Shown: positions 1 to 64,000 of the stretch, in pieces
How positions within the stretch are numbered: the first letter of the stretch is position 1
Layout of the letters: each line of letters opens with the position of its first letter
Assembly (NCBI GenBank): GCA_023269675.1
Contig: JAHFSX010000003.1
Coordinates: 62,001-126,000, forward strand
Direction of reading: 5' to 3'
DNA: 64,000 bases
Origin: Verrucomicrobiota bacterium
GTDB lineage: Bacteria > Verrucomicrobiota > Kiritimatiellia > RFP12 > UBA1067
Position numbers and translations under genes: made by a program
Notes under the pieces: generated by a model
The model's input: the letters and a program-made list of their open reading frames with translations, nothing else
Database searches by the model: none
Told to the model about the DNA's origin: nothing

Positions 1-748
1 CCTCCAGGTCAACCGTGTCGTCCGGCGTGCGGTCGCGCTCCGGACGCGAGGGCGAGCCGAGCGGACAGAACCCGACGGGCTGGATGCCGTTGTCCACAAC
101 GTACTTGAAAAGCTCGGGCTGCTGGAGGTGCGGGTGCAGCTCCATCTCGTTCACCGCCGGCAGGACCTCGCAGTCGCGCAGCACCAGCCGCATCTTGGCG
201 GCGCTCATGTTGGAGGTGCCGATGGCCCTGACCAGCCCCAGGCGGACCAGCTCTTCCATCTGGGCCCAGACCCGCATGTAGTCCTCGTGGATATAGGGCT
301 TGGCGTTCGGGTTGTGGTAGTCCCCGGAGCAGCCCTTGGGATGGAAATTCGGGAAGGGCCAGTGCACCAGATACAGGTCGAGATACTCCAGCCGGAGGTC
401 TTTGAGGGACTGCCGGCACGAGCGGATGACGTCTCCGTCGCCGTGGCTGTCGTTCCAGACTTTGGAGGTGACCCACAGCTCCTCGCGCGGGATCCCGCCG
501 CGCCTGACGAGCTCCAGGGCCTCGCCAATCAGCGCCTCGTTGCCGTAGACCGACGCGCAGTCGAAGTGGCGGTAGCCGAGCGTGGCCGCCTCGATCACCG
601 CCGCCGCCACCTGCTCGCCGCTGTATTTGTCCGAGCCGAAGGTGCCCATGCCCACCGCCGGCATCTGCGCGCCCGTGTTGAGTTTCCGCTTGGGTACGCG
701 CCCGGGCTCGATCCCGTCGGCCGCCAACGTCAGTTTGATGTCTTTCAT
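1..748 (-). CDS. Aldo/keto reductase, 3' end cut by window edge
   Basis: NAD(P)H-dependent oxidoreductase of the aldo/keto reductase superfamily (TIM barrel), probably cytoplasmic. I translated it by hand, because the track shows only shadow frames here. It starts MKDIKLTLAADGIEPGR and continues with family blocks: MPAVGMGTFGSDKYSG near residue 30, GYRHFDCASVYGNE near 60 (catalytic Asp and Tyr of the family), a SKVW segment carrying the expected Lys, and YLDLYLVHWPF carrying the expected His. The start is the ATG at 748 with GGAGGG six bases upstream. Upstream lies a promoter/operator matching that of fucI, so the enzyme probably belongs to fucose use, for example reduction of lactaldehyde or another sugar-derived aldehyde. 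The substrate is inference. About 249 residues are visible. Confidence 0.9.
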   Translation of the reverse strand, partial: MKDIKLTLAADGIEPGRVPKRKLNTGAQMPAVGMGTFGSDKYSGEQVAAAVIEAATLGYRHFDCASVYGNEALIGEALELVRRGGIPREELWVTSKVWNDSHGDGDVIRSCRQSLKDLRLEYLDLYLVHWPFPNFHPKGCSGDYHNPNAKPYIHEDYMRVWAQMEELVRLGLVRAIGTSNMSAAKMRLVLRDCEVLPAVNEMELHPHLQQPELFKYVVDNGIQPVGFCPLGSPSRPERDRTPDDTVDLE

Positions 749-809
749 TTCCGTCCCTCCGCCAGCTCATCCCTGGCCTTGTTGCGACGTGATGATCAGT
801 TACGGCGAA

Positions 810-874
810 ATCATACGCCGAGTCGCGTAAAAAGGGAATGGACGATTTTGACCGCCTGATGGACATTCTTGACC
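810..874 (-). promoter_or_regulatory. Promoter and two 21-bp-spaced operator half-sites of the aldo/keto reductase
   Basis: Read on the minus strand: GGTCAAGAAT, then GGTCAA exactly 21 bp further on, then TTCCCT as -35, a 17-bp spacer and TATGAT as -10. The fucI promoter has the same elements at the same distances, 65 bp in both. Direct repeats 21 bp apart just upstream of a weak -35 are typical of AraC-family activator sites. The regulator is not in the window. Confidence 0.72.
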
Positions 875-944
875 CTCGCGGGCGCGACTCCCGGCTCACG
901 GCCTCTCCGGATGTGCCCGGCGCCGGCTCATGGAGTGAACGGGG

Positions 945-991
945 GGCGGACATTCCTGTCCGCCGGGCGACGGCGGGTTGGAAAACCCGCC
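945..991. repeat. Pair of short hairpins with TTCC and GGAA loops
   Basis: Two perfect 8-bp stems in tandem, GGCGGACA/TGTCCGCC and GGCGGGTT/AACCCGCC, with 4-base loops TTCC and GGAA. They have the same style as other hairpins in the window: a stem of variable sequence around a fixed small loop. Confidence 0.75.
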
Positions 992-1052
992 CTCCGTTAT
1001 GAATGCCCGCAGCGCTGAAGGGTATCCCTGACCGTCGTGCCTGTAGCTTCAA

Positions 1053-1139
1053 GCGATTAAGATTAAGAGCACGATTAGGATTATGAGGAACGGAGGACCT
1101 TTCGTAATCCTGATCCTGATCGTAATCTTGATCGTTCGA
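1053..1139. repeat. Degenerate-word inverted repeat (gattaagatta type)
   Basis: The left arm is made of gattaag/gattagg words and the right arm of taatcctgatc/taatcttgatc words, which are roughly reverse complementary. About 12 bases separate the arms. It could fold into a long imperfect hairpin. Several loci in the window have the same design with different words. Confidence 0.6.
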
Positions 1140-1212
1140 GAAAGTTGCCCCTCCGTGCATGCCCGCCCCGCGGGCGGCGGGCTGACACCTAAGCCGCTAA
1201 ACCCCTATCCCG

Positions 1213-4200
1213 CTACTTCGCGGCGAGCTGGGCGGGGCCGTCCTCGATCACCACGCGGAAGCCGACGTCGAAGGGCCGCATCCAGCCGGGGTAGCCCCAG
1301 CGCCAGGAGGACGTCGCGCGGATCTGGCGGCGGTACCACGAGCCGCCGCGCACGACCTTGCGCTCGTCGACGGTGGCGTTGTTGCGGCCGTCGCCCTCGG
1401 CGTACGGGTAGGGCTTGTAGGCCGAGCGCGTCCACTCCGCGACGTTGCCGTGCATGTCGTGGAGGCCCCACGCGTTGGGCGCGTAGCGGCCGACGTCGGC
1501 GAGGTGCAGCACGCCGTCGTTAAAGCGGCGGTCGCGCAGCTCGTAGTCGTAGAGCTTCGACGGCAACTTGGCCGGCTTGGGATCGTCGCCCCGCGCGATC
1601 GGCTTGGGATCCACGCCCTCGACCGCCAGCTCGATGAGCATATAGTCCGCCAGATTCTCCGACTTAGAGAAGTCCGCGTCGAAGTCGCCGTAGTTCATCG
1701 GCGTGGCGCTGCCCGCGCGGCAGGCCCACTCCCACTGCGCCTCGGAGGGCAGCCGCACGTTCTTGTTGAGCTTCCGGGAGAGCCACGCGCAGTAGGCGTT
1801 GGCCTGCGCCCACGTCACGCGGATCGCCGGGAAGTTCGACGCGTTCACGAAGTAGCCGCGGTTGACCTGATCCTTGTAGTGCTTGTCGTACACGCCGTTC
1901 TCGAAGGAGGGGTCGAACTGCTGGAACTGCGCCATGGTGACCTCGGTGGCGCCCATCCAGAAGGGCTGGCCGACCGTCGCCGCGCACATCGGCTGCTCGG
2001 CGGGCGTCTCGTCGTTGCTGCCCATCACGAACGACCCGGCCGGAATCTTGACCAGCTTGAGCTTCTGGCCGCCGCCGAGCTCGAGCTCGGTGACCGCGCC
2101 GCCGCCCTGCTTGGCTTTGGCCGCGGCCGCGTCGAAAGGCCAGCCGCTGACACTGGGCGCAGGCGCCGGGGCGGCCGGTGGCGGCGGAGCCTTGAAGGCG
2201 CCCGGGGCGTACGGGTCAACCACGACTTCGGGATCGAAATCGTCGTTGGCGTATTTGATGGCCATCTCGCGCCGGCGGACCAGCACCTCTTTCTTGTCGC
2301 CGCCCATGCGCTCGGTCCAGCTGCCCCAATACGGCACGTTGAGGTCGATCCAGGTGATGAGGCGGTCCCACTGTTCGGGGCTCAGCGCCACGCCCTTGTG
2401 CCCCTTCTTGAGCAGCTGGACCAGCTCGGAGGTTTCGGCGTGGAACTCCAGCGGCGTCAGCAGATGATAGTCGCCCTCGGGCCCGTTGCGGCGCACGTAG
2501 GGGTGGAGGCTCACGTAGGCGGTGGAGAAGCCGCCGTCGCCGGGCGTGTTCTCGAAGTTCGGGAGCGGCTGGCCGAGCTTGTTCTTGGCCGTGGCCTTGC
2601 CGTTGTGGCAGCCGACGCACGACTGGTCGAGCACGGGCTGCACCTCGCGCTGGAAGGCGAAGTTGCGGCGCGGGCCGTACCACGGCCGGATGGCCTGCGC
2701 TTTCTTCGTGACCGCGGTCGTCGCGTGGCTGGCCGGCGAGTTGTTCTGCTGCTCGTGGCAGCCCTGGCACGAGACCCTCTCGCCCGGCATGCCCACGAAC
2801 CAGGAGCGCATCATCTGCATGGCGTTGCCGTCCGCGTCCAGCGGCTGCATCGCGAGCGGAACGTTGGCCGGCGCCGTGAACATGCAGGAGCCGTCCGCCT
2901 CCACGGCGACCGTGCCGAGCATCACGCGCGGATCCCACGGGCCCTCGAAGCCGATGGTGTAATGGCCGCCGATATTCCGCGGCGAGTACTCGTACTGGAA
3001 GACGCGGAAGGCTTTGGTCTTGCCGTTTGGCACGCCGCGCAGCCCTTCGCCCAGCTGGGCGCCGACCAGGTAGACCGTGCACTCTTTCGAGCCTTTGACG
3101 TAGCGGTCGGCGGGCAGCACCGGCTTGGGCTGTCTCTTGAGCGGCAGGGGCTCGTAGAGGTTGTCGGAGGCCGACTGCCAGAGCGGGATCAGGTTGTCGT
3201 AGATGTCCGCCAGCACGACCATGAAGAGCCCGTTGTCACCTTGCATGGAGACGAGGAAGAGGTCGTCGTTCAGCGGGAACGGGTGGAGGAAGAGCGGGTT
3301 CGAGCCGTTCACCAGCGTGTCGCGCGTGATGTTCTCGACCGGCTTGCCGTAGCCGGGGATGCGCTGCACCGCGCCGGAGGTCTCCTGCCGCCCGCGCGAG
3401 GCGTCGAACAGCACCAGCTCGCCCTTGCGCGCGACGCCGTGGTGGCCGCTGACGATGCCCACGAACTTGGTCGCCGAGCCCGGCAGCGGCCGGGCGTAGA
3501 AGAGGCTGTTCGGCCAGTAGGAGTTGCTGCCGTAGAACGCCTTCTGGTCCGTGCCGTCCGGGTTCATGCTCATCAGCACGCGCGAGAAGTAGTGGGCCGA
3601 GTCGGCGTACTCCCAGCGCAGGTACAGGATGCGGCCGTTGACCAGGGCCGTCGGGCACCAGCTGTTGTCCTGGTCGAACACGAGCCGGCGGATCGTGCCG
3701 TCGGGATCCATCGAATGCAGGTTGCCGACGTAGTCGCTGCCGCCCACGCACGGCACGCCCTGGTAGCCGCTCGTCGCGACAAAGAGGCGGCGGCCGTCCG
3801 GCAGGTAGCAGGGGTCGTAGTAGTCGACATCGGGCTGGTCGGCCGGCGTGATCTCCCGGTAGCTGCCCGGCTTGCTCAGCCGCGTCTCGAACACGCGCCA
3901 GCCCTTCTCGTCCGGCTTGCCGCAGGAGTACATGATCCGCTCGGCGTCGTAGTCGAGGTCCACGTCGCCGATGAAGCTGCCGCTTTCGTAGACCACGAGC
4001 GGCTCTTTGCCGCCCTGCTTGAGCGGGGCGCGCACCACGTCGTTGACGTAGCCGTGCAGCGGCACCGAGGAGTTGCCCTGCCAGTTGGCGGGCAGGCCGG
4101 TGTGGGCCGAGCCCGAGGAGCGCCGCACGAAGAGCAGCTCTTTGAAATCGACGGCCGGATGCTTGAGGTAGACCGCGTCGGTGAGCTCCGCGATCTGCCG

Positions 4201-5259
4201 CGCCGCCGCTAGCTTGGCCGCGAAATCGCTGCCGGACGCCGCCGCCGCCACCGGCCGCAGGTCGGCCACGCGTTTGAGCAGCGCGTCCTTGTCCTTGTAG
4301 ACTTCGGGATACTTGGCGGCATAGGCGTTGACGGCGCGCTCGAGCGCGTCGGCGTTGAAAAGCTTGAGCGCGGTCAGCTTCAAGGCCTGCGCGCGGCCCT
4401 CGCGGAAGGCCTGGCGGAGCGGGGCGAGGCCGGCCACGCTCTGGACATCGCCCGCCTGCTTGCCGAACGCCTTGCGCTGAGGATCGGGCATGTTGCCGAC
4501 ATAGCGCTTGGCCAGCTCGGTCAGCGTGCCGGACTGCTTGCTGTTGTAGATGCTGGCGCCCGCGAACTCCTCGATGATCTCCTGCTTGGCCGCGGGGAAA
4601 TCCCGCATCAGCCCCGGCGTCAAGGGCTGCAGGTTGCGGAAGGCTTCCAGCTTGCCCTGCGTGGCCAGGACCGACTCGATCCACGTCGCCCGTTTCTCGT
4701 ACGCGGCCAGAATCTCGCCCTCCGAGGCGGGCTCGATCTTGCGGGGGATGATCCGGCCGACGGCGGCGCTCGTCTGCGCGGCGTCCACCTTCAAGGGGTT
4801 GGAGGTGGGCGTGGGCTTGGTGAGCGTCTGTTCCCATTTCACCTTGCGGTCCGCGCCGATGATCATGACCGAGGCGTCGAAGAGCCGCTTGGCCTCCTCG
4901 ACGCGGTTCCAGACCACCAGCTGCTCGATCGGCACTTCGCGGCCGAGGTCGACCTCCCACCATGGGTTCGGCTCGTTTTCCGGCGTGTGGGTGATGGAGT
5001 TGCCGCCCCACGAAGTGTTGGTGTTGCCGTCGATCGCGCGGCTGGCGACGCCGCCGTTGGCGTCCTTGCACTGCTGGGCCTTGCCCTTCAGCGCGACATT
5101 CACGCCCCGGGAGAAGACCTGCACCTCGGCCAGCGACAGGGTCGCCTTGTCCTTGGGGATCTCGACGCGCACGAACCGTCCCGCGACCGGCGTCTGCGCG
5201 GCCGCGCCCCACGCCGCCAGAACCGCGGCACACCCCAACACCTGACGACTGATGCCCAT
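1213..5259 (-). CDS. Secreted discoidin / HzsA-like propeller / di-heme / SUMF1-like fusion protein
   Basis: A 1348-aa exported multidomain protein. The signal peptide is MGISRQVLGCAAVLAAWGAAA. A discoidin (F5/8 type C)-like region follows (about 25-150) with WGGNSITHTPENEPNPWWEVDLG. Next is a helical region and a beta-propeller resembling the middle domain of hydrazine synthase alpha (about 360-800). Two c-type heme sites follow: CQGCH near 830 and CVGCH near 880. After an Ala/Pro linker comes a SUMF1/PvdO-like domain (about 1080-1340) with IPAGSFVMGS, NVAEW and VVRGGSW. Where true formylglycine-generating enzymes carry catalytic cysteines after RGGS, this protein reads SWYRRQIRATSSWRW, with none, so it is unlikely to activate sulfatases. 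The start at 5259 follows a GAGGGGG-type RBS and gives a clean signal peptide; the 1820-aa track ORF merely reads on through fucI out of frame. The role is probably periplasmic redox or binding; it is unproven. Confidence 0.85.
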   Translation of the reverse strand: MGISRQVLGCAAVLAAWGAAAQTPVAGRFVRVEIPKDKATLSLAEVQVFSRGVNVALKGKAQQCKDANGGVASRAIDGNTNTSWGGNSITHTPENEPNPWWEVDLGREVPIEQLVVWNRVEEAKRLFDASVMIIGADRKVKWEQTLTKPTPTSNPLKVDAAQTSAAVGRIIPRKIEPASEGEILAAYEKRATWIESVLATQGKLEAFRNLQPLTPGLMRDFPAAKQEIIEEFAGASIYNSKQSGTLTELAKRYVGNMPDPQRKAFGKQAGDVQSVAGLAPLRQAFREGRAQALKLTALKLFNADALERAVNAYAAKYPEVYKDKDALLKRVADLRPVAAAASGSDFAAKLAAARQIAELTDAVYLKHPAVDFKELLFVRRSSGSAHTGLPANWQGNSSVPLHGYVNDVVRAPLKQGGKEPLVVYESGSFIGDVDLDYDAERIMYSCGKPDEKGWRVFETRLSKPGSYREITPADQPDVDYYDPCYLPDGRRLFVATSGYQGVPCVGGSDYVGNLHSMDPDGTIRRLVFDQDNSWCPTALVNGRILYLRWEYADSAHYFSRVLMSMNPDGTDQKAFYGSNSYWPNSLFYARPLPGSATKFVGIVSGHHGVARKGELVLFDASRGRQETSGAVQRIPGYGKPVENITRDTLVNGSNPLFLHPFPLNDDLFLVSMQGDNGLFMVVLADIYDNLIPLWQSASDNLYEPLPLKRQPKPVLPADRYVKGSKECTVYLVGAQLGEGLRGVPNGKTKAFRVFQYEYSPRNIGGHYTIGFEGPWDPRVMLGTVAVEADGSCMFTAPANVPLAMQPLDADGNAMQMMRSWFVGMPGERVSCQGCHEQQNNSPASHATTAVTKKAQAIRPWYGPRRNFAFQREVQPVLDQSCVGCHNGKATAKNKLGQPLPNFENTPGDGGFSTAYVSLHPYVRRNGPEGDYHLLTPLEFHAETSELVQLLKKGHKGVALSPEQWDRLITWIDLNVPYWGSWTERMGGDKKEVLVRRREMAIKYANDDFDPEVVVDPYAPGAFKAPPPPAAPAPAPSVSGWPFDAAAAKAKQGGGAVTELELGGGQKLKLVKIPAGSFVMGSNDETPAEQPMCAATVGQPFWMGATEVTMAQFQQFDPSFENGVYDKHYKDQVNRGYFVNASNFPAIRVTWAQANAYCAWLSRKLNKNVRLPSEAQWEWACRAGSATPMNYGDFDADFSKSENLADYMLIELAVEGVDPKPIARGDDPKPAKLPSKLYDYELRDRRFNDGVLHLADVGRYAPNAWGLHDMHGNVAEWTRSAYKPYPYAEGDGRNNATVDERKVVRGGSWYRRQIRATSSWRWGYPGWMRPFDVGFRVVIEDGPAQLAAK

Positions 5260-5531
5260 ACCCCATCCCCCTCTTAATCGATTCTTAATAGATAAAGCCC
5301 TGAAAATTTCATGAGGACGCGCGTGTGACACCCGCACGAAAAGGACTCGCGCATCATGCGGGCCTGGACCGGTGCCGGCTGAAGCCGGTACAACATACCT
5401 TGCCGCATCCGTACGTTGTACCGGCTTCAGCCGGCCCGGTGCACCGCCGGCCATGCGCGGCTCGACAGAATCTCGCCCTCCATCGCCGCGCTTGGCATGG
5501 AGGGCGAGCGTCCTCGCGATCCGCTCAAGAA
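5260..5531. other. Spacer between fucI and the heme/SUMF1-like gene
   Basis: No gene. It contains an inverted pair of the GTTGTACCGGCTTCAGCCGG family (5371-5436). An AT-rich stretch just upstream of the 5259 start could hold a promoter, but I see no convincing -35/-10 pair. Confidence 0.6.
5371..5436. repeat. Inverted pair of GTTGTACCGGCTTCAGCCGG palindromic repeats
   Basis: The unit at 5371-5394 is the reverse complement of the unit at 5415-5435 over about 20 bases. Each unit contains its own hairpin (CCGGCT/AGCCGG). Further copies lie at 7535-7560 and, diverged, at 54229-54254. Confidence 0.8.
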
Positions 5532-7319
5532 TCACCCGTAGACCGGGCCGAAGTTCTTGCAGGCGCGGTAGTCCGCGCCGACCGGGTCGTCCGCGCCGAA
5601 CAGGCCCCACACGTGCGGGCGGAAAACCTGCTCCTCGGGCACGTTGGACATCGCCACCGGGATGCGCAGCATCGCCGCCAGAGTGATCATGTCCGCGCCG
5701 ATGTGGCCGTAGCTGATCGCCCCGTGGTTCGCGCTCCAGTTGTTCATCACGCTGTAGACGTCGCGGAAGGCGCCCTTGCCGGTCAGGCGCGGCACAAACC
5801 ACGTGCACGGCCAGGTCGGGTTCGTGCGGTCCATCAGCTTCTGGTTCACGTCCTTCGGCAGCTCGGTGGACCACCCTTCGGCGATCTGCAGCACCGGCCC
5901 CAGGCCCTTGACCAGGCTGATGCGCGTCATGGTCATGGGCATGCCGCCCTCGGAGAGGAAGCTGGAGGAGTAGCCGCCGCCGCGGAAGTACTCGACGTCC
6001 GCCGGCGCCCACTGGGTCGCCTTGAGGCAGGCCTCGGCCTCTTTCGTCGTGATATCCCAGAAGGGCTTCATCGCGGGCTTGCCCTTCTCGCGCTGCTTGC
6101 CGCTGGCGTCCATGCAGGCCGCGCCGGAGTTGAGCAGGTGGATGAAGCCCTGGGCGTTGATGCCGGTCAGCTTCTTGCCGGTCACGCGCTTCACCGCCTC
6201 GGGGCTCCAGTAGGTGCGCACGTCCGCGAAGATCTGCGCGCGGTTGGTGAGCAGGTACATCAGCAGCATGCAGACGCCGTTGAGCGAGTCGTTCTCGGTC
6301 GCCACCATGTAGGGCGCGCGGATGCCGTTCCAGTCGAAGGAGCTGCTGAGCACCGACTCCAGGAAGTCGCCGTTGGGCTTGTAGTCGGTCCACTGGCGCT
6401 GGCCCTGGAAGCCCGAGCAGATCGCGTTTCTGCCGAGCGCCTCCTCGCCGTACCCCAGCTTGTCCAGCGCGGGGTTGCCGACCATCAGGTCGCGCATGAT
6501 CAGCGCCATCTTGACGACATACTCCCAGTCGGCGTCCTTGGCGGCGCGGGACTTCTGCAGCGCCTTCTTGTTCAGGTCCTTGCCTTCCTTGCAGAAGGCC
6601 TTGGCCCACGCCAGCGCCTTCACGTACTCGGCCTGGTCGTAGATGCCCTCGCCGATGCGGCGGTCCACCTCGCACATGTCGACGTTCTCGGTGCGCATGC
6701 CCAGGTAGTCCTGGAAGAAGTCGGGGCTCACGAACGAGCCCGCGATTCCCATCGAGGAGGTGCCGACCGAGAGGTAGGATTTGCCGCGCAGCATCGCCAC
6801 CGCGAGGCCGCCCTTGACGAAGCGCAGGAGCTTCTCCTCCACGTCGGCGGGGATCGAGGTGTCAGAGCGGTCCTGCACCTCCTGCCCGTAAATGCCGTAG
6901 GCCGGGAAGCCCTTCTGCGCGAAGCCCGCCAGCAGGGCGGCCAGGTAGACCGCGCCCGGACGCTCGGTGCCGTTGAAGCCCCACACCGCTTTGGGCAGAT
7001 GGGGGCTGACGTCCATGGTCTCCGTGCCGTAGCACCAGCACGGCGTGACCGTGAGCGACACGCCGACGTTCTCGCGCTCGAACTTGGCCGCGCAGGCCGC
7101 CGCCTCGGCGCAGCCGCCGATGTTGGTGTCGGCGATCGCGCACTGCACCGGCGAGCCGTCCGGATACTTCAAATTCTCGGAGATCAGCTTGGCCGCGTTC
7201 CTGGCCATGTTCATGGTCTGCTCTTCCAGCGATTCGCGCACGCCGCGCCGCCGGCCGTCGATCACCGGACGGATGCCGACCTTGGGAAATCCTTTTCCGC
7301 TCCAAATCGTCTTGCTCAT
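5532..7319 (-). CDS. fucI: L-fucose isomerase
   Basis: Converts L-fucose to L-fuculose (and D-arabinose to D-ribulose), the first step of fucose breakdown; Mn-dependent and cytoplasmic. It has 595 aa against 591 in E. coli. The N-terminus [20 protein letters not shown], the segment [14 protein letters not shown] and the C-terminal block [17 protein letters not shown], which holds the metal/catalytic His, match the family along its length. The ATG at 7319 follows AAGGAGG. A promoter with an operator lies 25-89 bp upstream and matches the one before the aldo/keto reductase. Fuculokinase, aldolase and a regulator are not in the window. With secreted hydrolases nearby this fits a bacterium feeding on fucose-containing glycans (inference). 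Confidence 0.97.
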
Positions 7320-7343
7320 TAGAATCCTCCTTGATTGCGTGGA

Positions 7344-7408
7344 AGTATACGCCTCCCGCTTTTATTTTGGAATAGCAAGAATTGACCTGCGCCTGTCAAT
7401 TCTTGACC
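7344..7408 (-). promoter_or_regulatory. fucI promoter and operator (two GGTCAA half-sites 21 bp apart)
   Basis: On the minus strand: GGTCAAGAAT, a second GGTCAA 21 bp later, TTCCAA as -35, a 17-bp spacer and TATACT as -10. The proximal half-site starts 10 bp before the -35 edge. The region also holds a perfect inverted repeat with 10-bp arms, AAGAATTGAC/GTCAATTCTT (7377-7404), so a dimeric repressor binding the palindrome is an alternative to an AraC-type activator. Confidence 0.75.
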
Positions 7409-7420
7409 TCCATTTCTGGG

Positions 7421-7449
7421 TTTCCCTCCCGCCGCCGTTACGCTACACT
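7421..7449 (+). promoter_or_regulatory. Possible promoter of kdsD
   Basis: TTTCCC, a 17-bp spacer and TACACT on the plus strand, divergent from the fucI promoter. The -35 is weak. The transcript would have a leader of about 140 nt containing a palindromic repeat (7535-7560). Confidence 0.4.
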
Positions 7450-7534
7450 AAGGCTTCATTTGAAAACGGCGGCGCCGGAGCGCACGCCCTACCGGACATG
7501 AAACCGGCGGCGCGGGAGCGCGCCGGAGTGCCTC

Positions 7535-7560
7535 GGCAGGTTGTACCGGCTTCAGCCGGC
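7535..7560. repeat. Single GGCAGGTTGTACCGGCTTCAGCCGGC-type palindrome
   Basis: Same family as the pair at 5371-5436; it lies in the presumed leader of kdsD, 37 bp before the start codon. Confidence 0.75.
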
Positions 7561-7596
7561 GCGACCGACCTGAACCCTGAACCCCGAATCGTCATT

Positions 7597-8577
7597 ATGG
7601 ACAACGCAGCCATTCTCTCGCGGGCCTGGGAGGTCCTCGATGTCGAAATCGACGGCCTCCGCACCGCCCAGGCCGCGCTCGGCGAAGATTTTCTCGCCAC
7701 CGTGCGCCTGATCCTCACCACCCTCGAAAAGGGCGGCAAGATCGTCGTCACCGGCGTCGGCAAGAACCTGCACATCGCCGAGAAGCTCTCCGCCACGCTC
7801 GCCAGCACCGGCTCGACCAGCGTGGTCATGAACCCCATCCAGGCCATGCACGGTGACCTCGGCATGCTCGCCGAGGACGACGTGCTGCTCGCGCTCAGCT
7901 TCTCCGGCGAGTCGGACGAGGTCATCAAGCTCATCCCGGCCGTGCGGCGCCTCGGCCTGCCGGTCATCGGCATGGTCGGCAACGCGGACAGCACGCTCGC
8001 CCGCCTGAGCGACGCGGTGCTCTGCGTGCGGATCGGCAAGGAGGCCTGCCCCTTCGGCATGGCCCCCACCACCAGCACCACCGCCACGATGGCCGTGGGC
8101 GACGCCCTCGCCATGGTGCTGATCGACGCCCGCCATTTCGACAAGGAGAGCTACGCCAAGCTCCACCCGGCCGGCGCCATCGGCCGCGCCCTGGTGCTGC
8201 GCGTCAGGGACATCATGCGCACCGGCGAGCGCCTCGCCCGTCTGCCCCTCTCCGCCACGATCAAGGACGCCATCATGGCCATGACGACCGCCAAGAGCGG
8301 CGCCGCGCTGGTGGCCCACGCCGACGGCCGCCTCGCGGGGATCTTCACCGACGGCGACCTGCGCCGCCACCTCTCCGAGGGCCAGGACATTCTCCGCAGC
8401 CCCGTCAGCGCGGTCATGACGCACAAGCCGGTCTCCGTCACCGACGAGGCCTTCGCTGTGGATGTGCTGCGCATCTTCGAGAAGTACAAGATCGACGACC
8501 TGCCCGTGGTCGACGCCGAAGGCAAGCTGGTGGGCTACGTGGACATCCAGGACCTGCCCAAAATGAAGGTGATGTGA
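7597..8577 (+). CDS. kdsD: D-arabinose-5-phosphate isomerase (SIS + two CBS domains)
   Basis: Interconverts D-ribulose 5-phosphate and D-arabinose 5-phosphate, the entry step to Kdo for lipid A-core synthesis; cytoplasmic. It has 326 aa against 328 in E. coli KdsD. The SIS domain (about 35-170) has GGKIVVTGVGKNLHIAEK, a STGSTSVVMNP stretch and LALSFSGESDEV. The sugar-phosphate-site HGDLGM motif is present, as is the conserved KLHPAGAIGR segment. Two CBS domains follow (about 205-262 and 272-326). The track ORF begins far upstream in non-coding DNA. I chose the ATG at 7597 because homology starts there; no good RBS precedes it. GutQ-type paralogues have the same architecture, so kdsD versus gutQ is decided only by the cell-envelope context. 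Confidence 0.9.
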   Translation: MDNAAILSRAWEVLDVEIDGLRTAQAALGEDFLATVRLILTTLEKGGKIVVTGVGKNLHIAEKLSATLASTGSTSVVMNPIQAMHGDLGMLAEDDVLLALSFSGESDEVIKLIPAVRRLGLPVIGMVGNADSTLARLSDAVLCVRIGKEACPFGMAPTTSTTATMAVGDALAMVLIDARHFDKESYAKLHPAGAIGRALVLRVRDIMRTGERLARLPLSATIKDAIMAMTTAKSGAALVAHADGRLAGIFTDGDLRRHLSEGQDILRSPVSAVMTHKPVSVTDEAFAVDVLRIFEKYKIDDLPVVDAEGKLVGYVDIQDLPKMKVM

Positions 8578-8792
8578 ACCGGGAAACAGGCTGTAGCGTT
8601 TTAGGCTGTAGGCTGTTAGGGAGACCGAGACCGAAATACCCGCTGCGCAATTTTGGTAGGGACGCCTCCCCGAGGCGTCCGCCCGGCGGTGTCACCCAGG
8701 ACCGGCGGACGGTTCGGGGAACCGTCCCTACCCCCATACGACACCGCTTTCAACTCCAGGGCTGAGCCATAGACGGGAAAGGACTTCGCACG
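8578..8792. other. Spacer with degenerate-word repeat and BIME
   Basis: No gene. It opens with a degenerate ggctgtaggctgttagg word run (about 8583-8622) followed by a complete GTAG-headed inverted REP pair (8655-8733). Confidence 0.7.
8655..8733. repeat. BIME: two inverted GTAG-headed REP units
   Basis: GGTAG followed by the hairpin GGACGCCT-CCCCG-AGGCGTCC, about 18 bp of spacer, then GGACGGTT-CGGGG-AACCGTCC and CTACC. The outer GTAGGGACG/CGTCCCTAC arms are reverse complements, so the whole element can fold as one cruciform. The GTAG head before a palindrome is the hallmark of REPs mobilised by RAYT (TnpA-REP) transposases. Confidence 0.85.
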
Positions 8793-9491
8793 ATGTCATC
8801 CGCTTTGTTTTGTGTTCTCGCGCAAGCCGCGCCCCCGGCTGCGCAGGGTCTGTTCGAGAACGCCTTCAGCCTTTTCGACCGCGGCGGGCCGGTCATGTGG
8901 CCGATCCTCTTCTGCTCGCTGATGGCGCTCACCGTCACCTTCGAGCGCCTGTTCGCCTTCTGGAAGTACAACGCCGCCAATTTTTATTTCCGCGCCAAGC
9001 AGAAGACCCTCATCAGCCTGACCCGCGAGGGCTCCTTTGAAGAGGCCATCGCCTGCGCCAAGCGGGCCGATTCGCCGGTCTGCCGCGTGCTGGTGCTGGC
9101 CCTCGAGAACCGCGAGGCCGGCTTTCAGGAGACCTTGGAGGCCGCCTCGCAGCTCGAGCTGGACCGCCTGCGCCGCGGCCTCTCGGTGCTCGACACCACC
9201 ATCACCGTGGCCCCGATGCTCGGCATCCTCGGCACGGTCACCGGCATCATCAACACCTTCAACATGCTCAATGTCTCGGGCATGGAGAACCCCGCCGGCG
9301 CGACCGCCGGCATCGCCGAGGCGCTCATCACCACCGCCGCGGGGCTGATCGTCGCGATCGCCTGCCTCTTCCCCTTCAACTTCCTTGTCTCGCTGCTCAA
9401 ACGCCGCACGACCGAACTGGAGCAGATCACCCACCAGCTCGAACTCGCCTACAACACCGGGGTCGGCAAACAGCCGGGTGTCCCACGGTAG
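8793..9491 (+). CDS. exbB: MotA/TolQ/ExbB proton-channel family protein
   Basis: Inner-membrane proton-channel subunit that energises TonB (or TolA) together with the ExbD and TonB genes that follow. It has 232 aa: a short periplasmic N-terminus, a first membrane helix at about 32-52 (VMWPILFCSLMALTVTFERL), a cytoplasmic loop with a cluster of short helices (about 60-135), and two further helices (about 140-165, TVAPMLGILGTVTGIINTF, and about 175-200, ALITTAAGLIVAIACLFPF). These carry the small-residue motifs of the family. The ATG at 8793 follows AAAGGA. The exbB-exbD-tonB order and strand indicate one operon, though repeats lie between the genes. ExbB is favoured over TolQ because a TonB, not a TolA, follows. 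Confidence 0.92.
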   Translation: MSSALFCVLAQAAPPAAQGLFENAFSLFDRGGPVMWPILFCSLMALTVTFERLFAFWKYNAANFYFRAKQKTLISLTREGSFEEAIACAKRADSPVCRVLVLALENREAGFQETLEAASQLELDRLRRGLSVLDTTITVAPMLGILGTVTGIINTFNMLNVSGMENPAGATAGIAEALITTAAGLIVAIACLFPFNFLVSLLKRRTTELEQITHQLELAYNTGVGKQPGVPR

Positions 9492-9564
9492 GGACGCCTC
9501 CCCGAGGCGTCCGCAAGTCTGGGACCCTCGAAACCGGCGGACGGTTCGGGGAACCGTCCCTACC
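9486..9564. repeat. BIME between exbB and exbD
   Basis: Same two inverted REP units as at 8655-8733: GGTAGGGACGCCTCCCCGAGG, a roughly 20-bp unrelated spacer, then GGACGGTTCGGGGAACCGTC and CTACC. It starts inside the exbB stop region and ends 21 bp before the exbD start, so it lies in the transcript and could stabilise the exbB mRNA end. Confidence 0.85.
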
Positions 9565-9585
9565 CCAACCACGGAGGCCTCCGCC

Positions 9586-9993
9586 ATGCGCCTAAGTTCC
9601 GGCTACGAAGACCGCAAAGCCCGGATGGAGATGATCTCCCTCATGGACGTCATGTTCCTGATCCTGGTCTTTTTCGTCTATTCCGTCTTCTCCATGTCCG
9701 TCCACCGCGGCCTCAAAGTGGACCTGCCCTCCGCCCAGGGCGCGTTCGAAAAGGGCGATCCGACCCTCATCACCCTCACGGCGGACAACGCGCTCTTCCT
9801 GAACAAGCAGCCGATGCCCCTCGATGAGCTCGTGCTGGCCACCGTCAAGATCTGGCGCGACCACGGGACCCCGGTGCTGATCAGCGCGGACAAGGGCGCC
9901 ACCCTCGGCACCGGCATCGAACTCCTCGGCAAACTCAAGAACGGCGGGGTCGAACGCGTCGCCTTCCAGGTGAGCGGAAAGGCAGTGCATTAG
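9586..9993 (+). CDS. exbD: Biopolymer transport protein ExbD/TolR family
   Basis: Second subunit of the proton-driven energising complex: a single N-terminal membrane anchor and a periplasmic domain. It has 135 aa. The anchor (about 18-42, MISLMDVMFLILVFFVYSVF) contains the conserved membrane aspartate (LMDVMF) needed for proton coupling. The periplasmic part contains the usual DLPSAQG and TADNALFLNKQP segments. I start it at the ATG at 9586, which has GGAGG eight bases upstream; the longer track ORF (from 9385) overlaps exbB and the BIME and has no homology there. It lies between exbB and tonB. Confidence 0.92.
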   Translation: MRLSSGYEDRKARMEMISLMDVMFLILVFFVYSVFSMSVHRGLKVDLPSAQGAFEKGDPTLITLTADNALFLNKQPMPLDELVLATVKIWRDHGTPVLISADKGATLGTGIELLGKLKNGGVERVAFQVSGKAVH

Positions 9994-10084
9994 TTCGTTA
10001 GTTCATTAGTGCGAGAATGCCTTATTTTGGACAAAAAAAGAGCACATGGACTACGACAACTAACGAACTAATGAACTAACGAAC
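9993..10084. repeat. Perfect 18-bp inverted repeat between exbD and tonB (ttagttcgttagttcatt words)
   Basis: GTTCGTTAGTTCATTAGT (9993-10010) and its exact reverse complement (10067-10084) flank about 56 bp. The arms are themselves degenerate repeats of a gttagttc word. The left arm touches the exbD stop codon and the right arm ends eight bases before the tonB start, replacing any visible ribosome-binding site. Confidence 0.85.
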
Positions 10085-10091
10085 TTCCCCC

Positions 10092-10850
10092 ATGAACTTC
10101 TTCGACCACCTCATCAGTTTCCTGCTGGCCGTGCTGCTGCACGTGCTGGTGCTGCTGGTCGTGGGGAACCGGAGCCTGCACAACGCCATGGCCGCGGCCG
10201 CCGCGCCGGAGCTGGAGGTGACGTCCGTCGAGCTGACACTCGCGGAGGCGGAGACCGCGGCACCGGCAGCCCAGAAGACGGAGGACAGAGGACAGAGGAC
10301 AGAAGTTCCCGAACTCAAGCTACCCGAGCCCGTCGCGCCCGCACCGGCCGAAGAGATGCCTGACAAACCCGATTTCACCGAGGCGCTGACCCCGCCGCCC
10401 GAGCTTCAACCGCAACCCTCGCCGGTCGTCACCCCCCCCGCCAAGGTCCCCGACATCGCGCCGTCCGCCGGCCGCCGGCCGCCGGCCTCATCGCCCGCGC
10501 CCACGCCCGCCGTCCCGCAGGCCACGATTCAGCCGGCCGGCAGCGGGGGAGGCGGCGGCGCGACCGGGCGCGTGGACGCCCACCCCTCGCTGGAACGGGC
10601 GATCAAGCCCACCTACCCCATCGGCTCGCGCCGCCGCGGCGAGGAAGGCACCGTGATTCTCGACGTGACCGTCGGGCCCGACGGCCACGCGACCCAAGTC
10701 GCGCGGGTCTCCTCGAGCGGATTCCCGGAGCTCGACCGGGCCGCCGAACGCGCCGCGGCCCAGGCGCGCTTCAAACCCGGCACCCGCGACGGCAAGTCCG
10801 TCGAATCGGCCGCACGCCTCACCCTGATCTTCCGGCTGCGGGACCAGTAA
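10092..10850 (+). CDS. tonB: TonB energy-transducing protein
   Basis: Links the ExbBD motor in the inner membrane to TonB-dependent outer-membrane receptors. It has 252 aa. A membrane anchor (about 8-28, ISFLLAVLLHVLVLLVVG) with the family's His is followed by a long Pro/Ala/Glu-rich periplasm-spanning linker (about 50-165). The C-terminal TonB domain (about 168-252) has PTYPIGSRRRGEEGTVILDV, GFPELDRAA and ARFKPG. The linker contains an in-frame run from a ggacagaggacag word repeat, reading TEDRGQRTE. The start ATG has no SD, only a C-rich stretch after a hairpin arm. No receptor gene is in the window. Confidence 0.92.
   Translation: MNFFDHLISFLLAVLLHVLVLLVVGNRSLHNAMAAAAAPELEVTSVELTLAEAETAAPAAQKTEDRGQRTEVPELKLPEPVAPAPAEEMPDKPDFTEALTPPPELQPQPSPVVTPPAKVPDIAPSAGRRPPASSPAPTPAVPQATIQPAGSGGGGGATGRVDAHPSLERAIKPTYPIGSRRRGEEGTVILDVTVGPDGHATQVARVSSSGFPELDRAAERAAAQARFKPGTRDGKSVESAARLTLIFRLRDQ
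10273..10305. repeat. In-frame ggacagaggacag word repeat inside tonB
   Basis: Three near-tandem copies of a gaggacag word. The remaining tonB linker is Pro/Ala rich, so this charged stretch looks inserted. It is a coding counterpart of the intergenic degenerate-word repeats. Confidence 0.6.
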
Positions 10851-11057
10851 CACCATCGGCGGATATTAGTGGGACTTTATCCGGCAGGGCGTGCGCTTCC
10901 GCGCCGCCGCCGATCGCTCACTGTCGGAGGCACGGAGTGCTCGCCAGAGCTTCGCACTCACCGTCTGCATTCCCTTGCCGTCTAGGCATAGAAGACGGAA
11001 ACACCAACAAAACCCGCACTCCAAAAAATCATGCACCTGACCGCAGCTGCCGCAAGG

Positions 11058-13556
11058 TCAGAACTCGAAAAGGGTCAGCTGGCCGGGGATGTCTGAGCTC
11101 TTCTTCTTGTGGCGCTTGGCGAGTTTCGGGATGCCGGACTCCAGCTCGCCCTCCTCGAGGTTGGCGAGGATCTCGCCCGAGCGCTCGATGACGTCGTCGG
11201 GCATGCCCGCCAGCCGCGCCACGTGGATGCCGTAGCTCTTGTCCGCCGTGCCGGGCGCGATGCGCCGCAGGAACACCACGCTGTTGCCGTGCTCGCGCAC
11301 CTGCACCGTGTAGTTTTTCACGCCGCTCAGCGTCACTGACAGGTCGGTGAGCTCGTGGTAGTGCGTGGCGAAGAGGGTCTTGGCCTTGACGCGCGCCGTG
11401 TTGTGCAGATACTCCGCCACCGCCCACGCGATGCTGATGCCGTCGAAGGTGCTGGTGCCGCGCCCGATCTCGTCGAGCACGATCAGGCTCTGGGCCGTGG
11501 CGTTGTTCAGGATGTTGGCGGTCTCCTGCATCTCCACCATGAAGGTGCTGCGGCCGCGCGCGAGGTCGTCGGCCGCCCCCACGCGCGTGAACACGCGGTC
11601 GAGCAGCCCGATCTTGGCCGCGCGCGCCGGCACGAACGAGCCGATGTGCGCCATGATCGCGATCAGCGCCACCTGGCGGATGTAGGTGGACTTGCCGGCC
11701 ATGTTCGGGCCCGTGATGAGCATGATCTGGTTGCGGCGGCAGTCCAGCAGCGTGTCGTTCGGCACGAACTGCTCGGCGCCGGGCAGCTGCTCGATCACCG
11801 GATGCCGCCCGTCGCGGATCTCCAGCGTGTCGTCCGCCACGATCTGCGGGCGGACGTAACCCAGCGCCAGCGCGCGGTCCGCGAGCGAGGCGAGCGCGTC
11901 GAGCTGCGCCAGCGCGTCAGCCGTCTCCTGGATCAGCGACGTCTGCGCGACCACCTGCTCGCGGATCGCGTTGAACAGCTCGAACTCCATCGCGGTGGAG
12001 CGCTCCTGCGCGCCGAAAATCTTCCCCTCGTACTCCTTGAGCTCGGGCGTGATGTAGCGCTCCGCCCCGACCAGCGTCTGGCGGCGCTCGTACTCCGGCG
12101 GCACCGCGCCCGCCTGGCCCTTGGAAACCTCGATGTAGAAGCCGAACACCCGGTTGTGGCGCACCTTGAGCGTCTTGATGCCGGTGCGCTCCTGCTCGGA
12201 AGCCTGATACTTCGCGAGCCAGGCATGACCCTCGGAGGCGAGGGCGCACAGCTCGTCCAGCTCCGCGTTGTAGCCGGGCCGGATGATGCCGCCGTCCTTG
12301 AGCCCGACCGCCGGCGTGTCGGCGATCGCGGCCCCGATCAGATCGACCAGCTCCGGCAGCGGGTGCAGGCGCGTCGCGACGTCGCGCAGCAGCGCGTCCT
12401 CCGTGCGCTCCATGCGGTCGCGGAGGGCCGGCACCGGCCACAGCGAACCTGCCAGCGCCTTGACGTCACGCGCGTTGCCGCGGCCCGTGCCGATGCGGGC
12501 GATCAGCCGCTCCAGGTCGCGCACGCCGGTGAGCTTCTCGCGCAGGTCGTTCAGGAGCAGGCGCTGCTTGGTGAAGCACTCCACCGTATCGAGCCGCGCC
12601 CCGATGGCGGCGGCCTGCCGCAGGGGGCGCAGCAGCCACGAACGCAGCAGGCGCGCGCCCATGGGCGTCTGGGTGTTGTTCAGCACGCCGAGCAGGGTCA
12701 CCCCCGGCGTCTTGCCGCGCTGGGGGATCAGGTCGAGGTTCACGCAAGTGCTCTCGTCCAGCATCAGGAACTCGTGCGCGTGGCGCACCTGCATGGAGCG
12801 GATGTGGCCGACGTTGTGGTGCAGCTCCTCGCTGACGTAGTGGATCAGCGCGCCCGCGGGGCAGACCAGCGCGGGCTGGCCCTCGCAGCCGTACCCTTCG
12901 AGCGAATGCACGCCGAAATGGCGCAGCAGGCGGTCGCAGGCGCAGTCGTATTCGAACGTCCAGTCATCGGTCTCCGTGAGCGCGCCCGCCGCGCCTTCGG
13001 CCAGCAGCGCCGCCAGGCGGGGGTCGGCGCGCTGCTCGCGGCCGACGAGGCACTCGCTCGGGGCGTAGCGCCGCAGGTGCTCCGCCAGGGCGGCGGCGTC
13101 GGCGACCTCCTCGACCATGAACGCGCCGGTGGAGAGGTCCAGCAGGGCGAGGCCGAGCCCTTTGCCCGCATAGACGGCCGCGAGATAGTTGTTGCGGGCC
13201 GCGTCGAGGATGTCGTCCTCGGTGACGGTGCCGGGGGTGACCACGCGGGTGACCTCGCGGCGCACGATGCCCTTGGCCTGGGCGGGGTCCTCGACCTGGT
13301 CGCAGATCGCGGCCTTCCTGCCCGCGCGGATGAGCTTGGCGAGGTAGGAGTCGAGGGCGTGATAGGGCACGCCGCACATGGGCGTGCCGCCGCGCTGGGT
13401 CAGCGCCACACCCAGGATGGGGGCGGCGGCGCGCGCGTCATCGAAAAACATCTCGTAGAAATCCCCGAGCCGGAACAGCAGGATCACGCCTTCCGGCAGC
13501 TCGGCCTTGATGCGCCGGTACTGCCGCATCATCGGGGTCAGCTCTTCTCCAGCCAT
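11058..13556 (-). CDS. mutS: DNA mismatch repair protein MutS
   Basis: Recognises mismatches and small loops and starts repair as an ATP-driven sliding clamp. It has 832 aa against 853 in E. coli. The mismatch-binding domain has the Phe-x-Glu wedge in LGDFYEMFFDDARA (about 32-40). Connector, lever and clamp domains follow. The ATPase domain has Walker A LITGPNMAGKSTYIRQ (about 610-625), Walker B LIVLDEIGRGTSTFDG (about 690) and FATHYHELTDL. I chose the ATG at 13556 (MAGEELTPMMRQYRRIK), which follows AGGAGAGAG; the track's extra 27 residues are unconserved. No mutL is nearby. The gene stands alone between tonB and the giant adhesin gene. Confidence 0.97.
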   Translation of the reverse strand: MAGEELTPMMRQYRRIKAELPEGVILLFRLGDFYEMFFDDARAAAPILGVALTQRGGTPMCGVPYHALDSYLAKLIRAGRKAAICDQVEDPAQAKGIVRREVTRVVTPGTVTEDDILDAARNNYLAAVYAGKGLGLALLDLSTGAFMVEEVADAAALAEHLRRYAPSECLVGREQRADPRLAALLAEGAAGALTETDDWTFEYDCACDRLLRHFGVHSLEGYGCEGQPALVCPAGALIHYVSEELHHNVGHIRSMQVRHAHEFLMLDESTCVNLDLIPQRGKTPGVTLLGVLNNTQTPMGARLLRSWLLRPLRQAAAIGARLDTVECFTKQRLLLNDLREKLTGVRDLERLIARIGTGRGNARDVKALAGSLWPVPALRDRMERTEDALLRDVATRLHPLPELVDLIGAAIADTPAVGLKDGGIIRPGYNAELDELCALASEGHAWLAKYQASEQERTGIKTLKVRHNRVFGFYIEVSKGQAGAVPPEYERRQTLVGAERYITPELKEYEGKIFGAQERSTAMEFELFNAIREQVVAQTSLIQETADALAQLDALASLADRALALGYVRPQIVADDTLEIRDGRHPVIEQLPGAEQFVPNDTLLDCRRNQIMLITGPNMAGKSTYIRQVALIAIMAHIGSFVPARAAKIGLLDRVFTRVGAADDLARGRSTFMVEMQETANILNNATAQSLIVLDEIGRGTSTFDGISIAWAVAEYLHNTARVKAKTLFATHYHELTDLSVTLSGVKNYTVQVREHGNSVVFLRRIAPGTADKSYGIHVARLAGMPDDVIERSGEILANLEEGELESGIPKLAKRHKKKSSDIPGQLTLFEF

Positions 13557-13579
13557 GTGAGACTCTCTCCTGAAAGACA

Positions 13580-13632
13580 AGCGGTTTAGGCTGAAAGCTG
13601 TTGGAGACACCTTCTGCCTGCCCGCCACCCTA
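13580..13632. repeat. Degenerate-word repeat upstream of mutS
   Basis: ggtttaggctgaaagctg and, after a spacer, ccaccctaaac form a short imperfect inverted repeat of the same word style as 8583-8622 (ggctgtaggctgttagg). Confidence 0.45.
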
Positions 13633-13759
13633 AACAATCACCGTTGGGCAGGAGTTTCGCACGTCGCACCGCGTGCGTCAATACCGGAGACGGCCACTGA
13701 TAAGGAGCGCGGCGCGGCGGCGCCGCTTGCACGCGGCGCCACACATTTCGCCTCACTCC

Positions 13760-13810
13760 AGGCGGACTGAAGTCCGCCGGACGCAAAGCGGCACTGAAGT
13801 GCCGCACTCC
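13760..13810. repeat. Two hairpins of the ACTGAAGT-centred type
   Basis: GGCGGACT-GA-AGTCCGCC and GCGGCACT-GA-AGTGCCGC, two perfect 8-bp stems with the same centre, separated by nine bases. They sit just downstream of the giant adhesin gene and may serve as its transcript end. Confidence 0.75.
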
Positions 13811-13831
13811 CAAAATGCCGGCTCACCCGCG

Positions 13832-16800
13832 TCAGCGCAAGAGAAGGACGGTGCCGCGGGCCGAGATGAAGTTCAGGACCACCTCGTGGTCGGCCGCCGT
13901 GATGCTGGCGACGAAGCCGGTGCGGCCCGCGTTGGCGAAGGTCCAGTTGGCGAAGTTGGCCGCCCCCTCGATCGTGTCGTAGCGCATCAGCACCGTGCGG
14001 AACGGGCCGGTGACCGGGTCGCCCGCCACGCGTCCGAAGTCCAGCACGCCCGCGCCGTCGACCTTCAGGCGGCCGACCTGCAGCTCGTCGCTGAGCGTAG
14101 GCGACCAGGTCCAGGCGTAGACCGTGTTGGTGCCGAAGGTCACGGCATCCGCCATCAGCGAGGCTCCGGCCGGCGCGTTGGTGCTGTCGCCCGGCGACAC
14201 GCGGCCGCGCACGGTGAGCGCGCCGGACACGTAGCCCTCGCCGGAGAAGTCGCGCACCTCGGCCGCACCGCCCTGCAGCGCGATCACGGCGTTCTCGGCC
14301 ACGCGCAGGCTCGGCAGCGCCGGCGCGCCGGCGATCAGCGCCTGCACCTCAGCCTGCGACAGCGCCCGGCTGTAGACCTGAATGTCGTCCAGCCGGCCCT
14401 GGAACATACCGGCCGTTTCGGACAGCGAATAGGCACCGAAAGCGAAACCCGGCTGTCCCGCCGAACGCGCCGGCGAGAAGCGGAAGGTGTTGCCCGGATC
14501 GGCCGGCGTGCAGACCTGCACGCCGTTCTGATAGATCGTCACGCCCTGACGGCTGACCGCCACCGCCACGTGGACCCAGTTACTGAGCGGAAGATCGACC
14601 GTGGAGTCGCGCGAAACCCACGAGCCTGTCGCGCCGACGCCCATGTAGCGGATCCGCTTGTTGCCGGTGCCCGAAATACGGATCATGTTCTCGTACGGAC
14701 CGTTCGCGTCGCTGTTCAGGCGCGTCGTGAAGAAGGTCTGCACCTTAAAATCGGTCGCATAGGCATCCAGCCAGATCCATGTGGCGAACGTAAAGTTGGT
14801 CACGTCGCCCATGGCCGCGTCATACGGCACGCGTGCCGTTGTGTTCCCCGCCAGCCACAGCGCCGAGAGGCCGTTGGTGCCCGGGCCCAGGGTCAGGGCG
14901 CTGCCGGCCAGCGAGCCGTAGCGGCCGTTTCCTGAGGAGTCGTGGAGCGGACCGTTCTCGAAGCTGTAACGCGCGAGCAGGTTGCTCGGGAAGCTCTGGC
15001 GGGCGGGCGCCGCCAACGCCGCGCTCAGCGTTCCGCCCCGCACGTCCACCGTGCCGTCCCAGCGCAGCGGCTGCGTCAGGGTCAGCTGACCCGCTCCGGC
15101 TTTGGCCAGACTGCCGCCCGGCACGTCGGAACCCACGGGCAGCGCCAGCGTGACATCGTTGCCGGCGGTCTCGAACGTGCCGCCCGCCGGGCTCACGTAG
15201 AGCTGCCGCAGGCCGTACAGATAATCGTTGGAGATCACGCCCTGCATGCCCGCACCGGACATGACCAGCGTGCCGTTGTCCAGCGCGAGCTTGGTCCAGC
15301 CGACCGCATACGCGTTGGTCGTGGGCGGCAGGCGCAGCGTGGCCCCGGCCGGAGAACCGTTGCCGACCGCCACCGCGTTGTCGCGGCCGGCGCTGTTGTC
15401 GCCGTTCCAGTTCCAACTGCCGGTGACGTCCAGCACTCCGCCGCCGGTGACGTTCACGCGCCCGTAACTGCCGTTGTAGCTTGCCCCGCCGTTTTGATAC
15501 CCGAGGCTGACACGGCCGAGCTGCGCCTGTCCGCCCTCGACGGACAACGCGGCCGGGCCGCGCACGCCGACGTTGAACCACGTGGCCTGCGGCATGGTCA
15601 CCGAGCCGCCGGGACGCACGGTGAAGCGGTCCTCGACGCCCGGGCCCCACGTGCGCAGGCAGACCGCGTCATAGTTGCCGGTGAAATCCAGCGCGCCGTC
15701 AACCACCACCGCATTGGTGCCGTATGCCATGTAGATGCCGGAGACGACCGCACGCGCGCCCGCGTCGATCGCCAAGGTGCGGCCGCGGCTGTTGTCGTTG
15801 TCCATCTTGACGCTGTCGCGGATCACGTTGCCGAAACGGTAGCCCGAGCCGGCCGCGATGCGCGTCACGCCCTCGTACAGGCTGATCCGGTAGTTGTCGT
15901 TGGTGGCGTTGGCGCGACCGGTGAGCGTCAGCTCGCCCGCGCCTTGCTTGTACAGCGTCGCCGTGGTCTGGTATTGGAGTTCGCCGCCCAGCGCCAGGCG
16001 CGCCTGCGGATCCACAATCACCACCGCCTGGGAGGAACGCAGGGCGACAGGATTCGCCAGCACGCTCGCGGCCGAGCCGACGGCGCGCAGGAACGACCCG
16101 TCGGCATCAAACGACAGCGTTCCCGCGCCGGCCGTGGCGCCGTTGGTCAGGATGACCGTTCCGCTCGTCAGGCGCAGATCGCCCGCGAAGCTGTTGGTCG
16201 CGCCCAGAACCAGATCGCCGCCGTTCATCTTGACCAGGTCGCCCGTGCCGGAGACAGCCCCCGCCAGCGTCAGGCCCATGCCCGTAATCGGTTTGACATT
16301 CAAGCCGCCCCGCAGCGCCAACGGCGCGGTGATGCGGTGCCGGCCCTTTTCGACCTGTGCCACGGCCGGACCCGCCACGTTGGTCAGCGTCATCACGCTG
16401 GTCCCGTCGGCCGCGACCGTGTAGACGTTGGTGTTATTGAAATAGAGCAGCCCCAGCGTCGTGTCCTGATCCAGCCGGACCGCGGCGTCCGCCGCGATCG
16501 CCGAATCGAACCGCACGCCCGCCCCGGCCTCGCCCGCGCCGGGCGCAGACGCCCACTTGCCGCTGTCACTCCAGTCGCCGCCGCCCGCGGCCGACCAGAC
16601 GTGCGCGCCCGCGGCAGCTGCCGCGACCTCCAGCCAGAGCGTCTGACCCGACACGCTGAAGGTGTACTGCTTGCCGTATTGCGGGTTCGCGACGCTGAAG
16701 GCCGCGGGATCGGGGTCGGCGCCGGTGTAGCGGATCAGCGCGTAGCGGTTGTTCCCCACGATATTGTCCGTCAGGCTGCTCTGCCAGTAGAGGCGGAACG

Positions 16801-19800
16801 CGGCATGGTGCGCCGTCAGCGCGCCGTTGACCGCGAGCTGGTCGTTGGTGGCGGATCCGGAGTCCACACCGAACTCGAGCTCCGCGGGCGTGGTCTCGGC
16901 CGCGTCGCCGAGGGTCAGGCCGCTGACGGCGACCGTTTTCACGGCCGCATTGTTGAGCGCCAGCCGCGCGCCGGGCGCGACGGTGAGGGCCGTCGCGCCG
17001 GGCAACGCGCCCGAGACCTTCAGCACGCCGTTGGAAACCCCGGTCGGCCCCGTATAGGCCATGGTGCCGGCCACGTACAGGGTACCCGTACCCGACTTGA
17101 CCAGCCCGCCATCCGTGACATCCGCGCCGCTCAGGGCCTGCGACAGAAAGTAGACGCCCGCGAGGGAGGTGTCGATGACCGCAGGCAGCGCGCCGATTTT
17201 CGCGGCGTCCAGCCCGCCCAGCGTGCCGCTGACCGCGCGCGGGCGGAACACACCGCCGTTAAAGGTGACGCGCGCGAAGCCGGAGGTGTTCCCCTTGACG
17301 ATGTTGTTGGCGGTCAGCGTGCCGCCCGCCAGCTCGACTGTGCCGGTGGAACCCGCGCCGTTCGCGCCCAGCGACACCTCTTTGGCGATGTCCGCCATGC
17401 CAGCGCTCACGCGCAGCACGCCCTCGCCCAAGGTCGAGCCGAGGCGCAGCTGCTGGGAGCCGGTCTGCTGCAGCGTGCCGCCGTTGACCCACACGGTCGA
17501 AACGCCGCCCGCCGCCTCGTTCACGTAGACCGCGTTCTGCAGGAGACAGGTGCCGCCCTGGATCTCCAGCACCGGCCGGCCCGTGTAGCCCGCGAAGCCC
17601 GCCGCGCCGCCCATCGAAAGGCTGTCTGCGACAAGAAGCCCGTCCTGGACCAGCAGCCGCGAAGCGCGTCCGCCCGGCGCCGTCACCGTCGTGCCGTTGC
17701 TGCGGCCGATGCCGATCCAGCCGGTGGCGACCGTGGTGCCGCCCGCGATCACCAGCTCGCCGGCGGTCTCGGCATCCGCCCCGGCCGTCGTGTTGAGACC
17801 GACGAGCAGGCGCCCGGCAATCGTGTTGGTCTGGCCCGCCGCGCCCAGAATCACGCGGCCCTGCGCCACGTTGAACGCGCCGAAGCCCGCCGCGGGGCCG
17901 TCGCCGTCGGCGCCGGTGGAGGCGAGCCCGGCCTGGTCGGCGCTGTCGAACCGGCCGAGCTGGTTGCTGTTGGCGCCGGCAAAGGTCACCGTGCCCGCGC
18001 CGCGCTTGAAGAACGCGCCGGAGAGGGTCGAGACCGGCCCGCTCAGGGTCAGGTCGCCCTCGGCGCGAAGCACCGCCGCGTTGGTGCCGGAGGCGATCGT
18101 GACCGCCTGCGCCGTGGCTCCGGAGGTGCCGGTGAAGGCCAGGGTGCCGCGCCCCAGCGCGAGCGCGCCGGCCGGAACTTCGGTCACGCTCAGCGAGCCT
18201 CCGTCGGAGAAGGTCGTTCCCGTGTAGCCGTCGGCTGCGGTACCCAGCGTCACCGTGCCCGCGCCGGCCTTGGTCAGCCCGCCCGCGCCCGTCACGGCCG
18301 CGTCCAGCGCCAGGGTCTGCCCCAGCGCGGAGCGGAAGGTGCCGCCCGCCGCGCCCAGGGTCACGGCCGAGGCCAGAGTTCCGGAAGAGCCGACGGTCAG
18401 ATCGCCGTTGTCCAGCGTCAGGGCGGCGCCGCCCAGCGAGTCGACGCCCGGTACGGTCAGCCGGGAACCGCCGCGCACCGCGGTGGGCGTGGCGTTGGTG
18501 CCGTCCAGCGTCAAGAGGCCGCCGCCGTCCACGGTCAGGCTGCCGCCGCCGGTAACCTGGCCGGTCACGCGCAGCGAGGCCGCGGGCGCGAGGGTAGCGA
18601 CCGTGTCCCCGTCGAGCGTCAGCGGTGATGCCAGCGTATGGCTGCCCTGCGCCACAGTCAGCGGCGCGCCTGCCGCGAAGCTCACGGCCGCGCCGGCCAA
18701 GGTGTAGCGGTAGGTGTGGTCGAAGATCATCGCGGAGACCGAGACCGGAGCGTCCACATTCACGGTGGCGTCGGCGGTCAGCGCGTTGCCGAACCGCACT
18801 TGCCCGGCCGCTCCCGGCGCCTGCGGCCACCAGTTGCCGGCCACGCTCCAGTCGCCCGCGCCGCTGTTCTGCCAGACCGACTGGCCCGGGTTGTAGGCGA
18901 CCTGCACGTCGATGGTCTGATTGCCTTCATTGACCACGAACACGCCGGTGGCGCCGAAGCACTCGGGGGCCAGGGTCCAGCCGCTCACGTCGGGCGGCGT
19001 GCCCGCGTAGCTGAAGATCGGATAGGTGCCGGCGCGCGTGACAGTCTGGGCGCCGCCGCGGTTGTACAGGGCGATGACGAGCGGGCCGACGCCCGCGCCG
19101 GCCGGCAGCTGGATCCGGTCGCAGTCGCCGCTGTCCGGCGCGACCTCCAGATCCAGACGCGCGCCCGCCGCCAACGTGGCCGCGGTCAGCGTCAGGCTGT
19201 CGAACGCGCCGTTACGCAGGCTGAAGGCCGTATTCGCTGAAAGGGTCAGCCCGGTGGTCGCCACGGCCGAGGCGAAGCGCAGCGCGCCGGCCTCCACGGC
19301 CGTGGTGCCGGTGAAGGCGCAGGGGCCGGTGAGCGTCAGGGTTCCCGCGCCGCGCTTGATCAGACCGCCGGCGGTGGCGCCCACGCGTTCCAGCGCCTGG
19401 GTGATGGTGACGGTGTTGCCGAGCGTGTCGATGACCGCGCCGCCCTGGTCCACGTAGAGGGCCTTGAGCCCGTTCAGGTAGTTGTCGAGGCTCGTGGCGA
19501 AGCCGACGTTGCTGCCGAGGCCGCGCAGGGCCAGGGTGCCGCCGTTAAGGGTCAGCTCGGTGCGGTTCGTGACCGCGGACACCGAGTTGAGGGTGGCGGG
19601 CAGGCGCAGCGTGCCGCCGTTGAGGAAGGTGCGGTTCCAGCGCGACGGGTTGATGTCGCCCATCCAGTTCCAGGCGCCGGTCACGTCCAGCAGGCCGCCG
19701 TTGACCTCCACGCGCGAGTGCGCGGCGCTGGCGGAGTCGAAGGTGATGTCCGCGCGCACGCCCAACGACAGGCGGCCGACCGTGGCCGCGCCGCCGTTGA

Positions 19801-22720
19801 CGATCAGCTCGGCGTTGCCGTTGCGCACGCCGAGGTCAAGCCAGTCGTCCGCGTCGGTGACGAAGGTACCGGCATCGACGATGATGCGGTCCGTGCCGAT
19901 GGCGCCGGAAGTGGCCGACCGGATCAGGGCCACTTCGGCGCCGCTCCCTGTGAGCGTCAGGCTGCCGCCGTTCACCTGCACCGTATTGGAGGGGCTGTAG
20001 CCGGTGGTGATCCCGCCGACCACCACGACCGCGCCGGTCTCGACGATGAAGGCGCGCGGCGAAGGGCTGTCGACGTTCATGGTGAGGGTATCGCGTGCGA
20101 TGGCGTTGAGCACGATACTGCCGCCCTCGGACACGCGCATCGTGCCGGTCTGGACGTTGAGCCGGATGCTGTTGTTGCCGCTCTCATTGGCCGAGCCCTT
20201 GAAGGTCAGCTCGCCGACGCCGTATTTGTTGAGGGTGTTCTGTCCGGGCGCCCAGTCGATCGTGCCGGTCAGCACCATCGGCGCGATCGCGTCCAGCGCG
20301 CCGCCGCTCACCGTCAGCACAATGGGATTCGTGACGGTCACCGCAGCCGTGCCCGTGCTGCGGAACCGTCCGCCGGAAACCGCCAGGCTCACGGGTCCCG
20401 AGCCGACCGAAGCGCCGTCCACCAGGGCCAAAATGCCGTTCTGGAGCGTGGTGCCGCCGGCGTAGGTGTTCGCGGCGGTCAAGAGGAGGTCGCCCGAGCC
20501 CTGCTTGATCAGGCCGGCCCCACCGCCGATGGCCCCGCCCAGGGTCAGGCTGGCGTTTGCCGCCGCGTTGACCGTCAGACTGGCGGCAGGCGTGAGCGGC
20601 AGCGCCACCGTATGCGCGCCGCGGTTGACGGTGAGGGCCGGCGCGGCGGCGCCGTTGTCGAGGGTCAAGGACCCCGCGCCGCCAATCGTATAGGACTGAT
20701 CGTTGGTGAAGAAGAGCTGGCCTGCCGTAAAGGGCGTGTCGAGCGTGACCGTGGACGGCGCGGTCGCCAGCTGGGCGAACCAGAGGCGCGTGCCGGCGGC
20801 GTCGGCCGGCATGCTGCTCCAGTTGGCCGCGGTGGCCCACGCGCCGCCGGCCGGGCTGACCCAGAACGACTCGCCCGGAAGACCGGCGTAACGCACCCGC
20901 GCGAAGACGGTTTTCGCGGCGCTGTCGAGTTCGAAGGCGCAGGTGAAGCCGAAGAGCGGCGTGGCCCAGCTCAGCCCTCCCAGAGCGGGCGCCGGACCGG
21001 TATAGGTCATGATCGGAAAATCGCCCGCCCGCGCCAGCGGGTTGCGGGTGCCCTGCTGGAAGAGCGACACGTCCACTTTCTGAAGCCAGGCGCCGGCCGG
21101 CAGCGCCAGTGTATCGCAGGCCGGGCCGCCGGCGGCGACCTCCACTTCCAGCCGCGAGGCCTGCGTGGCCGAGCCGATGTGCAACTGCGTCGGCGCGAAG
21201 CGCGCGAGCGCACCATCCGCCAGCGAGAGGGTCGCGCCCGGAGCGACGAACAGATTGGTGACCGCCAGCGTGCCGGCCAGGCGCAGCGTGCCGTTCGACA
21301 CGACCGTCGGACCGGTGTAGCTGCCGGCTCCGCCGAGCGTCAGTGTGCCGCTGCCCAACTTGTAGAGCCCGCCGCCGATGCTGGCCGGATCCTGGACGAG
21401 ATTCTTCGACAGGCGGACCGAACCGCTGCCGCTGTCGACGAGCAAGCCGCGCGCCTGCACATTATAGGTGGCGCCGACGTCGCTGCCGTCGATCAGCTCG
21501 GCGTCGGCCGCGGTATTGGTCGCCTGGAGCACTCCGCCGTTGAACCAGAAGTTCTTCGTCGCGTTCGCTTTGGAGCCCACGGTGATCTTCTTGACCGCCA
21601 GCACCCCGCCGCCCAGTGTGACGTTCAGAGTCTGAACGTGGTTCGACCCCCCGTCCGTCGAGATCAGCGTCGTGCCGTTCGGCACCTCGAAGCGGCCGCC
21701 GGTGATCTCGAGCAGTCCGCTGCGCGAGGCCTCGGTAGCGGTATTGTCGTGCCGCGTGCCCATCATGAAGGCGATCGTGCCTGCATCCGTCACCGAGAGC
21801 AACCCGCCGCGCACACGGATCTCATCGGTCAGCCCCCCCGAGGAGGCCTTGTTGTTGGTGGCGAGGCGCAGGAACTTGAGCGACAGGCTGCCGCCATCGA
21901 CGAAGAGGCGCCCGCGCCGCGCGGCGGAAACGCCGATGAAACTGGAGGTGCTGTCGGCGTTGCCGCTGAGAATGGTGTGGGTGCCGTTGCTGACCACGAT
22001 CAGACCGTCACTGGCCGTCGTGGTGCGTCCCGCGAAGATGCGGCCGCTCAGCGTCAGCGCGCTGGCCGGTCCGTCCAGCAGCAACGATCCATTATAGACC
22101 TCCACATCGGACGAGCTGGTAAAGGGGCCGGTGAGCGACACGTTGCCGCCCTGAAGCGTGGTCACGGCGGTCACCCGGTTCGTGCCGGAGTAAACCGTCT
22201 GGCCCGCCGAATACGTGCTGGCCACCGAGTTGGTGGTCGTCCCTGCGAAAACAACCGTGCCCGCGCCGTTCTTCTGGAAAGTTCCGGTCGCGCCGACCAG
22301 CGTCGGACCGTTGAAGGTCAGCGTGCGCCCGGCGGCAACGTTCAGCACCTGCGTCACGCTCAAGGTCACCGGCGCGTTGAATGTCAGATCCCTTGCTGCG
22401 GAACCCATGTCGATATCGGTCGCCGCGCCGCCGTCGAGCGTGAGCCGCGCGGTGCCGTTGATCGTCACGGTCCCGCCGGGCGTGCCGACACGCAGGGCGT
22501 CCCACGTGAGCGGCCCGCCGATCTCCACCGTGTTGGCGCCCGTGACGGCCGTATCCCAGACCGCGGTGTCCGCGGCCCCGGGAACGGCGGGACCGCCCAG
22601 CCAAGAGCCCGCATCATTCAGCGGCGTCGTGTTGTCGGCTTTAAACACATCGCCGGCCATGACCGGCCCGGCGAACGCCAGAACCACTGCGGAGACCCAC
22701 CAGAGACTCGTTTTTTTCAT
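13832..22720 (-). CDS. Giant secreted protein with autotransporter-associated beta-strand repeats and a LamG domain
   Basis: A 2962-aa exported protein with signal peptide MKKTSLWWVSAVVLAFAGPVMA. Most of it is beta-helix type sequence made of PATR (autotransporter-associated beta strand) repeats, such as GSGTLTLGGAGSYTGPTVVS, GAGTLTLTGPCAFTGTTAV and GTGTLYVAGTMAYTGPTGV. Four large modules each open with a W-x(n)-W segment: near the N-terminus, then about residues 618 (WATAANW), 1280 (WSVAGNW) and 2040 (WSDSGKW). A LamG/concanavalin domain lies at about 2575-2795 (YSFENGPLHDSSGNGRYG; RLDDIQVYSRALSQAEVQ). The last 160 residues form another beta-rich repeat ending GTVLLLR. I see no C-terminal outer-membrane barrel. 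Likely a surface adhesin or carbohydrate-binding stalk; the export route is unknown. The very long ORFs on the opposite strand are codon-structure shadows. Confidence 0.9.
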   Translation of the reverse strand: MKKTSLWWVSAVVLAFAGPVMAGDVFKADNTTPLNDAGSWLGGPAVPGAADTAVWDTAVTGANTVEIGGPLTWDALRVGTPGGTVTINGTARLTLDGGAATDIDMGSAARDLTFNAPVTLSVTQVLNVAAGRTLTFNGPTLVGATGTFQKNGAGTVVFAGTTTNSVASTYSAGQTVYSGTNRVTAVTTLQGGNVSLTGPFTSSSDVEVYNGSLLLDGPASALTLSGRIFAGRTTTASDGLIVVSNGTHTILSGNADSTSSFIGVSAARRGRLFVDGGSLSLKFLRLATNNKASSGGLTDEIRVRGGLLSVTDAGTIAFMMGTRHDNTATEASRSGLLEITGGRFEVPNGTTLISTDGGSNHVQTLNVTLGGGVLAVKKITVGSKANATKNFWFNGGVLQATNTAADAELIDGSDVGATYNVQARGLLVDSGSGSVRLSKNLVQDPASIGGGLYKLGSGTLTLGGAGSYTGPTVVSNGTLRLAGTLAVTNLFVAPGATLSLADGALARFAPTQLHIGSATQASRLEVEVAAGGPACDTLALPAGAWLQKVDVSLFQQGTRNPLARAGDFPIMTYTGPAPALGGLSWATPLFGFTCAFELDSAAKTVFARVRYAGLPGESFWVSPAGGAWATAANWSSMPADAAGTRLWFAQLATAPSTVTLDTPFTAGQLFFTNDQSYTIGGAGSLTLDNGAAAPALTVNRGAHTVALPLTPAASLTVNAAANASLTLGGAIGGGAGLIKQGSGDLLLTAANTYAGGTTLQNGILALVDGASVGSGPVSLAVSGGRFRSTGTAAVTVTNPIVLTVSGGALDAIAPMVLTGTIDWAPGQNTLNKYGVGELTFKGSANESGNNSIRLNVQTGTMRVSEGGSIVLNAIARDTLTMNVDSPSPRAFIVETGAVVVVGGITTGYSPSNTVQVNGGSLTLTGSGAEVALIRSATSGAIGTDRIIVDAGTFVTDADDWLDLGVRNGNAELIVNGGAATVGRLSLGVRADITFDSASAAHSRVEVNGGLLDVTGAWNWMGDINPSRWNRTFLNGGTLRLPATLNSVSAVTNRTELTLNGGTLALRGLGSNVGFATSLDNYLNGLKALYVDQGGAVIDTLGNTVTITQALERVGATAGGLIKRGAGTLTLTGPCAFTGTTAVEAGALRFASAVATTGLTLSANTAFSLRNGAFDSLTLTAATLAAGARLDLEVAPDSGDCDRIQLPAGAGVGPLVIALYNRGGAQTVTRAGTYPIFSYAGTPPDVSGWTLAPECFGATGVFVVNEGNQTIDVQVAYNPGQSVWQNSGAGDWSVAGNWWPQAPGAAGQVRFGNALTADATVNVDAPVSVSAMIFDHTYRYTLAGAAVSFAAGAPLTVAQGSHTLASPLTLDGDTVATLAPAASLRVTGQVTGGGSLTVDGGGLLTLDGTNATPTAVRGGSRLTVPGVDSLGGAALTLDNGDLTVGSSGTLASAVTLGAAGGTFRSALGQTLALDAAVTGAGGLTKAGAGTVTLGTAADGYTGTTFSDGGSLSVTEVPAGALALGRGTLAFTGTSGATAQAVTIASGTNAAVLRAEGDLTLSGPVSTLSGAFFKRGAGTVTFAGANSNQLGRFDSADQAGLASTGADGDGPAAGFGAFNVAQGRVILGAAGQTNTIAGRLLVGLNTTAGADAETAGELVIAGGTTVATGWIGIGRSNGTTVTAPGGRASRLLVQDGLLVADSLSMGGAAGFAGYTGRPVLEIQGGTCLLQNAVYVNEAAGGVSTVWVNGGTLQQTGSQQLRLGSTLGEGVLRVSAGMADIAKEVSLGANGAGSTGTVELAGGTLTANNIVKGNTSGFARVTFNGGVFRPRAVSGTLGGLDAAKIGALPAVIDTSLAGVYFLSQALSGADVTDGGLVKSGTGTLYVAGTMAYTGPTGVSNGVLKVSGALPGATALTVAPGARLALNNAAVKTVAVSGLTLGDAAETTPAELEFGVDSGSATNDQLAVNGALTAHHAAFRLYWQSSLTDNIVGNNRYALIRYTGADPDPAAFSVANPQYGKQYTFSVSGQTLWLEVAAAAAGAHVWSAAGGGDWSDSGKWASAPGAGEAGAGVRFDSAIAADAAVRLDQDTTLGLLYFNNTNVYTVAADGTSVMTLTNVAGPAVAQVEKGRHRITAPLALRGGLNVKPITGMGLTLAGAVSGTGDLVKMNGGDLVLGATNSFAGDLRLTSGTVILTNGATAGAGTLSFDADGSFLRAVGSAASVLANPVALRSSQAVVIVDPQARLALGGELQYQTTATLYKQGAGELTLTGRANATNDNYRISLYEGVTRIAAGSGYRFGNVIRDSVKMDNDNSRGRTLAIDAGARAVVSGIYMAYGTNAVVVDGALDFTGNYDAVCLRTWGPGVEDRFTVRPGGSVTMPQATWFNVGVRGPAALSVEGGQAQLGRVSLGYQNGGASYNGSYGRVNVTGGGVLDVTGSWNWNGDNSAGRDNAVAVGNGSPAGATLRLPPTTNAYAVGWTKLALDNGTLVMSGAGMQGVISNDYLYGLRQLYVSPAGGTFETAGNDVTLALPVGSDVPGGSLAKAGAGQLTLTQPLRWDGTVDVRGGTLSAALAAPARQSFPSNLLARYSFENGPLHDSSGNGRYGSLAGSALTLGPGTNGLSALWLAGNTTARVPYDAAMGDVTNFTFATWIWLDAYATDFKVQTFFTTRLNSDANGPYENMIRISGTGNKRIRYMGVGATGSWVSRDSTVDLPLSNWVHVAVAVSRQGVTIYQNGVQVCTPADPGNTFRFSPARSAGQPGFAFGAYSLSETAGMFQGRLDDIQVYSRALSQAEVQALIAGAPALPSLRVAENAVIALQGGAAEVRDFSGEGYVSGALTVRGRVSPGDSTNAPAGASLMADAVTFGTNTVYAWTWSPTLSDELQVGRLKVDGAGVLDFGRVAGDPVTGPFRTVLMRYDTIEGAANFANWTFANAGRTGFVASITAADHEVVLNFISARGTVLLLR

Positions 22721-22777
22721 TTCCGACTCCTTCGATTCATATAGACCCAGACCTGACCTGCCTAAAAAATGACGAAG

Positions 22778-22830
22778 ATTTTATCATTTCGGCGTTCCCC
22801 GTTGCAAGCTATAGCTAGGAGCTATACTTA
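22778..22830. promoter_or_regulatory. Divergent promoters sharing one palindromic TTGCAA -35 box
   Basis: TTGCAA at 22802-22807 is its own reverse complement. Leftward, an 18-bp spacer leads to TAAAAT (22783-22778) for the giant adhesin. Rightward, a 17-bp spacer leads to TACTTA (22825-22830), with TATACT overlapping it, for the glycoside hydrolase. Polymerase could occupy only one direction at a time. Confidence 0.55.
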
Positions 22831-22922
22831 AATGAAGCTCAGCTGATTACCTATGCTCCAAAACAGACTTGGTGTCGGCGCGCCTTTCTGTTTCAATAGC
22901 CGCACTACCGGAAGGGGTCAAG

Positions 22923-25900
22923 ATGAGGACTTTAATCCTAACTATCAGTATAGGAATGGCTTGCGCCTGTCAAGCCGGAGCGGACAGGCTCGCGCGGGTC
23001 GATCAGGAGGGGGTACTGCGCTGGACCGACGACGCCGGAGAGGTGGCGCTCCTGGGCGTGAACTACTACGCGCCGTTCACCATCGACTATGCGGCCATTC
23101 AGAAGCTCGGACTCGACCCGAAACAGGTGATCCGCGACGACGTGGCGCACCTCCGCCGCCTCGGCCTCGGCTGCATCCGCATCCACTGTTTCGACCGCGA
23201 GTTCAGCGACCGCGCGGGCAACCTGATCGACAACGCCCATCTGGAGCTGCTGGACTTCACGATCGACGAGTGCCGCCGCAGCGGACTCTACACCGTGCTC
23301 ACGCCCATCGCCTGGTGGGGAAACATGGTCGGAGAGACCAGCGGTTTCTCGGACCGCTACACCATGCCGCAGATGACCACAGACCGTGAGGCGTGGAAGC
23401 CACAAGCCCTTTTCCTGCAGCAGTTTGCCGAACATGTCAACCGTTTCACCGGCAAGCGCTACGCCGACGACCCGGCCGTGCTGGCCTTCGAGTGCATCAA
23501 CGAGCCGCTCTACCCTAAAGACACGCCCGACGCGCTGGTCACCGCGTACATCGACACGCTGGCCGACGCGCTGCGCGCCAGCGGCACGGCCAAGCCGATC
23601 TATTACAACTCCTGGCAGGGCCGCAACGGCGCGGCGGGGGCGGCGCGGATCGAGGGCGTCACCTGCTCCAGCTACCCCACCGGCCTCGCCTCGGGCCGCG
23701 CGCTGAAAGGGCCGCAGCTCGCCCGCGCCAAGGGCTCCAGCCTTCAGCCGAACGACGCCCTCGCCCACAGGTCGCGCATGGTCTACGAGTTCGACGCGGC
23801 GGACGTGCCGGGCTCGCACATGTATCCCTCCATGGCGAAGTTCTTCCGCTCGGAGGGCGCCCAGGTCGCCGCGCAGTTCCAATACGACCCGCTGCCGCTG
23901 GCCGCGGTGAACCGCAACTGGATGACGCATCACCTGAGCCTCGTCTACACCCCGGGCAAGGCGCTCTCGCTGGCCATCGCCGCGGAGGTTTTCAGGCGCG
24001 TGCCGCGCGGCACGCCGTTCGGACAACTGCCCGCGGCCGCCGTTTTCCCGCCCTTCCGCAGCTCCGCCGAGGCCGACCTCTCGGAGATGGTGACGGACGA
24101 GGCGTTCCTCTCCAGCAACATGACCGATACCCGGCCGCCGCGCCCCGAAGCCTTGGCGCGCGTGTGGGGCTGCGGCTCCTCGCCCGTGGTCGCCTACGGC
24201 GGCAGCGGCGCGTACTTCCTCGACCGCGTGACGCCGGGCGTGTGGCGGATGCAGCTCTACCCCGACGTGTTCACCGTGGCCGACCCCTATTCGGGTACCG
24301 CGGCTACCAAGGTCCGTGTGATCCCCGGCCGGCATGTCATGACCCTGCGCCTGCCGGACCTGGGCGACGCGTTCACCGTGCGGCCGTTCGGCGGCGCGGC
24401 GGCTGGCGACCGTCTGACAAAGGGCCAAAAGGGCGCTTTCGAAGTGACGCCCGGCGATTACCTGCTCACGCGTTCGCGGTGGTTGCCCAAAGCCGCGACG
24501 CTCCATGAGGCGGCGGACATCGCCCCGCGCTATGCAGCCCCCCTGCCCGACGCGGCCGACGCGCCGCTGCTCCGGGCCGACGTGCCGCCCCAGTGGCGGG
24601 CCGGGTGTCCTTTCACCCTCCGGGCGGAAGCCGCTTTCGCCACCAGCGTGACGGCCCGGCTCGTCTCCGCACGCGGCGCCGTCTGCTCCGTACCCCTGAT
24701 GGCGACAAATGCTGGCGTCTACACGGCGGAACTGCCGGGGGCCGCGCTGACGCCGGGGGCCTGGCGCGTGACCTTCCGGGCAACGGGCCCGTCGGGCGTG
24801 GCCGACTGTCCGGACGCCAAGAACCCCGACGCCCGCTGGTTCCCGACGCTTGATCCGGCGGTTCCGTTGCTGAGCATTCCGGAAACGGCCGACGCCTCGG
24901 CTGGGCTCTTACTCAGCCGGAGCGGCTTCAGCACGGTGGATGTCTCTGTGGCCGAAGGCCGTGTGCCCGCTTCGCGCGCGCTGCGGCTCGTCGTCGCCGG
25001 GTTCGGAGCGCAAGGCTCGGCCGCCGGATATTCCCTGCCCTTCCCCGCCGGCGCCGCGCCCGGCACGGGTCGCACGGGCGTGCGCATGGTGACGCGCGGC
25101 GGCTCAGGGGGCGCGCGGGTCGAGCTCGGCTTCCGCATGCGGAACGGTCAGGGGCTCGGCTGCAACATGCAGGTGGGGCCGGGCTGGAGCGAGACGGTCG
25201 TGCCGGTTTCCGAAATGCTCCCCCTCTGGGGCCTGCCCTCTCCGGACGCCTTCCGGTGGCAGGAGGTCGAACGCGTCAGCGTCCTGACCGGCGCGTGGCT
25301 GTGGCGCGGCGAAACCCCCGGGACGCAGGTGTTCGACCTCGCCGCGGTCGAACGGGTCGGGCTCGAACCGGCGCTGCCCCTGGCCGCGGCCGACGGCGCG
25401 GTGCCGTGGAGCCTCTTCGACGCCGCGGCCTGGCTGCGCGCGCCGGACTGGACGCAATCCATGAGACGCTGGCGCATGACCGACGATACGGGCCACGCGG
25501 CCCTGCATCTGGGCGCGGATTCGTTCGCCGGCGAACGCGACAACCTGGCGCTGCGGATCCCGTGCGACGGCAAAACGTTCGCGCGGCTCTGGCAGACGGA
25601 CGGCGAGCGCGCCGTGCTGCATGTCCGCGCACGCGCGGCGGCTCCGCACACGACCGGTTTCGAGCTGGCGCTGGTCGAAGCGGACGGCGTGCCGTGGGGC
25701 ACGGTCGTGCCGCTCACCGCGGAGTGGCGGACGCTGCACATCCCGCTCGCCAAGCTCAACCTTTTCACCCAGTGGGGCAAAGCATACGCTGCCCAGGCCG
25801 GGCCGCACCTGCGGCTCTCGCGGCTGGCGACGGTGAACGTCTGTTTCGGGAAGTGGCTGTTCCCCCGCGCGGCGGACGAGCCCCACGCGGTCGAGATCGC

Positions 25901-25925
25901 GGAGATCGGCGTCACCGCCGAGTGA
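22923..25925 (+). CDS. Secreted glycoside hydrolase, clan GH-A (GH5-like) with C-terminal accessory domains
   Basis: A 1000-aa exported enzyme with signal peptide MRTLILTISIGMACACQAGA. The catalytic TIM barrel (about 30-400) opens with VALLGVNYYAPFTIDY and has the acid/base motif AFECINEPLYP near residue 200 (Asn-Glu-Pro of clan GH-A). A glutamate in RMVYEFDAADVPGS near 290 is the likely nucleophile. Beta-rich regions follow (about 480-1000), including a carbohydrate-binding-like C-terminus (about 850-1000). I use the ATG at 22923, preceded by GGAAGGGG, because it begins a proper signal peptide; the track adds 18 residues. The substrate cannot be read from sequence; a beta-linked glycan is expected. 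It is divergent from the adhesin-like gene with shared promoter DNA. Confidence 0.82.
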   Translation: MRTLILTISIGMACACQAGADRLARVDQEGVLRWTDDAGEVALLGVNYYAPFTIDYAAIQKLGLDPKQVIRDDVAHLRRLGLGCIRIHCFDREFSDRAGNLIDNAHLELLDFTIDECRRSGLYTVLTPIAWWGNMVGETSGFSDRYTMPQMTTDREAWKPQALFLQQFAEHVNRFTGKRYADDPAVLAFECINEPLYPKDTPDALVTAYIDTLADALRASGTAKPIYYNSWQGRNGAAGAARIEGVTCSSYPTGLASGRALKGPQLARAKGSSLQPNDALAHRSRMVYEFDAADVPGSHMYPSMAKFFRSEGAQVAAQFQYDPLPLAAVNRNWMTHHLSLVYTPGKALSLAIAAEVFRRVPRGTPFGQLPAAAVFPPFRSSAEADLSEMVTDEAFLSSNMTDTRPPRPEALARVWGCGSSPVVAYGGSGAYFLDRVTPGVWRMQLYPDVFTVADPYSGTAATKVRVIPGRHVMTLRLPDLGDAFTVRPFGGAAAGDRLTKGQKGAFEVTPGDYLLTRSRWLPKAATLHEAADIAPRYAAPLPDAADAPLLRADVPPQWRAGCPFTLRAEAAFATSVTARLVSARGAVCSVPLMATNAGVYTAELPGAALTPGAWRVTFRATGPSGVADCPDAKNPDARWFPTLDPAVPLLSIPETADASAGLLLSRSGFSTVDVSVAEGRVPASRALRLVVAGFGAQGSAAGYSLPFPAGAAPGTGRTGVRMVTRGGSGGARVELGFRMRNGQGLGCNMQVGPGWSETVVPVSEMLPLWGLPSPDAFRWQEVERVSVLTGAWLWRGETPGTQVFDLAAVERVGLEPALPLAAADGAVPWSLFDAAAWLRAPDWTQSMRRWRMTDDTGHAALHLGADSFAGERDNLALRIPCDGKTFARLWQTDGERAVLHVRARAAAPHTTGFELALVEADGVPWGTVVPLTAEWRTLHIPLAKLNLFTQWGKAYAAQAGPHLRLSRLATVNVCFGKWLFPRAADEPHAVEIAEIGVTAE

Positions 25926-26063
25926 CGGGGACCGCGGGCCAAAGGAGTGAGCCGGGCGATCAAGGGAACGGACGCACGGACGATAGTGAGTGCGCGGACC
26001 CGGCCGCGCTTTCCGGTCGGGGGCCTGAACCGCCCGCGGCGCGCCGGGCCGCGCCGGAGAAAA

Positions 26064-26136
26064 GCGCCCGGAACCGGGCGCACTCAAAACAGTGCCGCCA
26101 ACCGGTGCGAGGCCTTGTGCATCTTTTTGAAGATGC
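26064..26136. other. Two hairpins downstream of the glycoside hydrolase
   Basis: GCGCCCG-GAA-CCGGGCGC (26064-26081) and GCATCT-TTTTGA-AGATGC (26119-26136) lie in the gap between the convergent hydrolase and SWIM genes. Neither has a long T-tract, so they may be weak bidirectional terminators. Confidence 0.4.
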
Positions 26137-26137
26137 C

Positions 26138-27070
26138 CTAAGCCGACGTGTCGACGCGCATGCGGTGGTGTTTCAGGTGCAGGTTGGCGCCTTTGATGAC
26201 GATTTTCTCATCCTCGCGCCGCAGGTCCAGAGGCTCGCCGGTCCAGACGGTCCACCCCCGCGTGGCGGCGCGCGCGTACAGGTGCTCGAGCGTGTCGGTG
26301 AAGCGTTCCTGGCCGCGCCAGAACGGCAAGGGCCCGAGCCGGTAGATCAGCGGCGCGGGGGTCACGGATGCGAGCGCGGGGCCATAGTCGCTGAAGGCCT
26401 CGCGCGGCACCCCGTAAAAGCCTTCGCGCGTCCAGGGCTCCTCAGCCGCCGCTTCGGCGGGCGGCGCCGCCGCGGCCGCGCCCGCCGGCTCGGCCGCTTC
26501 GCCGAGCAGGTCCGCGCGGCTGATCCCGCGCAGCTCCAGCAGGATCAGGGGGTTCTTGGTGATCGCCTCGCCGAGCAGATAGTAGACCGCCGCCAGATGT
26601 TTGCACGGGTTCGCATAGTCGGGGCAGGTGCAGCGGCTCGTCAGGTCATGCTCGCGCTTCGGAAAGAGCGGACACCCCTCTGCCCGGAAGAAGGCCTCGA
26701 CCTCATCCGGCAAATCGCACACCAAGAGCCGCGCGATCATCATGGGCCGCCGCCGCAAAAGTTCAATGATACGCGCCTTGGCCTCCCCCTCGACCGCACG
26801 GAAACGGATATCGCTGGTGTAAGGCTCCTTGTCCGAGCCCTGCACGGCCGCCTCCACGAAGCCGGGCCGGATGGTGAGCGAGGAGACCTGTCCCGAGACC
26901 GCATAGTTGCGCCCCCTCCCCAGCCGCGCGCCGAGGCGGAAGTTCTCCAGGACCTCGGTCCAGCGGCGGCTCCACCACACGCGCAGGTTGCCCACGTGCG
27001 GGTTCTGCGCGCGGATACCGCCCTTGACAGCGAGCGCCGTCCGAAGCGTGTAGCGTTTTTTCTTACTCAT
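26138..27070 (-). CDS. SWIM zinc-finger protein
   Basis: A 310-aa protein with a SWIM-type zinc site near residue 165: Cys-x-Cys then Cys-x-His in RCTCPDYANPCKHLAAVYYL. SWIM domains bind DNA or protein and in bacteria often accompany SNF2 ATPases. The N-terminus MSKKKRYTLRTALAVKGGIR is basic. After the finger come an Ala/Glu linker (about 205-225) and a conserved-looking C-terminal part. The start at 27070 overlaps the end of the helicase gene by eight bases (ATGAGTAA), so the two are translationally coupled; the track's longer start lies inside the helicase. It probably acts as a partner of that helicase on nucleic acids (inference from pairing). Confidence 0.88.
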   Translation of the reverse strand: MSKKKRYTLRTALAVKGGIRAQNPHVGNLRVWWSRRWTEVLENFRLGARLGRGRNYAVSGQVSSLTIRPGFVEAAVQGSDKEPYTSDIRFRAVEGEAKARIIELLRRRPMMIARLLVCDLPDEVEAFFRAEGCPLFPKREHDLTSRCTCPDYANPCKHLAAVYYLLGEAITKNPLILLELRGISRADLLGEAAEPAGAAAAAPPAEAAAEEPWTREGFYGVPREAFSDYGPALASVTPAPLIYRLGPLPFWRGQERFTDTLEHLYARAATRGWTVWTGEPLDLRREDEKIVIKGANLHLKHHRMRVDTSA

Positions 27071-30000
27071 TTCCGCTTTCCCACCGTCCGTCCGCTTCCG
27101 GGCCCCTCGCGCCCGGCTCCTCGTTCTCGTCGGCCACCGCATGCTCCGACAGGCTCAGGATCTCGCTCAGCTCCGAATTCGAAAGTTCCGTCAGGAAGGT
27201 CTCGCCGCTGGTGACGATCTCGGAGGCGAGCGCGGTCTTGCGCTCGATCATGGCGTCGATCCGGTCCTCGAGGGTGCCGCCGCAGATGAACTTGTGGACC
27301 ATCACGTTCTTGGTCTGGCCGATGCGGAACGCGCGGTCCGTGGCCTGATTCTCCACCGCCGGGTTCCACCAGCGGTCATAGTGGAACACGCGGGTCGCGC
27401 GGGTCAGATTCAGGCCCGTGCCGCCGGCCTTCAGCGAGAGCACGAACGCCAGCGGCTGGGCGGATTCCTGAAACTCCTGCACCAGCCGGTCGCGCTCCTT
27501 GCGCGGCACGCCGCCGTGCAGGAAGGGCATGTCGCGCCCGAAAACCTGACACAGGTGGCGCTTGAGCAGGGTGCCCATTTCGGCGTACTGCGTGAAGACC
27601 AGCGCGCTTTCGCCGCGCTCGAAGGCCTCCTCGAGCATCTCCTCCAGGCGCGCGAGCTTGCCCGACCGCTTGGCCAGCCGCTGCGCCTGGCGGAGATAGT
27701 GCGCGGGGTGGTTGCAGACCTGCTTGAGGCGCGTCAGCACCGCCAGGATCAGGCCGCGCCGCGCGATGCCCTCGCTCAGCTCCAGCTCGCGGTTGAACTC
27801 GGCCAGCACCTCCTCATAGAGCCGCGCCTGCTCGAGCGTGAGCGGGCAGTAGACCTTGCCCTCCACCTTCTCCGGCAAGTCGGAGATGATCTGCTTGTCG
27901 GTTTTCAGGCGGCGCAGGATAAAGGGCGTGGTGACGCGGCGCAGACGCGAGCGCGCGCCGGGATCGGTGCCCGACTGGATCGGGCGGAAATATTTCTCGC
28001 GGAACACCGCCCGCTTGCCCAGCATGCCGGGGTTGAGGAAATCCATGAGCGACCACATGTCGCCGACATGGTTCTCCATGGGCGTGCCGGTGAGCGCGAT
28101 GCGGTAGTCGGCCGGCAGCGCGCGGGCGGCCTGCGCCTGGTGGGTGTCCGGGTTCTTGATGTTCTGCGCCTCGTCGAGCAGGATGCCCGCCCACTTGACC
28201 TTGCGGAAGTTCACGTAATCGCGGTAGAGCAGGTGGTAGCTGGTGACCACCACGTCGGCCTGCTGCGCCTCGCGGGCGAACGACTCCCCGTGCCACCGGT
28301 CGGGGCCGTGGTGCAGCAGGCAGCGCAGGCTCGGGGCGAAGCGCTGGGCCTCGCGCAGCCAGTTGCCCAGCACCGACATCGGGCCGACCAACAGGACCGG
28401 GCGCTTCTCGCCGCGCTCCTTCTCGTGCAGCAGGAAGGCCAGGGCCTGAATCGTTTTGCCGAGTCCCATGTCGTCCGCGAGGCAGGCGCCGAAGCCCCAC
28501 ACGCGCAGGAAGACCAGCCAGCTGAAGCCGCGCACCTGATAGGGGCGCAGCTCCCCGCAAAAGGCCGCCGGCGTGGGCAGGACCTCGAAGGGCTGCTCGC
28601 CGCACAGCCGCTTGAGAAACGGGTCCAGCCAGCCGCCGCCGCGCACCTGCGCCACGTCCAGGCCGTAGTGGCCGCCCCCCGCGCCGAGCGCCAGCCGCAC
28701 CATGTCGAAGGCCGAGTGCGTGTCGACGGTTTTGCGCTGCCACACGCGCAGCGCGTCCTGAATCTGCCGCACGTCCACCTGGATCCACTGCCCGCGGAAA
28801 TACACCAGCGGCGTTTGCGGCCGCAGCAGCAGCTCCAGCTCCTCCGGCGTGATCTTCTCGCCGTTGAGCATCACGGTCCAGTTGACATCCACTTTCTCAT
28901 CCAGGCCGTGCGGCCCCTCGGCGGACGGCAGGTGGGGCTGGACATCCGCCACCAGGGAGAGCGCGTGCGTCGCCCCCGCCTGCCACCACGCGGGCAGGCG
29001 CACCGTGTAGCCCGAAGCCTCCAGCAGCGTGGCCGACGTGGTCAGGAAGGCGTGCGCCTCGAGCGTGGTGAGCGGACAGCCCAGCCCGCCGCACGCCTGC
29101 GGCTCCGCGCGCTCGAGCGGCAGATAGAGCATGGCCGCCTGACCGAGCGACCGCAGCAGGCGCTCGCCGAGTTTCGGGAGGGCCTCCGCCGCGCCCCCCT
29201 CGGCGACGCGCACCTGCAGAAACCAGGGCTCTTCCGGGCTCTCCGGTTCGTTCAGCTGGAAAAGGAGCGTCGCGGCGTTCGGTCCGCCGCCTTCGACGGG
29301 AAGCCGCCACTGCTGCAGATTCTGGCGCAGGGCCTCCAGCTCGCCGGTGATTTCCCAGCGCACCGTCCGCGTCTCGCCGCGCAACGCCGAAAACCACGCG
29401 TCGTGCGCGCTGTAATGCTTGCCGTGTTCGGCTTGGGCGCGCGAAAGCGTGGTCACGACGCTGAAGCGCACGAGCCGGTCAACCGTCTCTTCCAAGAACG
29501 CCTGCGTCACGCGGTGACGGTCCCGGCCGCCGGTGGCCGCCGGCGGCACGCGCGCCGCCAGATTCCGCATGCGCTGCATTTCCGGGCCGTCGATGACCGG
29601 GCACCAGCACGCGTCGTACGCGTGCTCGGACACCTGGCGGAGCTCAGGCAGAAAAAGGCCGCGCGCCACCAGCGCGCCCGCATAGCGGAAGAGTTCGGAA
29701 AAGGCGAGCAGGTCCTCGCCGGCGAAAACCGCCTCGGCGAGACGCTTCTCCTGACAGCGCCCCAACAGCGCAAAGGCCGCTTTCCAGGAGAGCTCCACGC
29801 CCGTCACCCGCCACGGCTTCAGGGCAACGGGACCCTCCTCGTGGCCCTCCTCTTCGAACAGAAAGGGATGCGACGGGAGGGGCCTTTCGCCGCCGGGCGT
29901 GCGGACGGTCGGCAACTCCAGCGTGACCGGCAGCACCTGTTGCCCGCTTTCATCCCCCCAGAGGAGCGTTTTCAAGATGGCGGAGAGCTTCTTCTCGCCG

Positions 30001-30125
30001 GCGTCGAAGGGGGAGCGCTCCGCGCCCGCGGCCGATGACGCCGGGCGGCGGCTCTTTGCTAAAGCCTCCGTTTCGCCCCAGATACAGAGTCTGACGTCGC
30101 GCCAGCATGTGTGCAGAATAGTCAT
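27063..30125 (-). CDS. SNF2-family DNA-dependent ATPase/helicase
   Basis: A 1020-aa superfamily 2 ATPase. The first 500 or so residues form a lineage-type N-terminal region with no motif I recognise. The ATPase core has ADDMGLGKTIQALAFLL (motif I, about 545-560), LLVGPMSVLGNW (Ia), ILLDEAQNIKNPDTHQ (DEAQ box, about 650) and IALTGTPMENHVGDMWSLMDF. The C-terminal helicase lobe has GGTGLNLTRATRVFHYDRWW and QATDRAFRIGQ. I use the ATG at 30125 (MTILHTCWRDVRLC), because the track start is a TTG that is itself the -35 box of a good promoter. It is coupled to the SWIM gene downstream. Bacterial SNF2 proteins of this type (RapA/HepA-like or defence-linked) have varied roles; none is proven here. Confidence 0.93.
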   Translation of the reverse strand: MTILHTCWRDVRLCIWGETEALAKSRRPASSAAGAERSPFDAGEKKLSAILKTLLWGDESGQQVLPVTLELPTVRTPGGERPLPSHPFLFEEEGHEEGPVALKPWRVTGVELSWKAAFALLGRCQEKRLAEAVFAGEDLLAFSELFRYAGALVARGLFLPELRQVSEHAYDACWCPVIDGPEMQRMRNLAARVPPAATGGRDRHRVTQAFLEETVDRLVRFSVVTTLSRAQAEHGKHYSAHDAWFSALRGETRTVRWEITGELEALRQNLQQWRLPVEGGGPNAATLLFQLNEPESPEEPWFLQVRVAEGGAAEALPKLGERLLRSLGQAAMLYLPLERAEPQACGGLGCPLTTLEAHAFLTTSATLLEASGYTVRLPAWWQAGATHALSLVADVQPHLPSAEGPHGLDEKVDVNWTVMLNGEKITPEELELLLRPQTPLVYFRGQWIQVDVRQIQDALRVWQRKTVDTHSAFDMVRLALGAGGGHYGLDVAQVRGGGWLDPFLKRLCGEQPFEVLPTPAAFCGELRPYQVRGFSWLVFLRVWGFGACLADDMGLGKTIQALAFLLHEKERGEKRPVLLVGPMSVLGNWLREAQRFAPSLRCLLHHGPDRWHGESFAREAQQADVVVTSYHLLYRDYVNFRKVKWAGILLDEAQNIKNPDTHQAQAARALPADYRIALTGTPMENHVGDMWSLMDFLNPGMLGKRAVFREKYFRPIQSGTDPGARSRLRRVTTPFILRRLKTDKQIISDLPEKVEGKVYCPLTLEQARLYEEVLAEFNRELELSEGIARRGLILAVLTRLKQVCNHPAHYLRQAQRLAKRSGKLARLEEMLEEAFERGESALVFTQYAEMGTLLKRHLCQVFGRDMPFLHGGVPRKERDRLVQEFQESAQPLAFVLSLKAGGTGLNLTRATRVFHYDRWWNPAVENQATDRAFRIGQTKNVMVHKFICGGTLEDRIDAMIERKTALASEIVTSGETFLTELSNSELSEILSLSEHAVADENEEPGARGPEADGRWESGNE

Positions 30126-30137
30126 CGCCGAATGCGC

Positions 30138-30167
30138 ATTATACCGCGTGCTTTCGGTTTTAAACAA
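30138..30167 (-). promoter_or_regulatory. Promoter of the SNF2-SWIM operon
   Basis: On the minus strand TTGTTT, an 18-bp spacer and a perfect TATAAT. The -10 ends only 12 bases before the ATG at 30125, so the mRNA would have a leader of about 5 nt; this predicts near-leaderless translation and explains the absence of an SD. Confidence 0.7.
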
Positions 30168-30237
30168 CCGTTAAGCGCGGGTCTAAACAAAAAACGGACG
30201 CGACACCCGTTTTCAGGCCATGCGCGGCGCGCGGAAC

Positions 30238-30789
30238 TTACCAGCCTTTCGGCGTGGCGGGCCGGTTCGACTGCGCGCCGCCGCGCTCCCGCTCTTCGCG
30301 CTCGAGACGCGCGGCACGCTCCTCCAGACGCCGCTTGCCTTCGCCGCTGAGCAGCGCGGACGCCTTCTCGCGCTGCACCGCGGTCAGGTTGTCGCGGATC
30401 ACCACCAGCCGCTGCGTCGCCAGCTTGGCCTGCTCGATGCGGTACTGCCCGATCCGCTCGATGATCTTCATGATCTCGTCCGTTTTGGCGCCGGGCTCGG
30501 CCAACACCTTCTTGGCGATCTCGGCCTGTTCGATCGCGGCTTTGGTGATGCCCTCGTCGAGCTTGCTCGACTGCGCGTCGATCGCCTCGAGTTCGGCCTT
30601 GAGCTTAGCCGCCTGCTCCCCCGTGATCCCGACCTTGTCCATGAAATCTTTCGTCAGCACACGTTTCCCCACCCAGTTGCCATGATTCAGGCTACGCGGC
30701 AGGCGCGGCTGATCGCGCTCGGCCTGCGGCTGCCCGAACGCCGCGGCGGCGGTCAAACAGGCGAAGCAGGTGAGAAATCGGATGGTCAT
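30238..30789 (-). CDS. Spy/CpxP-like periplasmic LTxxQ-motif protein
   Basis: A 183-aa exported all-helical protein. The signal peptide MTIRFLTCFACLTAAAAFG is followed by a long charged helical region. The LTxxQ-type motif LTAVQREKASALL (about 137-149), together with a coiled-coil-like stretch before it, fits the Spy/CpxP fold (periplasmic chaperones or metal/stress sensors). The C-terminal tail is Arg/Glu rich (LEERAARLEREERERGG). The ATG at 30789 has AGGAG seven bases upstream. It lies between the SNF2 operon and the dnaA region and looks monocistronic. No two-component partner is nearby. The function is inferred at family level only. Confidence 0.7.
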   Translation of the reverse strand: MTIRFLTCFACLTAAAAFGQPQAERDQPRLPRSLNHGNWVGKRVLTKDFMDKVGITGEQAAKLKAELEAIDAQSSKLDEGITKAAIEQAEIAKKVLAEPGAKTDEIMKIIERIGQYRIEQAKLATQRLVVIRDNLTAVQREKASALLSGEGKRRLEERAARLEREERERGGAQSNRPATPKGW

Positions 30790-31357
30790 TTTTGTGCTCC
30801 TTGCAAGGTAAAAAAAAGAGGGTTTCGGGGGTTAAAAACGGTCCCGTCTGGCTTTTATTGCTCTATGTTTACAATTTCACGGTTTTTGTTTTTCACGGGG
30901 TTTTTTGGCGGACGCCCCCCGCCGGGCCTTTTTCCCTGAGCACGCCCTCCGCCCAACGCTTTTCAGGGTCTCCGGAAGGGTCTGCCGGGCCCCGGCCACC
31001 CTCCAGCCGGCGCTCTATATACTTCCTAATCTGTTGATGTGTCGTATTTTATAAAATAATAACTTTTCCCCTTTACAGACTTTTGCAGCTGCGCCGTGCG
31101 GACGCGCCCCTGTTCACAACTTATCTCCCCGCGCCTTTATTTCTTTTCACATCCGGTCCCGATTTGACGTAACTTCCTAAATCTAGGGGGGTTAGCGGCA
31201 TCCGTCCAGCCTGTTCATAACCTGTTCACCGATTGATTATTTTTTCACCTTGTACGGGGTAGATAAATATGGTTCAAATGTACTACCGAATTCCAGTGTT
31301 TTTATTCCCTTCGTGCTCTTTCGGAGGTCTCTTTTTTCACCTGTTTTTGTGAGTTCT
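30790..31357. other. AT-rich spacer upstream of dnaA
   Basis: No gene. It is locally AT-rich (gtattttataaaataataac near 31045) and contains TGTTCACAA (31111-31119) and TGTTCATAA (31212-31220), degenerate relatives of the DnaA box complement TGTGGATAA. It probably contains the dnaA promoter and part of a bipartite origin, but I cannot fix a -35/-10 pair with confidence. Confidence 0.5.
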
Positions 31358-32752
31358 ATGAATGCTCCCGAATTGTGGACTAAAGCGTGCGAGCACCTGA
31401 AAGGTGTTCTCAACAGCGATGTTTACGCGCGGTGGATCGAAATCATCAAGCCCGTAGCCATACAGGACAACCGGTTCGTTTTGAATGTGGATAACGACTT
31501 CTGTCAAACGTGGCTCGAGGACAACTACCAGGATTTCATCATCGACGCCCTGCGTTCCGCAGGCGCGCCCGTCACCCTTGGCATCCGGTTCGTCGTCAAA
31601 ACGTGCGAATCCGCGCAGGAGCCGTCGGCCGAACCCGAGGCTGTTCCCAAACCCGAGCCCAAAGCCGCCCATGCGGTCAAGCGACGCCACAAGGCGAGCG
31701 GGACGGGCCAAACGAACCCGCTCAACCCGAACTTCACCTTCGAGAACTTCGTGACCGGCCCTTCGAACAGTTTCGCGCACGCAGCCGCCCTGGGCGTGTC
31801 GCAGTCGCCGGGACGCGCATACAATCCCCTCTTCATCTACGGCCAGACCGGCATCGGGAAAACCCACCTGATGCAGGCCGTGGGTCACCGCGTCCTGCAG
31901 TCGCCCGGCACGAGCATCAGCTATGTTTCCTCGGAAACGCTGCTGAACGAGTACGTGGAGTCGCTCAAGAACCGCACGACGATGGAGTTCCGCAACAAGT
32001 ACCGCAACACGGACGTGCTGCTGGTCGACGATATCCAGTTTCTGGCGGGCAAAGACAGCTTGCAGGAAGAGTTTTTCCACACGTTCAACGTGCTGTACGA
32101 CGCGCACAAGCAGATCATCATGACCAGCGACCTGCCGCCGCGCGAGCTCTCGGGCCTCGAGCCCCGGCTCGTCTCCCGGTTCGAGTGGGGGCTCGTCACC
32201 GAAATCGAGTCGCCCGATTTCGAGACGCGACTGGCCATTTTGCGCTACAAGCAGTCGCTGACCAAGTTCCGCTTGCCGGATGATCTGCTGACCTTTATCG
32301 CGGACAACATCAAGTCAAACGTGCGCAGCCTGGAAGGGGCGCTCACGCGCGCCGTATCGTTCGCCTCGCTCAACAATCAAATGACGCTGACGCTCGATAT
32401 GCTGCGCAACCTGCTGAAGGACCAGCTGAACGATGAGCGCCAGAAGGACCTTTCCTTCGACGACATCCAGCGCATGGTGGCCGACTATTTCGATTTGCGG
32501 CTCACGGACATGTCGAGCAAGCGACGACCCCGGTCGGTCTCGGCACCGCGCCAGGTCGCGATGTTCCTATGCCGCAAGCTGACCCGCTCGTCGCTCCCCG
32601 AGATCGCCAACTCCTTCGGCAAGACCCACGCCACCGTGGTTCACGCCTGCAAGACCATCCAGGACCGCCTCCAGGTGGAGTCGGCGCTGCGCGATTCGGT
32701 GCGGGACATCACGCGTAAATTAGGCCGTGACCCTCAGGTTTTTCAGATCTGA
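31358..32752 (+). CDS. dnaA: Chromosomal replication initiator protein DnaA
   Basis: Binds DnaA boxes at oriC, melts the origin and loads the helicase. It has 464 aa against 467 in E. coli. Domain I (about 1-80) starts MNAPELWTKACEHLKGVLNS; a charged linker follows (about 85-120). The AAA+ domain has Walker A IYGQTGIGKTHLMQAVGH (about 160-170) and Walker B LLVDDIQFLAGK (about 222). The C-terminal DNA-binding domain carries the signature SFGKTHATVVHACKTI (about 425-440). I use the ATG at 31358 because homology begins there; the 36 extra residues of the track are AT-rich leader. It is followed by a DnaA-box cluster and dnaN. Confidence 0.97.
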   Translation: MNAPELWTKACEHLKGVLNSDVYARWIEIIKPVAIQDNRFVLNVDNDFCQTWLEDNYQDFIIDALRSAGAPVTLGIRFVVKTCESAQEPSAEPEAVPKPEPKAAHAVKRRHKASGTGQTNPLNPNFTFENFVTGPSNSFAHAAALGVSQSPGRAYNPLFIYGQTGIGKTHLMQAVGHRVLQSPGTSISYVSSETLLNEYVESLKNRTTMEFRNKYRNTDVLLVDDIQFLAGKDSLQEEFFHTFNVLYDAHKQIIMTSDLPPRELSGLEPRLVSRFEWGLVTEIESPDFETRLAILRYKQSLTKFRLPDDLLTFIADNIKSNVRSLEGALTRAVSFASLNNQMTLTLDMLRNLLKDQLNDERQKDLSFDDIQRMVADYFDLRLTDMSSKRRPRSVSAPRQVAMFLCRKLTRSSLPEIANSFGKTHATVVHACKTIQDRLQVESALRDSVRDITRKLGRDPQVFQI

Positions 32753-33064
32753 CCCCTTTCAGTAACGTGTTCAAAACCTTATGACAGCCCGTTCATGTTT
32801 TATCAAATCCGGCACCCTTATGAACACCCCTTGCGGCAAGCTCTCGTTTTATGGATTTTGCCCTTCTGGTTATCAACAGGTTGTGGCCCCCTGTTCAGTG
32901 TTTGTATCATACACAACATCAACGTCTTATAACGTTATCAACAGAAAATTTGACCCCTATTATTACCACTAATCATACTTTACTTTAATAACCGTAATAG
33001 TCTAAAGTAAACGCCTTGCATGCGCGTGCAAGGTTGAAGCGAACTGATCACTCACAGAGGAGTC
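32753..33064. other. oriC: Candidate replication origin (oriC) between dnaA and dnaN
   Basis: Three DnaA-box-like 9-mers lie in one orientation: TTATGAACA (32818-32826), TTATCAACA (32870-32878) and TTATCAACA (32935-32943). The last two differ from TTATCCACA by one base. The 60 bp after the third box are strongly AT-rich (tattattaccactaatcata, tttaataaccgtaatag) and suit an unwinding element. The 63-aa track ORF here has no coding character. Confidence 0.7.
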
Positions 33065-34165
33065 ATGGAAATGAAGTTCTCCGTCGTCCGGACAAAGTTT
33101 CTTGATGGGTTGCAGAAGGTTCAAAACGTGGTGACCGCCAAAGGCTCATTGCAGATTCTCTCCAACGCGCTGATCGTCGCCGAAGGAAATCAGTTGTGCA
33201 TCACGACCACGGACCTCGATATTTCCGAGCGCTGTTTCGTGGAGTGTGAAGTGGAGCAGCCCGGCAGCACGACGCTGCCGATCCGCCGGCTGGCCAGCAT
33301 CATCCGCGAACTGGACGAAGGCAAAATCCTGGTCGAGGTCAACGAAGACGACGTGGCCAGCGTGCAGAGCGGTTCCTCGTATTTCAAAATCATCGGCTTG
33401 CCCATGCGCGACTTTCCGCCGGTTCCCGCCACGGAAGGCAAATTCTGCTACCGGATCGATCAGGGCGCGTTCCGGGAGATGCTGCGCAAGACCTCGTACG
33501 CCGTGTCGCTGGACGAGACGCGCCGCGTGTTGAACGGCGTGCTGCTGGCGTTCAAAGAGAACAAGCTGACGATGGTGGCCACGGACGGGCGCCGCCTGGC
33601 GCTGGTCGAGCACGAGATCGAATTTCCGCCCGAGGCCGATGTGGAAATGGTTCTGCCGACCAAGGCGGTCAGCGAGCTCATGCGCATCCTCGGCAACGAC
33701 GGGGATCTGAAGATTTACGCGCAGAAGAATCAGGTCATCTTCGAACTTGGCACCACCACTTTGAGCAGCAAGCTGATCGACGGCGTGTATCCCAACTACC
33801 GTCAAGTCATCCCCGGCGTCTGCGACGAGCGTGTGGTGATCGACCGGGAACTGCTGCTGTCGGCCCTGCGCCGGGTGTCGGTGGTAACCACCGACAAGTC
33901 GAACGCCACGCGCTTGACCTTCTCGGCGAACCAGCTGACGATCTCGACCAACACGCCGGACGTCGGCGAAGGACGCGATACGGTTGCGGTCAAATACGCC
34001 GGCAAAGAGGTGTCGATTATCTTCAATCCCGAGTATGTGATGGATCCGCTCAAGAACATCGACGATGACGAAGTCGTCATTGAAATGAACGACGGACATA
34101 GCCCGGCTTTGCTGAAATGCAGCATCCCCTTCCTGTACGTGCTGATGCCGCTGCGCATCAGCTAA
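33065..34165 (+). CDS. dnaN: DNA polymerase III beta subunit (sliding clamp)
   Basis: Ring-shaped processivity clamp for the replicative polymerase. It has 366 aa, the same as E. coli. Three clamp domains of about 120 residues can be traced. MKFSVVRTKFLDGLQKVQNV opens the first. YAVSLDETRRVLNGVLLAFK and ATDGRRLALVE are in the second. The third closes with the conserved C-terminus LLKCSIPFLYVLMPLRIS, which forms part of the protein-binding pocket. The ATG at 33065 follows GAGGAG. It directly follows the presumed oriC, as in many bacteria, but no recF follows; a tRNA and tex come next. Confidence 0.97.
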   Translation: MEMKFSVVRTKFLDGLQKVQNVVTAKGSLQILSNALIVAEGNQLCITTTDLDISERCFVECEVEQPGSTTLPIRRLASIIRELDEGKILVEVNEDDVASVQSGSSYFKIIGLPMRDFPPVPATEGKFCYRIDQGAFREMLRKTSYAVSLDETRRVLNGVLLAFKENKLTMVATDGRRLALVEHEIEFPPEADVEMVLPTKAVSELMRILGNDGDLKIYAQKNQVIFELGTTTLSSKLIDGVYPNYRQVIPGVCDERVVIDRELLLSALRRVSVVTTDKSNATRLTFSANQLTISTNTPDVGEGRDTVAVKYAGKEVSIIFNPEYVMDPLKNIDDDEVVIEMNDGHSPALLKCSIPFLYVLMPLRIS

Positions 34166-34185
34166 CAAAAAGAAGCAAAACGGGG

Positions 34186-34215
34186 TTGCTTTCAGGGCCC
34201 TGATTTCGATATTAT
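34186..34215 (+). promoter_or_regulatory. Promoter of tRNA-Gln
   Basis: TTGCTT, 18-bp spacer and TATTAT on the plus strand, with the -10 ending 30 bp before the tRNA 5' end. The 18-bp spacer recurs at the other promoters I find on the two strands of this window. Confidence 0.6.
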
Positions 34216-34245
34216 GACTCTCCGATTTTGAGAGACGCAAGTTAA

Positions 34246-34319
34246 TGCCTCATGGTGTAACGGTAGCACAGCAGACTCTGAATCTGCTTGTTAAGGTTCG
34301 AATCCTTATGAGGCAACCA
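34246..34319 (+). tRNA. tRNA-Gln, anticodon CTG, CCA encoded
   Basis: The acceptor stem TGCCTCA pairs with TGAGGCA (34309-34315), followed by discriminator A and an encoded CCA (34317-34319). The anticodon stem GCAGA/TCTGC encloses loop CTCTGAA with anticodon CTG (34278-34280), reading CAG. The T arm is AAGG-TTCGAAT-CCTT and the D arm contains GGTGTAACGGTAGCAC. A promoter lies upstream and a terminator downstream, so it is an independent unit between dnaN and tex. Confidence 0.95.
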
Positions 34320-34334
34320 TTTTGATAACCCGAG

Positions 34335-34368
34335 AACCCGAGGACCACACGGTTTTTCGGGTTTTTTG
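34335..34368 (+). terminator. Intrinsic terminator after tRNA-Gln
   Basis: AACCCGA (34335-34341) pairs with TCGGGTT (34357-34363), followed by a T-rich run (ttttttgtttt). It lies 16 bp after the tRNA. Confidence 0.75.
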
Positions 34369-34394
34369 TTTTACGCGGTCAGGAGTTGCAGGTC

Positions 34395-36713
34395 ATGGCG
34401 CAATCGGATGAGTCACAGGATATGGGGCTGGAATCCCTGCCCCGCTTGGTTGAGGAACTCGGGATCACCCCCCGTCAGATCATGGCTGTCGCCCGTCTGC
34501 TGGCGGAAGGCAACACCATGCCCTTCATCGCGCGGTACCGCAAAGAAGTCCACGGAGACCTTGATGAGGTTCAGATCTCCAAAATCCAGGAGCGCCTCGC
34601 CTATTACAAAGAGCTCGAAGAGCGGCGTTCGACCATCCTTAAATCCATTGAGGAGCAGGGCAAGCTGACCGAGGAGCTGAAGCAGAGGATCCAGGCGTGC
34701 GCCACCAAGACCACGCTCGAAGACCTCTACCTTCCCTTCAAGCCCAAACGCCGCACGCGGGCCATGATCGCCCGCGAGAAGGGCCTGGAGCCGCTGGCGG
34801 AGGCGATCCTGGCGCAGGGCTCCACGCCGCCCGAGACCGAGGCGGCCGCCTTCGTCAGCGAAGAGAAGGGCGTGGCGGACGTGGCCGCGGCCCTGGCCGG
34901 CGCGCGCGACATCGTCGCGGAGCTGATTTCGGAAAACGCGGATGTGCGCGGGCTGGTGCGCCAGGCGTTCATGACCGACGGCACGGTCATTTCCGAAGTA
35001 GTCGACCCCAAGCCCGCCGAGCCGACCAAGTTCGAGCAGTACTACGATTTCAAGGAGAAGATCGCGGCCATCCCTTCGCACCGCTTCCTGGCCATCCGGC
35101 GCGGTCAGGCCGAAGGCGTCTTGCGCGTACGTCTGACGTGCGACGCCGAGCCTTCGCTGCGGCGCATGGCGGAAATTTACAAGCTCAGCGAGAGGTCGCC
35201 GGCGGCGGCACAGCTGCGCGAGGCGATCGAAGACGGGTACAAGCGGCTGCTGGCCCCCAGTGTCGAGATCGATGTGAGCGTCGAGACGAAGATGAAGTCG
35301 GACCGTGCGGCCGTGGAGATCTTCGCGCAGAACCTGCGCAACCTGCTGCTGCAGGCGCCGCTGGGCGAGCAGAAGATCATCGGCATCGATCCGGGCATGC
35401 GCTCCGGCTGCAAGTGCGTGGCGCTGGACGCGACCGGCAAGTTCCTGGAAACCTGCACCATCTTTCCGTCGCAGGGCGAGCGCAAGGAGATCGAGGCCAA
35501 GGTCGATATCTGCAAAATGGTCTCCAAACTCCGGCCTTACGCGATCGCCATCGGCAACGGCACCGGCGGGCGCGAGACGGAAACGTTTGTGCGGGGCGTG
35601 CTCAAAGAGGCCAACGTGAAAGACGTGGTGGTGCTCTCGGTCAACGAGTCGGGAGCGTCGGTGTACAGCGCCTCCGAGGTGGCCCGCGACGAGTTCCCCG
35701 ATTTGGATCTGACGATCCGCGGCGCGATCTCGATCGGCCGCCGGCTGCAGGATCCGCTGGCGGAGTTGGTGAAGATCGACCCCAAAGCCATCGGTGTGGG
35801 TCAGTACCAGCACGACGTGCACCAGCCGCTGCTCGTGGACAAGCTCGACGAGGTGGTGGTGAGCTGCGTGAACCATGTGGGGGTGGAGCTGAACACCGCG
35901 AGCGCGCCGCTCCTGACGCGCGTGTCGGGCATCGGCGCGACCATGGCCAAGAAGATCGTCGCCTACCGCAACGAGAACGGCGCGTTCACCAACCGCAAGC
36001 AGCTGTCGAAGGTGCCGGGCCTCGGGCCCAAGACCTATGAGCAGGCGGCCGGCTTTCTGCGCATCCGCGGCGGGCAGCACCCGCTCGACGCCTCGGCCGT
36101 GCATCCCGAGCGCTACGCGCTGGTGGAACAGATGGCGGCCGACCTCGGCGTGGCCTTGACCGAGCTGATCGGCAGCACCACGCTGATCGACAAGATTCCC
36201 CTCGCGAAGTACGTTTCGGACACGGTCGGCATGCCCACGCTGCGCGACATCATCGCGGAGCTTAAAAAGCCGGGCCGCGACCCGCGCGCGACCTTTGAGA
36301 AGCCGGCCTTCCGCGACGACGTGACGGAGCTCGAGCACGTCCGCGAAGGCATGGTGCTGGAAGGCGTCGTGACGAACGTGACGGCCTTCGGCGCGTTCGT
36401 GGACATCGGCGTGCACCAGGACGGACTGGTGCACCTGTCGGAGCTGTCCGACCGCTTCATCCGCGACCCGGCGGAGGTGGTCAAGACCGGCGACAAGCTG
36501 AAGGTGCGCGTGCTGAGCGTGGACAACGCCCGCCGGCGCATCGCGCTGAGCGCCAAGACGCCCGCCGCCGCGGGAGCGCGCCCGCAGCCGTCCGGCGCGA
36601 GCCGCGGGCCGCGCCCGGAACAGAACCGCCCTTCGGGTGGCTCTCAGCCGCGGCAGCAGGACAGCCGGCCGCCGCGCAACGGTTTTGCCGTGAACCCGTT
36701 CTCGGGACTGTAG
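34395..36713 (+). CDS. tex: Tex-family RNA-binding transcription accessory protein
   Basis: S1-domain protein that binds nucleic acids and affects transcription; essential in some bacteria. It has 772 aa against 773 in E. coli YhgF. The N-terminal helical region has FIARYRKEVHGDLDEVQI and TLEDLYLPFKPKRRTRA. The YqgF/RNase H-like domain (about 330-455) has IIGIDPGMRSGCKCVALD and AIGNGTGGRETE. A helix-hairpin-helix region (about 490-560) has VSGIGATMAKKIV and KVPGLGPKTYEQAAGFLRI. The S1 domain (about 650-720) has GMVLEGVVTNVTAFGAFVDI. The tail is Pro/Arg/Gln rich. The ATG at 34395 has AGGAG nine bases upstream; the track's TTG at 34386 is too close to it. Confidence 0.96.
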   Translation: MAQSDESQDMGLESLPRLVEELGITPRQIMAVARLLAEGNTMPFIARYRKEVHGDLDEVQISKIQERLAYYKELEERRSTILKSIEEQGKLTEELKQRIQACATKTTLEDLYLPFKPKRRTRAMIAREKGLEPLAEAILAQGSTPPETEAAAFVSEEKGVADVAAALAGARDIVAELISENADVRGLVRQAFMTDGTVISEVVDPKPAEPTKFEQYYDFKEKIAAIPSHRFLAIRRGQAEGVLRVRLTCDAEPSLRRMAEIYKLSERSPAAAQLREAIEDGYKRLLAPSVEIDVSVETKMKSDRAAVEIFAQNLRNLLLQAPLGEQKIIGIDPGMRSGCKCVALDATGKFLETCTIFPSQGERKEIEAKVDICKMVSKLRPYAIAIGNGTGGRETETFVRGVLKEANVKDVVVLSVNESGASVYSASEVARDEFPDLDLTIRGAISIGRRLQDPLAELVKIDPKAIGVGQYQHDVHQPLLVDKLDEVVVSCVNHVGVELNTASAPLLTRVSGIGATMAKKIVAYRNENGAFTNRKQLSKVPGLGPKTYEQAAGFLRIRGGQHPLDASAVHPERYALVEQMAADLGVALTELIGSTTLIDKIPLAKYVSDTVGMPTLRDIIAELKKPGRDPRATFEKPAFRDDVTELEHVREGMVLEGVVTNVTAFGAFVDIGVHQDGLVHLSELSDRFIRDPAEVVKTGDKLKVRVLSVDNARRRIALSAKTPAAAGARPQPSGASRGPRPEQNRPSGGSQPRQQDSRPPRNGFAVNPFSGL

Positions 36714-36721
36714 TTTCAGGA

Positions 36722-36794
36722 TGGGCGGCCGTTTCGGGGAAACGGCCCTACCCCCACCGCAACTGGTAGGGACGGCTCCCCGAGCCGTCCGCAG
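36722..36794. repeat. Tail-to-tail pair of REP units between tex and mnmE
   Basis: GGCCGTTT-CGGGG-AAACGGCC then CTACC, and after 11 bases GGTAG with GGACGGCT-CCCCG-AGCCGTCC. Here the GTAG heads face each other, the reverse of the arrangement at 8655 and 9486. The loops are the same pair, CCCCG and CGGGG. Confidence 0.8.
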
Positions 36795-36802
36795 GGGTCG
36801 CC

Positions 36803-38191
36803 ATGTCAATAGAGATGCGCCTGGTGTCAGACTCCTCCCCTATCGCGGCGCTGGCCACGGCGCCGGGCCCGGCGGGCGTGTGCGTGGTGCGCGTGTCCGG
36901 CGAAGGCGCTCTGGCGCTCGGCGACCGCCTGGTGCCGTCGGCGCTCAGCAAGCCCTCGCAGCGCGAGGGGGGCACTTTCTTCCACGCCACGGTCACGCAT
37001 CCGCTCACGGGCGAGCGGCTCGACGACGCGGTGGTTCTGGTTTACCGCGCGCCCCACAGCTACACGGGCGAGGACACCGTCGAAATCCAGGGACACGGGG
37101 GCGGCGTGCCTTCGCGCCGGCTGCTGGAGGCGGCGCTGGCGGCCGGCGCGCGGCTGGCGGAGCCGGGCGAGTTCACCAAGCGCGCGTTTCTGAACGGCCG
37201 GCTGGACCTCACGCAGGCCGAGGCGGTGTGCGATTTCATTCAATCGAAAACCGACCGCGCGGCGCATGTCGCGCGGGCCCAGCTCGACGGCGCGCTGGGA
37301 CGGAGGATCGTGAATCTTTACGAGCGCGTCACGGCCCTGTGCGCGGAAGTTGAGCATCTGCTGGATTTCGACGAGGGCGAGCTGCCCGGCACGTTTCTGG
37401 AGCGGACCGGGGCAGGGGTGGCGGTGCTGGTCGGGGAGCTGGAGCGGCTGGCGGCGACGTGGAACGAGGGACATCTGCTGCGCGACGGCGCGCTGGTGGT
37501 GATCAGCGGCCGGCCGAACGCCGGGAAATCCTCGCTGCTGAACGCGCTGCTGGGCCGGGACCGCGCGATCGTGCACGCCCTGCCCGGGACCACGCGCGAC
37601 GTGATCGAAGAGGGCTACGCGCTGAACGGGGTGCCGCTGCGCCTGGCGGACACGGCGGGCCTGCGCGAGACCGGCGACGCGATCGAGCAGGAGGGCATCG
37701 CGCGGGCGCGGGAGCTGATCCGGCAGGCCGACCTCAACGTGCATCTGGTGGATCAATCCGCGTTGCTGGACGAGGCCGTGGAGGGGGAAGTCGCTGCCTT
37801 GACGGCGCCGCGCGTCATCGTGGGGCTGACGAAATGCGATCTGCCGGCGGGCGGCGAGCTCGCGCTGCCGGAGGGAGTGAAGCGGGTCCGCCTTTCGATG
37901 AAAACCGGCGAGGGGCTTGAGGCGCTCAAGGCGGCGATGGCGCAGACGCTGGGTCTGGAGGCGGAGCCGCACGGCCAGCCGGTGGTGTCGCTGCGGCACG
38001 TGTCCGAGCTGCGGCAGGCGGTGGCGCAGGGCCAGGCGGCCGGCGCGGCGCTGGAAGCCGGCCCGGAGCAGATGGTGATCGCGGCGGGGCATCTGCGCGA
38101 GGCGGCCGAGGCGCTGGGCCGGATCGTGGGGCGCGTCTACTCGGACGACCTGCTGGACTGCATCTTTGGCCGCTTCTGCGTGGGCAAATGA
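36803..38191 (+). CDS. mnmE: tRNA modification GTPase MnmE (TrmE)
   Basis: With MnmG it builds the 5-aminomethyl or carboxymethylaminomethyl group on wobble U34 of certain tRNAs. It has 462 aa against 454 in E. coli. The N-terminal folate-binding domain has [37 protein letters not shown] and the conserved [15 protein letters not shown]. The inserted G domain has P-loop [18 protein letters not shown] (about 235), [21 protein letters not shown] and GLTKCD. The C-terminal catalytic tetrapeptide motif is [10 protein letters not shown]. The ATG at 36803 lies nine bases after a REP pair. Its partner mnmG is 2.6 kb downstream with a gene-poor interval between. Confidence 0.97.
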
Positions 38192-38345
38192 TTTGGGTGT
38201 GATTCAACGGTGTTGAATCCACCCCCGTAGGAAGAGTTCCTCCTTGTCAAACGCCTTTTTTTCAAAGCCTTTGAGCGCTACCGACTTTTAACGCCTGACT
38301 CTTGAATTCTCCCACGGCTTATTCCTTTGGACGTGTGTCATACGC

Positions 38346-38375
38346 AAACGGACGGCCCAGCGGTCCGTCCCTACC
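38346..38375. repeat. REP unit, reversed (GGTAGGGACGGACCGCTGGG on minus strand)
   Basis: On the minus strand GGTAG is followed by GGACGGACC-GCT-GGGCCGTCC, a hairpin with one mismatch. Nearly identical to the unit at 40552-40580, which has head GGAG instead of GTAG. Confidence 0.75.
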
Positions 38376-38566
38376 TTCGAGATGCGCGACGATGCGAGTA
38401 GTCTGTACAACCACAAACGTCGTTATATTTTGACAGGATTGACTTCGTTGATGCGAGTACGAATATCAAAGGTTAACAGGATTGTTTCTGCTGCATTCTA
38501 ATCATGAAAATCTTGTCATCATGTCCGAAAAGTATTCTTGTACAGTGCACTCGTGTCGCATGTTCA

Positions 38567-38593
38567 GGTAGGGCCCGAACGGCGGGCGGGCCG
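38567..38593. repeat. GTAG-headed palindrome GGCCCG/CGGGCC
   Basis: GGTAG followed by GGCCCG and, nine bases on, CGGGCC; it then continues ..GAGGTCAAAGGAAT. The unit at 40618-40640 has a related layout and ends ..GAGGTCCAAGGAA. Confidence 0.6.
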
Positions 38594-38788
38594 CTCCCGA
38601 GGTCAAAGGAATAAGCCATGTATATTCTCCTTGGTGCGACTCAGTGTCATTGAACTTGAATCGCAACCGAATGATTTTGCGCCAAATAGTGTGGCGGAAC
38701 TTTTACGGAATCGGTACATTACTTTTACGGTTATGTTGACCGCATTCGTTAACGGTGCGTGCAGCGCGCGCGGATTGGAGATGGAGTT

Positions 38789-39448
38789 ATGGCGGACAAT
38801 CAGATGGATATCGGTGTTGAGCTCGGCAAAGGCTGGGAGCTGTACAAGGCGAACATGGGCTTGCTGGTGGTCGCCACCCTGATTGGCATGGTGCTCTCGG
38901 GCTTGACCTGCGGAATCCTGGGCGGACCGATGAGCGCGGGCTTGTTTCTGATTGTCCGGCGGCTGCTGGCGAATGATCCGGTCAAGCCGCAGCCGGGCGA
39001 CGTTTTCAAGGGCTTCGACTATTTCCTGCAGTCGCTCCTGCTGTTCGTTGTTTTGGGAGTCGGCTCCTTCCTGCTTTCGCTGGTTTTGAACTTGATCCCA
39101 GTGCTCGGTCAGTTGGCCAGCATGGTGGTTTCGGTCTGCGTCGGGTCGGTCATGATGTGGGGCATGCTGTTCGTGGTCCACCAGAAGCTGACGGCGCTGG
39201 ATGCCCTCAAGAAGGTCGTGGACGGCCTCAAGTCGGGGGTTCTGGTGATGCCCCTGGTGTTCGGCGTGGTCGCCTGCTTCCTCAGCGGCCTCGGCTTGGT
39301 CGCCTGTCTGGTCGGTGTGATCCTGACCGCGCCGTTCGCGTATTGCTGCCTCGGCGGGGCATACGAGACCGTGTACGGCGACAAGAGCGACGACGCGAAA
39401 TTCGTCGAGCCTGAGGTGATGCCGCCGCCGTCGGATCTGAGGCTGTAA
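38789..39448 (+). CDS. Small polytopic membrane protein of unknown function
   Basis: I do not recognise a characterised family. It has 219 aa and about five hydrophobic segments: GLLVVATLIGMVLSGLTCGI, SLLLFVVLGVGSFLLSLVL, ASMVVSVCVGSVMMWGMLFV, GVLVMPLVFGVVACFLSG and ACLVGVILTAPFAYCCLGGA. The N-terminus MADNQMDIGVELGKGWELYK and the C-terminal tail (KFVEPEVMPPPSDLRL) are soluble. The overall shape resembles uncharacterised integral membrane proteins of the glycerophosphoryl-diester phosphodiesterase-membrane/DUF type with paired helices. The start at 38789 has GGAG nine bases upstream. It lies alone between repeat-rich spacers and ends in a strong terminator. Confidence 0.8.
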   Translation: MADNQMDIGVELGKGWELYKANMGLLVVATLIGMVLSGLTCGILGGPMSAGLFLIVRRLLANDPVKPQPGDVFKGFDYFLQSLLLFVVLGVGSFLLSLVLNLIPVLGQLASMVVSVCVGSVMMWGMLFVVHQKLTALDALKKVVDGLKSGVLVMPLVFGVVACFLSGLGLVACLVGVILTAPFAYCCLGGAYETVYGDKSDDAKFVEPEVMPPPSDLRL

Positions 39449-39469
39449 GAGTTACGCCGGCTAGAAACG

Positions 39470-39502
39470 GGCGGATGTCCTGATATGGGCATCCGCCTTT
39501 TT
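39470..39502 (+). terminator. Intrinsic terminator after the membrane-protein gene
   Basis: GGCGGATG (39470-39477) pairs with CATCCGCC (39490-39497), followed by TTTTT. Confidence 0.85.
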
Positions 39503-40551
39503 CGTAAATATATTTGCCAAAAACCGCGGAAAACGCGGGTTTTTAGGGCGCAACCGACCCTGTTCATAACACGTTAATAAGTGTTTATGGTTTCTTCTTG
39601 CCCGCTTGCGGCCGACCGTGTTAGTCAAATGTTAAAGTGTTACCGTAGAAGATGTTACGACGTCATAAAGCCGTCAAATAAACGATATATATGTATCGAT
39701 TGATGATATTCAGGCCTGTCGATAGATTATGAAACGCCGGCCCCAAACCCCTTATAGGGAAAAATATTAGGAAAGCTTAAGGGAGGGGGTCCTTGCGCGG
39801 AGAACATCGCCGCCGGAGCGCGTTCCCACCTCCCTAACCCCCTACTCAAGGCGTTCGATCACGGACGCCAGAACCGGTCCGAGCGCGCAAGGCAGGGCAC
39901 GGCAATCGCAGGCGCGGATCGTTTCGCCTCGACTCCTCCTCCGTTTCATCTGGCCTGTGCCCACGGCCGCCTGCCGGTGCCGGCGTTGGTTGGCGTCAGG
40001 TGCCCGCCGGCCCGCCCGATCCGCCGGTCACGGCCCGGAGTCCGTCTCCGTTTGCCGCCCGAACCCAGGGTGATGAGATTTCCCCAGCGCCGCGGCTTAC
40101 GCGGCGGATCCTTCGCTGGGCGGGGATGTCGGGGCGGAACCAAGCCGAACCGGTTCGTGCCGCCGCACCCCATCCCCTCCGTGGATCGCTGCCCAACCCT
40201 CAGTTAGGCTCTCCGCCGAAGGCGTTTGGGCGCCCCCCGCGGACCTTGCTGAAGCGCGGCTCCCGGCCGGACCGACGCATCAATGTGTCGTGCAAGGACC
40301 GTCTCAGCTGCGACGCGCGCGCGGGTCCGGCTTCGCCGGCACGAGAGGTCGCGACGCCCGAGCCGAGGCTTTCGCTAAAGGGCGGCGTACGGCCGCCACT
40401 CCCGACCCGATGGCACGGGGTGTGCCGGCCTCATCCGGCCCTGGCCGCGACGCGGTCAGCCTCTGCTGAGCACGTTTCTGCGCTCCGTGTGGACGACGTG
40501 GCGGACCCCCGCGGAATCTGCGGCTTATTCTTCGGACTTTCGCCAGATACA

Positions 40552-40580
40552 AACGGACGGCCCAGCGGCCCGTCCCTCCC
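40552..40580. repeat. REP unit, reversed, GGAG-headed
   Basis: On the minus strand GGAG followed by GGACGGGCC-GCT-GGGCCGTCC. Shares CAAACGGACGGCCCAGCGG with the unit at 38346-38375. Confidence 0.75.
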
Positions 40581-40617
40581 CGCGCGTCGTGAGAATGCGC
40601 CCGTTTCGGCGTGTTAT

Positions 40618-40640
40618 GGTAGGTCCCGGCCGCCGGGCAG
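40618..40640. repeat. GTAG-headed palindrome upstream of mnmG
   Basis: GGTAG, then CCCGG-CCG-CCGGG (40625-40637). Together with 40552-40580 it repeats the arrangement seen at 38346-38593. Confidence 0.55.
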
Positions 40641-40760
40641 GCGCGCTTGAGGAGGTCCAAGGAAGCCGCCGCGCTTCCGAATCGCAGCCTGACGAATTGT
40701 GTTTTTCAGGTGTTACCGGCGTGGTACACTTTCGCTTCATTCTTTAACCGCAGAGCGCCT

Positions 40761-42737
40761 ATGATGACAGAATCCCCTTCGCATACTTCTTTCTCCGGCC
40801 ACGTCTGGGACGTGGTTGTGGTGGGCGGCGGACACGCCGGTGCCGAAGCCGCCCTGGTTGCCGCCCGCATGGGCTGCGAAACGCTGCTGATCACCGGGCA
40901 GGCCTCCGCGCTGGCGCGCATGCCCTGCAACCCGTCGATCGGCGGCCTCGCCAAATCGCATCTGGTTTACGAGCTGGACGCGCTGGGCGGCGAGATGGGC
41001 TACAACACGGATCTCTGCGGGATCCAGTTCAAGACGCTCAACGCCAGCCGCGGGCCGGCCGTGCGCGCCACGCGGGTCCAGTGCGACAAGCAACAGTACG
41101 CCTTGCGCATGCAGCAGGTTGTTCGGCACACCGAGCGGCTGACGGTGCTGGAGGATGAGGTGGTCGGGCTGGAGCGCGCCGGGGCGACCGTGACAGGGGT
41201 GAGAACGGCCGGACAGGGCTTGCTGCAGTCCCGAACGGTGATTCTGACCACGGGCACGGCCCTCAAGGGGCGCATCCATATCGGAAAAGAGTCTGTTCCG
41301 GGCGGCGGCGACGGTCGGCCGGCCGCGGACGCGCTCTCGGTCGCTCTGCACCAGGCCGGGTTTCAGATGATCCGGCTTAAAACCGGGACGCCGCCGCGGC
41401 TGCTGGCGGCCAGCATCGACTGGGACAAGACCCATGTCCAGCCCGGCGAGCAGCCGCCACCCTTCTTTTCCATGAGGACCAAAATGTTCCACGTGGAACA
41501 ATCCGGCGGCGCGCGGGAGGCTGGAGGGGCGGAGCGCAGCCCTGTCGGGCCGTCGGGCGGTCAAAATCCGGCCGAAAAAGCGGCTGAACCGCCCCTCCAT
41601 TGTTCCACGTGGAACATTCCGGGCCCGTGGGCCCCCGGAACAGACCCCGTTCCCTGCTGGCTGACCCACACGACCGCCCGCACGCACCAGATCATCCGCG
41701 ACAACCTGGCCCACAGCGCCTTGTACGGCGGGTCGATCACGGGCACGGGGGTCAGGTACTGCCCCTCGATCGAGGATAAGGTGGTTAAGTTCACGGAGGC
41801 CGAGCGGCATCACGTGTTTCTGGAGCCTGAGGGCCGCGACACCGACTGGATCTATCCCAACGGGCTATCCAACAGCCTGCCGCGGGACGTGCAGGTCGCA
41901 CTGGTGCGCAGCATCCCCGGCTTGGAGCGGGCCGAGTTTTCGGCCTACGCTTATGCCATCGAATACGACAGCATCGATGCCCGCGAACTGCGGCACACCC
42001 TGGAGAGCAAGCGCGTGGGCGGGCTCTACTTCGCCGGCCAAGTGAACGGCACGACCGGTTACGAGGAGGCCGCGGCGCAAGGGTTTATGGCGGGTGCGAA
42101 TGCGGCGCTGCGCGTGCTGGGCCGAGAGCCCTTGACGTTGAGCCGCCAGGATGCCTATATCGGGGTCATGATCGACGATCTGGTGACGAAAGGCACGAAT
42201 GAGCCCTACCGGATGTTCACCTCCCGCGCCGAACGTCGCCTAATTCTGCGTCAGGACAACGCGCGGTACCGCCTGCTGCGGCAGGCGGAGGGTTTGGGCG
42301 TGGCGGATGCGCGGTGCCGAGAACAGACCCGTGAGTTCGAGGCGCGCGTGCGGGAGGAGACGGAGCGGCTGACGCGCACGCGGGAGGGCGGAGTTCCCTT
42401 GGTGACTTTGCTGGCGCGGCCGGGCGCGACGTATGGGGAGCTGCCCCAGCGGCGCGGCGATCTGCCCGTGGAGGTGGTTGAGCAGATCGAGATCCGGGTG
42501 AAGTACCAAGGGTATATCGCGCAGGAGGAGCGGGCCGCGGAGCGGGCCAAGTCCGCCGAGACGGTGCGCATTCCGGAGTGGGTGGATTACTGGCGGATTC
42601 CGTCCCTGCGCTACGAAAGCCGCGAGAAATTGGCTCTGGTCCGTCCGGACAACTTGGGCCAGGCCGGACGTGTGCCCGGGGTGAATCCGGCGGATATTGC
42701 CGTGTTGTCGCTCATCATCAAGCGCGGCCACCTCTGA
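40761..42737 (+). CDS. mnmG: tRNA uridine-5-carboxymethylaminomethyl modification enzyme MnmG (GidA)
   Basis: FAD enzyme that with MnmE modifies wobble U34 of tRNAs. It has 658 aa against 629 in E. coli. The FAD motif [20 protein letters not shown] is near residue 20, with [22 protein letters not shown] and [10 protein letters not shown] in the core. [39 protein letters not shown] and the C-terminal [17 protein letters not shown] are also present. Between FFSMRTK and PCWLTHTT (about 238-300) there is an insertion of roughly 45-50 residues encoded by DNA carrying two perfect parS-like palindromes, which read MFHVEQ and CSTWNI. The start ATG at 40761 has no clear SD. No rsmG or parAB follows, unlike in many genomes. 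Confidence 0.97.
41485..41500. promoter_or_regulatory. parS: parS-like centromere site 1 (inside mnmG)
   Basis: TGTTCCACGTGGAACA, a perfect 16-bp palindrome matching the conserved ParB site pattern TGTTNCACGTGNAACA, 8.5 kb from the presumed oriC. Confidence 0.88.
41523..41598. repeat. Inverted repeat GGAGGGGCGG/CCGCCCCTCC between the two parS sites
   Basis: GGAGGGGCGG (41523-41532) and its reverse complement (41589-41598) lie within the mnmG insertion, bracketed by the parS sites. The whole insertion is therefore an imperfect palindrome in frame with the gene. Confidence 0.7.
41601..41616. promoter_or_regulatory. parS: parS-like centromere site 2 (inside mnmG)
   Basis: Second identical TGTTCCACGTGGAACA, 116 bp from site 1. 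It is read in a different codon phase than site 1 (CSTWNI rather than MFHVEQ). Confidence 0.88.
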
Positions 42738-43578
42738 GGGTTCCCCGGCACAGGGGATGCGGGGGATGCGCAGGGATGCGTAGGGCACATCGGGATGTGG
42801 CACGCCCAGGGATGGGCGTGCTTTTGTTGTGCGCAAATAGCGGGCGAACTGTCACCTCCGACTTATAATCGGAAGCTAGTCAGCTGCCCATGCGCAGGGA
42901 TGCGTAGGGCACATCATGATGTGGCACGCCCATGCCCTGGGCGTGCGTCGGGTGTGCGCAAAAGCGGGCGAGTTGTCGTATCCGCCTGCGAAGCGACTAC
43001 CTGGCAGCTGCCCATGCGCAGGGATGCGCATGGCACATCGGGAGGTGGCACGCCCATCCCTGGGCGTGCGTCGGGTGTGCGCAAATAGCGGGCGAACTGT
43101 CACCTCCACCTTCGAGTCTGAAGCTTGGCAGTTGCCCATGCGCAGGGATGCACATGGCACGTCGGGATGTGGCACGCCCATCCCTGGGCGTGCTTTGGTT
43201 GTGCGCAAATAGCGGGCGAACTGTCGTATCCGCCTGCGAAGCGACTACCTGGCAGCTGCCCATGCGCAGGGATGCGCAGGGTACAACGGGATGTGGCACG
43301 CCCATCCCTGGGCGTGCTTTGGTTGTGCGCAAATAGCGGGCGAACTGTCTCATTTGCGCGCGGGGCGGTCGCTTGGCAGCTGCCCATGCGCAGGGATGCG
43401 CAGGGCACAACGGGATGTGGCACGCCCATCCTTGTGTGTGCGACAGTTGCGTTCTTCCGGTGTCTGGACACAAGCCGTTTCCGGTCGGCGGCCTATGCGT
43501 AGCCGCGTGTGGCTCAGCGCTTCATCCGCAGTGGATCCGCGGAATCCCGCTTAAATTATTATGCGACTTCTCAGCCGA
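42738..43578. other. Gene-free interval holding the 124-bp tandem array
   Basis: Apart from the array (42773-43440) there is a short lead-in of gggggatgcg words (42751-42772) and about 130 bp after it without a recognisable element. Several track ORFs on both strands cover the array but all are products of its periodic, stop-poor sequence. Confidence 0.75.
42773..43440. repeat. Tandem array: five 124-bp units plus a partial sixth
   Basis: Units start at 42773, 42897, 43021, 43145, 43269 and 43393; every step is exactly 124 bp. Each unit has a conserved part with successive hairpins: CACAT-CGGG-ATGTG, then GCACGCCCA-TCCC-TGGGCGTGC, then the invariant gtgcgcaaatagcgggcgaa. A variable segment of about 30 bp follows, then a fixed cagctgcccatgcgca. 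The variable segments of units 2 and 4 are identical (gtatccgcctgcgaagcgac); those of 1 and 3 are related; that of 5 differs. 124 is not a multiple of three, so this is not a repeat protein. Not CRISPR by repeat length; possibly an array of structured RNAs or protein-binding sites. Confidence 0.9.
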
Positions 43579-46500
43579 TCACGGGATATGGATGCGGTAG
43601 AAGCCGCTGGGGCCGCTCGCCGGACGTGCCAGCGCGTTTAGGGTCGGCGTGGGGGGGAGGTTGGTGTAGACCGGCAGCCACGGCCCCGTCGGCAGGTCGG
43701 CGCGTTGCACGACCTGCGTGCGGGATGTTCCGCCGATCCAGGTGAGCAGCACGCCGGCGTCCGGGTCCAGGGCCATGTCGGCGATGGCCAGCAGCGAGGC
43801 GGCGTCGGTCGGATCGGTGTCCGCACGCCATTCCGCCCACGTCGCCATGCCGTCGCCGTCGGCATCGGTCTCGGCGGCCGTCTCGAAGGCTTGCGTCCAG
43901 CCGTGGGCGGCCAGCCAGTATTCGGGCACGCCGTGCGTCGGCGTCAGATTCGGCGCGAACGCGGCGGTGACGGTGCGGGGGGCGATCATCGGGAGGATCA
44001 GGCGCGCGCCGTCAAAACCTGCGCCAGAGGTGTCGCCGAGCCATGACTGAAAGCTGTAATAGCTTGCAGGATAAGCTGTTAAGATTGCTGTTGAGCCTTC
44101 TTTAAACCACGCGTTGGTGGGGTCCACGGTGCCGTTTGCGCCGGCGAGGCCGGTCAATCGGAAACTGAAGTACCAGTTCCAAGCGAGGGCCGCGTCGTTG
44201 GTCAAGGTGAAGGAGACTTGGGAGGTCGTGCCGCTGGAAGGCGTGTGTCCGGTGAGCGTCCACCCGCCGCAGTCGCGACGGATGCCCGGGGCGTAGGGCG
44301 GCGGGACGGCCACCGAAGCGTTGATCCGCGTGCCATGGGGCAGGGTGTAGATGCCGACGGCGGGTGTCGCCGTGCTGTAAGGGGAGGATACAGCAAGGGT
44401 CCAGGTGCGGTAGCCGAACCACGCGGTCAGATGCAGGTCTTCAGCGAGGTTCGCGAAAAAGAGGGTTTTTGCGAGGGTGGTGTAATCGTACACGCCTTGC
44501 TGCGGGACGCCGTTGACGGTGATTCCGTAGAGGTAGGCGCCCGTGTCCGCCAGCAGGCTCACCGTGGCGCGCGCGTCACGGAAGAGGAAGTGGAGGTCGC
44601 TGGCGGCCGTGCCCGGGCCCTGCGCCTCGACGGCGAGGAAGTGGCCGCGCCGCACGGTGATCGGCACAAGCGGTGCCGTGGTGGGGTCGTTGCTGGTGAC
44701 GCGCAGGCAGGCGACAGCCTCATCGCCGTATGCGAGGGCCGCGGGGTCGATGCGGAACGCGGCGGGCGCGGACCAGGTGTCCGGCAATACGCCGCCCCAC
44801 GCGCCTTGAGGAGCCAGCCAGGGCGGCGTCGGCTCGCCGCAGGAGAAGGGGGTGACGTTGGCAACGTACCAGCCCTCCTCGACGACATAGAGGTCGGAGC
44901 CGAACTCGAAGCGGACGATCACGTCCTGGCCGGCCCAGGCGGCCAGGTCCAGCAGGACCGTCTGCCACCCTTCGCCGTTACCCGCGAAGCAGGGCTGATC
45001 GGCGGGGAAGGGCGAGGCCGGGTTGTCTGTGATCTGATAGGGGTATCCGCCGACCGGCTCGACCAGGGTGAAGGTCGTTCCGCCGTCCGTCGAGACGCGC
45101 AGCACCGCGCCGTCCCAGAAGTGGGCGCCGTCGGTGTCGGCTTCGGTCTTGATCCATTGCCGGAAGAGCAGGCCGCCGCCGGGACCGACCCGGAAGGCGG
45201 GCGTGTCGAGCCAGGCGTGGCAGCCGTTGGGGTAGAGACGCGAGTCCCCGGCGCCGCAATACCAGACGGCGTCGCCGTTCCATGTCCGGTTGGTGTCGGT
45301 GTGCCAAAGGTCGTTCTCGCCGCTGTGAGACCAGGCGCCGTTGGTCGCCGCGAAGGGGGCGGTGGCGGCCGCCACGCGGGCGGTCCACACCAGGTCGGGG
45401 CCGGCGAGGTTGGCGATGGTCAGGGATGCGTTGGTTGGGGTCTGGCTGAGTTCGAAGAGGGGGAAGCTCTGAGGGGCAACGCTCATCCACGGCGTGTCAT
45501 AATCGCCGGCGACGCTGTAAATCGGGGTGACCGCGCCGAATTCGGGGTCGTAGTACCCCATCAGATCATAGGCGGCCAGACAGTAATCGACCCGCTTCGA
45601 ACCATGCGAGGGCGGCGACAAGACGGCCTCATAGGTGCTGCCGCCCACCCAGGTCATGGCATTGGTTTGCCAAGCGGTATCGTCGCGTTCGCGCCAGACC
45701 AGCAAGGCCTGTTCAACGGTCAGGTTGTCGGTGATCTGCGCCTGCACGCGCCAGGGGCAGCGCGCGGTCTGGAAGGGCGCGAGGGGCGTGAAGTCGATCA
45801 CCGGCGGCGTCGGCTGGCTGGCCGGGTTGCGCGGGTCGGAGTTGTCGAGGAATTCGCCGAGGTTGGTCCATCCGTCACCGTCCAGGTCGTCGCCGGCCGT
45901 GGCGCCCGCCGCGGCCGTGCCCCAGTAGCGCAGCTCCCACCAGTCGCTCAGCAGGTTGCCGTCGCTGTCCTGCCAGAAGGGGAGGTAGTCGCCCTGGGCC
46001 AGGCGCGGCTGGGTCATGAGGATGCCGGTGGCGGGGTTGGGCGAGGCGGAGCTGGCGTCCGGCCAGCGCACGCCGTCCACGCTCCAGCCGCAGAACGCGT
46101 AGGGGACGGTGTCGACGAACCCGAGCTCGAGTGCGGCTTCGGTGGATGCGTACGCGCCGGCCGGATGCCAGGCGATCTGCTCGCCGAAAAGCTCGCCCGT
46201 GTCGGCCAGGCGGTAGCGGTTCGTGAGGGCGAACTCGGCCTGCCACTGCCAGGTGAGGGAACTGGGCTGGCTGAGCGTGAAGGTGAAGGCGTTGGTGGCG
46301 CCGGCGGCGGGCACGTCGCCGGTGCCGGTCCAGCCCGCGCAGGTGCGGCGCAGGCCGCCCGAGATCGCCACCACAGACGGCGCGCTGGCCCCGTAGGCCA
46401 CGCCCGAGATCACGGTATTGCTTCCGTACGGGGGAGCGACGGTGCCGAAGCGCGCGGGCGCACCCTCGACGGCCAGCTCGAGCGGGACGCCGATGTAGAA

Positions 46501-49173
46501 GGCGAACGTGGCGTCGGGGGCCGCTTTCGGCAGGCGGGCGTCCCGGCCGCCGGTCAGCGCCTGCAGGTAGTAGTGGACATACGTGCCGGGCGCTTGGGAG
46601 GGAATGTCGGTCTGGTAACCCGGGCCGCCGGTCCATGTGGCGGTCAGGGTCTGCCAGGTGCCGGTGGCGGCGGAGGCGGTGCCGGCGGCCCAGAGGAGGC
46701 GCGCCTCGCCGTTGGTCAGGGTGTCGAGGCTTTGGACCAGGAACGTGGTGTGGTAGGAGGGCGGGCCGACGGTTTGGGCGGGCAGCGGCGTGTGGACGAT
46801 GAGCGGCGGCGCGTCGATGGCGCCGCGCACATAGAGGGCGGCGGCCCCGCCGGCGTAAGGGAGGGCGTAGCCGATGACGTGGACCTGGTAGACGCCGGTT
46901 TGGGCGGCGTTCACCCGCAAGGTTTCAACCGTGTTCAGAATGTCGCGGGAGCTTCCGTTGTTCGGGTGGAGCGTGGAACCGTCGGGGGCCGTCACCAGCA
47001 GGTCGAGGTCGTCCACGCGCGTCACGCCCGCGCCGGCGGTGGCCGGATAGTCGATCCAGGCGAGGGCGATGTCGAGCGGGGTGTTGTCGGACACGACGGT
47101 GACGGCGAAGGTGTTGGTCGCGCCCGCGGCAGGGGTGACGCGGTCGTAGAGCCGCACCATGCGGCCGGACGGGTGGACGGTGGCTTCGATGTCCGGCTCG
47201 CCCCAGCCTTCGACGTTGTTCGGCGATGCGGCGGGGATCTCCCGGGCGGCGCCGGTGCCGTACTGTCCGGGGGTGAGCGACCGCGCGCCGCCGATCAGCA
47301 TGGCCTTGACCAGCGCGGCGGAAGGATTTGTGACGCCGCCGCGCTCGACCGCGTACTGGCGCACGAGGGCGGCGGTGCCCGCGACGAGGGGCGTGGACAT
47401 GCTGGTGCCGCCGTTGAAGCAGTAGCGGGTGTTGGAGGCCAAGAGCCCCCAGCCGCTGCCGGCGAGCGCCGATTTGGTGGAGAGCACATCGGAGCCGGGG
47501 GCGACGAGGTCGGGCTTGATGCGCCCGTCCTGGGTCGGTCCGCGGCTGGAGAAGGCGGCCATGCCCTGGCGGTAAGGGGAAGGCGTGGCGCTGTAGGATA
47601 TGTTATCGCTGCTGATGGGCGCAGCGGGATACCACGAGGGCCACAACGCGCCCCAGGCAAAGGAGGAATAGTAGCTTCCTGTGCCGGCGGGCCGGTCGTT
47701 CTCGGCCGCGCCGACGGCCAGCACGTTTTTGGCGGCGGCGGGCGAGCCGACGGCGCCCAGATCGACCACGCCATCGTAGTTGCCGTCGCGGCCGGAGTTG
47801 CCCGAAGCGAAAAAGGCGAGGTGGTCGGGGTTGTCCCAGGCGAAGAGGTCGACCGAACGGCAGTCGCTGTCGTACGCGCCGGCCGTGTCGGATCCCCAGC
47901 TGTCGGAGTGGATGCGGGCGCCGTAGGCGTAGCTCTCCTCGAAAAGCGTGTAAATGTCGGCACCGATGCCGGAGAAGGTGCCGTAGGCGTCCATCACGGA
48001 CTGGTGCACGAGCTGCGCCTCGTAGGCCATGCCGCGGTAGAGGCCGGCGCTGGCGGCGCCGTTGCCGACCAGCGAGCCGGCGGTGTGCGTGCCGTGGCCG
48101 TTGAAATCCGAGGCGTCGCCGGGGCGGCCGCGGGCGATCAGCGCGAGGATATGGCCCTGGAAATCGGGGTGCAGCGTGGCCAGGTCGCCGGTGTCGAGGC
48201 CGGTGTCGGCGTGGCCCACGATCTGGCCCTTGCCGGTGAGCCCCCACGTCTGCCACACGTTGGTGGTGTTCAGGTGGGTGCCGATGGCCGCCCGGTTGTT
48301 GCGGGCCGCGATCGGCACGCGCTCTTCGATCCACTGGACGTCGCCGCGGGCGGTCAGCGGGCGGATCGCTCTGAACGGCAGCGTGGCGTGAACGATGCCC
48401 CAGCGCGTGCCGGCCGAGAGGTCCTCGACCGCGCCGCCCGCGGCGCGGGCCGCCGCGGCGACGGACTCGGCATCCTCCGGGGCCAGCGTCTGGATGGTGG
48501 TGCGGATGCGCGCCGCGGGCGCCTGGGAGGCGATGAGCGCGGCGAGGAAAGGCTGGAGTTTGTCTGACGGCAGGAACTCCTCGGCGGACTGGATGGAGGC
48601 GGCGGAACCCAGTTTCGCCAGAGCGGCGGGGGTCAGTTCGGCCAGCAGCGCGTTGTTGGGGAAGTAGCCGCGGACCGTCGCGCCCAGGGATTTAAGGAGC
48701 TGGCGGGAGGCGTCGTTGACCGGCGTGTTGAACTGCACGATGAAGGGCGTGGTGTTGCGCGGCGAGGGCGACTGTTTGCCGGAGGCGGCCTTCGGGATGG
48801 ACTGCGACTCGGGGCTGACGAGCAGGCGGTTCGAAAGCAGGGTCTGGCGTCCGGGCGGCAGGTCGGTGCGCTCGGTGAAGCGCGGGGGGGTGAAGGCGCG
48901 GCGGAGCGGGGCCAGGGTGGCCTCGCCCAGGCAGTCGGCCGCCGCGGCGTTTATCTGCGGGGCGGCGGACACGGTTGAAACCGCGGAGGTGGCGCTTCCC
49001 AAGGAGGGCCGACCGGACAAGGCCGGCCGGGGCTGGGTCTGCACGTTGGCCAGCAGGCGCGCGTTCGCCTCGCGGCGTGCGTCGGCGTGTTTGTCGGAGC
49101 GGAGGACCGTCCAGACCCCCAGGCCCAAAAGCGTCAGGCACACGCAGGAGAACAGAAGGGTTTTTGTTTTCAT
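43579..49173 (-). CDS. Giant secreted subtilisin-like serine protease (S8) with C-terminal accessory domains
   Basis: An 1864-aa exported protease. An N-terminal hydrophobic signal or anchor, MKTKTLLFSCVCLTLLGLGVW, is followed by a propeptide-like region to about 310. The S8 domain (about 310-650) has Asp in GHADTGLDTGD (near 322), His in FNGHGTHTAGS (near 360) and Ser in FNGGTSMSTPLVAG (near 590). Next comes a convertase-P/CUB-like beta domain (NTPLDIALAWIDYPA), then several beta-rich modules. These include two or more InlB-B-like repeats (YSFQSWLGDTSGAGFDGARL) and a calcium-binding-like DADGDGMATWAEWRADTDP segment, before the end GPSGFYRIHIP. The ATG at 49173 is chosen because the signal starts there; the track begins at a GTG 12 codons earlier. 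No SD is evident. Likely digests extracellular or host proteins (inference). Confidence 0.92.
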   Translation of the reverse strand: MKTKTLLFSCVCLTLLGLGVWTVLRSDKHADARREANARLLANVQTQPRPALSGRPSLGSATSAVSTVSAAPQINAAAADCLGEATLAPLRRAFTPPRFTERTDLPPGRQTLLSNRLLVSPESQSIPKAASGKQSPSPRNTTPFIVQFNTPVNDASRQLLKSLGATVRGYFPNNALLAELTPAALAKLGSAASIQSAEEFLPSDKLQPFLAALIASQAPAARIRTTIQTLAPEDAESVAAAARAAGGAVEDLSAGTRWGIVHATLPFRAIRPLTARGDVQWIEERVPIAARNNRAAIGTHLNTTNVWQTWGLTGKGQIVGHADTGLDTGDLATLHPDFQGHILALIARGRPGDASDFNGHGTHTAGSLVGNGAASAGLYRGMAYEAQLVHQSVMDAYGTFSGIGADIYTLFEESYAYGARIHSDSWGSDTAGAYDSDCRSVDLFAWDNPDHLAFFASGNSGRDGNYDGVVDLGAVGSPAAAKNVLAVGAAENDRPAGTGSYYSSFAWGALWPSWYPAAPISSDNISYSATPSPYRQGMAAFSSRGPTQDGRIKPDLVAPGSDVLSTKSALAGSGWGLLASNTRYCFNGGTSMSTPLVAGTAALVRQYAVERGGVTNPSAALVKAMLIGGARSLTPGQYGTGAAREIPAASPNNVEGWGEPDIEATVHPSGRMVRLYDRVTPAAGATNTFAVTVVSDNTPLDIALAWIDYPATAGAGVTRVDDLDLLVTAPDGSTLHPNNGSSRDILNTVETLRVNAAQTGVYQVHVIGYALPYAGGAAALYVRGAIDAPPLIVHTPLPAQTVGPPSYHTTFLVQSLDTLTNGEARLLWAAGTASAATGTWQTLTATWTGGPGYQTDIPSQAPGTYVHYYLQALTGGRDARLPKAAPDATFAFYIGVPLELAVEGAPARFGTVAPPYGSNTVISGVAYGASAPSVVAISGGLRRTCAGWTGTGDVPAAGATNAFTFTLSQPSSLTWQWQAEFALTNRYRLADTGELFGEQIAWHPAGAYASTEAALELGFVDTVPYAFCGWSVDGVRWPDASSASPNPATGILMTQPRLAQGDYLPFWQDSDGNLLSDWWELRYWGTAAAGATAGDDLDGDGWTNLGEFLDNSDPRNPASQPTPPVIDFTPLAPFQTARCPWRVQAQITDNLTVEQALLVWRERDDTAWQTNAMTWVGGSTYEAVLSPPSHGSKRVDYCLAAYDLMGYYDPEFGAVTPIYSVAGDYDTPWMSVAPQSFPLFELSQTPTNASLTIANLAGPDLVWTARVAAATAPFAATNGAWSHSGENDLWHTDTNRTWNGDAVWYCGAGDSRLYPNGCHAWLDTPAFRVGPGGGLLFRQWIKTEADTDGAHFWDGAVLRVSTDGGTTFTLVEPVGGYPYQITDNPASPFPADQPCFAGNGEGWQTVLLDLAAWAGQDVIVRFEFGSDLYVVEEGWYVANVTPFSCGEPTPPWLAPQGAWGGVLPDTWSAPAAFRIDPAALAYGDEAVACLRVTSNDPTTAPLVPITVRRGHFLAVEAQGPGTAASDLHFLFRDARATVSLLADTGAYLYGITVNGVPQQGVYDYTTLAKTLFFANLAEDLHLTAWFGYRTWTLAVSSPYSTATPAVGIYTLPHGTRINASVAVPPPYAPGIRRDCGGWTLTGHTPSSGTTSQVSFTLTNDAALAWNWYFSFRLTGLAGANGTVDPTNAWFKEGSTAILTAYPASYYSFQSWLGDTSGAGFDGARLILPMIAPRTVTAAFAPNLTPTHGVPEYWLAAHGWTQAFETAAETDADGDGMATWAEWRADTDPTDAASLLAIADMALDPDAGVLLTWIGGTSRTQVVQRADLPTGPWLPVYTNLPPTPTLNALARPASGPSGFYRIHIP

Positions 49174-49538
49174 GTGCGTCAGGAACTTTCGAGGAAGTGC
49201 GTGTGACACAGGTCCGCTGAACAGGTAATCTAGTACGTTACTTCATTTCAATGGGGTAGGCAAGGCGTATTCGCGAAAAGCGCGGGTGGAGCGCATCCCC
49301 GTTTCATTGACCGATCGACTATCTACGGTTGTGGGGCGTCCGAGACGTCCGCCCCTACAGGTGCGCCAGCAGTAGCGCGGGACGTCCCGGACCGCGCACG
49401 GGCAGGGTGCCGAGGCACCCCTGTCCCCGTTGAGGTCAATGAAACAGAGATGCGCCCGTGGTGCGCGCGGTGCTTTTCTCTTCGTGCTTTTCACGGGAAG
49501 TGGGTATACTGGCCGGCACATTCATCCGGGAGGGCGTT
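49174..49538. other. Spacer between divergent subtilase and DUF2339 genes
   Basis: No gene. It contains a REP-like palindrome (49326-49361). A TATACT hexamer at about 49505-49510 may be the -10 of the DUF2339 gene, but its -35 is not clear. Confidence 0.5.
49326..49361. repeat. Degenerate REP-like palindrome
   Basis: On the minus strand GTAG followed by GGGGCGGACGTCTCGGACGCCCC; the outer GGGGCG/CGCCCC pairs. The GTAG head is kept though the stem is imperfect. Confidence 0.55.
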
Positions 49539-51467
49539 ATGGAGATCTTGGTCGGTCTGATGGTCGGGTTCGCGGTGATCGGCATCCTTTTTGTGATCCC
49601 CGTGATTCTCTTGGTGCGGGTGTCGTCGGTCCTCCGGGAGCTGGAGGCTCTGAATGTGCGGTTCCGCGCGGTTGAGGCGGCGTTGAGAAAAGAGAGCGCG
49701 GCGCGGCCGGCCGAAGCGGTGCGCAGGGAGCCGCTGCCGGTTGTGGCCGCGCCCCTGCCCGTGACGGCACCGCCTTCCCCCGTGGCCGCGCCGGCCCAAA
49801 AGCCGGCGGTGTCGGTTCGGCCCGAGCCGACGCCGGCGCAGCAGCTGATCGCCAAGGCCTGGAACTGGCTGGTGATCGGCGAGGAGTACCGGCAGCCCGG
49901 CGTGTCGTGGGAGTATGCGGCGGCGACCAACTGGCTGTTGCGCGTCGGCATCCTGGTGGTGCTGGCGGGCATCGCGTTCTTCCTGAAGTATTCGATCGAG
50001 AAGGGCCTCATGGGGCCGCTCGGCCGCGTGGCCTTGAGCTTGGCCGCGGGCCTCGGCATGATCTGTTTCGGCGTGCGCCTGCTCTTCAAGAAGTATCACC
50101 TGCTGGGGCAGGGCCTGGTGGGCGCGGGCTTCGTGACGCTCTATTTCGCGTTCTACGCGGCTTCGGGGATGTACCACCTGCTGACGCAGGGCGCGGCGTT
50201 CGCGCTGATGGCGTGCGTGACGGTGGCGGCCGGCGTGCTGGCGGTGCGGTATCAGTCCGTGATGATCGCGGTGCTGGGGCTGGTCGGCGGCTACGCGACG
50301 CCGGTGATGATCGGCGACACCGGCGCGGGCGCGCGCTCCTTTTATGCCTATGTGCTGTTGCTGGGGTGCGGCGTGCTGGGGGTCTCCTGGGTGCGCCGGT
50401 GGCCGGTCCTGAATGTGCTCGGCATGCTCGCCTCGTATGGCCTCGCCTTCCTGTACTGCGAGCGCCATCACGGCGCGACGCAGCTGATGCAGGACTTCCT
50501 GTTCCTTTCGGCGGTCCACCTGCTCTACCTGCTCTCCGTGGTCCTGATCAACATCCGCAAGCGGCTGCCGACGACGGCGGTCGACTGGGTGGCGGTCTTC
50601 CTCAACGCCGGGCTCTACTGGTGTTGGGCGTTCCTGCTGTTCAAGCCGGTCTTCGGCAAGCAGGAGACCGGCTTGGTCGCGCTCGGCGTGGCGGCCATGT
50701 ACGTGGCGCTGGTGTATGTGTGCCTGCGGCGCAAATGGGTGGACAAGGGCCTGGTCTGCCTCTTCATCGGACTGGCGGCGGTGTTTCTGGCGATGAGCCC
50801 GGTGCTGATGCTGTCGGGCGAGTGGCTGACGATGGCGTGGTGTCTCCAGGCGCTGGCGATGCTGTGGCTCGCCCGCAGAACCGGGAACGGTGTTTTGGAC
50901 CAACTGGCGGCCGTGCTCTTTGCGCTGGCGTGCGTGCGCGGCATGGGCTGGGACCTGGGCCAGCTGTACGGCACGGCGCGCCCCGCGGCCCTGCGCGGCG
51001 CGGCCTTTTGGCAAGCCGCGGGGCTCCGCGCGGTCACCTATGGCGCGTTGCCCGCGACGTTGCTGGCGGCCTGGCGGCTCAAGCGCCCGAACGCGGCCGC
51101 CGCGAGGGTTCTGGGGCTGGTGCTGGTCCAGGTCTGGCTGTATCTGACGCTGGAGACGGGCCTGGTCGCCCGCGTGTACGCGCCCGCTTTCCAGCATAGC
51201 GCGGTGACGGTGGTCTGGACGCTCTTCGCCTTCCTCCTGCTCTTCACGGGCATCCGCGTGCGCGGCCGCTGGCTGCGCTGGTGCGGGCTGGGGCTTTTCG
51301 CCTTGGCGGTGGGCAAACTGCTGATGTTCGACCTCGCCGGGCTCAACACGCTCTACCGCATCGTCGCCTTCATCTCGGTCGGCGTGCTGCTGGTGCTCGG
51401 CTCGTTCGTGTATCTCAAGTACAAGGCGCTCTTCGAGCCGGAAGAGCGGGATAACGCTCAACGCTGA
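49539..51467 (+). CDS. DUF2339 polytopic membrane protein
   Basis: A 642-aa inner-membrane protein of the DUF2339 family; biochemical role unknown. An N-terminal helix (MEILVGLMVGFAVIGILFVIPVILLV) is followed by a short coiled-coil-like part and an Ala/Pro linker (about 50-115). Then comes a conserved start of the membrane domain, NWLLRVGILVVLAGIAFFLKYSIEKG, and about fifteen further hydrophobic helices. FGVRLLFKKYHLLGQGLVGAGFVTLYF and ALGLVGGYATPVMIG-like segments are typical of the family. The ATG at 49539 has GGAGG five bases upstream; the track start lies upstream without an RBS. It is paired with the DUF3999-like gene downstream, a pairing also known in other Gram-negatives. Confidence 0.88.
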   Translation: MEILVGLMVGFAVIGILFVIPVILLVRVSSVLRELEALNVRFRAVEAALRKESAARPAEAVRREPLPVVAAPLPVTAPPSPVAAPAQKPAVSVRPEPTPAQQLIAKAWNWLVIGEEYRQPGVSWEYAAATNWLLRVGILVVLAGIAFFLKYSIEKGLMGPLGRVALSLAAGLGMICFGVRLLFKKYHLLGQGLVGAGFVTLYFAFYAASGMYHLLTQGAAFALMACVTVAAGVLAVRYQSVMIAVLGLVGGYATPVMIGDTGAGARSFYAYVLLLGCGVLGVSWVRRWPVLNVLGMLASYGLAFLYCERHHGATQLMQDFLFLSAVHLLYLLSVVLINIRKRLPTTAVDWVAVFLNAGLYWCWAFLLFKPVFGKQETGLVALGVAAMYVALVYVCLRRKWVDKGLVCLFIGLAAVFLAMSPVLMLSGEWLTMAWCLQALAMLWLARRTGNGVLDQLAAVLFALACVRGMGWDLGQLYGTARPAALRGAAFWQAAGLRAVTYGALPATLLAAWRLKRPNAAAARVLGLVLVQVWLYLTLETGLVARVYAPAFQHSAVTVVWTLFAFLLLFTGIRVRGRWLRWCGLGLFALAVGKLLMFDLAGLNTLYRIVAFISVGVLLVLGSFVYLKYKALFEPEERDNAQR

Positions 51468-51555
51468 ACGTTTAACGCTTAACGTTTAAATCGAGAGAAC
51501 GGACGACGTGTCACTGTTTCCACTTGAGCGTTGAGCGGTCGGCGTTCAGCGTTGC
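51453..51555. repeat. Degenerate-word inverted repeat (aacgctcaacgctgaacg type)
   Basis: Left arm gctcaacgctgaacgtttaacgc; right arm ttgagcgttgagc and cgttcagcgttg. CAACGCTGAACG (51459-51470) and CGTTCAGCGTTG (51543-51554) are exact reverse complements. It covers the DUF2339 stop region and ends about 25 bp before the next start. Confidence 0.75.
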
Positions 51556-51578
51556 TCTTTAAGGAAGATGAGCGAACC

Positions 51579-52931
51579 ATGAGAACGACAAGCGTGCTTC
51601 TGAGTTTCTGCCTGGCCGCGGGCATGGCGTGTGCGGGGGCGTGGCATGTGACACGTCCCCTCTCAGGGGCGGCGGTGGAAGAGGCGACGGTGGTCGCCGT
51701 GCCGCTCGACGAGCACGTGTTCGCCAACAGCCTGCCGGACCTGGCCGACGTGCGGGTCTTGGACGCGCAGAACCGCGAGGTGCCCCGCGTGATTCAGGCC
51801 GAGCGCGACTACACCTTCGAGCCGCGTCACACGCCGCGCGAGGCCCGGATCAAGAGCATCGAACAGCTGCCGGAGGGCGGGCTGGCGGTGGTGTGCGAGG
51901 TTGAGCGCACGAACGCGGTGTCGCTTACGCGGCTGACCGTCCGCACGCCGCTGCGCAACTACGAGCAGACCGTCACCGTTTATACGCCGGGCGCGGCGGG
52001 CGCGTGGCTAAGGGCCAAGGGGGCCGAACCGCTTTTTGACTATAGCCGGTTTGCGGACGTGAAGAAGGAGACGGTGGACCTGCCGGCGCTGACCAACCGG
52101 CTGTTCAAGCTCGTGATCGGACAGGCGGACGACCAGGTGTTCTCCTCCTTCACGGCGCTGGAGGAGGACAATGTAGGGGGCGTGACGGCGCGGCAGTTCA
52201 AGCGCTACAGCGTGGAGCGGCGACCGTTCCGCATCGACGCGGTGATTTTCCGCGACACCGAGCGCGTGGCGGTGGCGAAGGAGAAGCGCGCGCGGGTGGC
52301 TGCGCGGGGCGTGGCGGTGACCGCGGACGCCGGGAGCAAGCTGACGGTGTTGACGGTCAAGACGGGGCGGTATCCGGTGGCGGGCCTCGCGTTCGATCCG
52401 GAGCAGCAGAATTTCGAGCGTCAGGTGACGGTCGAGTGTCCCGCGCCGGGCGGCTGGCGGACCGTTGCGGCGGGTGTGCTGTCGCGGTCGCGTCTGCCCG
52501 GCGTGCCCCCCCGCGACAACCTGGAAGTCGGCTTCGGGGAGATCCGGGCGGAACATGTGCGCGTCCGGATCCGCAACGACGACAATCCGCCGCTGACCTT
52601 CCGGGAGGGCGGCGTGACGCTGCTGCGGCAAGCGTACGGCGTGGTTTTCATCGCGGAGAAGGGTCAAGGGTATCGGCTGGCCTACGGCAATCCCGAGGTC
52701 AAGGCGCCACCGGTTTATGAGCAGGGCGTGACGGCCTATTTGCGCGGCGGGCAGCAAGCGGCGGTGTGGCCGTTGGCGTCCGCGCCGGACGGGGATGTCG
52801 CTTACGGCCCGGGCGTGCGCGTGCGGCAGTTTCTCGCGCGGCACGGCATGATCCTGCTCTCGGTGCTGGTGATGGCGGCCTTGGGGCTGCTGATCCTGCG
52901 TGCGGCCCGGCACGTGGAAATAAAGGAGTAA
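51579..52931 (+). CDS. DUF3999-like exported membrane-anchored protein
   Basis: A 450-aa protein with signal peptide MRTTSVLLSFCLAAGMACAGA, a large beta-rich extracytoplasmic part and one C-terminal membrane helix (about 420-440, HGMILLSVLVMAALGLLIL) ending RAARHVEIKE. The pattern AWHVTRPLSGAAVEEATVVAVPLDEHVFAN, with a following DVRVLDAQNREVPRV, resembles the start of DUF3999 proteins, which are encoded next to DUF2339 genes in other Gram-negatives. Gene order supports the call more than sequence motifs do. The ATG at 51579 is preceded by AAGGA thirteen bases upstream. Function unknown; probably works with the DUF2339 protein in the envelope. Confidence 0.7.
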   Translation: MRTTSVLLSFCLAAGMACAGAWHVTRPLSGAAVEEATVVAVPLDEHVFANSLPDLADVRVLDAQNREVPRVIQAERDYTFEPRHTPREARIKSIEQLPEGGLAVVCEVERTNAVSLTRLTVRTPLRNYEQTVTVYTPGAAGAWLRAKGAEPLFDYSRFADVKKETVDLPALTNRLFKLVIGQADDQVFSSFTALEEDNVGGVTARQFKRYSVERRPFRIDAVIFRDTERVAVAKEKRARVAARGVAVTADAGSKLTVLTVKTGRYPVAGLAFDPEQQNFERQVTVECPAPGGWRTVAAGVLSRSRLPGVPPRDNLEVGFGEIRAEHVRVRIRNDDNPPLTFREGGVTLLRQAYGVVFIAEKGQGYRLAYGNPEVKAPPVYEQGVTAYLRGGQQAAVWPLASAPDGDVAYGPGVRVRQFLARHGMILLSVLVMAALGLLILRAARHVEIKE

Positions 52932-53029
52932 GGCTCCCGGACGCGGGCCTGCCCGTTCCGAACCTCGCCCTCTGCCACGCGGCCGAGCGGTCGCCGCCCG
53001 CCGCGCCCGTCCGTCATGGCGCGGGGGCT

Positions 53030-53875
53030 TTACGGAACGAGTTTGGCGACCTTGGCTTTGGCGGCCTGGAGATCCTGCTCCAGCGACCGGAGCTGGGGGT
53101 CGGCCGCGAGCTGGGCCGGGTCGACCGGGTGCGCCTCTTTCCACGCCTTGTAGGTGCGGGCCGCGTCGTCGGCTTTGGCTTTGACGCGCACCTGCTCATA
53201 CTTGAGCGACCGCAGGGCCTCGTCGGCCTGGGCCTTGCGCGAACCGGTGAGGGTGACCATCTGCTTTTCCAGGGCGGCGGCCTTGGTGATGCTGTCCTGA
53301 TAAGCCTGCTGCGCCTGACGGGCGGCGGCGAAATGCGGGTTGGCGGCGAGCGCCTCGTCGGCGAGCGCCTCGTGGCGGTCGGCGATTTTGCCTTTGAGGG
53401 TGAAGTAGGTTTCGAGGTTCCTGACGGTATCGGGCGCAAGGGTGTCGGGGTCGCCCTCATAGGCGGCGATGGTGGTGCAGTCCAGCAGGAGCGGCCCTTC
53501 CCACGTTTCACCCCGCTTCACGCTGCAGACCAGCATGGCGTTTTTCGAGGTGGACTTCACGTCGGTGTATTTGAAGAGCGTGCCGCCCGGAAGCTTGCCG
53601 ATGTGCTTGCCTTGCGGCGTATAGCACGGGCTGGTCTCCTGAACGAAGCCCCAGCCGCTTTTGGGGCCGAGGAAGGTGATCTTCGTGACGGTGTCGGGGG
53701 GCGTCTCGCGCGCAGGGGTGGCGGCGCTCAGGCTGGCGTTGCCGCCGCGCGCGGAGGCGGACTCGGCGCCGGCGCGCCGGTTCAGCGGCGTCAGGTTGCG
53801 TGACGAGGTCTTGACCTCCGCGGATGCGGCACAGACGAACAGGACTAAAACGGGTATGAATGAAACGCGATGCAT
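53030..53875 (-). CDS. Secreted protein with SH3-like part and long helical C-terminus
   Basis: I do not recognise a named family. It has 281 aa. The signal peptide MHRVSFIPVLVLFVCAASA is followed by a Ser/Arg-rich stretch (about 20-55). A beta-rich segment resembling bacterial SH3 domains (about 60-125) has GWGFVQETSPCYTPQGKHIG. A mainly helical, coiled-coil-like C-terminus (about 145-281) is rich in Ala/Lys/Glu and ends QDLQAAKAKVAKLVP. The ATG at 53875 follows GGAG six bases upstream; the longer track start has no support. It lies convergent with the DUF3999-like gene and 98 bp from its end. Probably periplasmic and structural; no enzymatic motif is visible. Confidence 0.75.
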   Translation of the reverse strand: MHRVSFIPVLVLFVCAASAEVKTSSRNLTPLNRRAGAESASARGGNASLSAATPARETPPDTVTKITFLGPKSGWGFVQETSPCYTPQGKHIGKLPGGTLFKYTDVKSTSKNAMLVCSVKRGETWEGPLLLDCTTIAAYEGDPDTLAPDTVRNLETYFTLKGKIADRHEALADEALAANPHFAAARQAQQAYQDSITKAAALEKQMVTLTGSRKAQADEALRSLKYEQVRVKAKADDAARTYKAWKEAHPVDPAQLAADPQLRSLEQDLQAAKAKVAKLVP

Positions 53876-53896
53876 GTGTTCTCCGTAAAACGGTTC

Positions 53897-53958
53897 CGGC
53901 AGGGACGTCTCCCTGAGGCGTCCGCTCTGCGGCAAGACGTCCGTCCCTGCCGATACAG
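53897..53958. repeat. Diverged REP pair
   Basis: GGCAGGGACGTCTCCCTGAG then GCGTCC, a spacer, and GACGTCCGTCCCTGCC. The outer GGCAGGGACG/CGTCCCTGCC arms are exact reverse complements, although the head is GCAG rather than GTAG. Confidence 0.7.
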
Positions 53959-54228
53959 ACAGGAACAACGCCGATGACGCCGAGCGGGGATACGCGAAAC
54001 GAGGAAAGATTGAAGCATAAAGGCATCCGGACACCAAGCAGAAAACAGTAGGCCCGTCTTAAGGGGGTGCGCTTCAGTTTCGTTGAAACGGAGTCGCACC
54101 CAGGAGAATTTAGGAGTTGGGATCGAGGAGTTGGAAGCGCAGAAGGCCGTGAAAACAGGGCGTTCGACAAGGCGGAACCCTTCCGCGATGAGGTGCCTGT
54201 GTTGCAACACGGCGTCGACGGATGCTCG

Positions 54229-54254
54229 GGCAGGTTGCGCCGGCCTTAGCCGGC
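54229..54254. repeat. Diverged copy of the GTTGTACCGGCTTCAGCCGG family
   Basis: GGCAGGTTGCGCCGGCCTTAGCCGGC; the hairpin core GCCGGC-CTTA-GCCGGC is kept. Compare 7535-7560. Confidence 0.6.
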
Positions 54255-54271
54255 TCCGAACGGGTCACCCG

Positions 54272-55981
54272 CTACGCGCGGAAGAGCGCGCCGAGTTTCT
54301 TGCCGAGCAGCAGGCTGCTGCCCGCGATGGTGACGGTCAGGAAAAGCATCGCCCACACGCCGAGGGCGGCGGCGAGGTAACGGCCGATGCCCACGAGCTG
54401 GAAGAGCTCGAAGATGGTCTTGGTGATGGGGTAATACTCCATCTTCTGCGCCAGCATCAGGCTGTCCGACACCTCCAGCATGCTGAAGGCGAAGGCCAGC
54501 AGCGTGCCCGCGATGAGGTTCGCGAGGATCAGGGGCAGCGTGATGCGGCGCAGGGTCACCAGCGGCGGCGCGCCCAGGCTGGCGCCGGCCTCCTCGAGCG
54601 CCACGGAGGTCTGCTGCAGGCCGGCCACCGCCGCGCGCACCATGTAGGGCAGCCGCCGCACGGCGTAGGCGATCACGAGGAAAAGGGTGGGGTTCACGCG
54701 GACATCGAGGAGCCCGGCCAGGGCGGGGTGGGCTTTGACGAAGGGGTGCGAGCTCAGCGCGGTGCTGACCGAGATGAAGCCGAACGCCATCACCAGGCCC
54801 GGCACGGCCAGCGGGATCATGGCCAGCGCGTCCAGCACGCCGCGGCCGCGGATGCGCGACCGGACGGTCACCCACGCCACGGCGACGCCGGCCACGAGGT
54901 TGAAGAGCACGGCCAGGGCGGAGAAGAGCAGGCTGTTGCGGATGGCGTCGAGGGTCATGGCGTGGCCCAGCGCCTCGGCGTAGTTCGCGGTGGTGAACTG
55001 CGCGGGCAGGAGCGTGCGGTACCAGCTGCCGGGGGTCGAGAAGCTGGTGAGGAGCACGCCCGCGTGCGGGGTGAGCGCCAGCAGGGTGACGGCGATGAAG
55101 GGCAGGGCCAGCAGCAGGCCCGCCGCGCCGCGCGCCTCCCGCGGACGGTGTCCGGTGGCGGCTTTGCCCTGCATGGCGTAGGCTTTGCCGCCGAAGAGCA
55201 GGCGGCTCAGGCTGTAGAGCGCGACGCTGGCGACCAGCACGACGGTGACCAGCGCGTAGGGGAAGGGGCTGGCGCTGATCTCCTTGAGCTCGTCGTAGAC
55301 CTGCACGGCGGCGCAGCGCGTGTAGTTCATGATGAGCGGGGTGCCGAGCTCCGTGAAGCAGGCGATGAAGACCAGGGTGCAGCCGGCGAAGAGGCCGGGC
55401 ATGACCAGCGGCAGGGTGATGCGGCGGAAGCGCGTCCAGCCGTGGGCGCCGAGGTTCTGGGCCGCCTCGTCCAGCGCGGGGTCGATGTTGGCCAGGGCCG
55501 CGGCGACGTTGAGGTAGATGATCGGGTAGAAGGCCAGCGCCTGCAGCAGCACCACCCCGAGGTAGCGCGACTGGCCGAACCAGTCGACCGGGCCGCAGCC
55601 GAGCAGGGCGTTCAGCGCCCCGTAGGGGCCGAGCATCTGCATGAAGCCGATCGCGCCCACGAAGGGCGGCAGGACCATGGGGACCAGCAGGAGCGCGGTG
55701 AAGAGCCGCTGCCCGCGGAACACGAAGGTGTGCGCCAGCCACGCCAGCGGCACGGCCAAAGCCGCGGCCAGCGCGGTGGCGCCCAGCGCGATGCGGAAGC
55801 TGTTGAAGAGGCCTTCGGCGTAAATCGGATTTCTGAACACGCCGATCAGATAGCGGGCGGTCAGGTGGCCGTTCACGTAAAACCCGCCGCTCACGACCGT
55901 GAGGACGGGCCAGACGAGCAACAGGCCGAGCACGCCCGCCAGCAGGCCGAACAACAGCCAGGCTGTGCGGTCACGTAACAT
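54272..55981 (-). CDS. ABC transporter permease, two fused permease domains (iron(III)/FbpB type)
   Basis: Inner-membrane permease of a binding-protein-dependent ABC importer, 569 aa, with two copies of the permease domain and about twelve membrane helices. Two EAA loops that contact the ATPase are visible: DEAAQNLGAHGWTRFRRITL (about 170-190) and EEAGASLGAPPLVTLRRITL (about 465-485). This fused layout is typical of ferric-iron (FbpB/AfuB) and related phosphonate or sugar-phosphate importers. The substrate is not decided, since neither an ATPase nor a solute-binding protein is in the window. The ATG at 55981 has no SD, and the true start could lie a few codons inside. Confidence 0.9.
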   Translation of the reverse strand: MLRDRTAWLLFGLLAGVLGLLLVWPVLTVVSGGFYVNGHLTARYLIGVFRNPIYAEGLFNSFRIALGATALAAALAVPLAWLAHTFVFRGQRLFTALLLVPMVLPPFVGAIGFMQMLGPYGALNALLGCGPVDWFGQSRYLGVVLLQALAFYPIIYLNVAAALANIDPALDEAAQNLGAHGWTRFRRITLPLVMPGLFAGCTLVFIACFTELGTPLIMNYTRCAAVQVYDELKEISASPFPYALVTVVLVASVALYSLSRLLFGGKAYAMQGKAATGHRPREARGAAGLLLALPFIAVTLLALTPHAGVLLTSFSTPGSWYRTLLPAQFTTANYAEALGHAMTLDAIRNSLLFSALAVLFNLVAGVAVAWVTVRSRIRGRGVLDALAMIPLAVPGLVMAFGFISVSTALSSHPFVKAHPALAGLLDVRVNPTLFLVIAYAVRRLPYMVRAAVAGLQQTSVALEEAGASLGAPPLVTLRRITLPLILANLIAGTLLAFAFSMLEVSDSLMLAQKMEYYPITKTIFELFQLVGIGRYLAAALGVWAMLFLTVTIAGSSLLLGKKLGALFRA

Positions 55982-56009
55982 GTATCAGTAGAGCCCGTTC
56001 GATACACAG

Positions 56010-56087
56010 GGTAGGGACGCCTCCCCGAACCGTCCGCAGGTCATCGCGAGCACGGACCGGCGGACGGTTCGGGGAACCGTCCCTACC
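56010..56087. repeat. BIME with one chimeric REP unit
   Basis: GTAGGGACGCCTCCCCGAACC then GTCC, a spacer, and GGACGGTT-CGGGG-AACCGTCC with CTACC. The left hairpin has arms GGACGCCT and AACCGTCC, which no longer pair fully. Each arm matches a different unit type found at 8655-8733. Confidence 0.75.
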
Positions 56088-56100
56088 TGAGATCCCGCGT

Positions 56101-56595
56101 TTACACCACCTCGTCCCACTTCAGCGAGTTGCAGACCGGGCATTTGTCCGGGTGCCCGTCGGCCACGGTGTTGCCGCAGACCGGGCAGACGTAGAACTTC
56201 TGCGCGGCGATGTCCTTGCCGCTCTTGGCCGCGGCCAGGGCGGCCGTGTAGAGGTCGAAGTGGGTCTTCTCGACCGTCATGGCGTAAGCGAACGAGCGCT
56301 CGGCCACGGCGTTGCCCTCCTCCTGGGCCTCCTTCACATAAGGCGGATACATCTGCGTGAACTCGAAATTCTCGCCGCCGACCGCGTCCTGCAGGTTGGC
56401 CACGGTGTCGCTGACGCCGCCCATGGCGCGCAGGTGCGCGAGGGCGTGCACGGTTTCGGCCTGGGCCGCGGCGCGGAACAGTTTGGCGATGCCCGGCAGC
56501 TTGTCCTGGTCCGCCTTCTTGGCATATGCGAGATACTTGCGGTTGGCCTGGCTTTCGCCGGCGAAAGCGCCTTTAAGGTTGTCGATGGTCGCCAT
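56101..56595 (-). CDS. Rubrerythrin
   Basis: A 164-aa non-heme diiron peroxidase for oxidative-stress defence in anaerobes and microaerophiles. The ferritin-like domain (about 1-130) has FAGESQANRKYLAYAKKA (metal-ligand Glu), AAQAETVHALAHL and TVEKTHFDLYTAAL. The C-terminal rubredoxin-type centre (about 137-160) has two Cys pairs, CPVCGNTV and CPVC. I use the ATG at 56595 with GGAG seven bases upstream; the track adds 16 unrelated residues. It stands alone, with a BIME just downstream. Its presence suggests an anaerobic lifestyle, which is inference. Confidence 0.96.
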   Translation of the reverse strand: MATIDNLKGAFAGESQANRKYLAYAKKADQDKLPGIAKLFRAAAQAETVHALAHLRAMGGVSDTVANLQDAVGGENFEFTQMYPPYVKEAQEEGNAVAERSFAYAMTVEKTHFDLYTAALAAAKSGKDIAAQKFYVCPVCGNTVADGHPDKCPVCNSLKWDEVV

Positions 56596-56734
56596 GATGC
56601 TACTCCTTTGTTTCACGGGGGACCTTCCGCAGCGGCACGCCACAGGGCATGACCGATCGGGAGGTCAATTAGACAGGGCTAACATTATACGGTTTTCCCC
56701 CGGGACCGCAAGCGGATTAATCACGAATGTCGGC

Positions 56735-56765
56735 TTGACACCCGGCCGCGAGTTTTCGACACTAT
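56735..56765 (+). promoter_or_regulatory. Possible promoter overlapping the hldA start
   Basis: A perfect TTGACA (56735-56740) is followed after 19 bp by CACTAT (or 17 bp by GACACT), which overlaps the annotated ATG at 56764. If used, the RNA would start near the second in-frame ATG (56770), giving a leaderless message. Confidence 0.35.
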
Positions 56766-57741
56766 GCCCATGCAAGAGCTCCTTCAAGAGATCGCCAAGA
56801 AACGCATCCTGGTGATCGGCGACCTGATGCTGGACCATTACATCTGGGGTGACGCCTCGCGTCTCTCCCCGGAGGCGCCGGTTCCCATCGTCAAGGTCGA
56901 CCGCGACACGTACACGGCGGGCGGCGCGGCCAACGTCGCGGCCAACCTCCGGGCCTTGGGGGTGGCGACCGAGGTGATCGGGACCGCCGGCGCCGACGCG
57001 TACGGCCGCATGCTGCAGGACATCCTGCGCCAATATGGCGTCGCCTACGACGACGCGCTCTGCGGCGAGAAGGCCGCGACCATCGTCAAGACGCGGGTCA
57101 TGTGCCGCAACCAGCAGCTTTGCCGCCTGGACCGCGAGGACGCGCCCTCCGCCTACGCGCTTTCCGAGGGCGTCCGCGCGGGGCTGCAGGAAAAGATCGC
57201 GCGGGCGGACGCGGTGATCCTCTCCGACTACGCCAAAGGCGTGATCACCAGCGAGCTGATCCGCTGGGTGCAGACCTGTGTCCGCCCCGGGCAAATTCTG
57301 GCGCTTGATCCCAAGCCGCGCGCCGACCTGGTTTTCACGGGGGTATCGCTGATGACCCCGAACAAGGCCGAGGCGGTCCAGCTGGCCGGGCTGCACGGCA
57401 CCGAGGCCCACACGTTCCCCAAAGAGGCGGTCGCGGCGTGCATCCACGAGCGCTACGCGCCCCGCCACCTGGTGATCACGCTCGGGGGCGAGGGGATGCT
57501 GCTGTGCGCGGACGGGAAGCCCGGCCGCCAGATCCCGACCGCGGCCCGCGAGGTGTTCGATGTCTCCGGCGCAGGCGATACGGTGATCGCCACCCTGACC
57601 GCGGCCCTGGCGGCCGGCGCGGACATCGACCGCGCCGCAGCGCTGGCCAACCTGGCCGCGGGGGTGGTGGTCGGCAAGCTCGGCACGGCCGTGGCCCGCC
57701 CCGAGGAGATCCTCGCCTGCGCGACGCGGACGGCGCCATGA
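56764..57741 (+). CDS. hldA: D-glycero-beta-D-manno-heptose-7-phosphate kinase (HldE domain 1 / RfaE1)
   Basis: Phosphorylates D-glycero-D-manno-heptose 7-phosphate at C1 in ADP-heptose synthesis for lipopolysaccharide core; cytoplasmic ribokinase-family enzyme. It has 325 aa, the length of the kinase half of E. coli HldE, without the nucleotidyltransferase half. Motifs are VIGDLMLDHYIWGDASRLSPEAPVP (N-terminal signature), AGGAANVAANLRALG, ILSDYAKGVI, and the ribokinase catalytic block VFDVSGAGDTVIATLTAALAAG with Asp as base (near 270). The gene overlaps gmhB by ATGA, so the kinase and the phosphatase that acts next are coupled. No SD is seen; the start may be either ATG (56764 or 56770). Confidence 0.93.
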   Translation: MPMQELLQEIAKKRILVIGDLMLDHYIWGDASRLSPEAPVPIVKVDRDTYTAGGAANVAANLRALGVATEVIGTAGADAYGRMLQDILRQYGVAYDDALCGEKAATIVKTRVMCRNQQLCRLDREDAPSAYALSEGVRAGLQEKIARADAVILSDYAKGVITSELIRWVQTCVRPGQILALDPKPRADLVFTGVSLMTPNKAEAVQLAGLHGTEAHTFPKEAVAACIHERYAPRHLVITLGGEGMLLCADGKPGRQIPTAAREVFDVSGAGDTVIATLTAALAAGADIDRAAALANLAAGVVVGKLGTAVARPEEILACATRTAP

Positions 57742-58286
57742 CCCCTTCCCGCGATACCAGGGCGGGGCTGTTTCTCGACCGCGACGGCACCATCATCGCC
57801 GATGCCGGGTTCCTCAGCGACCCGGCGGGCGTGGTTTTGCTGGCTGGCGCGAAGGAGGCGCTGCACCGTGCGCTCCGCTCGCACCGCCTCTACCTCTTCT
57901 CGAACCAGAGCGGCATCGGGCGCGGGTACTACACGCTGGCGCAGGCGCTGGCGGTCAACGCCCGCATGGAGGCGCTGCTGGCGCTGCCGCCGCCCGGCTT
58001 CTCCGCGGTCTGTCTCGCTCCCGAGGCGCCCGAGGCCCCGGCGGTCTACCGCAAGCCCTCGCCGCGCTTCATCCGCGAGTGCATCGAAAAGGACGGGCTC
58101 GACCCGGCGCGGTGCTGGATGGTGGGCGACCGCCTGAGCGACCTCCAGGCCGGGGTCAACGCGGGCATCCGCGCCGCGCTCGTCCGCAATCCCGACCACT
58201 TTTCCGAAGAGGTCCGCCTCTTTTGCCAGACGCACGGGCTACCCGCGTTCGATTCGCTCGCGCAGGCGGTCGCCGCGGTCCTGTAA
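57738..58286 (+). CDS. gmhB: HAD-family D-glycero-D-manno-heptose-1,7-bisphosphate 7-phosphatase
   Basis: Removes the 7-phosphate from heptose bisphosphate, the step after HldA. It has 182 aa against 191 in E. coli GmhB. HAD motifs are GLFLDRDGTIIADAGFLSDP (motif I, DxDGT), LFSNQSGIGRGYYTLAQA (motif II) and YRKPSPRFIRECIEKDG (motif III Lys), with CWMVGDRLSDLQAGVNAGI as motif IV. The Cys/His zinc loop of E. coli GmhB is replaced by CLAPEAPEAPAVYRKP, which keeps only one Cys. Translation is coupled to hldA through ATGA at 57738. The track's longer version reads through hldA in another frame. Confidence 0.85.
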   Translation: MTPSRDTRAGLFLDRDGTIIADAGFLSDPAGVVLLAGAKEALHRALRSHRLYLFSNQSGIGRGYYTLAQALAVNARMEALLALPPPGFSAVCLAPEAPEAPAVYRKPSPRFIRECIEKDGLDPARCWMVGDRLSDLQAGVNAGIRAALVRNPDHFSEEVRLFCQTHGLPAFDSLAQAVAAVL

Positions 58287-58304
58287 TTTTTTTTGCGTTT
58301 CCCC

Positions 58305-58334
58305 TTGCGCCGCGGCGACCGAATACGCTACTCT
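58305..58334 (+). promoter_or_regulatory. Promoter of rpmE
   Basis: TTGCGC, 18-bp spacer, TACTCT. The TTGCGC-18 arrangement recurs before the LamG-like gene at 60454-60483. Confidence 0.6.
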
Positions 58335-58367
58335 CATTCTTCCGTATCACGGAAAGGCTTTTGTTTT

Positions 58368-58574
58368 ATGAAAAAGGATATCCATCCCAATTACGATGAC
58401 GCGACCATCACTTGCGCCTGCGGCAACGTGATCACCACGCGTTCGACCAAAAAAGAAATGACCGTCAACACCTGTTCAGCCTGCCATCCCTATTTCACCG
58501 GGCAGCAGACGATGATGGACACCGAGGGTCGTGTCGACCAGTTCATGAAGCGCTACGCCATCAAGAAGGCGTAG
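58368..58574 (+). CDS. rpmE: 50S ribosomal protein L31
   Basis: Small zinc-binding protein of the large ribosomal subunit that bridges the subunits. It has 68 aa against 70 in E. coli. MKKDIHPNYDDATITCACGN carries the first Cys pair and NTCSACHPYFTGQQTMMDTEGRVDQFMKRY the second, so it is the zinc-containing (C+) type. I start it at the ATG at 58368, preceded by GGAAAGG; the track adds 25 residues of leader. It has its own promoter, and a terminator separates it from prfA. The pairing rpmE-prfA is common in bacteria. Confidence 0.97.
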   Translation: MKKDIHPNYDDATITCACGNVITTRSTKKEMTVNTCSACHPYFTGQQTMMDTEGRVDQFMKRYAIKKA

Positions 58575-58591
58575 CTCGTTTCCTCTATAGG

Positions 58592-58643
58592 CGGGTCGGA
58601 TGGCGCAACCTTTGCGGTTCTGCGCACTCCGGCCCGTTTTTTA
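58592..58643 (+). terminator. Intrinsic terminator between rpmE and prfA
   Basis: CGGGTCGGA-tg-GCGCA pairs with TGCGC-act-CCGGCCCG around an 11-base loop, followed by TTTTTT (58637-58642). The run of T ends only seven bases before the prfA ATG. Confidence 0.75.
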
Positions 58644-58649
58644 TTCCCC

Positions 58650-59744
58650 ATGATCGACAAAGCGCAAATCCAGCGGGTGCTCGACAAGATTCAGGCCGCC
58701 GAGGCGGCGTTGTCGGATCCGTCCGTTCTCGGTAACTCCAAGGTCTACCGCGCGAAGGTGCGCGAACACGCCGCGCTGAAGAAGCTCGAGAGCGTGGCCA
58801 ACGCCTATTTCCGGGCGCTGGATGACCTCGAAGACAACCGCGTGATGGCCGCCGAGTCCGCGGGCGACCCCGAGCTCGCCGCGATGGCCCGCGAGGAGAT
58901 CGTCCGCCTGGAAGCCCTGCTGCCGGCCGCCGAGGTGGCCGTGCTCGCCGGGCTGCTGCCCCCCGAGCCCGCCGACGCCCGCAACGCGGTATTCGAGATC
59001 CGCGCCGGCACGGGCGGCGAGGAGGCCGCGCTCTTCGCGGCGGTGCTTTTCCGCATGTACGCCCGGTTCTGCGACGCCAAGGGGTGGAAAATCTCCATCA
59101 TCGACTCCAACGGCACCGAATTGGGCGGCTACAAGGAGATCGTCTTCACCGTGATCGGCGAAGGCGCCTACGGCGCGTTCAAGTTCGAAAGCGGCGGCCA
59201 CCGCGTGCAGCGCGTGCCGGCGACCGAGGCCCAGGGCCGCATCCACACCTCCGCCGCCACCATCATCGTTTTCCCCGAGGCCGACGAGGAGGACGCGATC
59301 GACCTGCCGGAGAGCGAGCTGCGCGTCGACATCTTCTGCGCGGGCGGCCACGGCGGACAAGGGGTCAACACCACCTATTCGGCCATCCGCATCACGCATC
59401 TGCCCACCGGCCTGGTGGCGCAGTGCCAGGACGAGCGCTCGCAGCACCGGAACAAGGCCAAGGCGCTCGCGGTCCTGAAATCCCGCATCCTCGACCAGCG
59501 GCTGCAGGCGGAAGAGGCCAAACTCGGGAAGACCCGCCTCGACCTGCGCGGCTCGGGCGACCGCAGCCAGCGCATCCGCACCTACAACTTCCCGCAGAAC
59601 CGCATGACCGACCACCGCGTGAACCTCACGCTCTACTGCCTCGACCGCATCGTGGAGGGCGATCTCGCCCCGCTGCTGAACGCGCTCCACACCTACGACC
59701 TCGACCAGCGGCTCGAAGCCGAGCTCGGCGTCAAGCGCGGATAA
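58650..59744 (+). CDS. prfA: Peptide chain release factor 1
   Basis: Reads UAA and UAG stop codons and triggers peptide release on the ribosome. It has 364 aa against 360 in E. coli. The N-terminal helical domain opens [20 protein letters not shown]. The codon-recognition tripeptide is PAT in [17 protein letters not shown] (RF1-type PxT, not RF2 SPF). The catalytic GGQ is in [21 protein letters not shown]. The C-terminus [16 protein letters not shown] is typical. The start ATG at 58650 sits seven bases after a terminator T-run and has no SD, so its translation may depend on read-through RNA or a later start. It ends directly against the convergent DedA gene. Confidence 0.95.
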
Positions 59745-60353
59745 TCAGCCAGGCGGCAATATCTTGCGCTTGTTGCGCCGGGTCAGGATATGGTGCGTCA
59801 GCACCAGCAGCAGCACGATGATCCCGAAAGCCCCCAGCCGCAGGTGCGGATCGCGCAGGTAGGGCAGGATCCATTCCCCGATAAACACGCCCAGCTCCAG
59901 GAACAGCGCGGACTGGACCATCGACGCCAGGAGCAGCAGGAACAGAAACCGCGGCAGCGGGTACTTCACGGCGCCGGCCGACACATAGGCGAGCGTGCGC
60001 GCGCCGGGCAGGAAGCGGGCGATCACGATGGTTTTGATCGCCTGGCGCTCGAAATAGGTCTCCATCCAGGCCAGCCGGGCCGCGTCCACCCAGCGCAGCC
60101 GGATCAGGAAAAGCGTCGCGTAACGGCCGATGAGATACAGGCCGAGATCCCCGGCCAGGCCGCCGAGGGTCATGCTGACGAACGCGATCCCCCAGCCGAC
60201 CTGCCCCGCCGCCACCAGCAGCCCCACCCCGCAGCGGGCGGCGTCCTCGAGAAAGCAGGTCCCCACCGCCACCAGCAGGCCCTGAAGCCAGAGATGGTTG
60301 GAGAGCTGCTGACAGATCTGGATGAACGCGTCTTCGGTCACAGGGCCTCGCAC
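59745..60353 (-). CDS. DedA-family membrane protein
   Basis: A 202-aa inner-membrane protein of the DedA family (VTT domain), some members of which move phospholipid or undecaprenyl carriers or support membrane homeostasis. Segments are LWLQGLLVAVGTCFLEDAARCG (family E/D start), GDLGLYLIGRYA, and FERQAIKTIVIARFLPGART, the conserved F/Y-G..A..RF.PG..T motif region, then three hydrophobic helices to the basic C-terminus TRRNKRKILPPG. I accept the GTG at 60353 as the start, since no ATG is available with homology. Its stop codon abuts the prfA stop with no bases between. Confidence 0.9.
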   Translation of the reverse strand: MRGPVTEDAFIQICQQLSNHLWLQGLLVAVGTCFLEDAARCGVGLLVAAGQVGWGIAFVSMTLGGLAGDLGLYLIGRYATLFLIRLRWVDAARLAWMETYFERQAIKTIVIARFLPGARTLAYVSAGAVKYPLPRFLFLLLLASMVQSALFLELGVFIGEWILPYLRDPHLRLGAFGIIVLLLVLTHHILTRRNKRKILPPG

Positions 60354-60453
60354 TCGGGGATAGTCGCACGGAAAAGGCGATGATTATCACACGAACCGGC
60401 CCGCAGCTCAAGTGCGCTCTCGCAAAAAATTCAGCTTTTTGCTGATTTCTCTC

Positions 60454-60483
60454 TTGCGCCTGATACCCCCTTTGTCCTATTCT
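60454..60483 (+). promoter_or_regulatory. Promoter of the LamG-like secreted protein
   Basis: TTGCGC, 18-bp spacer, TATTCT. The -35 and spacer are the same as for rpmE. The -10 ends about 127 bp before the ATG; the leader contains no clear riboswitch. Confidence 0.6.
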
Positions 60484-60609
60484 ATAACCTACAACGAAAG
60501 AATAGTCTTGGCCGATGGCCTGGGAGGCGGGTGTCTCCCGGTTGTCCGTCAGGATTTTGAAGGTTTAAACGTGTTAACAGCTAAAGCCAATGACAGGAGG
60601 GTTTCTTTA

Positions 60610-62085
60610 ATGAACCTGACTACAAAGCGAATGCTACAGTATATGACGGTGTTTGCGGGCGCGTGTGCGCTTTCCGCCACCGCAACGACGACGTGGGTGT
60701 CGGATTCGTTCGAAGCGCCGGAAGGCACGAACAATAATCTCATTGCCACTTATAAGATGGTCGTTTCGGGTACCAATAACGAGTTCACCAACTCCCCCTG
60801 GACCTCCTCGGCCGCCGGTGACGCTTCCAAGCTCATCACGGGCGCCGCCGCTGACTCCGGTTACGCAGGCATCCATCCGATCGCCGTTGCGGACCAGCTG
60901 CTGGTCCTCGACCTCGCGACCGAGGGGCAGACCCTCGCGCGTACGGTGACGAACGACGTCAATCCCACGTGTTCGTTCGCGTCAGGGAACGTGTACGTGG
61001 ACACCCTGATCAAGTTCACCCCGAGCGAGGATACGCCGTCGATCGGCAATGACGTCAAGGTGGCGGTCTATGTCGACGTCAACTCCAATCTCGTGGTGCA
61101 TCATCAGGCTTATGATCTCGTGAACTCACTGGGTTGGACGACTAACAGTGTGATTCCAGGGCTCATTTCGCCGACGAACTGGTACCGTCTGACGATCCAG
61201 TTGGGCAATACGGCAACGATCGGCGAGTCCTGCAAGATCTACCTGAACGGCGTGGCCATTTCGCACACCAACGCCTTTTCGGCGGGACCTGTGGCGGGCG
61301 GCCAGTGGTTCTTGACTGCGGCCGCTGGCACCGAACTCTCGACGGTCGCCTTCCAGGGCACCGGCGCGGCGGATGAGCTGGTCGTGACGGACATACCGGC
61401 TGACTTCGGCGCTCCGGCAGGCATCCTGCTGACGCTGGTGTTCGATCCGGCGATGGTCTCGGTCCTGACGAACGGCGCTGAGGCTGCTACCCTCGCGCAG
61501 GTCCCGACCTCCACGCCCATCGTGATCAACGCCAAGCCTTGGTACGAGATCACGTCGATGGGCAGCCTGTTCACCGGTCCCTCGGTCACGAACAAGGTCG
61601 CCGGCACCGAGATGATCACCAACGTCGACGGCACGGTCGAGAGCGCGACCAGCGCGACGAACACGATCACGGCGCAGCTCTACAGCGACACCGGTTCGAT
61701 CTCCACGGGTCTGGGCGGCGGCACGTATCCGGCCAACAAGGTCGCGCTCTGGGCCACCACCTACAGCCAGACGGTTCTGACCCCCGACATGCTGGACGAC
61801 TACCTGCTGAACGTCGCCCCGGCCACGGACGCGGTGCTCAAGATCAACTCGATCACGGTTAACAGCGGGACGGGGTTGGTCACAATCAAGGTGGGCGCCA
61901 CGTCCGGGCTCGTCGATATGACCGCCGCAGCCCTCAACGGCACGTTGGTTGTTTACACGACCGACGATCTGACGACTCCGTTCGCCCTGATCGGCACGTT
62001 CGCGATCACTGTGGAGACGGCTTCAGAGGTCACGGTCACCGTGCCGGTGGGCGATGGCAAGTTCATCAAGGCCGTCGTGCAGTAA
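60610..62085 (+). CDS. Secreted LamG/concanavalin-like protein
   Basis: A 491-aa exported beta-rich protein. The signal peptide MNLTTKRMLQYMTVFAGACALSATA is followed by TTTWVSDSFEAPEGTNNNLI. The first half (about 30-260) is LamG-like (VYVDTLIKFTPSEDTPSIGNDVKVAVYV; TNWYRLTIQLG; CKIYLNGVAISHTNAF), ending AADELVVTDIPADFG. The second half (about 265-491) is of repeated Thr/Ala/Gly-rich beta character and ends FIKAVVQ. Low Lys/Arg and frequent Thr/Asn suggest a cell-surface or extracellular structural protein. GGAGG lies nine bases before the ATG. It precedes a pseudopilin-type secretion cluster and may be a substrate or surface partner of it (inference). The start upstream in the track has no support. 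Confidence 0.8.
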   Translation: MNLTTKRMLQYMTVFAGACALSATATTTWVSDSFEAPEGTNNNLIATYKMVVSGTNNEFTNSPWTSSAAGDASKLITGAAADSGYAGIHPIAVADQLLVLDLATEGQTLARTVTNDVNPTCSFASGNVYVDTLIKFTPSEDTPSIGNDVKVAVYVDVNSNLVVHHQAYDLVNSLGWTTNSVIPGLISPTNWYRLTIQLGNTATIGESCKIYLNGVAISHTNAFSAGPVAGGQWFLTAAAGTELSTVAFQGTGAADELVVTDIPADFGAPAGILLTLVFDPAMVSVLTNGAEAATLAQVPTSTPIVINAKPWYEITSMGSLFTGPSVTNKVAGTEMITNVDGTVESATSATNTITAQLYSDTGSISTGLGGGTYPANKVALWATTYSQTVLTPDMLDDYLLNVAPATDAVLKINSITVNSGTGLVTIKVGATSGLVDMTAAALNGTLVVYTTDDLTTPFALIGTFAITVETASEVTVTVPVGDGKFIKAVVQ

Positions 62086-62116
62086 GCCTTCGCTGAATTA
62101 GTTCAAGACTGACATG

Positions 62117-62151
62117 CAGGGGTCCGCGGCGACGCGGGCCCCTGTTGTTTT
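62117..62151 (+). terminator. Intrinsic terminator after the LamG-like gene
   Basis: CAGGGG-t-CCGCG pairs with CGCGG-g-CCCCTG, followed by a T-rich TTGTTTT. Confidence 0.75.
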
Positions 62152-62277
62152 AGAGGCCGGGCGCGTGCGCCCGGCCTATTTTTCGGTTTGCGTGGCCCTG
62201 CATACTGTGGTACCCTATCACATACGGTAAAAGTGACGTTTGGCTGCGAGACAGCCGACATCTTCTGGAGTAGCCTT

Positions 62278-63582
62278 ATGCCCAAATTCGCGTATGTCGC
62301 AGTGGATTCCGCCGGCAAAGAGAGCCGCGGCACAATCGAAGCCCCCAACCAGGCTCAGGCGGTGGCCAAAGTGCGCAGCCAGGGGCTCTTTCCGACCGCC
62401 ATCGGCGCGGCCGACGGCGCGGCGGGGGCCCCCGCCGGCGCGGCTGCCGCGAAGAGGCCTGCCCCCGGCGGCGCCAAGAAGGGCGGCGGCAAGATGAGCA
62501 TGGAGATCAAGATGCCGAAGTTCCTGCGCGGCCGCGTCAAGCCGAAGGATCTCACGGTGCTCACCCGGCAGCTCGCCACGCTGGTGGACGCGGGCCTGCC
62601 TCTGCTGCGCGGGCTGCACGTGCTCCAGCGGCAGACCCCGAACGCGACGCTGCGGGAAGCGCTGGCCGGCATGTGCGAGGCGGTCGAGAGCGGCAGCACC
62701 TTCTCGGAGTCGCTCGCCAACTACCCCAAGATCTTCAGCAACCTCTACATCAACATGGTGCGCGCGGGCGAGGCCGGCGGCGTGCTGGAGGTGGTGTTGA
62801 CCCGTTTGGCCGAGTTCGCCGAAAAGGCCGAACGCATCAAGAACAAGGTCAAGGGCGCCATGGTCTACCCGACCGTGACGTTTTTCGCGGCCATCGGCAT
62901 CACGAGCTTCCTGCTGGTCGCGGTGATCCCGAAGTTCAAGGACATTTTCAACGACTTGCTCGAAGGCAAGCCGCTGCCGGTCGTCACGCAGTTCGTGATG
63001 AACGCCAGCAACCTGCTGATGCACAACGGCCTGGCGGTGCTGGGCGCCGTGGCCGTCTTCGTGGTGCTCTTCAAGATATTCGCCAAGACCAAGACCGGCA
63101 GCTATACGCTGGATGTGGTCAAGCTGAAAGCGCCGATGTTCGGCACGCTGGTGCGCCGCACGGCGGTCTCGCGCATGACCCGCACCCTGGGCACCCTGCT
63201 CGCCTCCGGCGTGCCGGTCCTGCAGGCGCTGACGATCGTGCGCGACACCACGGGCAACGCGGTGATCTCCCGCGCCATGCAGGCGGTGCACGACGCCGTG
63301 AAGGAAGGCGAGAGCATGACCGCGCCGCTGGCGGCCAGCAAGGTCTTCCCGCCGATGGTGGTTTCGATGGTGGAGGTGGGCGAGGAGACCGGCGCGCTGC
63401 CGGACATGCTGACGCGCATCGCGGACACCTACGACGACGAGGTGGACAACGCGGTGGCGGGCCTGACCTCGGTGATCGAGCCGCTGATGATCATCGTGCT
63501 CGCGGTGATCGTCGGCACGATCGTCATCGCGATGTTCATGCCCATGATCCAGATCATCGGCACCCTCGGCTCGGCGACGTAA
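62278..63582 (+). CDS. Type II secretion / type IV pilus inner-membrane platform protein (GspF/PilC)
   Basis: Polytopic platform protein that couples the assembly ATPase to pseudopilin polymerisation. It has 434 aa against about 405. MPKFAYVAVDSAGKESRGTIEAP is the N-terminal signature. An Ala/Gly/Lys-rich insert (about 50-80, GAAAAKRPAPGGAKKGGGK) separates it from the first GspF domain (LTRQLATLVDAGLPLLRGL; FSNLYINMVRAGEAGGVLEVVL). The second domain repeats the pattern (LGTLLASGVPVLQALTIVRD; VSMVEVGEETGALPDMLTRI). Three membrane helices lie at about 205, 265 and 405. GGAG is eight bases before the ATG at 62278. It precedes a prepilin gene. Confidence 0.95.
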   Translation: MPKFAYVAVDSAGKESRGTIEAPNQAQAVAKVRSQGLFPTAIGAADGAAGAPAGAAAAKRPAPGGAKKGGGKMSMEIKMPKFLRGRVKPKDLTVLTRQLATLVDAGLPLLRGLHVLQRQTPNATLREALAGMCEAVESGSTFSESLANYPKIFSNLYINMVRAGEAGGVLEVVLTRLAEFAEKAERIKNKVKGAMVYPTVTFFAAIGITSFLLVAVIPKFKDIFNDLLEGKPLPVVTQFVMNASNLLMHNGLAVLGAVAVFVVLFKIFAKTKTGSYTLDVVKLKAPMFGTLVRRTAVSRMTRTLGTLLASGVPVLQALTIVRDTTGNAVISRAMQAVHDAVKEGESMTAPLAASKVFPPMVVSMVEVGEETGALPDMLTRIADTYDDEVDNAVAGLTSVIEPLMIIVLAVIVGTIVIAMFMPMIQIIGTLGSAT

Positions 63583-63729
63583 GAGCGGGGCCACAGGAGG
63601 CCGGAGACAGAATTAAGGAGCCGGAATGGATGCGGGTTCAAAGCCGGCGGGCACCGCGTTCAACCCTGCGCACTGAATTCTGCCGACGGCCGCCCGGATC
63701 CAATTTAAATAGGTAAGAGGTGGTTGTTC

Positions 63730-64000
63730 ATGAATAATGGCAAGCAAGACAAGCGCGCGGCCTTCACCCTCATCGAGATGATGGTGGTGGTGGCGATCAT
63801 CGGCGTGCTGATCGCCGGCGTGTTCCGGCTGATGGGCGCGGCGGGCGAAAGCAACAAGAAGGCGCTGACGATCGCGCGCATGCAGAAGCTGCAGAACGCG
63901 CTCTCCGGGTTTTACGCCGAGTTCGGCACCTACCCGCCGGTCACCCAGCACGGCTCGCCGGACCCGTTTGTCGCCCAGAACGCCGACAGCGGCCAGGAGG
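63730..64000 (+). CDS. Prepilin-type pseudopilin (GspG-like), cut by window end
   Basis: Not in the ORF track, since it runs off the window. I translated MNNGKQDKRAAFTLIEMMVVVAIIGVLIAG, then VFRLMGAAGESNKKALTIARMQ. The class III signal (A|FTLIE with Glu at +5) and the following hydrophobic helix are those of type IV pilins and GspG/GspH pseudopilins. RMQKLQNALSGFYAEFGTYPP continues as in major pseudopilins. The ATG at 63730 follows GAGGTGG. It lies 147 bp after gspF and is probably in the same operon. At least 90 residues are visible; the C-terminus is missing. Confidence 0.93.
   Translation, partial: MNNGKQDKRAAFTLIEMMVVVAIIGVLIAGVFRLMGAAGESNKKALTIARMQKLQNALSGFYAEFGTYPPVTQHGSPDPFVAQNADSGQE

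Follow-up and report, generated by a model that had tools for sequence, protein, structure and literature searches.

Paired direct half-sites before fucI and an aldo/keto reductase gene point to an AraC-type L-fucose regulon in a Verrucomicrobiota bacterium

Upstream regions of fucI and the reductase gene

The upstream regions of two minus-strand genes, fucI and an aldo/keto reductase gene, look alike, and we asked whether this likeness reflects common control, which proteins would read the sites and which sugar they would sense. Both genes lie in the window, the whole 64,000-nucleotide stretch of a Verrucomicrobiota genome (G000) analysed here. The reductase heads a same-strand run that continues with a zinc alcohol dehydrogenase, a GH29 alpha-L-fucosidase, GH28-like and GH130-like enzymes and others; given this content, co-regulation of the run with fucI is sensible. 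The genes and promoter elements, in window positions, are:

1..748, minus strand: aldo/keto reductase, 344 aa, running beyond the window, first gene of the run
810..815, minus strand: reductase promoter, -10 box TATGAT, from the alignment of 11 promoters, 21 bp after the downstream half-site
837..853, minus strand: reductase promoter, downstream half-site GGTCAAAATCGTCCATT, 21 bp after the first half-site
858..874, minus strand: reductase promoter, upstream half-site GGTCAAGAATGTCCATC, read directly, kept before orthologues
5532..7319, minus strand: fucI, L-fucose isomerase, 595 aa (NCBIfam equivalogs PRK10991 and TIGR01089 above cut-off)
7344..7349, minus strand: fucI promoter, -10 box TATACT, 21 bp past the downstream half-site, kept in sister species G001
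7371..7387, minus strand: fucI promoter, downstream half-site GGTCAATTCTTGCTATT, 21 bp after the first half-site
7392..7408, minus strand: fucI promoter, upstream half-site GGTCAAGAATTGACAGG, read directly, identical in G001

The reductase (window 1-748) resembles aldose reductases, the adjoining Zn-dehydrogenase (L031:16493-17569) resembles sorbitol/xylitol/threonine dehydrogenases, and the two are conserved as a pair in five relatives. Together they could convert L-fucose to L-fuculose by reduction and re-oxidation, bypassing fucI, or could handle lactaldehyde.

The original prediction was of a 65-bp promoter/operator shared by the two genes. Direct reading of the minus strand located all of its motifs at the positions given for them: GGTCAAGAAT (at 874 and at 7408), then another GGTCAA at a distance of 21 bp, ATTCC and GGCGTAT. 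A spacing of ten bases between the second GGTCAA and ATTCC needs correction, as ATTCC starts 8 bases after it, the distance also written into the scan pattern that came with the prediction. The two regions do align over 65 bp without a gap, but the match is not strong as a whole, with only 35/65 positions identical. When random pairs of 300-bp stretches of the window were compared, the best ungapped 65-bp match reached at least 35 identities in 142 of 487 trials, and Markov simulations of both upstream regions did so in 13 of 500. The core is another matter. Within the window GGTCAAGAAT is present at those two places only, and a shared 10-mer combined with a shared 6-mer at +21 arose in none of the simulated pairs (0/400), so the core is not chance. 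Identity of 35/65 is by itself frequent between random stretches, yet these simulations, the conservation of the site between species and held-out matches at fucosidase genes (both below) leave a negligible probability that the two promoters are alike by chance.

A genome-wide scan with GGTCAA-N15-GGTCAA returned 12 exact matches in the 6.3-Mb genome; it is not specific, and we dropped it as a signature. The specific unit is the 17-bp half-site and not the bare GGTCAA pattern. A lone copy of GGTCAAAATCGTCCAT on contig C15 was set aside, as it appears to lie within coding sequence.

The predicted operator, about AGTCAATAATATCCATC-N4-GGNCAATTCTGTCCATT, is a direct repeat of two 17-bp half-sites whose starts are 21 bp apart; the -10 box lies 21 bp past the downstream half-site, and no good -35 is present. 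The site at the reductase promoter gave a profile match of 34.7 bits, and a consensus sigma-70 -35/-10 pair was looked for at this promoter and not found. Across 11 aligned promoters we found direct half-sites of ~17 bp, 21 bp apart, overlapping or adjoining a poor -35, and the distance to the -10 box was nearly fixed at 21 bp (20-22 bp where the -10 is clear). Comparison supports the proposed AraC-type geometry, and AraC-family genes lie beside orthologous sites in relatives. The poor -35, the abutting half-site and the near-fixed -10 distance fit class-II activation of the AraC kind.

Sites recovered by held-out searches and in relatives

Profile R1 was built from six reductase/dehydrogenase sites, without fucI, and run over six whole genomes. 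Genome-wide scans used patterns and profiles, with a heuristic first pass in which no more than 150 candidates per genome were scored, and the member counts are to be read as "at least". R1 recovered at least two strong new sites in G001, upstream of GH95 and GH29 alpha-L-fucosidases; this local profile missed the fucI site. We also trained a fixed-spacing matrix on reductase, dehydrogenase and fucosidase sites, leaving the fucI sites out. In the window its two top scores are 40.5 bits for the reductase site, which belonged to the training set, and 23.8 bits for the fucI site, which did not; the next-best score is 9.1. In 100 Mb of simulated sequence no score was 20 bits or more, and chance would give about 0.06 sites above 18 bits per genome. 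Weak profile matches in G004, G015 and contig C147 of G016 (E >0.03) look like chance and were rejected. A separate observation in G004 is a repeat array at L181:2147-3178 (contig C96), made of GGATCACCCCCGCGTATGCGGGGACCAC-like units, resembling type I-E CRISPR and lying beside a GH29-like gene.

In five relatives (G001, G016, G031, G037 and G042) a tandem site separates an AraC-family gene from the reductase or from the dehydrogenase paired with it, and in all five the upstream reductase half-site is kept before the orthologous genes. The reductase promoters of G001 and G016 carry the tandem site with the AraC-family gene on its other side, G031 has the same layout with the reductase beside the regulator, and in G037 and G042 the tandem matrix finds the site between the AraC-family gene and the reductase or dehydrogenase. 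Regulator and operator are linked in these five relatives; in the window's genome the regulator sits on another contig.

The AraC subfamily is present in 6 of 162 genomes of the order. The reductase is present in every one of these searched for it (5/5), and in the remaining genome, G031, it adjoins the regulator. When 80 reductase loci from many phyla were inspected, 7 had the AraC subfamily adjacent and 5 of those 7 a tandem site before the reductase; the five site-bearing loci are those of G001 and G016 and three from other Verrucomicrobiota. The other two, L206 and L252, have no tandem site there, a point against the regulon reading. A match at L214 (Bacillota) was excluded, being away from the reductase. 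FucU-family and GH29 genes recur in Verrucomicrobiota clusters with the AraC subfamily. The fucI operator and its -10 box are identical in the sister species G001, within diverged flanks. The site was not seen at fucI promoters from the family's other genera, and most family genomes with fucI have neither regulator nor motif, which counts against the regulon reading.

A predicted fucose regulon and its candidate regulators

Core fucose genes are among the targets (fucI, GH29 and GH95, with FucU-family genes in the clusters of relatives), and the GH29 and GH95 fucosidases behind sites support a fucose regulon with members outside the window. We consider it probable, at roughly 0.8, that the two promoters depend on an activator and form part of an L-fucose regulon whose sites are read by AraC-family proteins. 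In this model, a dimer carrying L-fucose or a fucose metabolite would occupy both direct 17-bp half-sites. With its downstream half-site abutting the poor -35, the dimer would recruit RNA polymerase to the -10 box 21 bp on, as AraC does at araI1-I2; binding, activation and the fucose ligand are what we infer from sequence comparison.

The ligand might instead be another sugar, such as L-arabinose, with the fucose genes forming part of a broader response to plant or algal glycans. The region downstream of the AraC-family gene in G016 (L128:5652-11327, contig C326) holds an SSS-family transporter, a ribulokinase, an AraD-like gene and a 494-aa isomerase-like gene, and arabinose is conceivable because the ribulokinase and AraD-like genes adjoin the regulator. 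The GH28-like and GH130-like genes of the G000 reductase operon point the same way, as does the regulator's best named model, AraC itself, matched below cut-off. Since the remaining linked genes (fucI, GH29, GH95 and FucU-family) all indicate fucose, we regard another ligand as unlikely.

Candidate regulators and further fucI-type sites in the window's genome are:

G000:C24:38705-39574: AraC-family regulator orthologue, 78% identical to that of G001, unlinked from the reductase
G000:C82:14561-15412: AraC paralogue, with a counterpart on C318 in G001
L147:705-5774 (G000:C65): secreted protein, 1689 aa, with a fucI-type site in front; the C65 site was in the training set
L180:5716-9144 (G000:C85): large secreted PATR repeat protein, with a fucI-type site at 275250 found by search

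The regulator has AraC_binding and HTH_18 domains (PF12833 and PF02311 above cut-off in P0002), and both models are also above cut-off in the paralogue and in the Verrucomicrobiota homologues. A GH29 gene and a sulfatase gene adjoin the C24 regulator. Upstream of it we found one good half-site, AGTCAATTATATCCATC, and no good second one. A likely history is the splitting or copying of a divergent promoter in the ancestor, after which the complete operator stayed with the reductase and one half of it with the regulator. Short runs of AATCCT/ATTAAG-like repeats precede both the reductase (about 1050-1100 of the window) and the GH29 gene that neighbours the regulator (about 9970-10070 of L122); these may be intergenic repeats that spread and took part in the rearrangement.

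The reductase site would most likely be read by the C24 protein, although its gene is no longer linked to the reductase, and the fucI site by either the C24 protein or the C82 paralogue. Other AraC-family members are possible readers too, since the window's genome has 26 AraC-type HTH matches. The two genes may share one type of operator: the first boxes are identical, but the second read TCCAT at the reductase and GACAG / GCTAT at fucI, and the cross-matrix score of 23.8 bits at fucI stands beside its absence from the R1 matches. The different second box and the R1 result count against the regulon reading. A fucI-type profile revealed at least two further sites in the window's genome, both before large secreted proteins (listed above), and among nine genomes searched such sites occurred only in G000 and G001. 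No fucI-type site was found upstream of another ORF in the window, a single 2962-aa frame of beta-strand-repeat type (13832-22720, minus strand) that includes a concanavalin-like stretch close to its end.

The fucI site may answer to the paralogous AraC protein, with C24 reading TCCAT-type sites and the C82 paralogue reading fucI-type ones (GACAG / GCYAT). The C82-type paralogue is confined to the window's genome and its sister G001 (2 of 162 genomes), matching the restricted distribution of the fucI-type sites. Its first recognition helix resembles that of the regulator (AYICRLFRRF versus PYLCRLFKRY), whereas its second differs (DAFNFSRTFRH versus DPYHFSRLFKK). The fucI-type sites in front of two large secreted proteins, one of them the PATR repeat protein, also favour a division between two regulators. 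Set against this, the reductase-type matrix scores fucI-type sites far above background, and G042, with one such AraC gene beside its site, has the fucI-like second box TGCTAT. We hold a pair of regulators to be a real possibility, though short of even odds; under it, co-regulation of fucI and the reductase would require the two proteins to respond to a common signal. A rather doubtful extension is that an AraC-family fucose activator was duplicated in this genus, keeping the first box while its second HTH diverged. The new copy would have taken over fucI and giant secreted repeat proteins and the old one retained fucosidases and the reductase, the old regulator leaving its ancestral divergent promoter with one half-site remaining.

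The fucI operator can also be read as a palindrome, CAAGAATTGAC-N8-GTCAATTCTTG, for a symmetric dimer of GntR, LacI or FNR type, its likeness to the reductase site being incidental. Its 11-bp inverted repeat is perfect and identical in G001. Neither of the other two fucI-type sites has kept the inverted repeat, whereas both retain the direct one (GTCAAGAATTG... twice and GTCAAGAAATG... twice), so the inverted repeat at fucI is probably the incidental feature; since a direct half-site matrix moreover recovers all three fucI-type sites, we think a symmetric dimer improbable.

Control of both promoters by AraC-family proteins, the reading that we prefer, would provide, for uncultured bacteria that degrade polysaccharides, a predicted fucose regulator together with its DNA code and a list of targets. 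That regulator, site and fucosidases go together across Verrucomicrobiota indicates a fucose context for an otherwise vague reductase/dehydrogenase pair, and the two site types would be a natural example of a regulator being duplicated and rewired.

Comparison with known systems

The published fucose regulators that we compared, from Bacteroides and E. coli, belong to families other than AraC; E. coli FucR is a DeoR-family protein. It activates fucose genes through tandem-placed upstream sites, together with Crp, and its core motif is CGG...CA (PMC11011485). Tandem upstream sites are common to that system and the one described here, whereas family and motif differ. Bacteroides FucR (BT1272) is of the GntR family and controls a single fucose operon that includes fucI (PMC3878776); control of fucI is shared, but here the family is AraC and the targets are scattered. 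Pseudomonas MtlR at PmtlE is an AraC/XylS activator responding to mannitol, whose site spans 37 bp or more and contains two similar 15-bp blocks upstream of the -35 (PMC4514859). It has in common with our system an AraC/XylS sugar activator and paired blocks, and differs in ligand and motif. Our literature search found no AraC-type fucose regulator in Verrucomicrobiota, though one may still be published.

The predicted system would work like E. coli AraC, whose half-sites are TAGC-N7-TCCATA (PMC4514859), and its regulator is placed in the AraC family by domain content. AraC_binding and a double HTH, two 17-bp direct half-sites 21 bp apart by the -35, a TCCAT second box in the matching position of the unit and, in relatives, a regulator gene divergent from its target are all shared. 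In contrast, the first box is GTCAA here and TAGC in E. coli, similarity falls below the AraC family cut-off, the targets are fucose genes in place of araBAD, and the regulator gene of G000 lies apart from its target. Most likely, then, this is a previously undescribed version of a familiar kind of sugar-responsive control.
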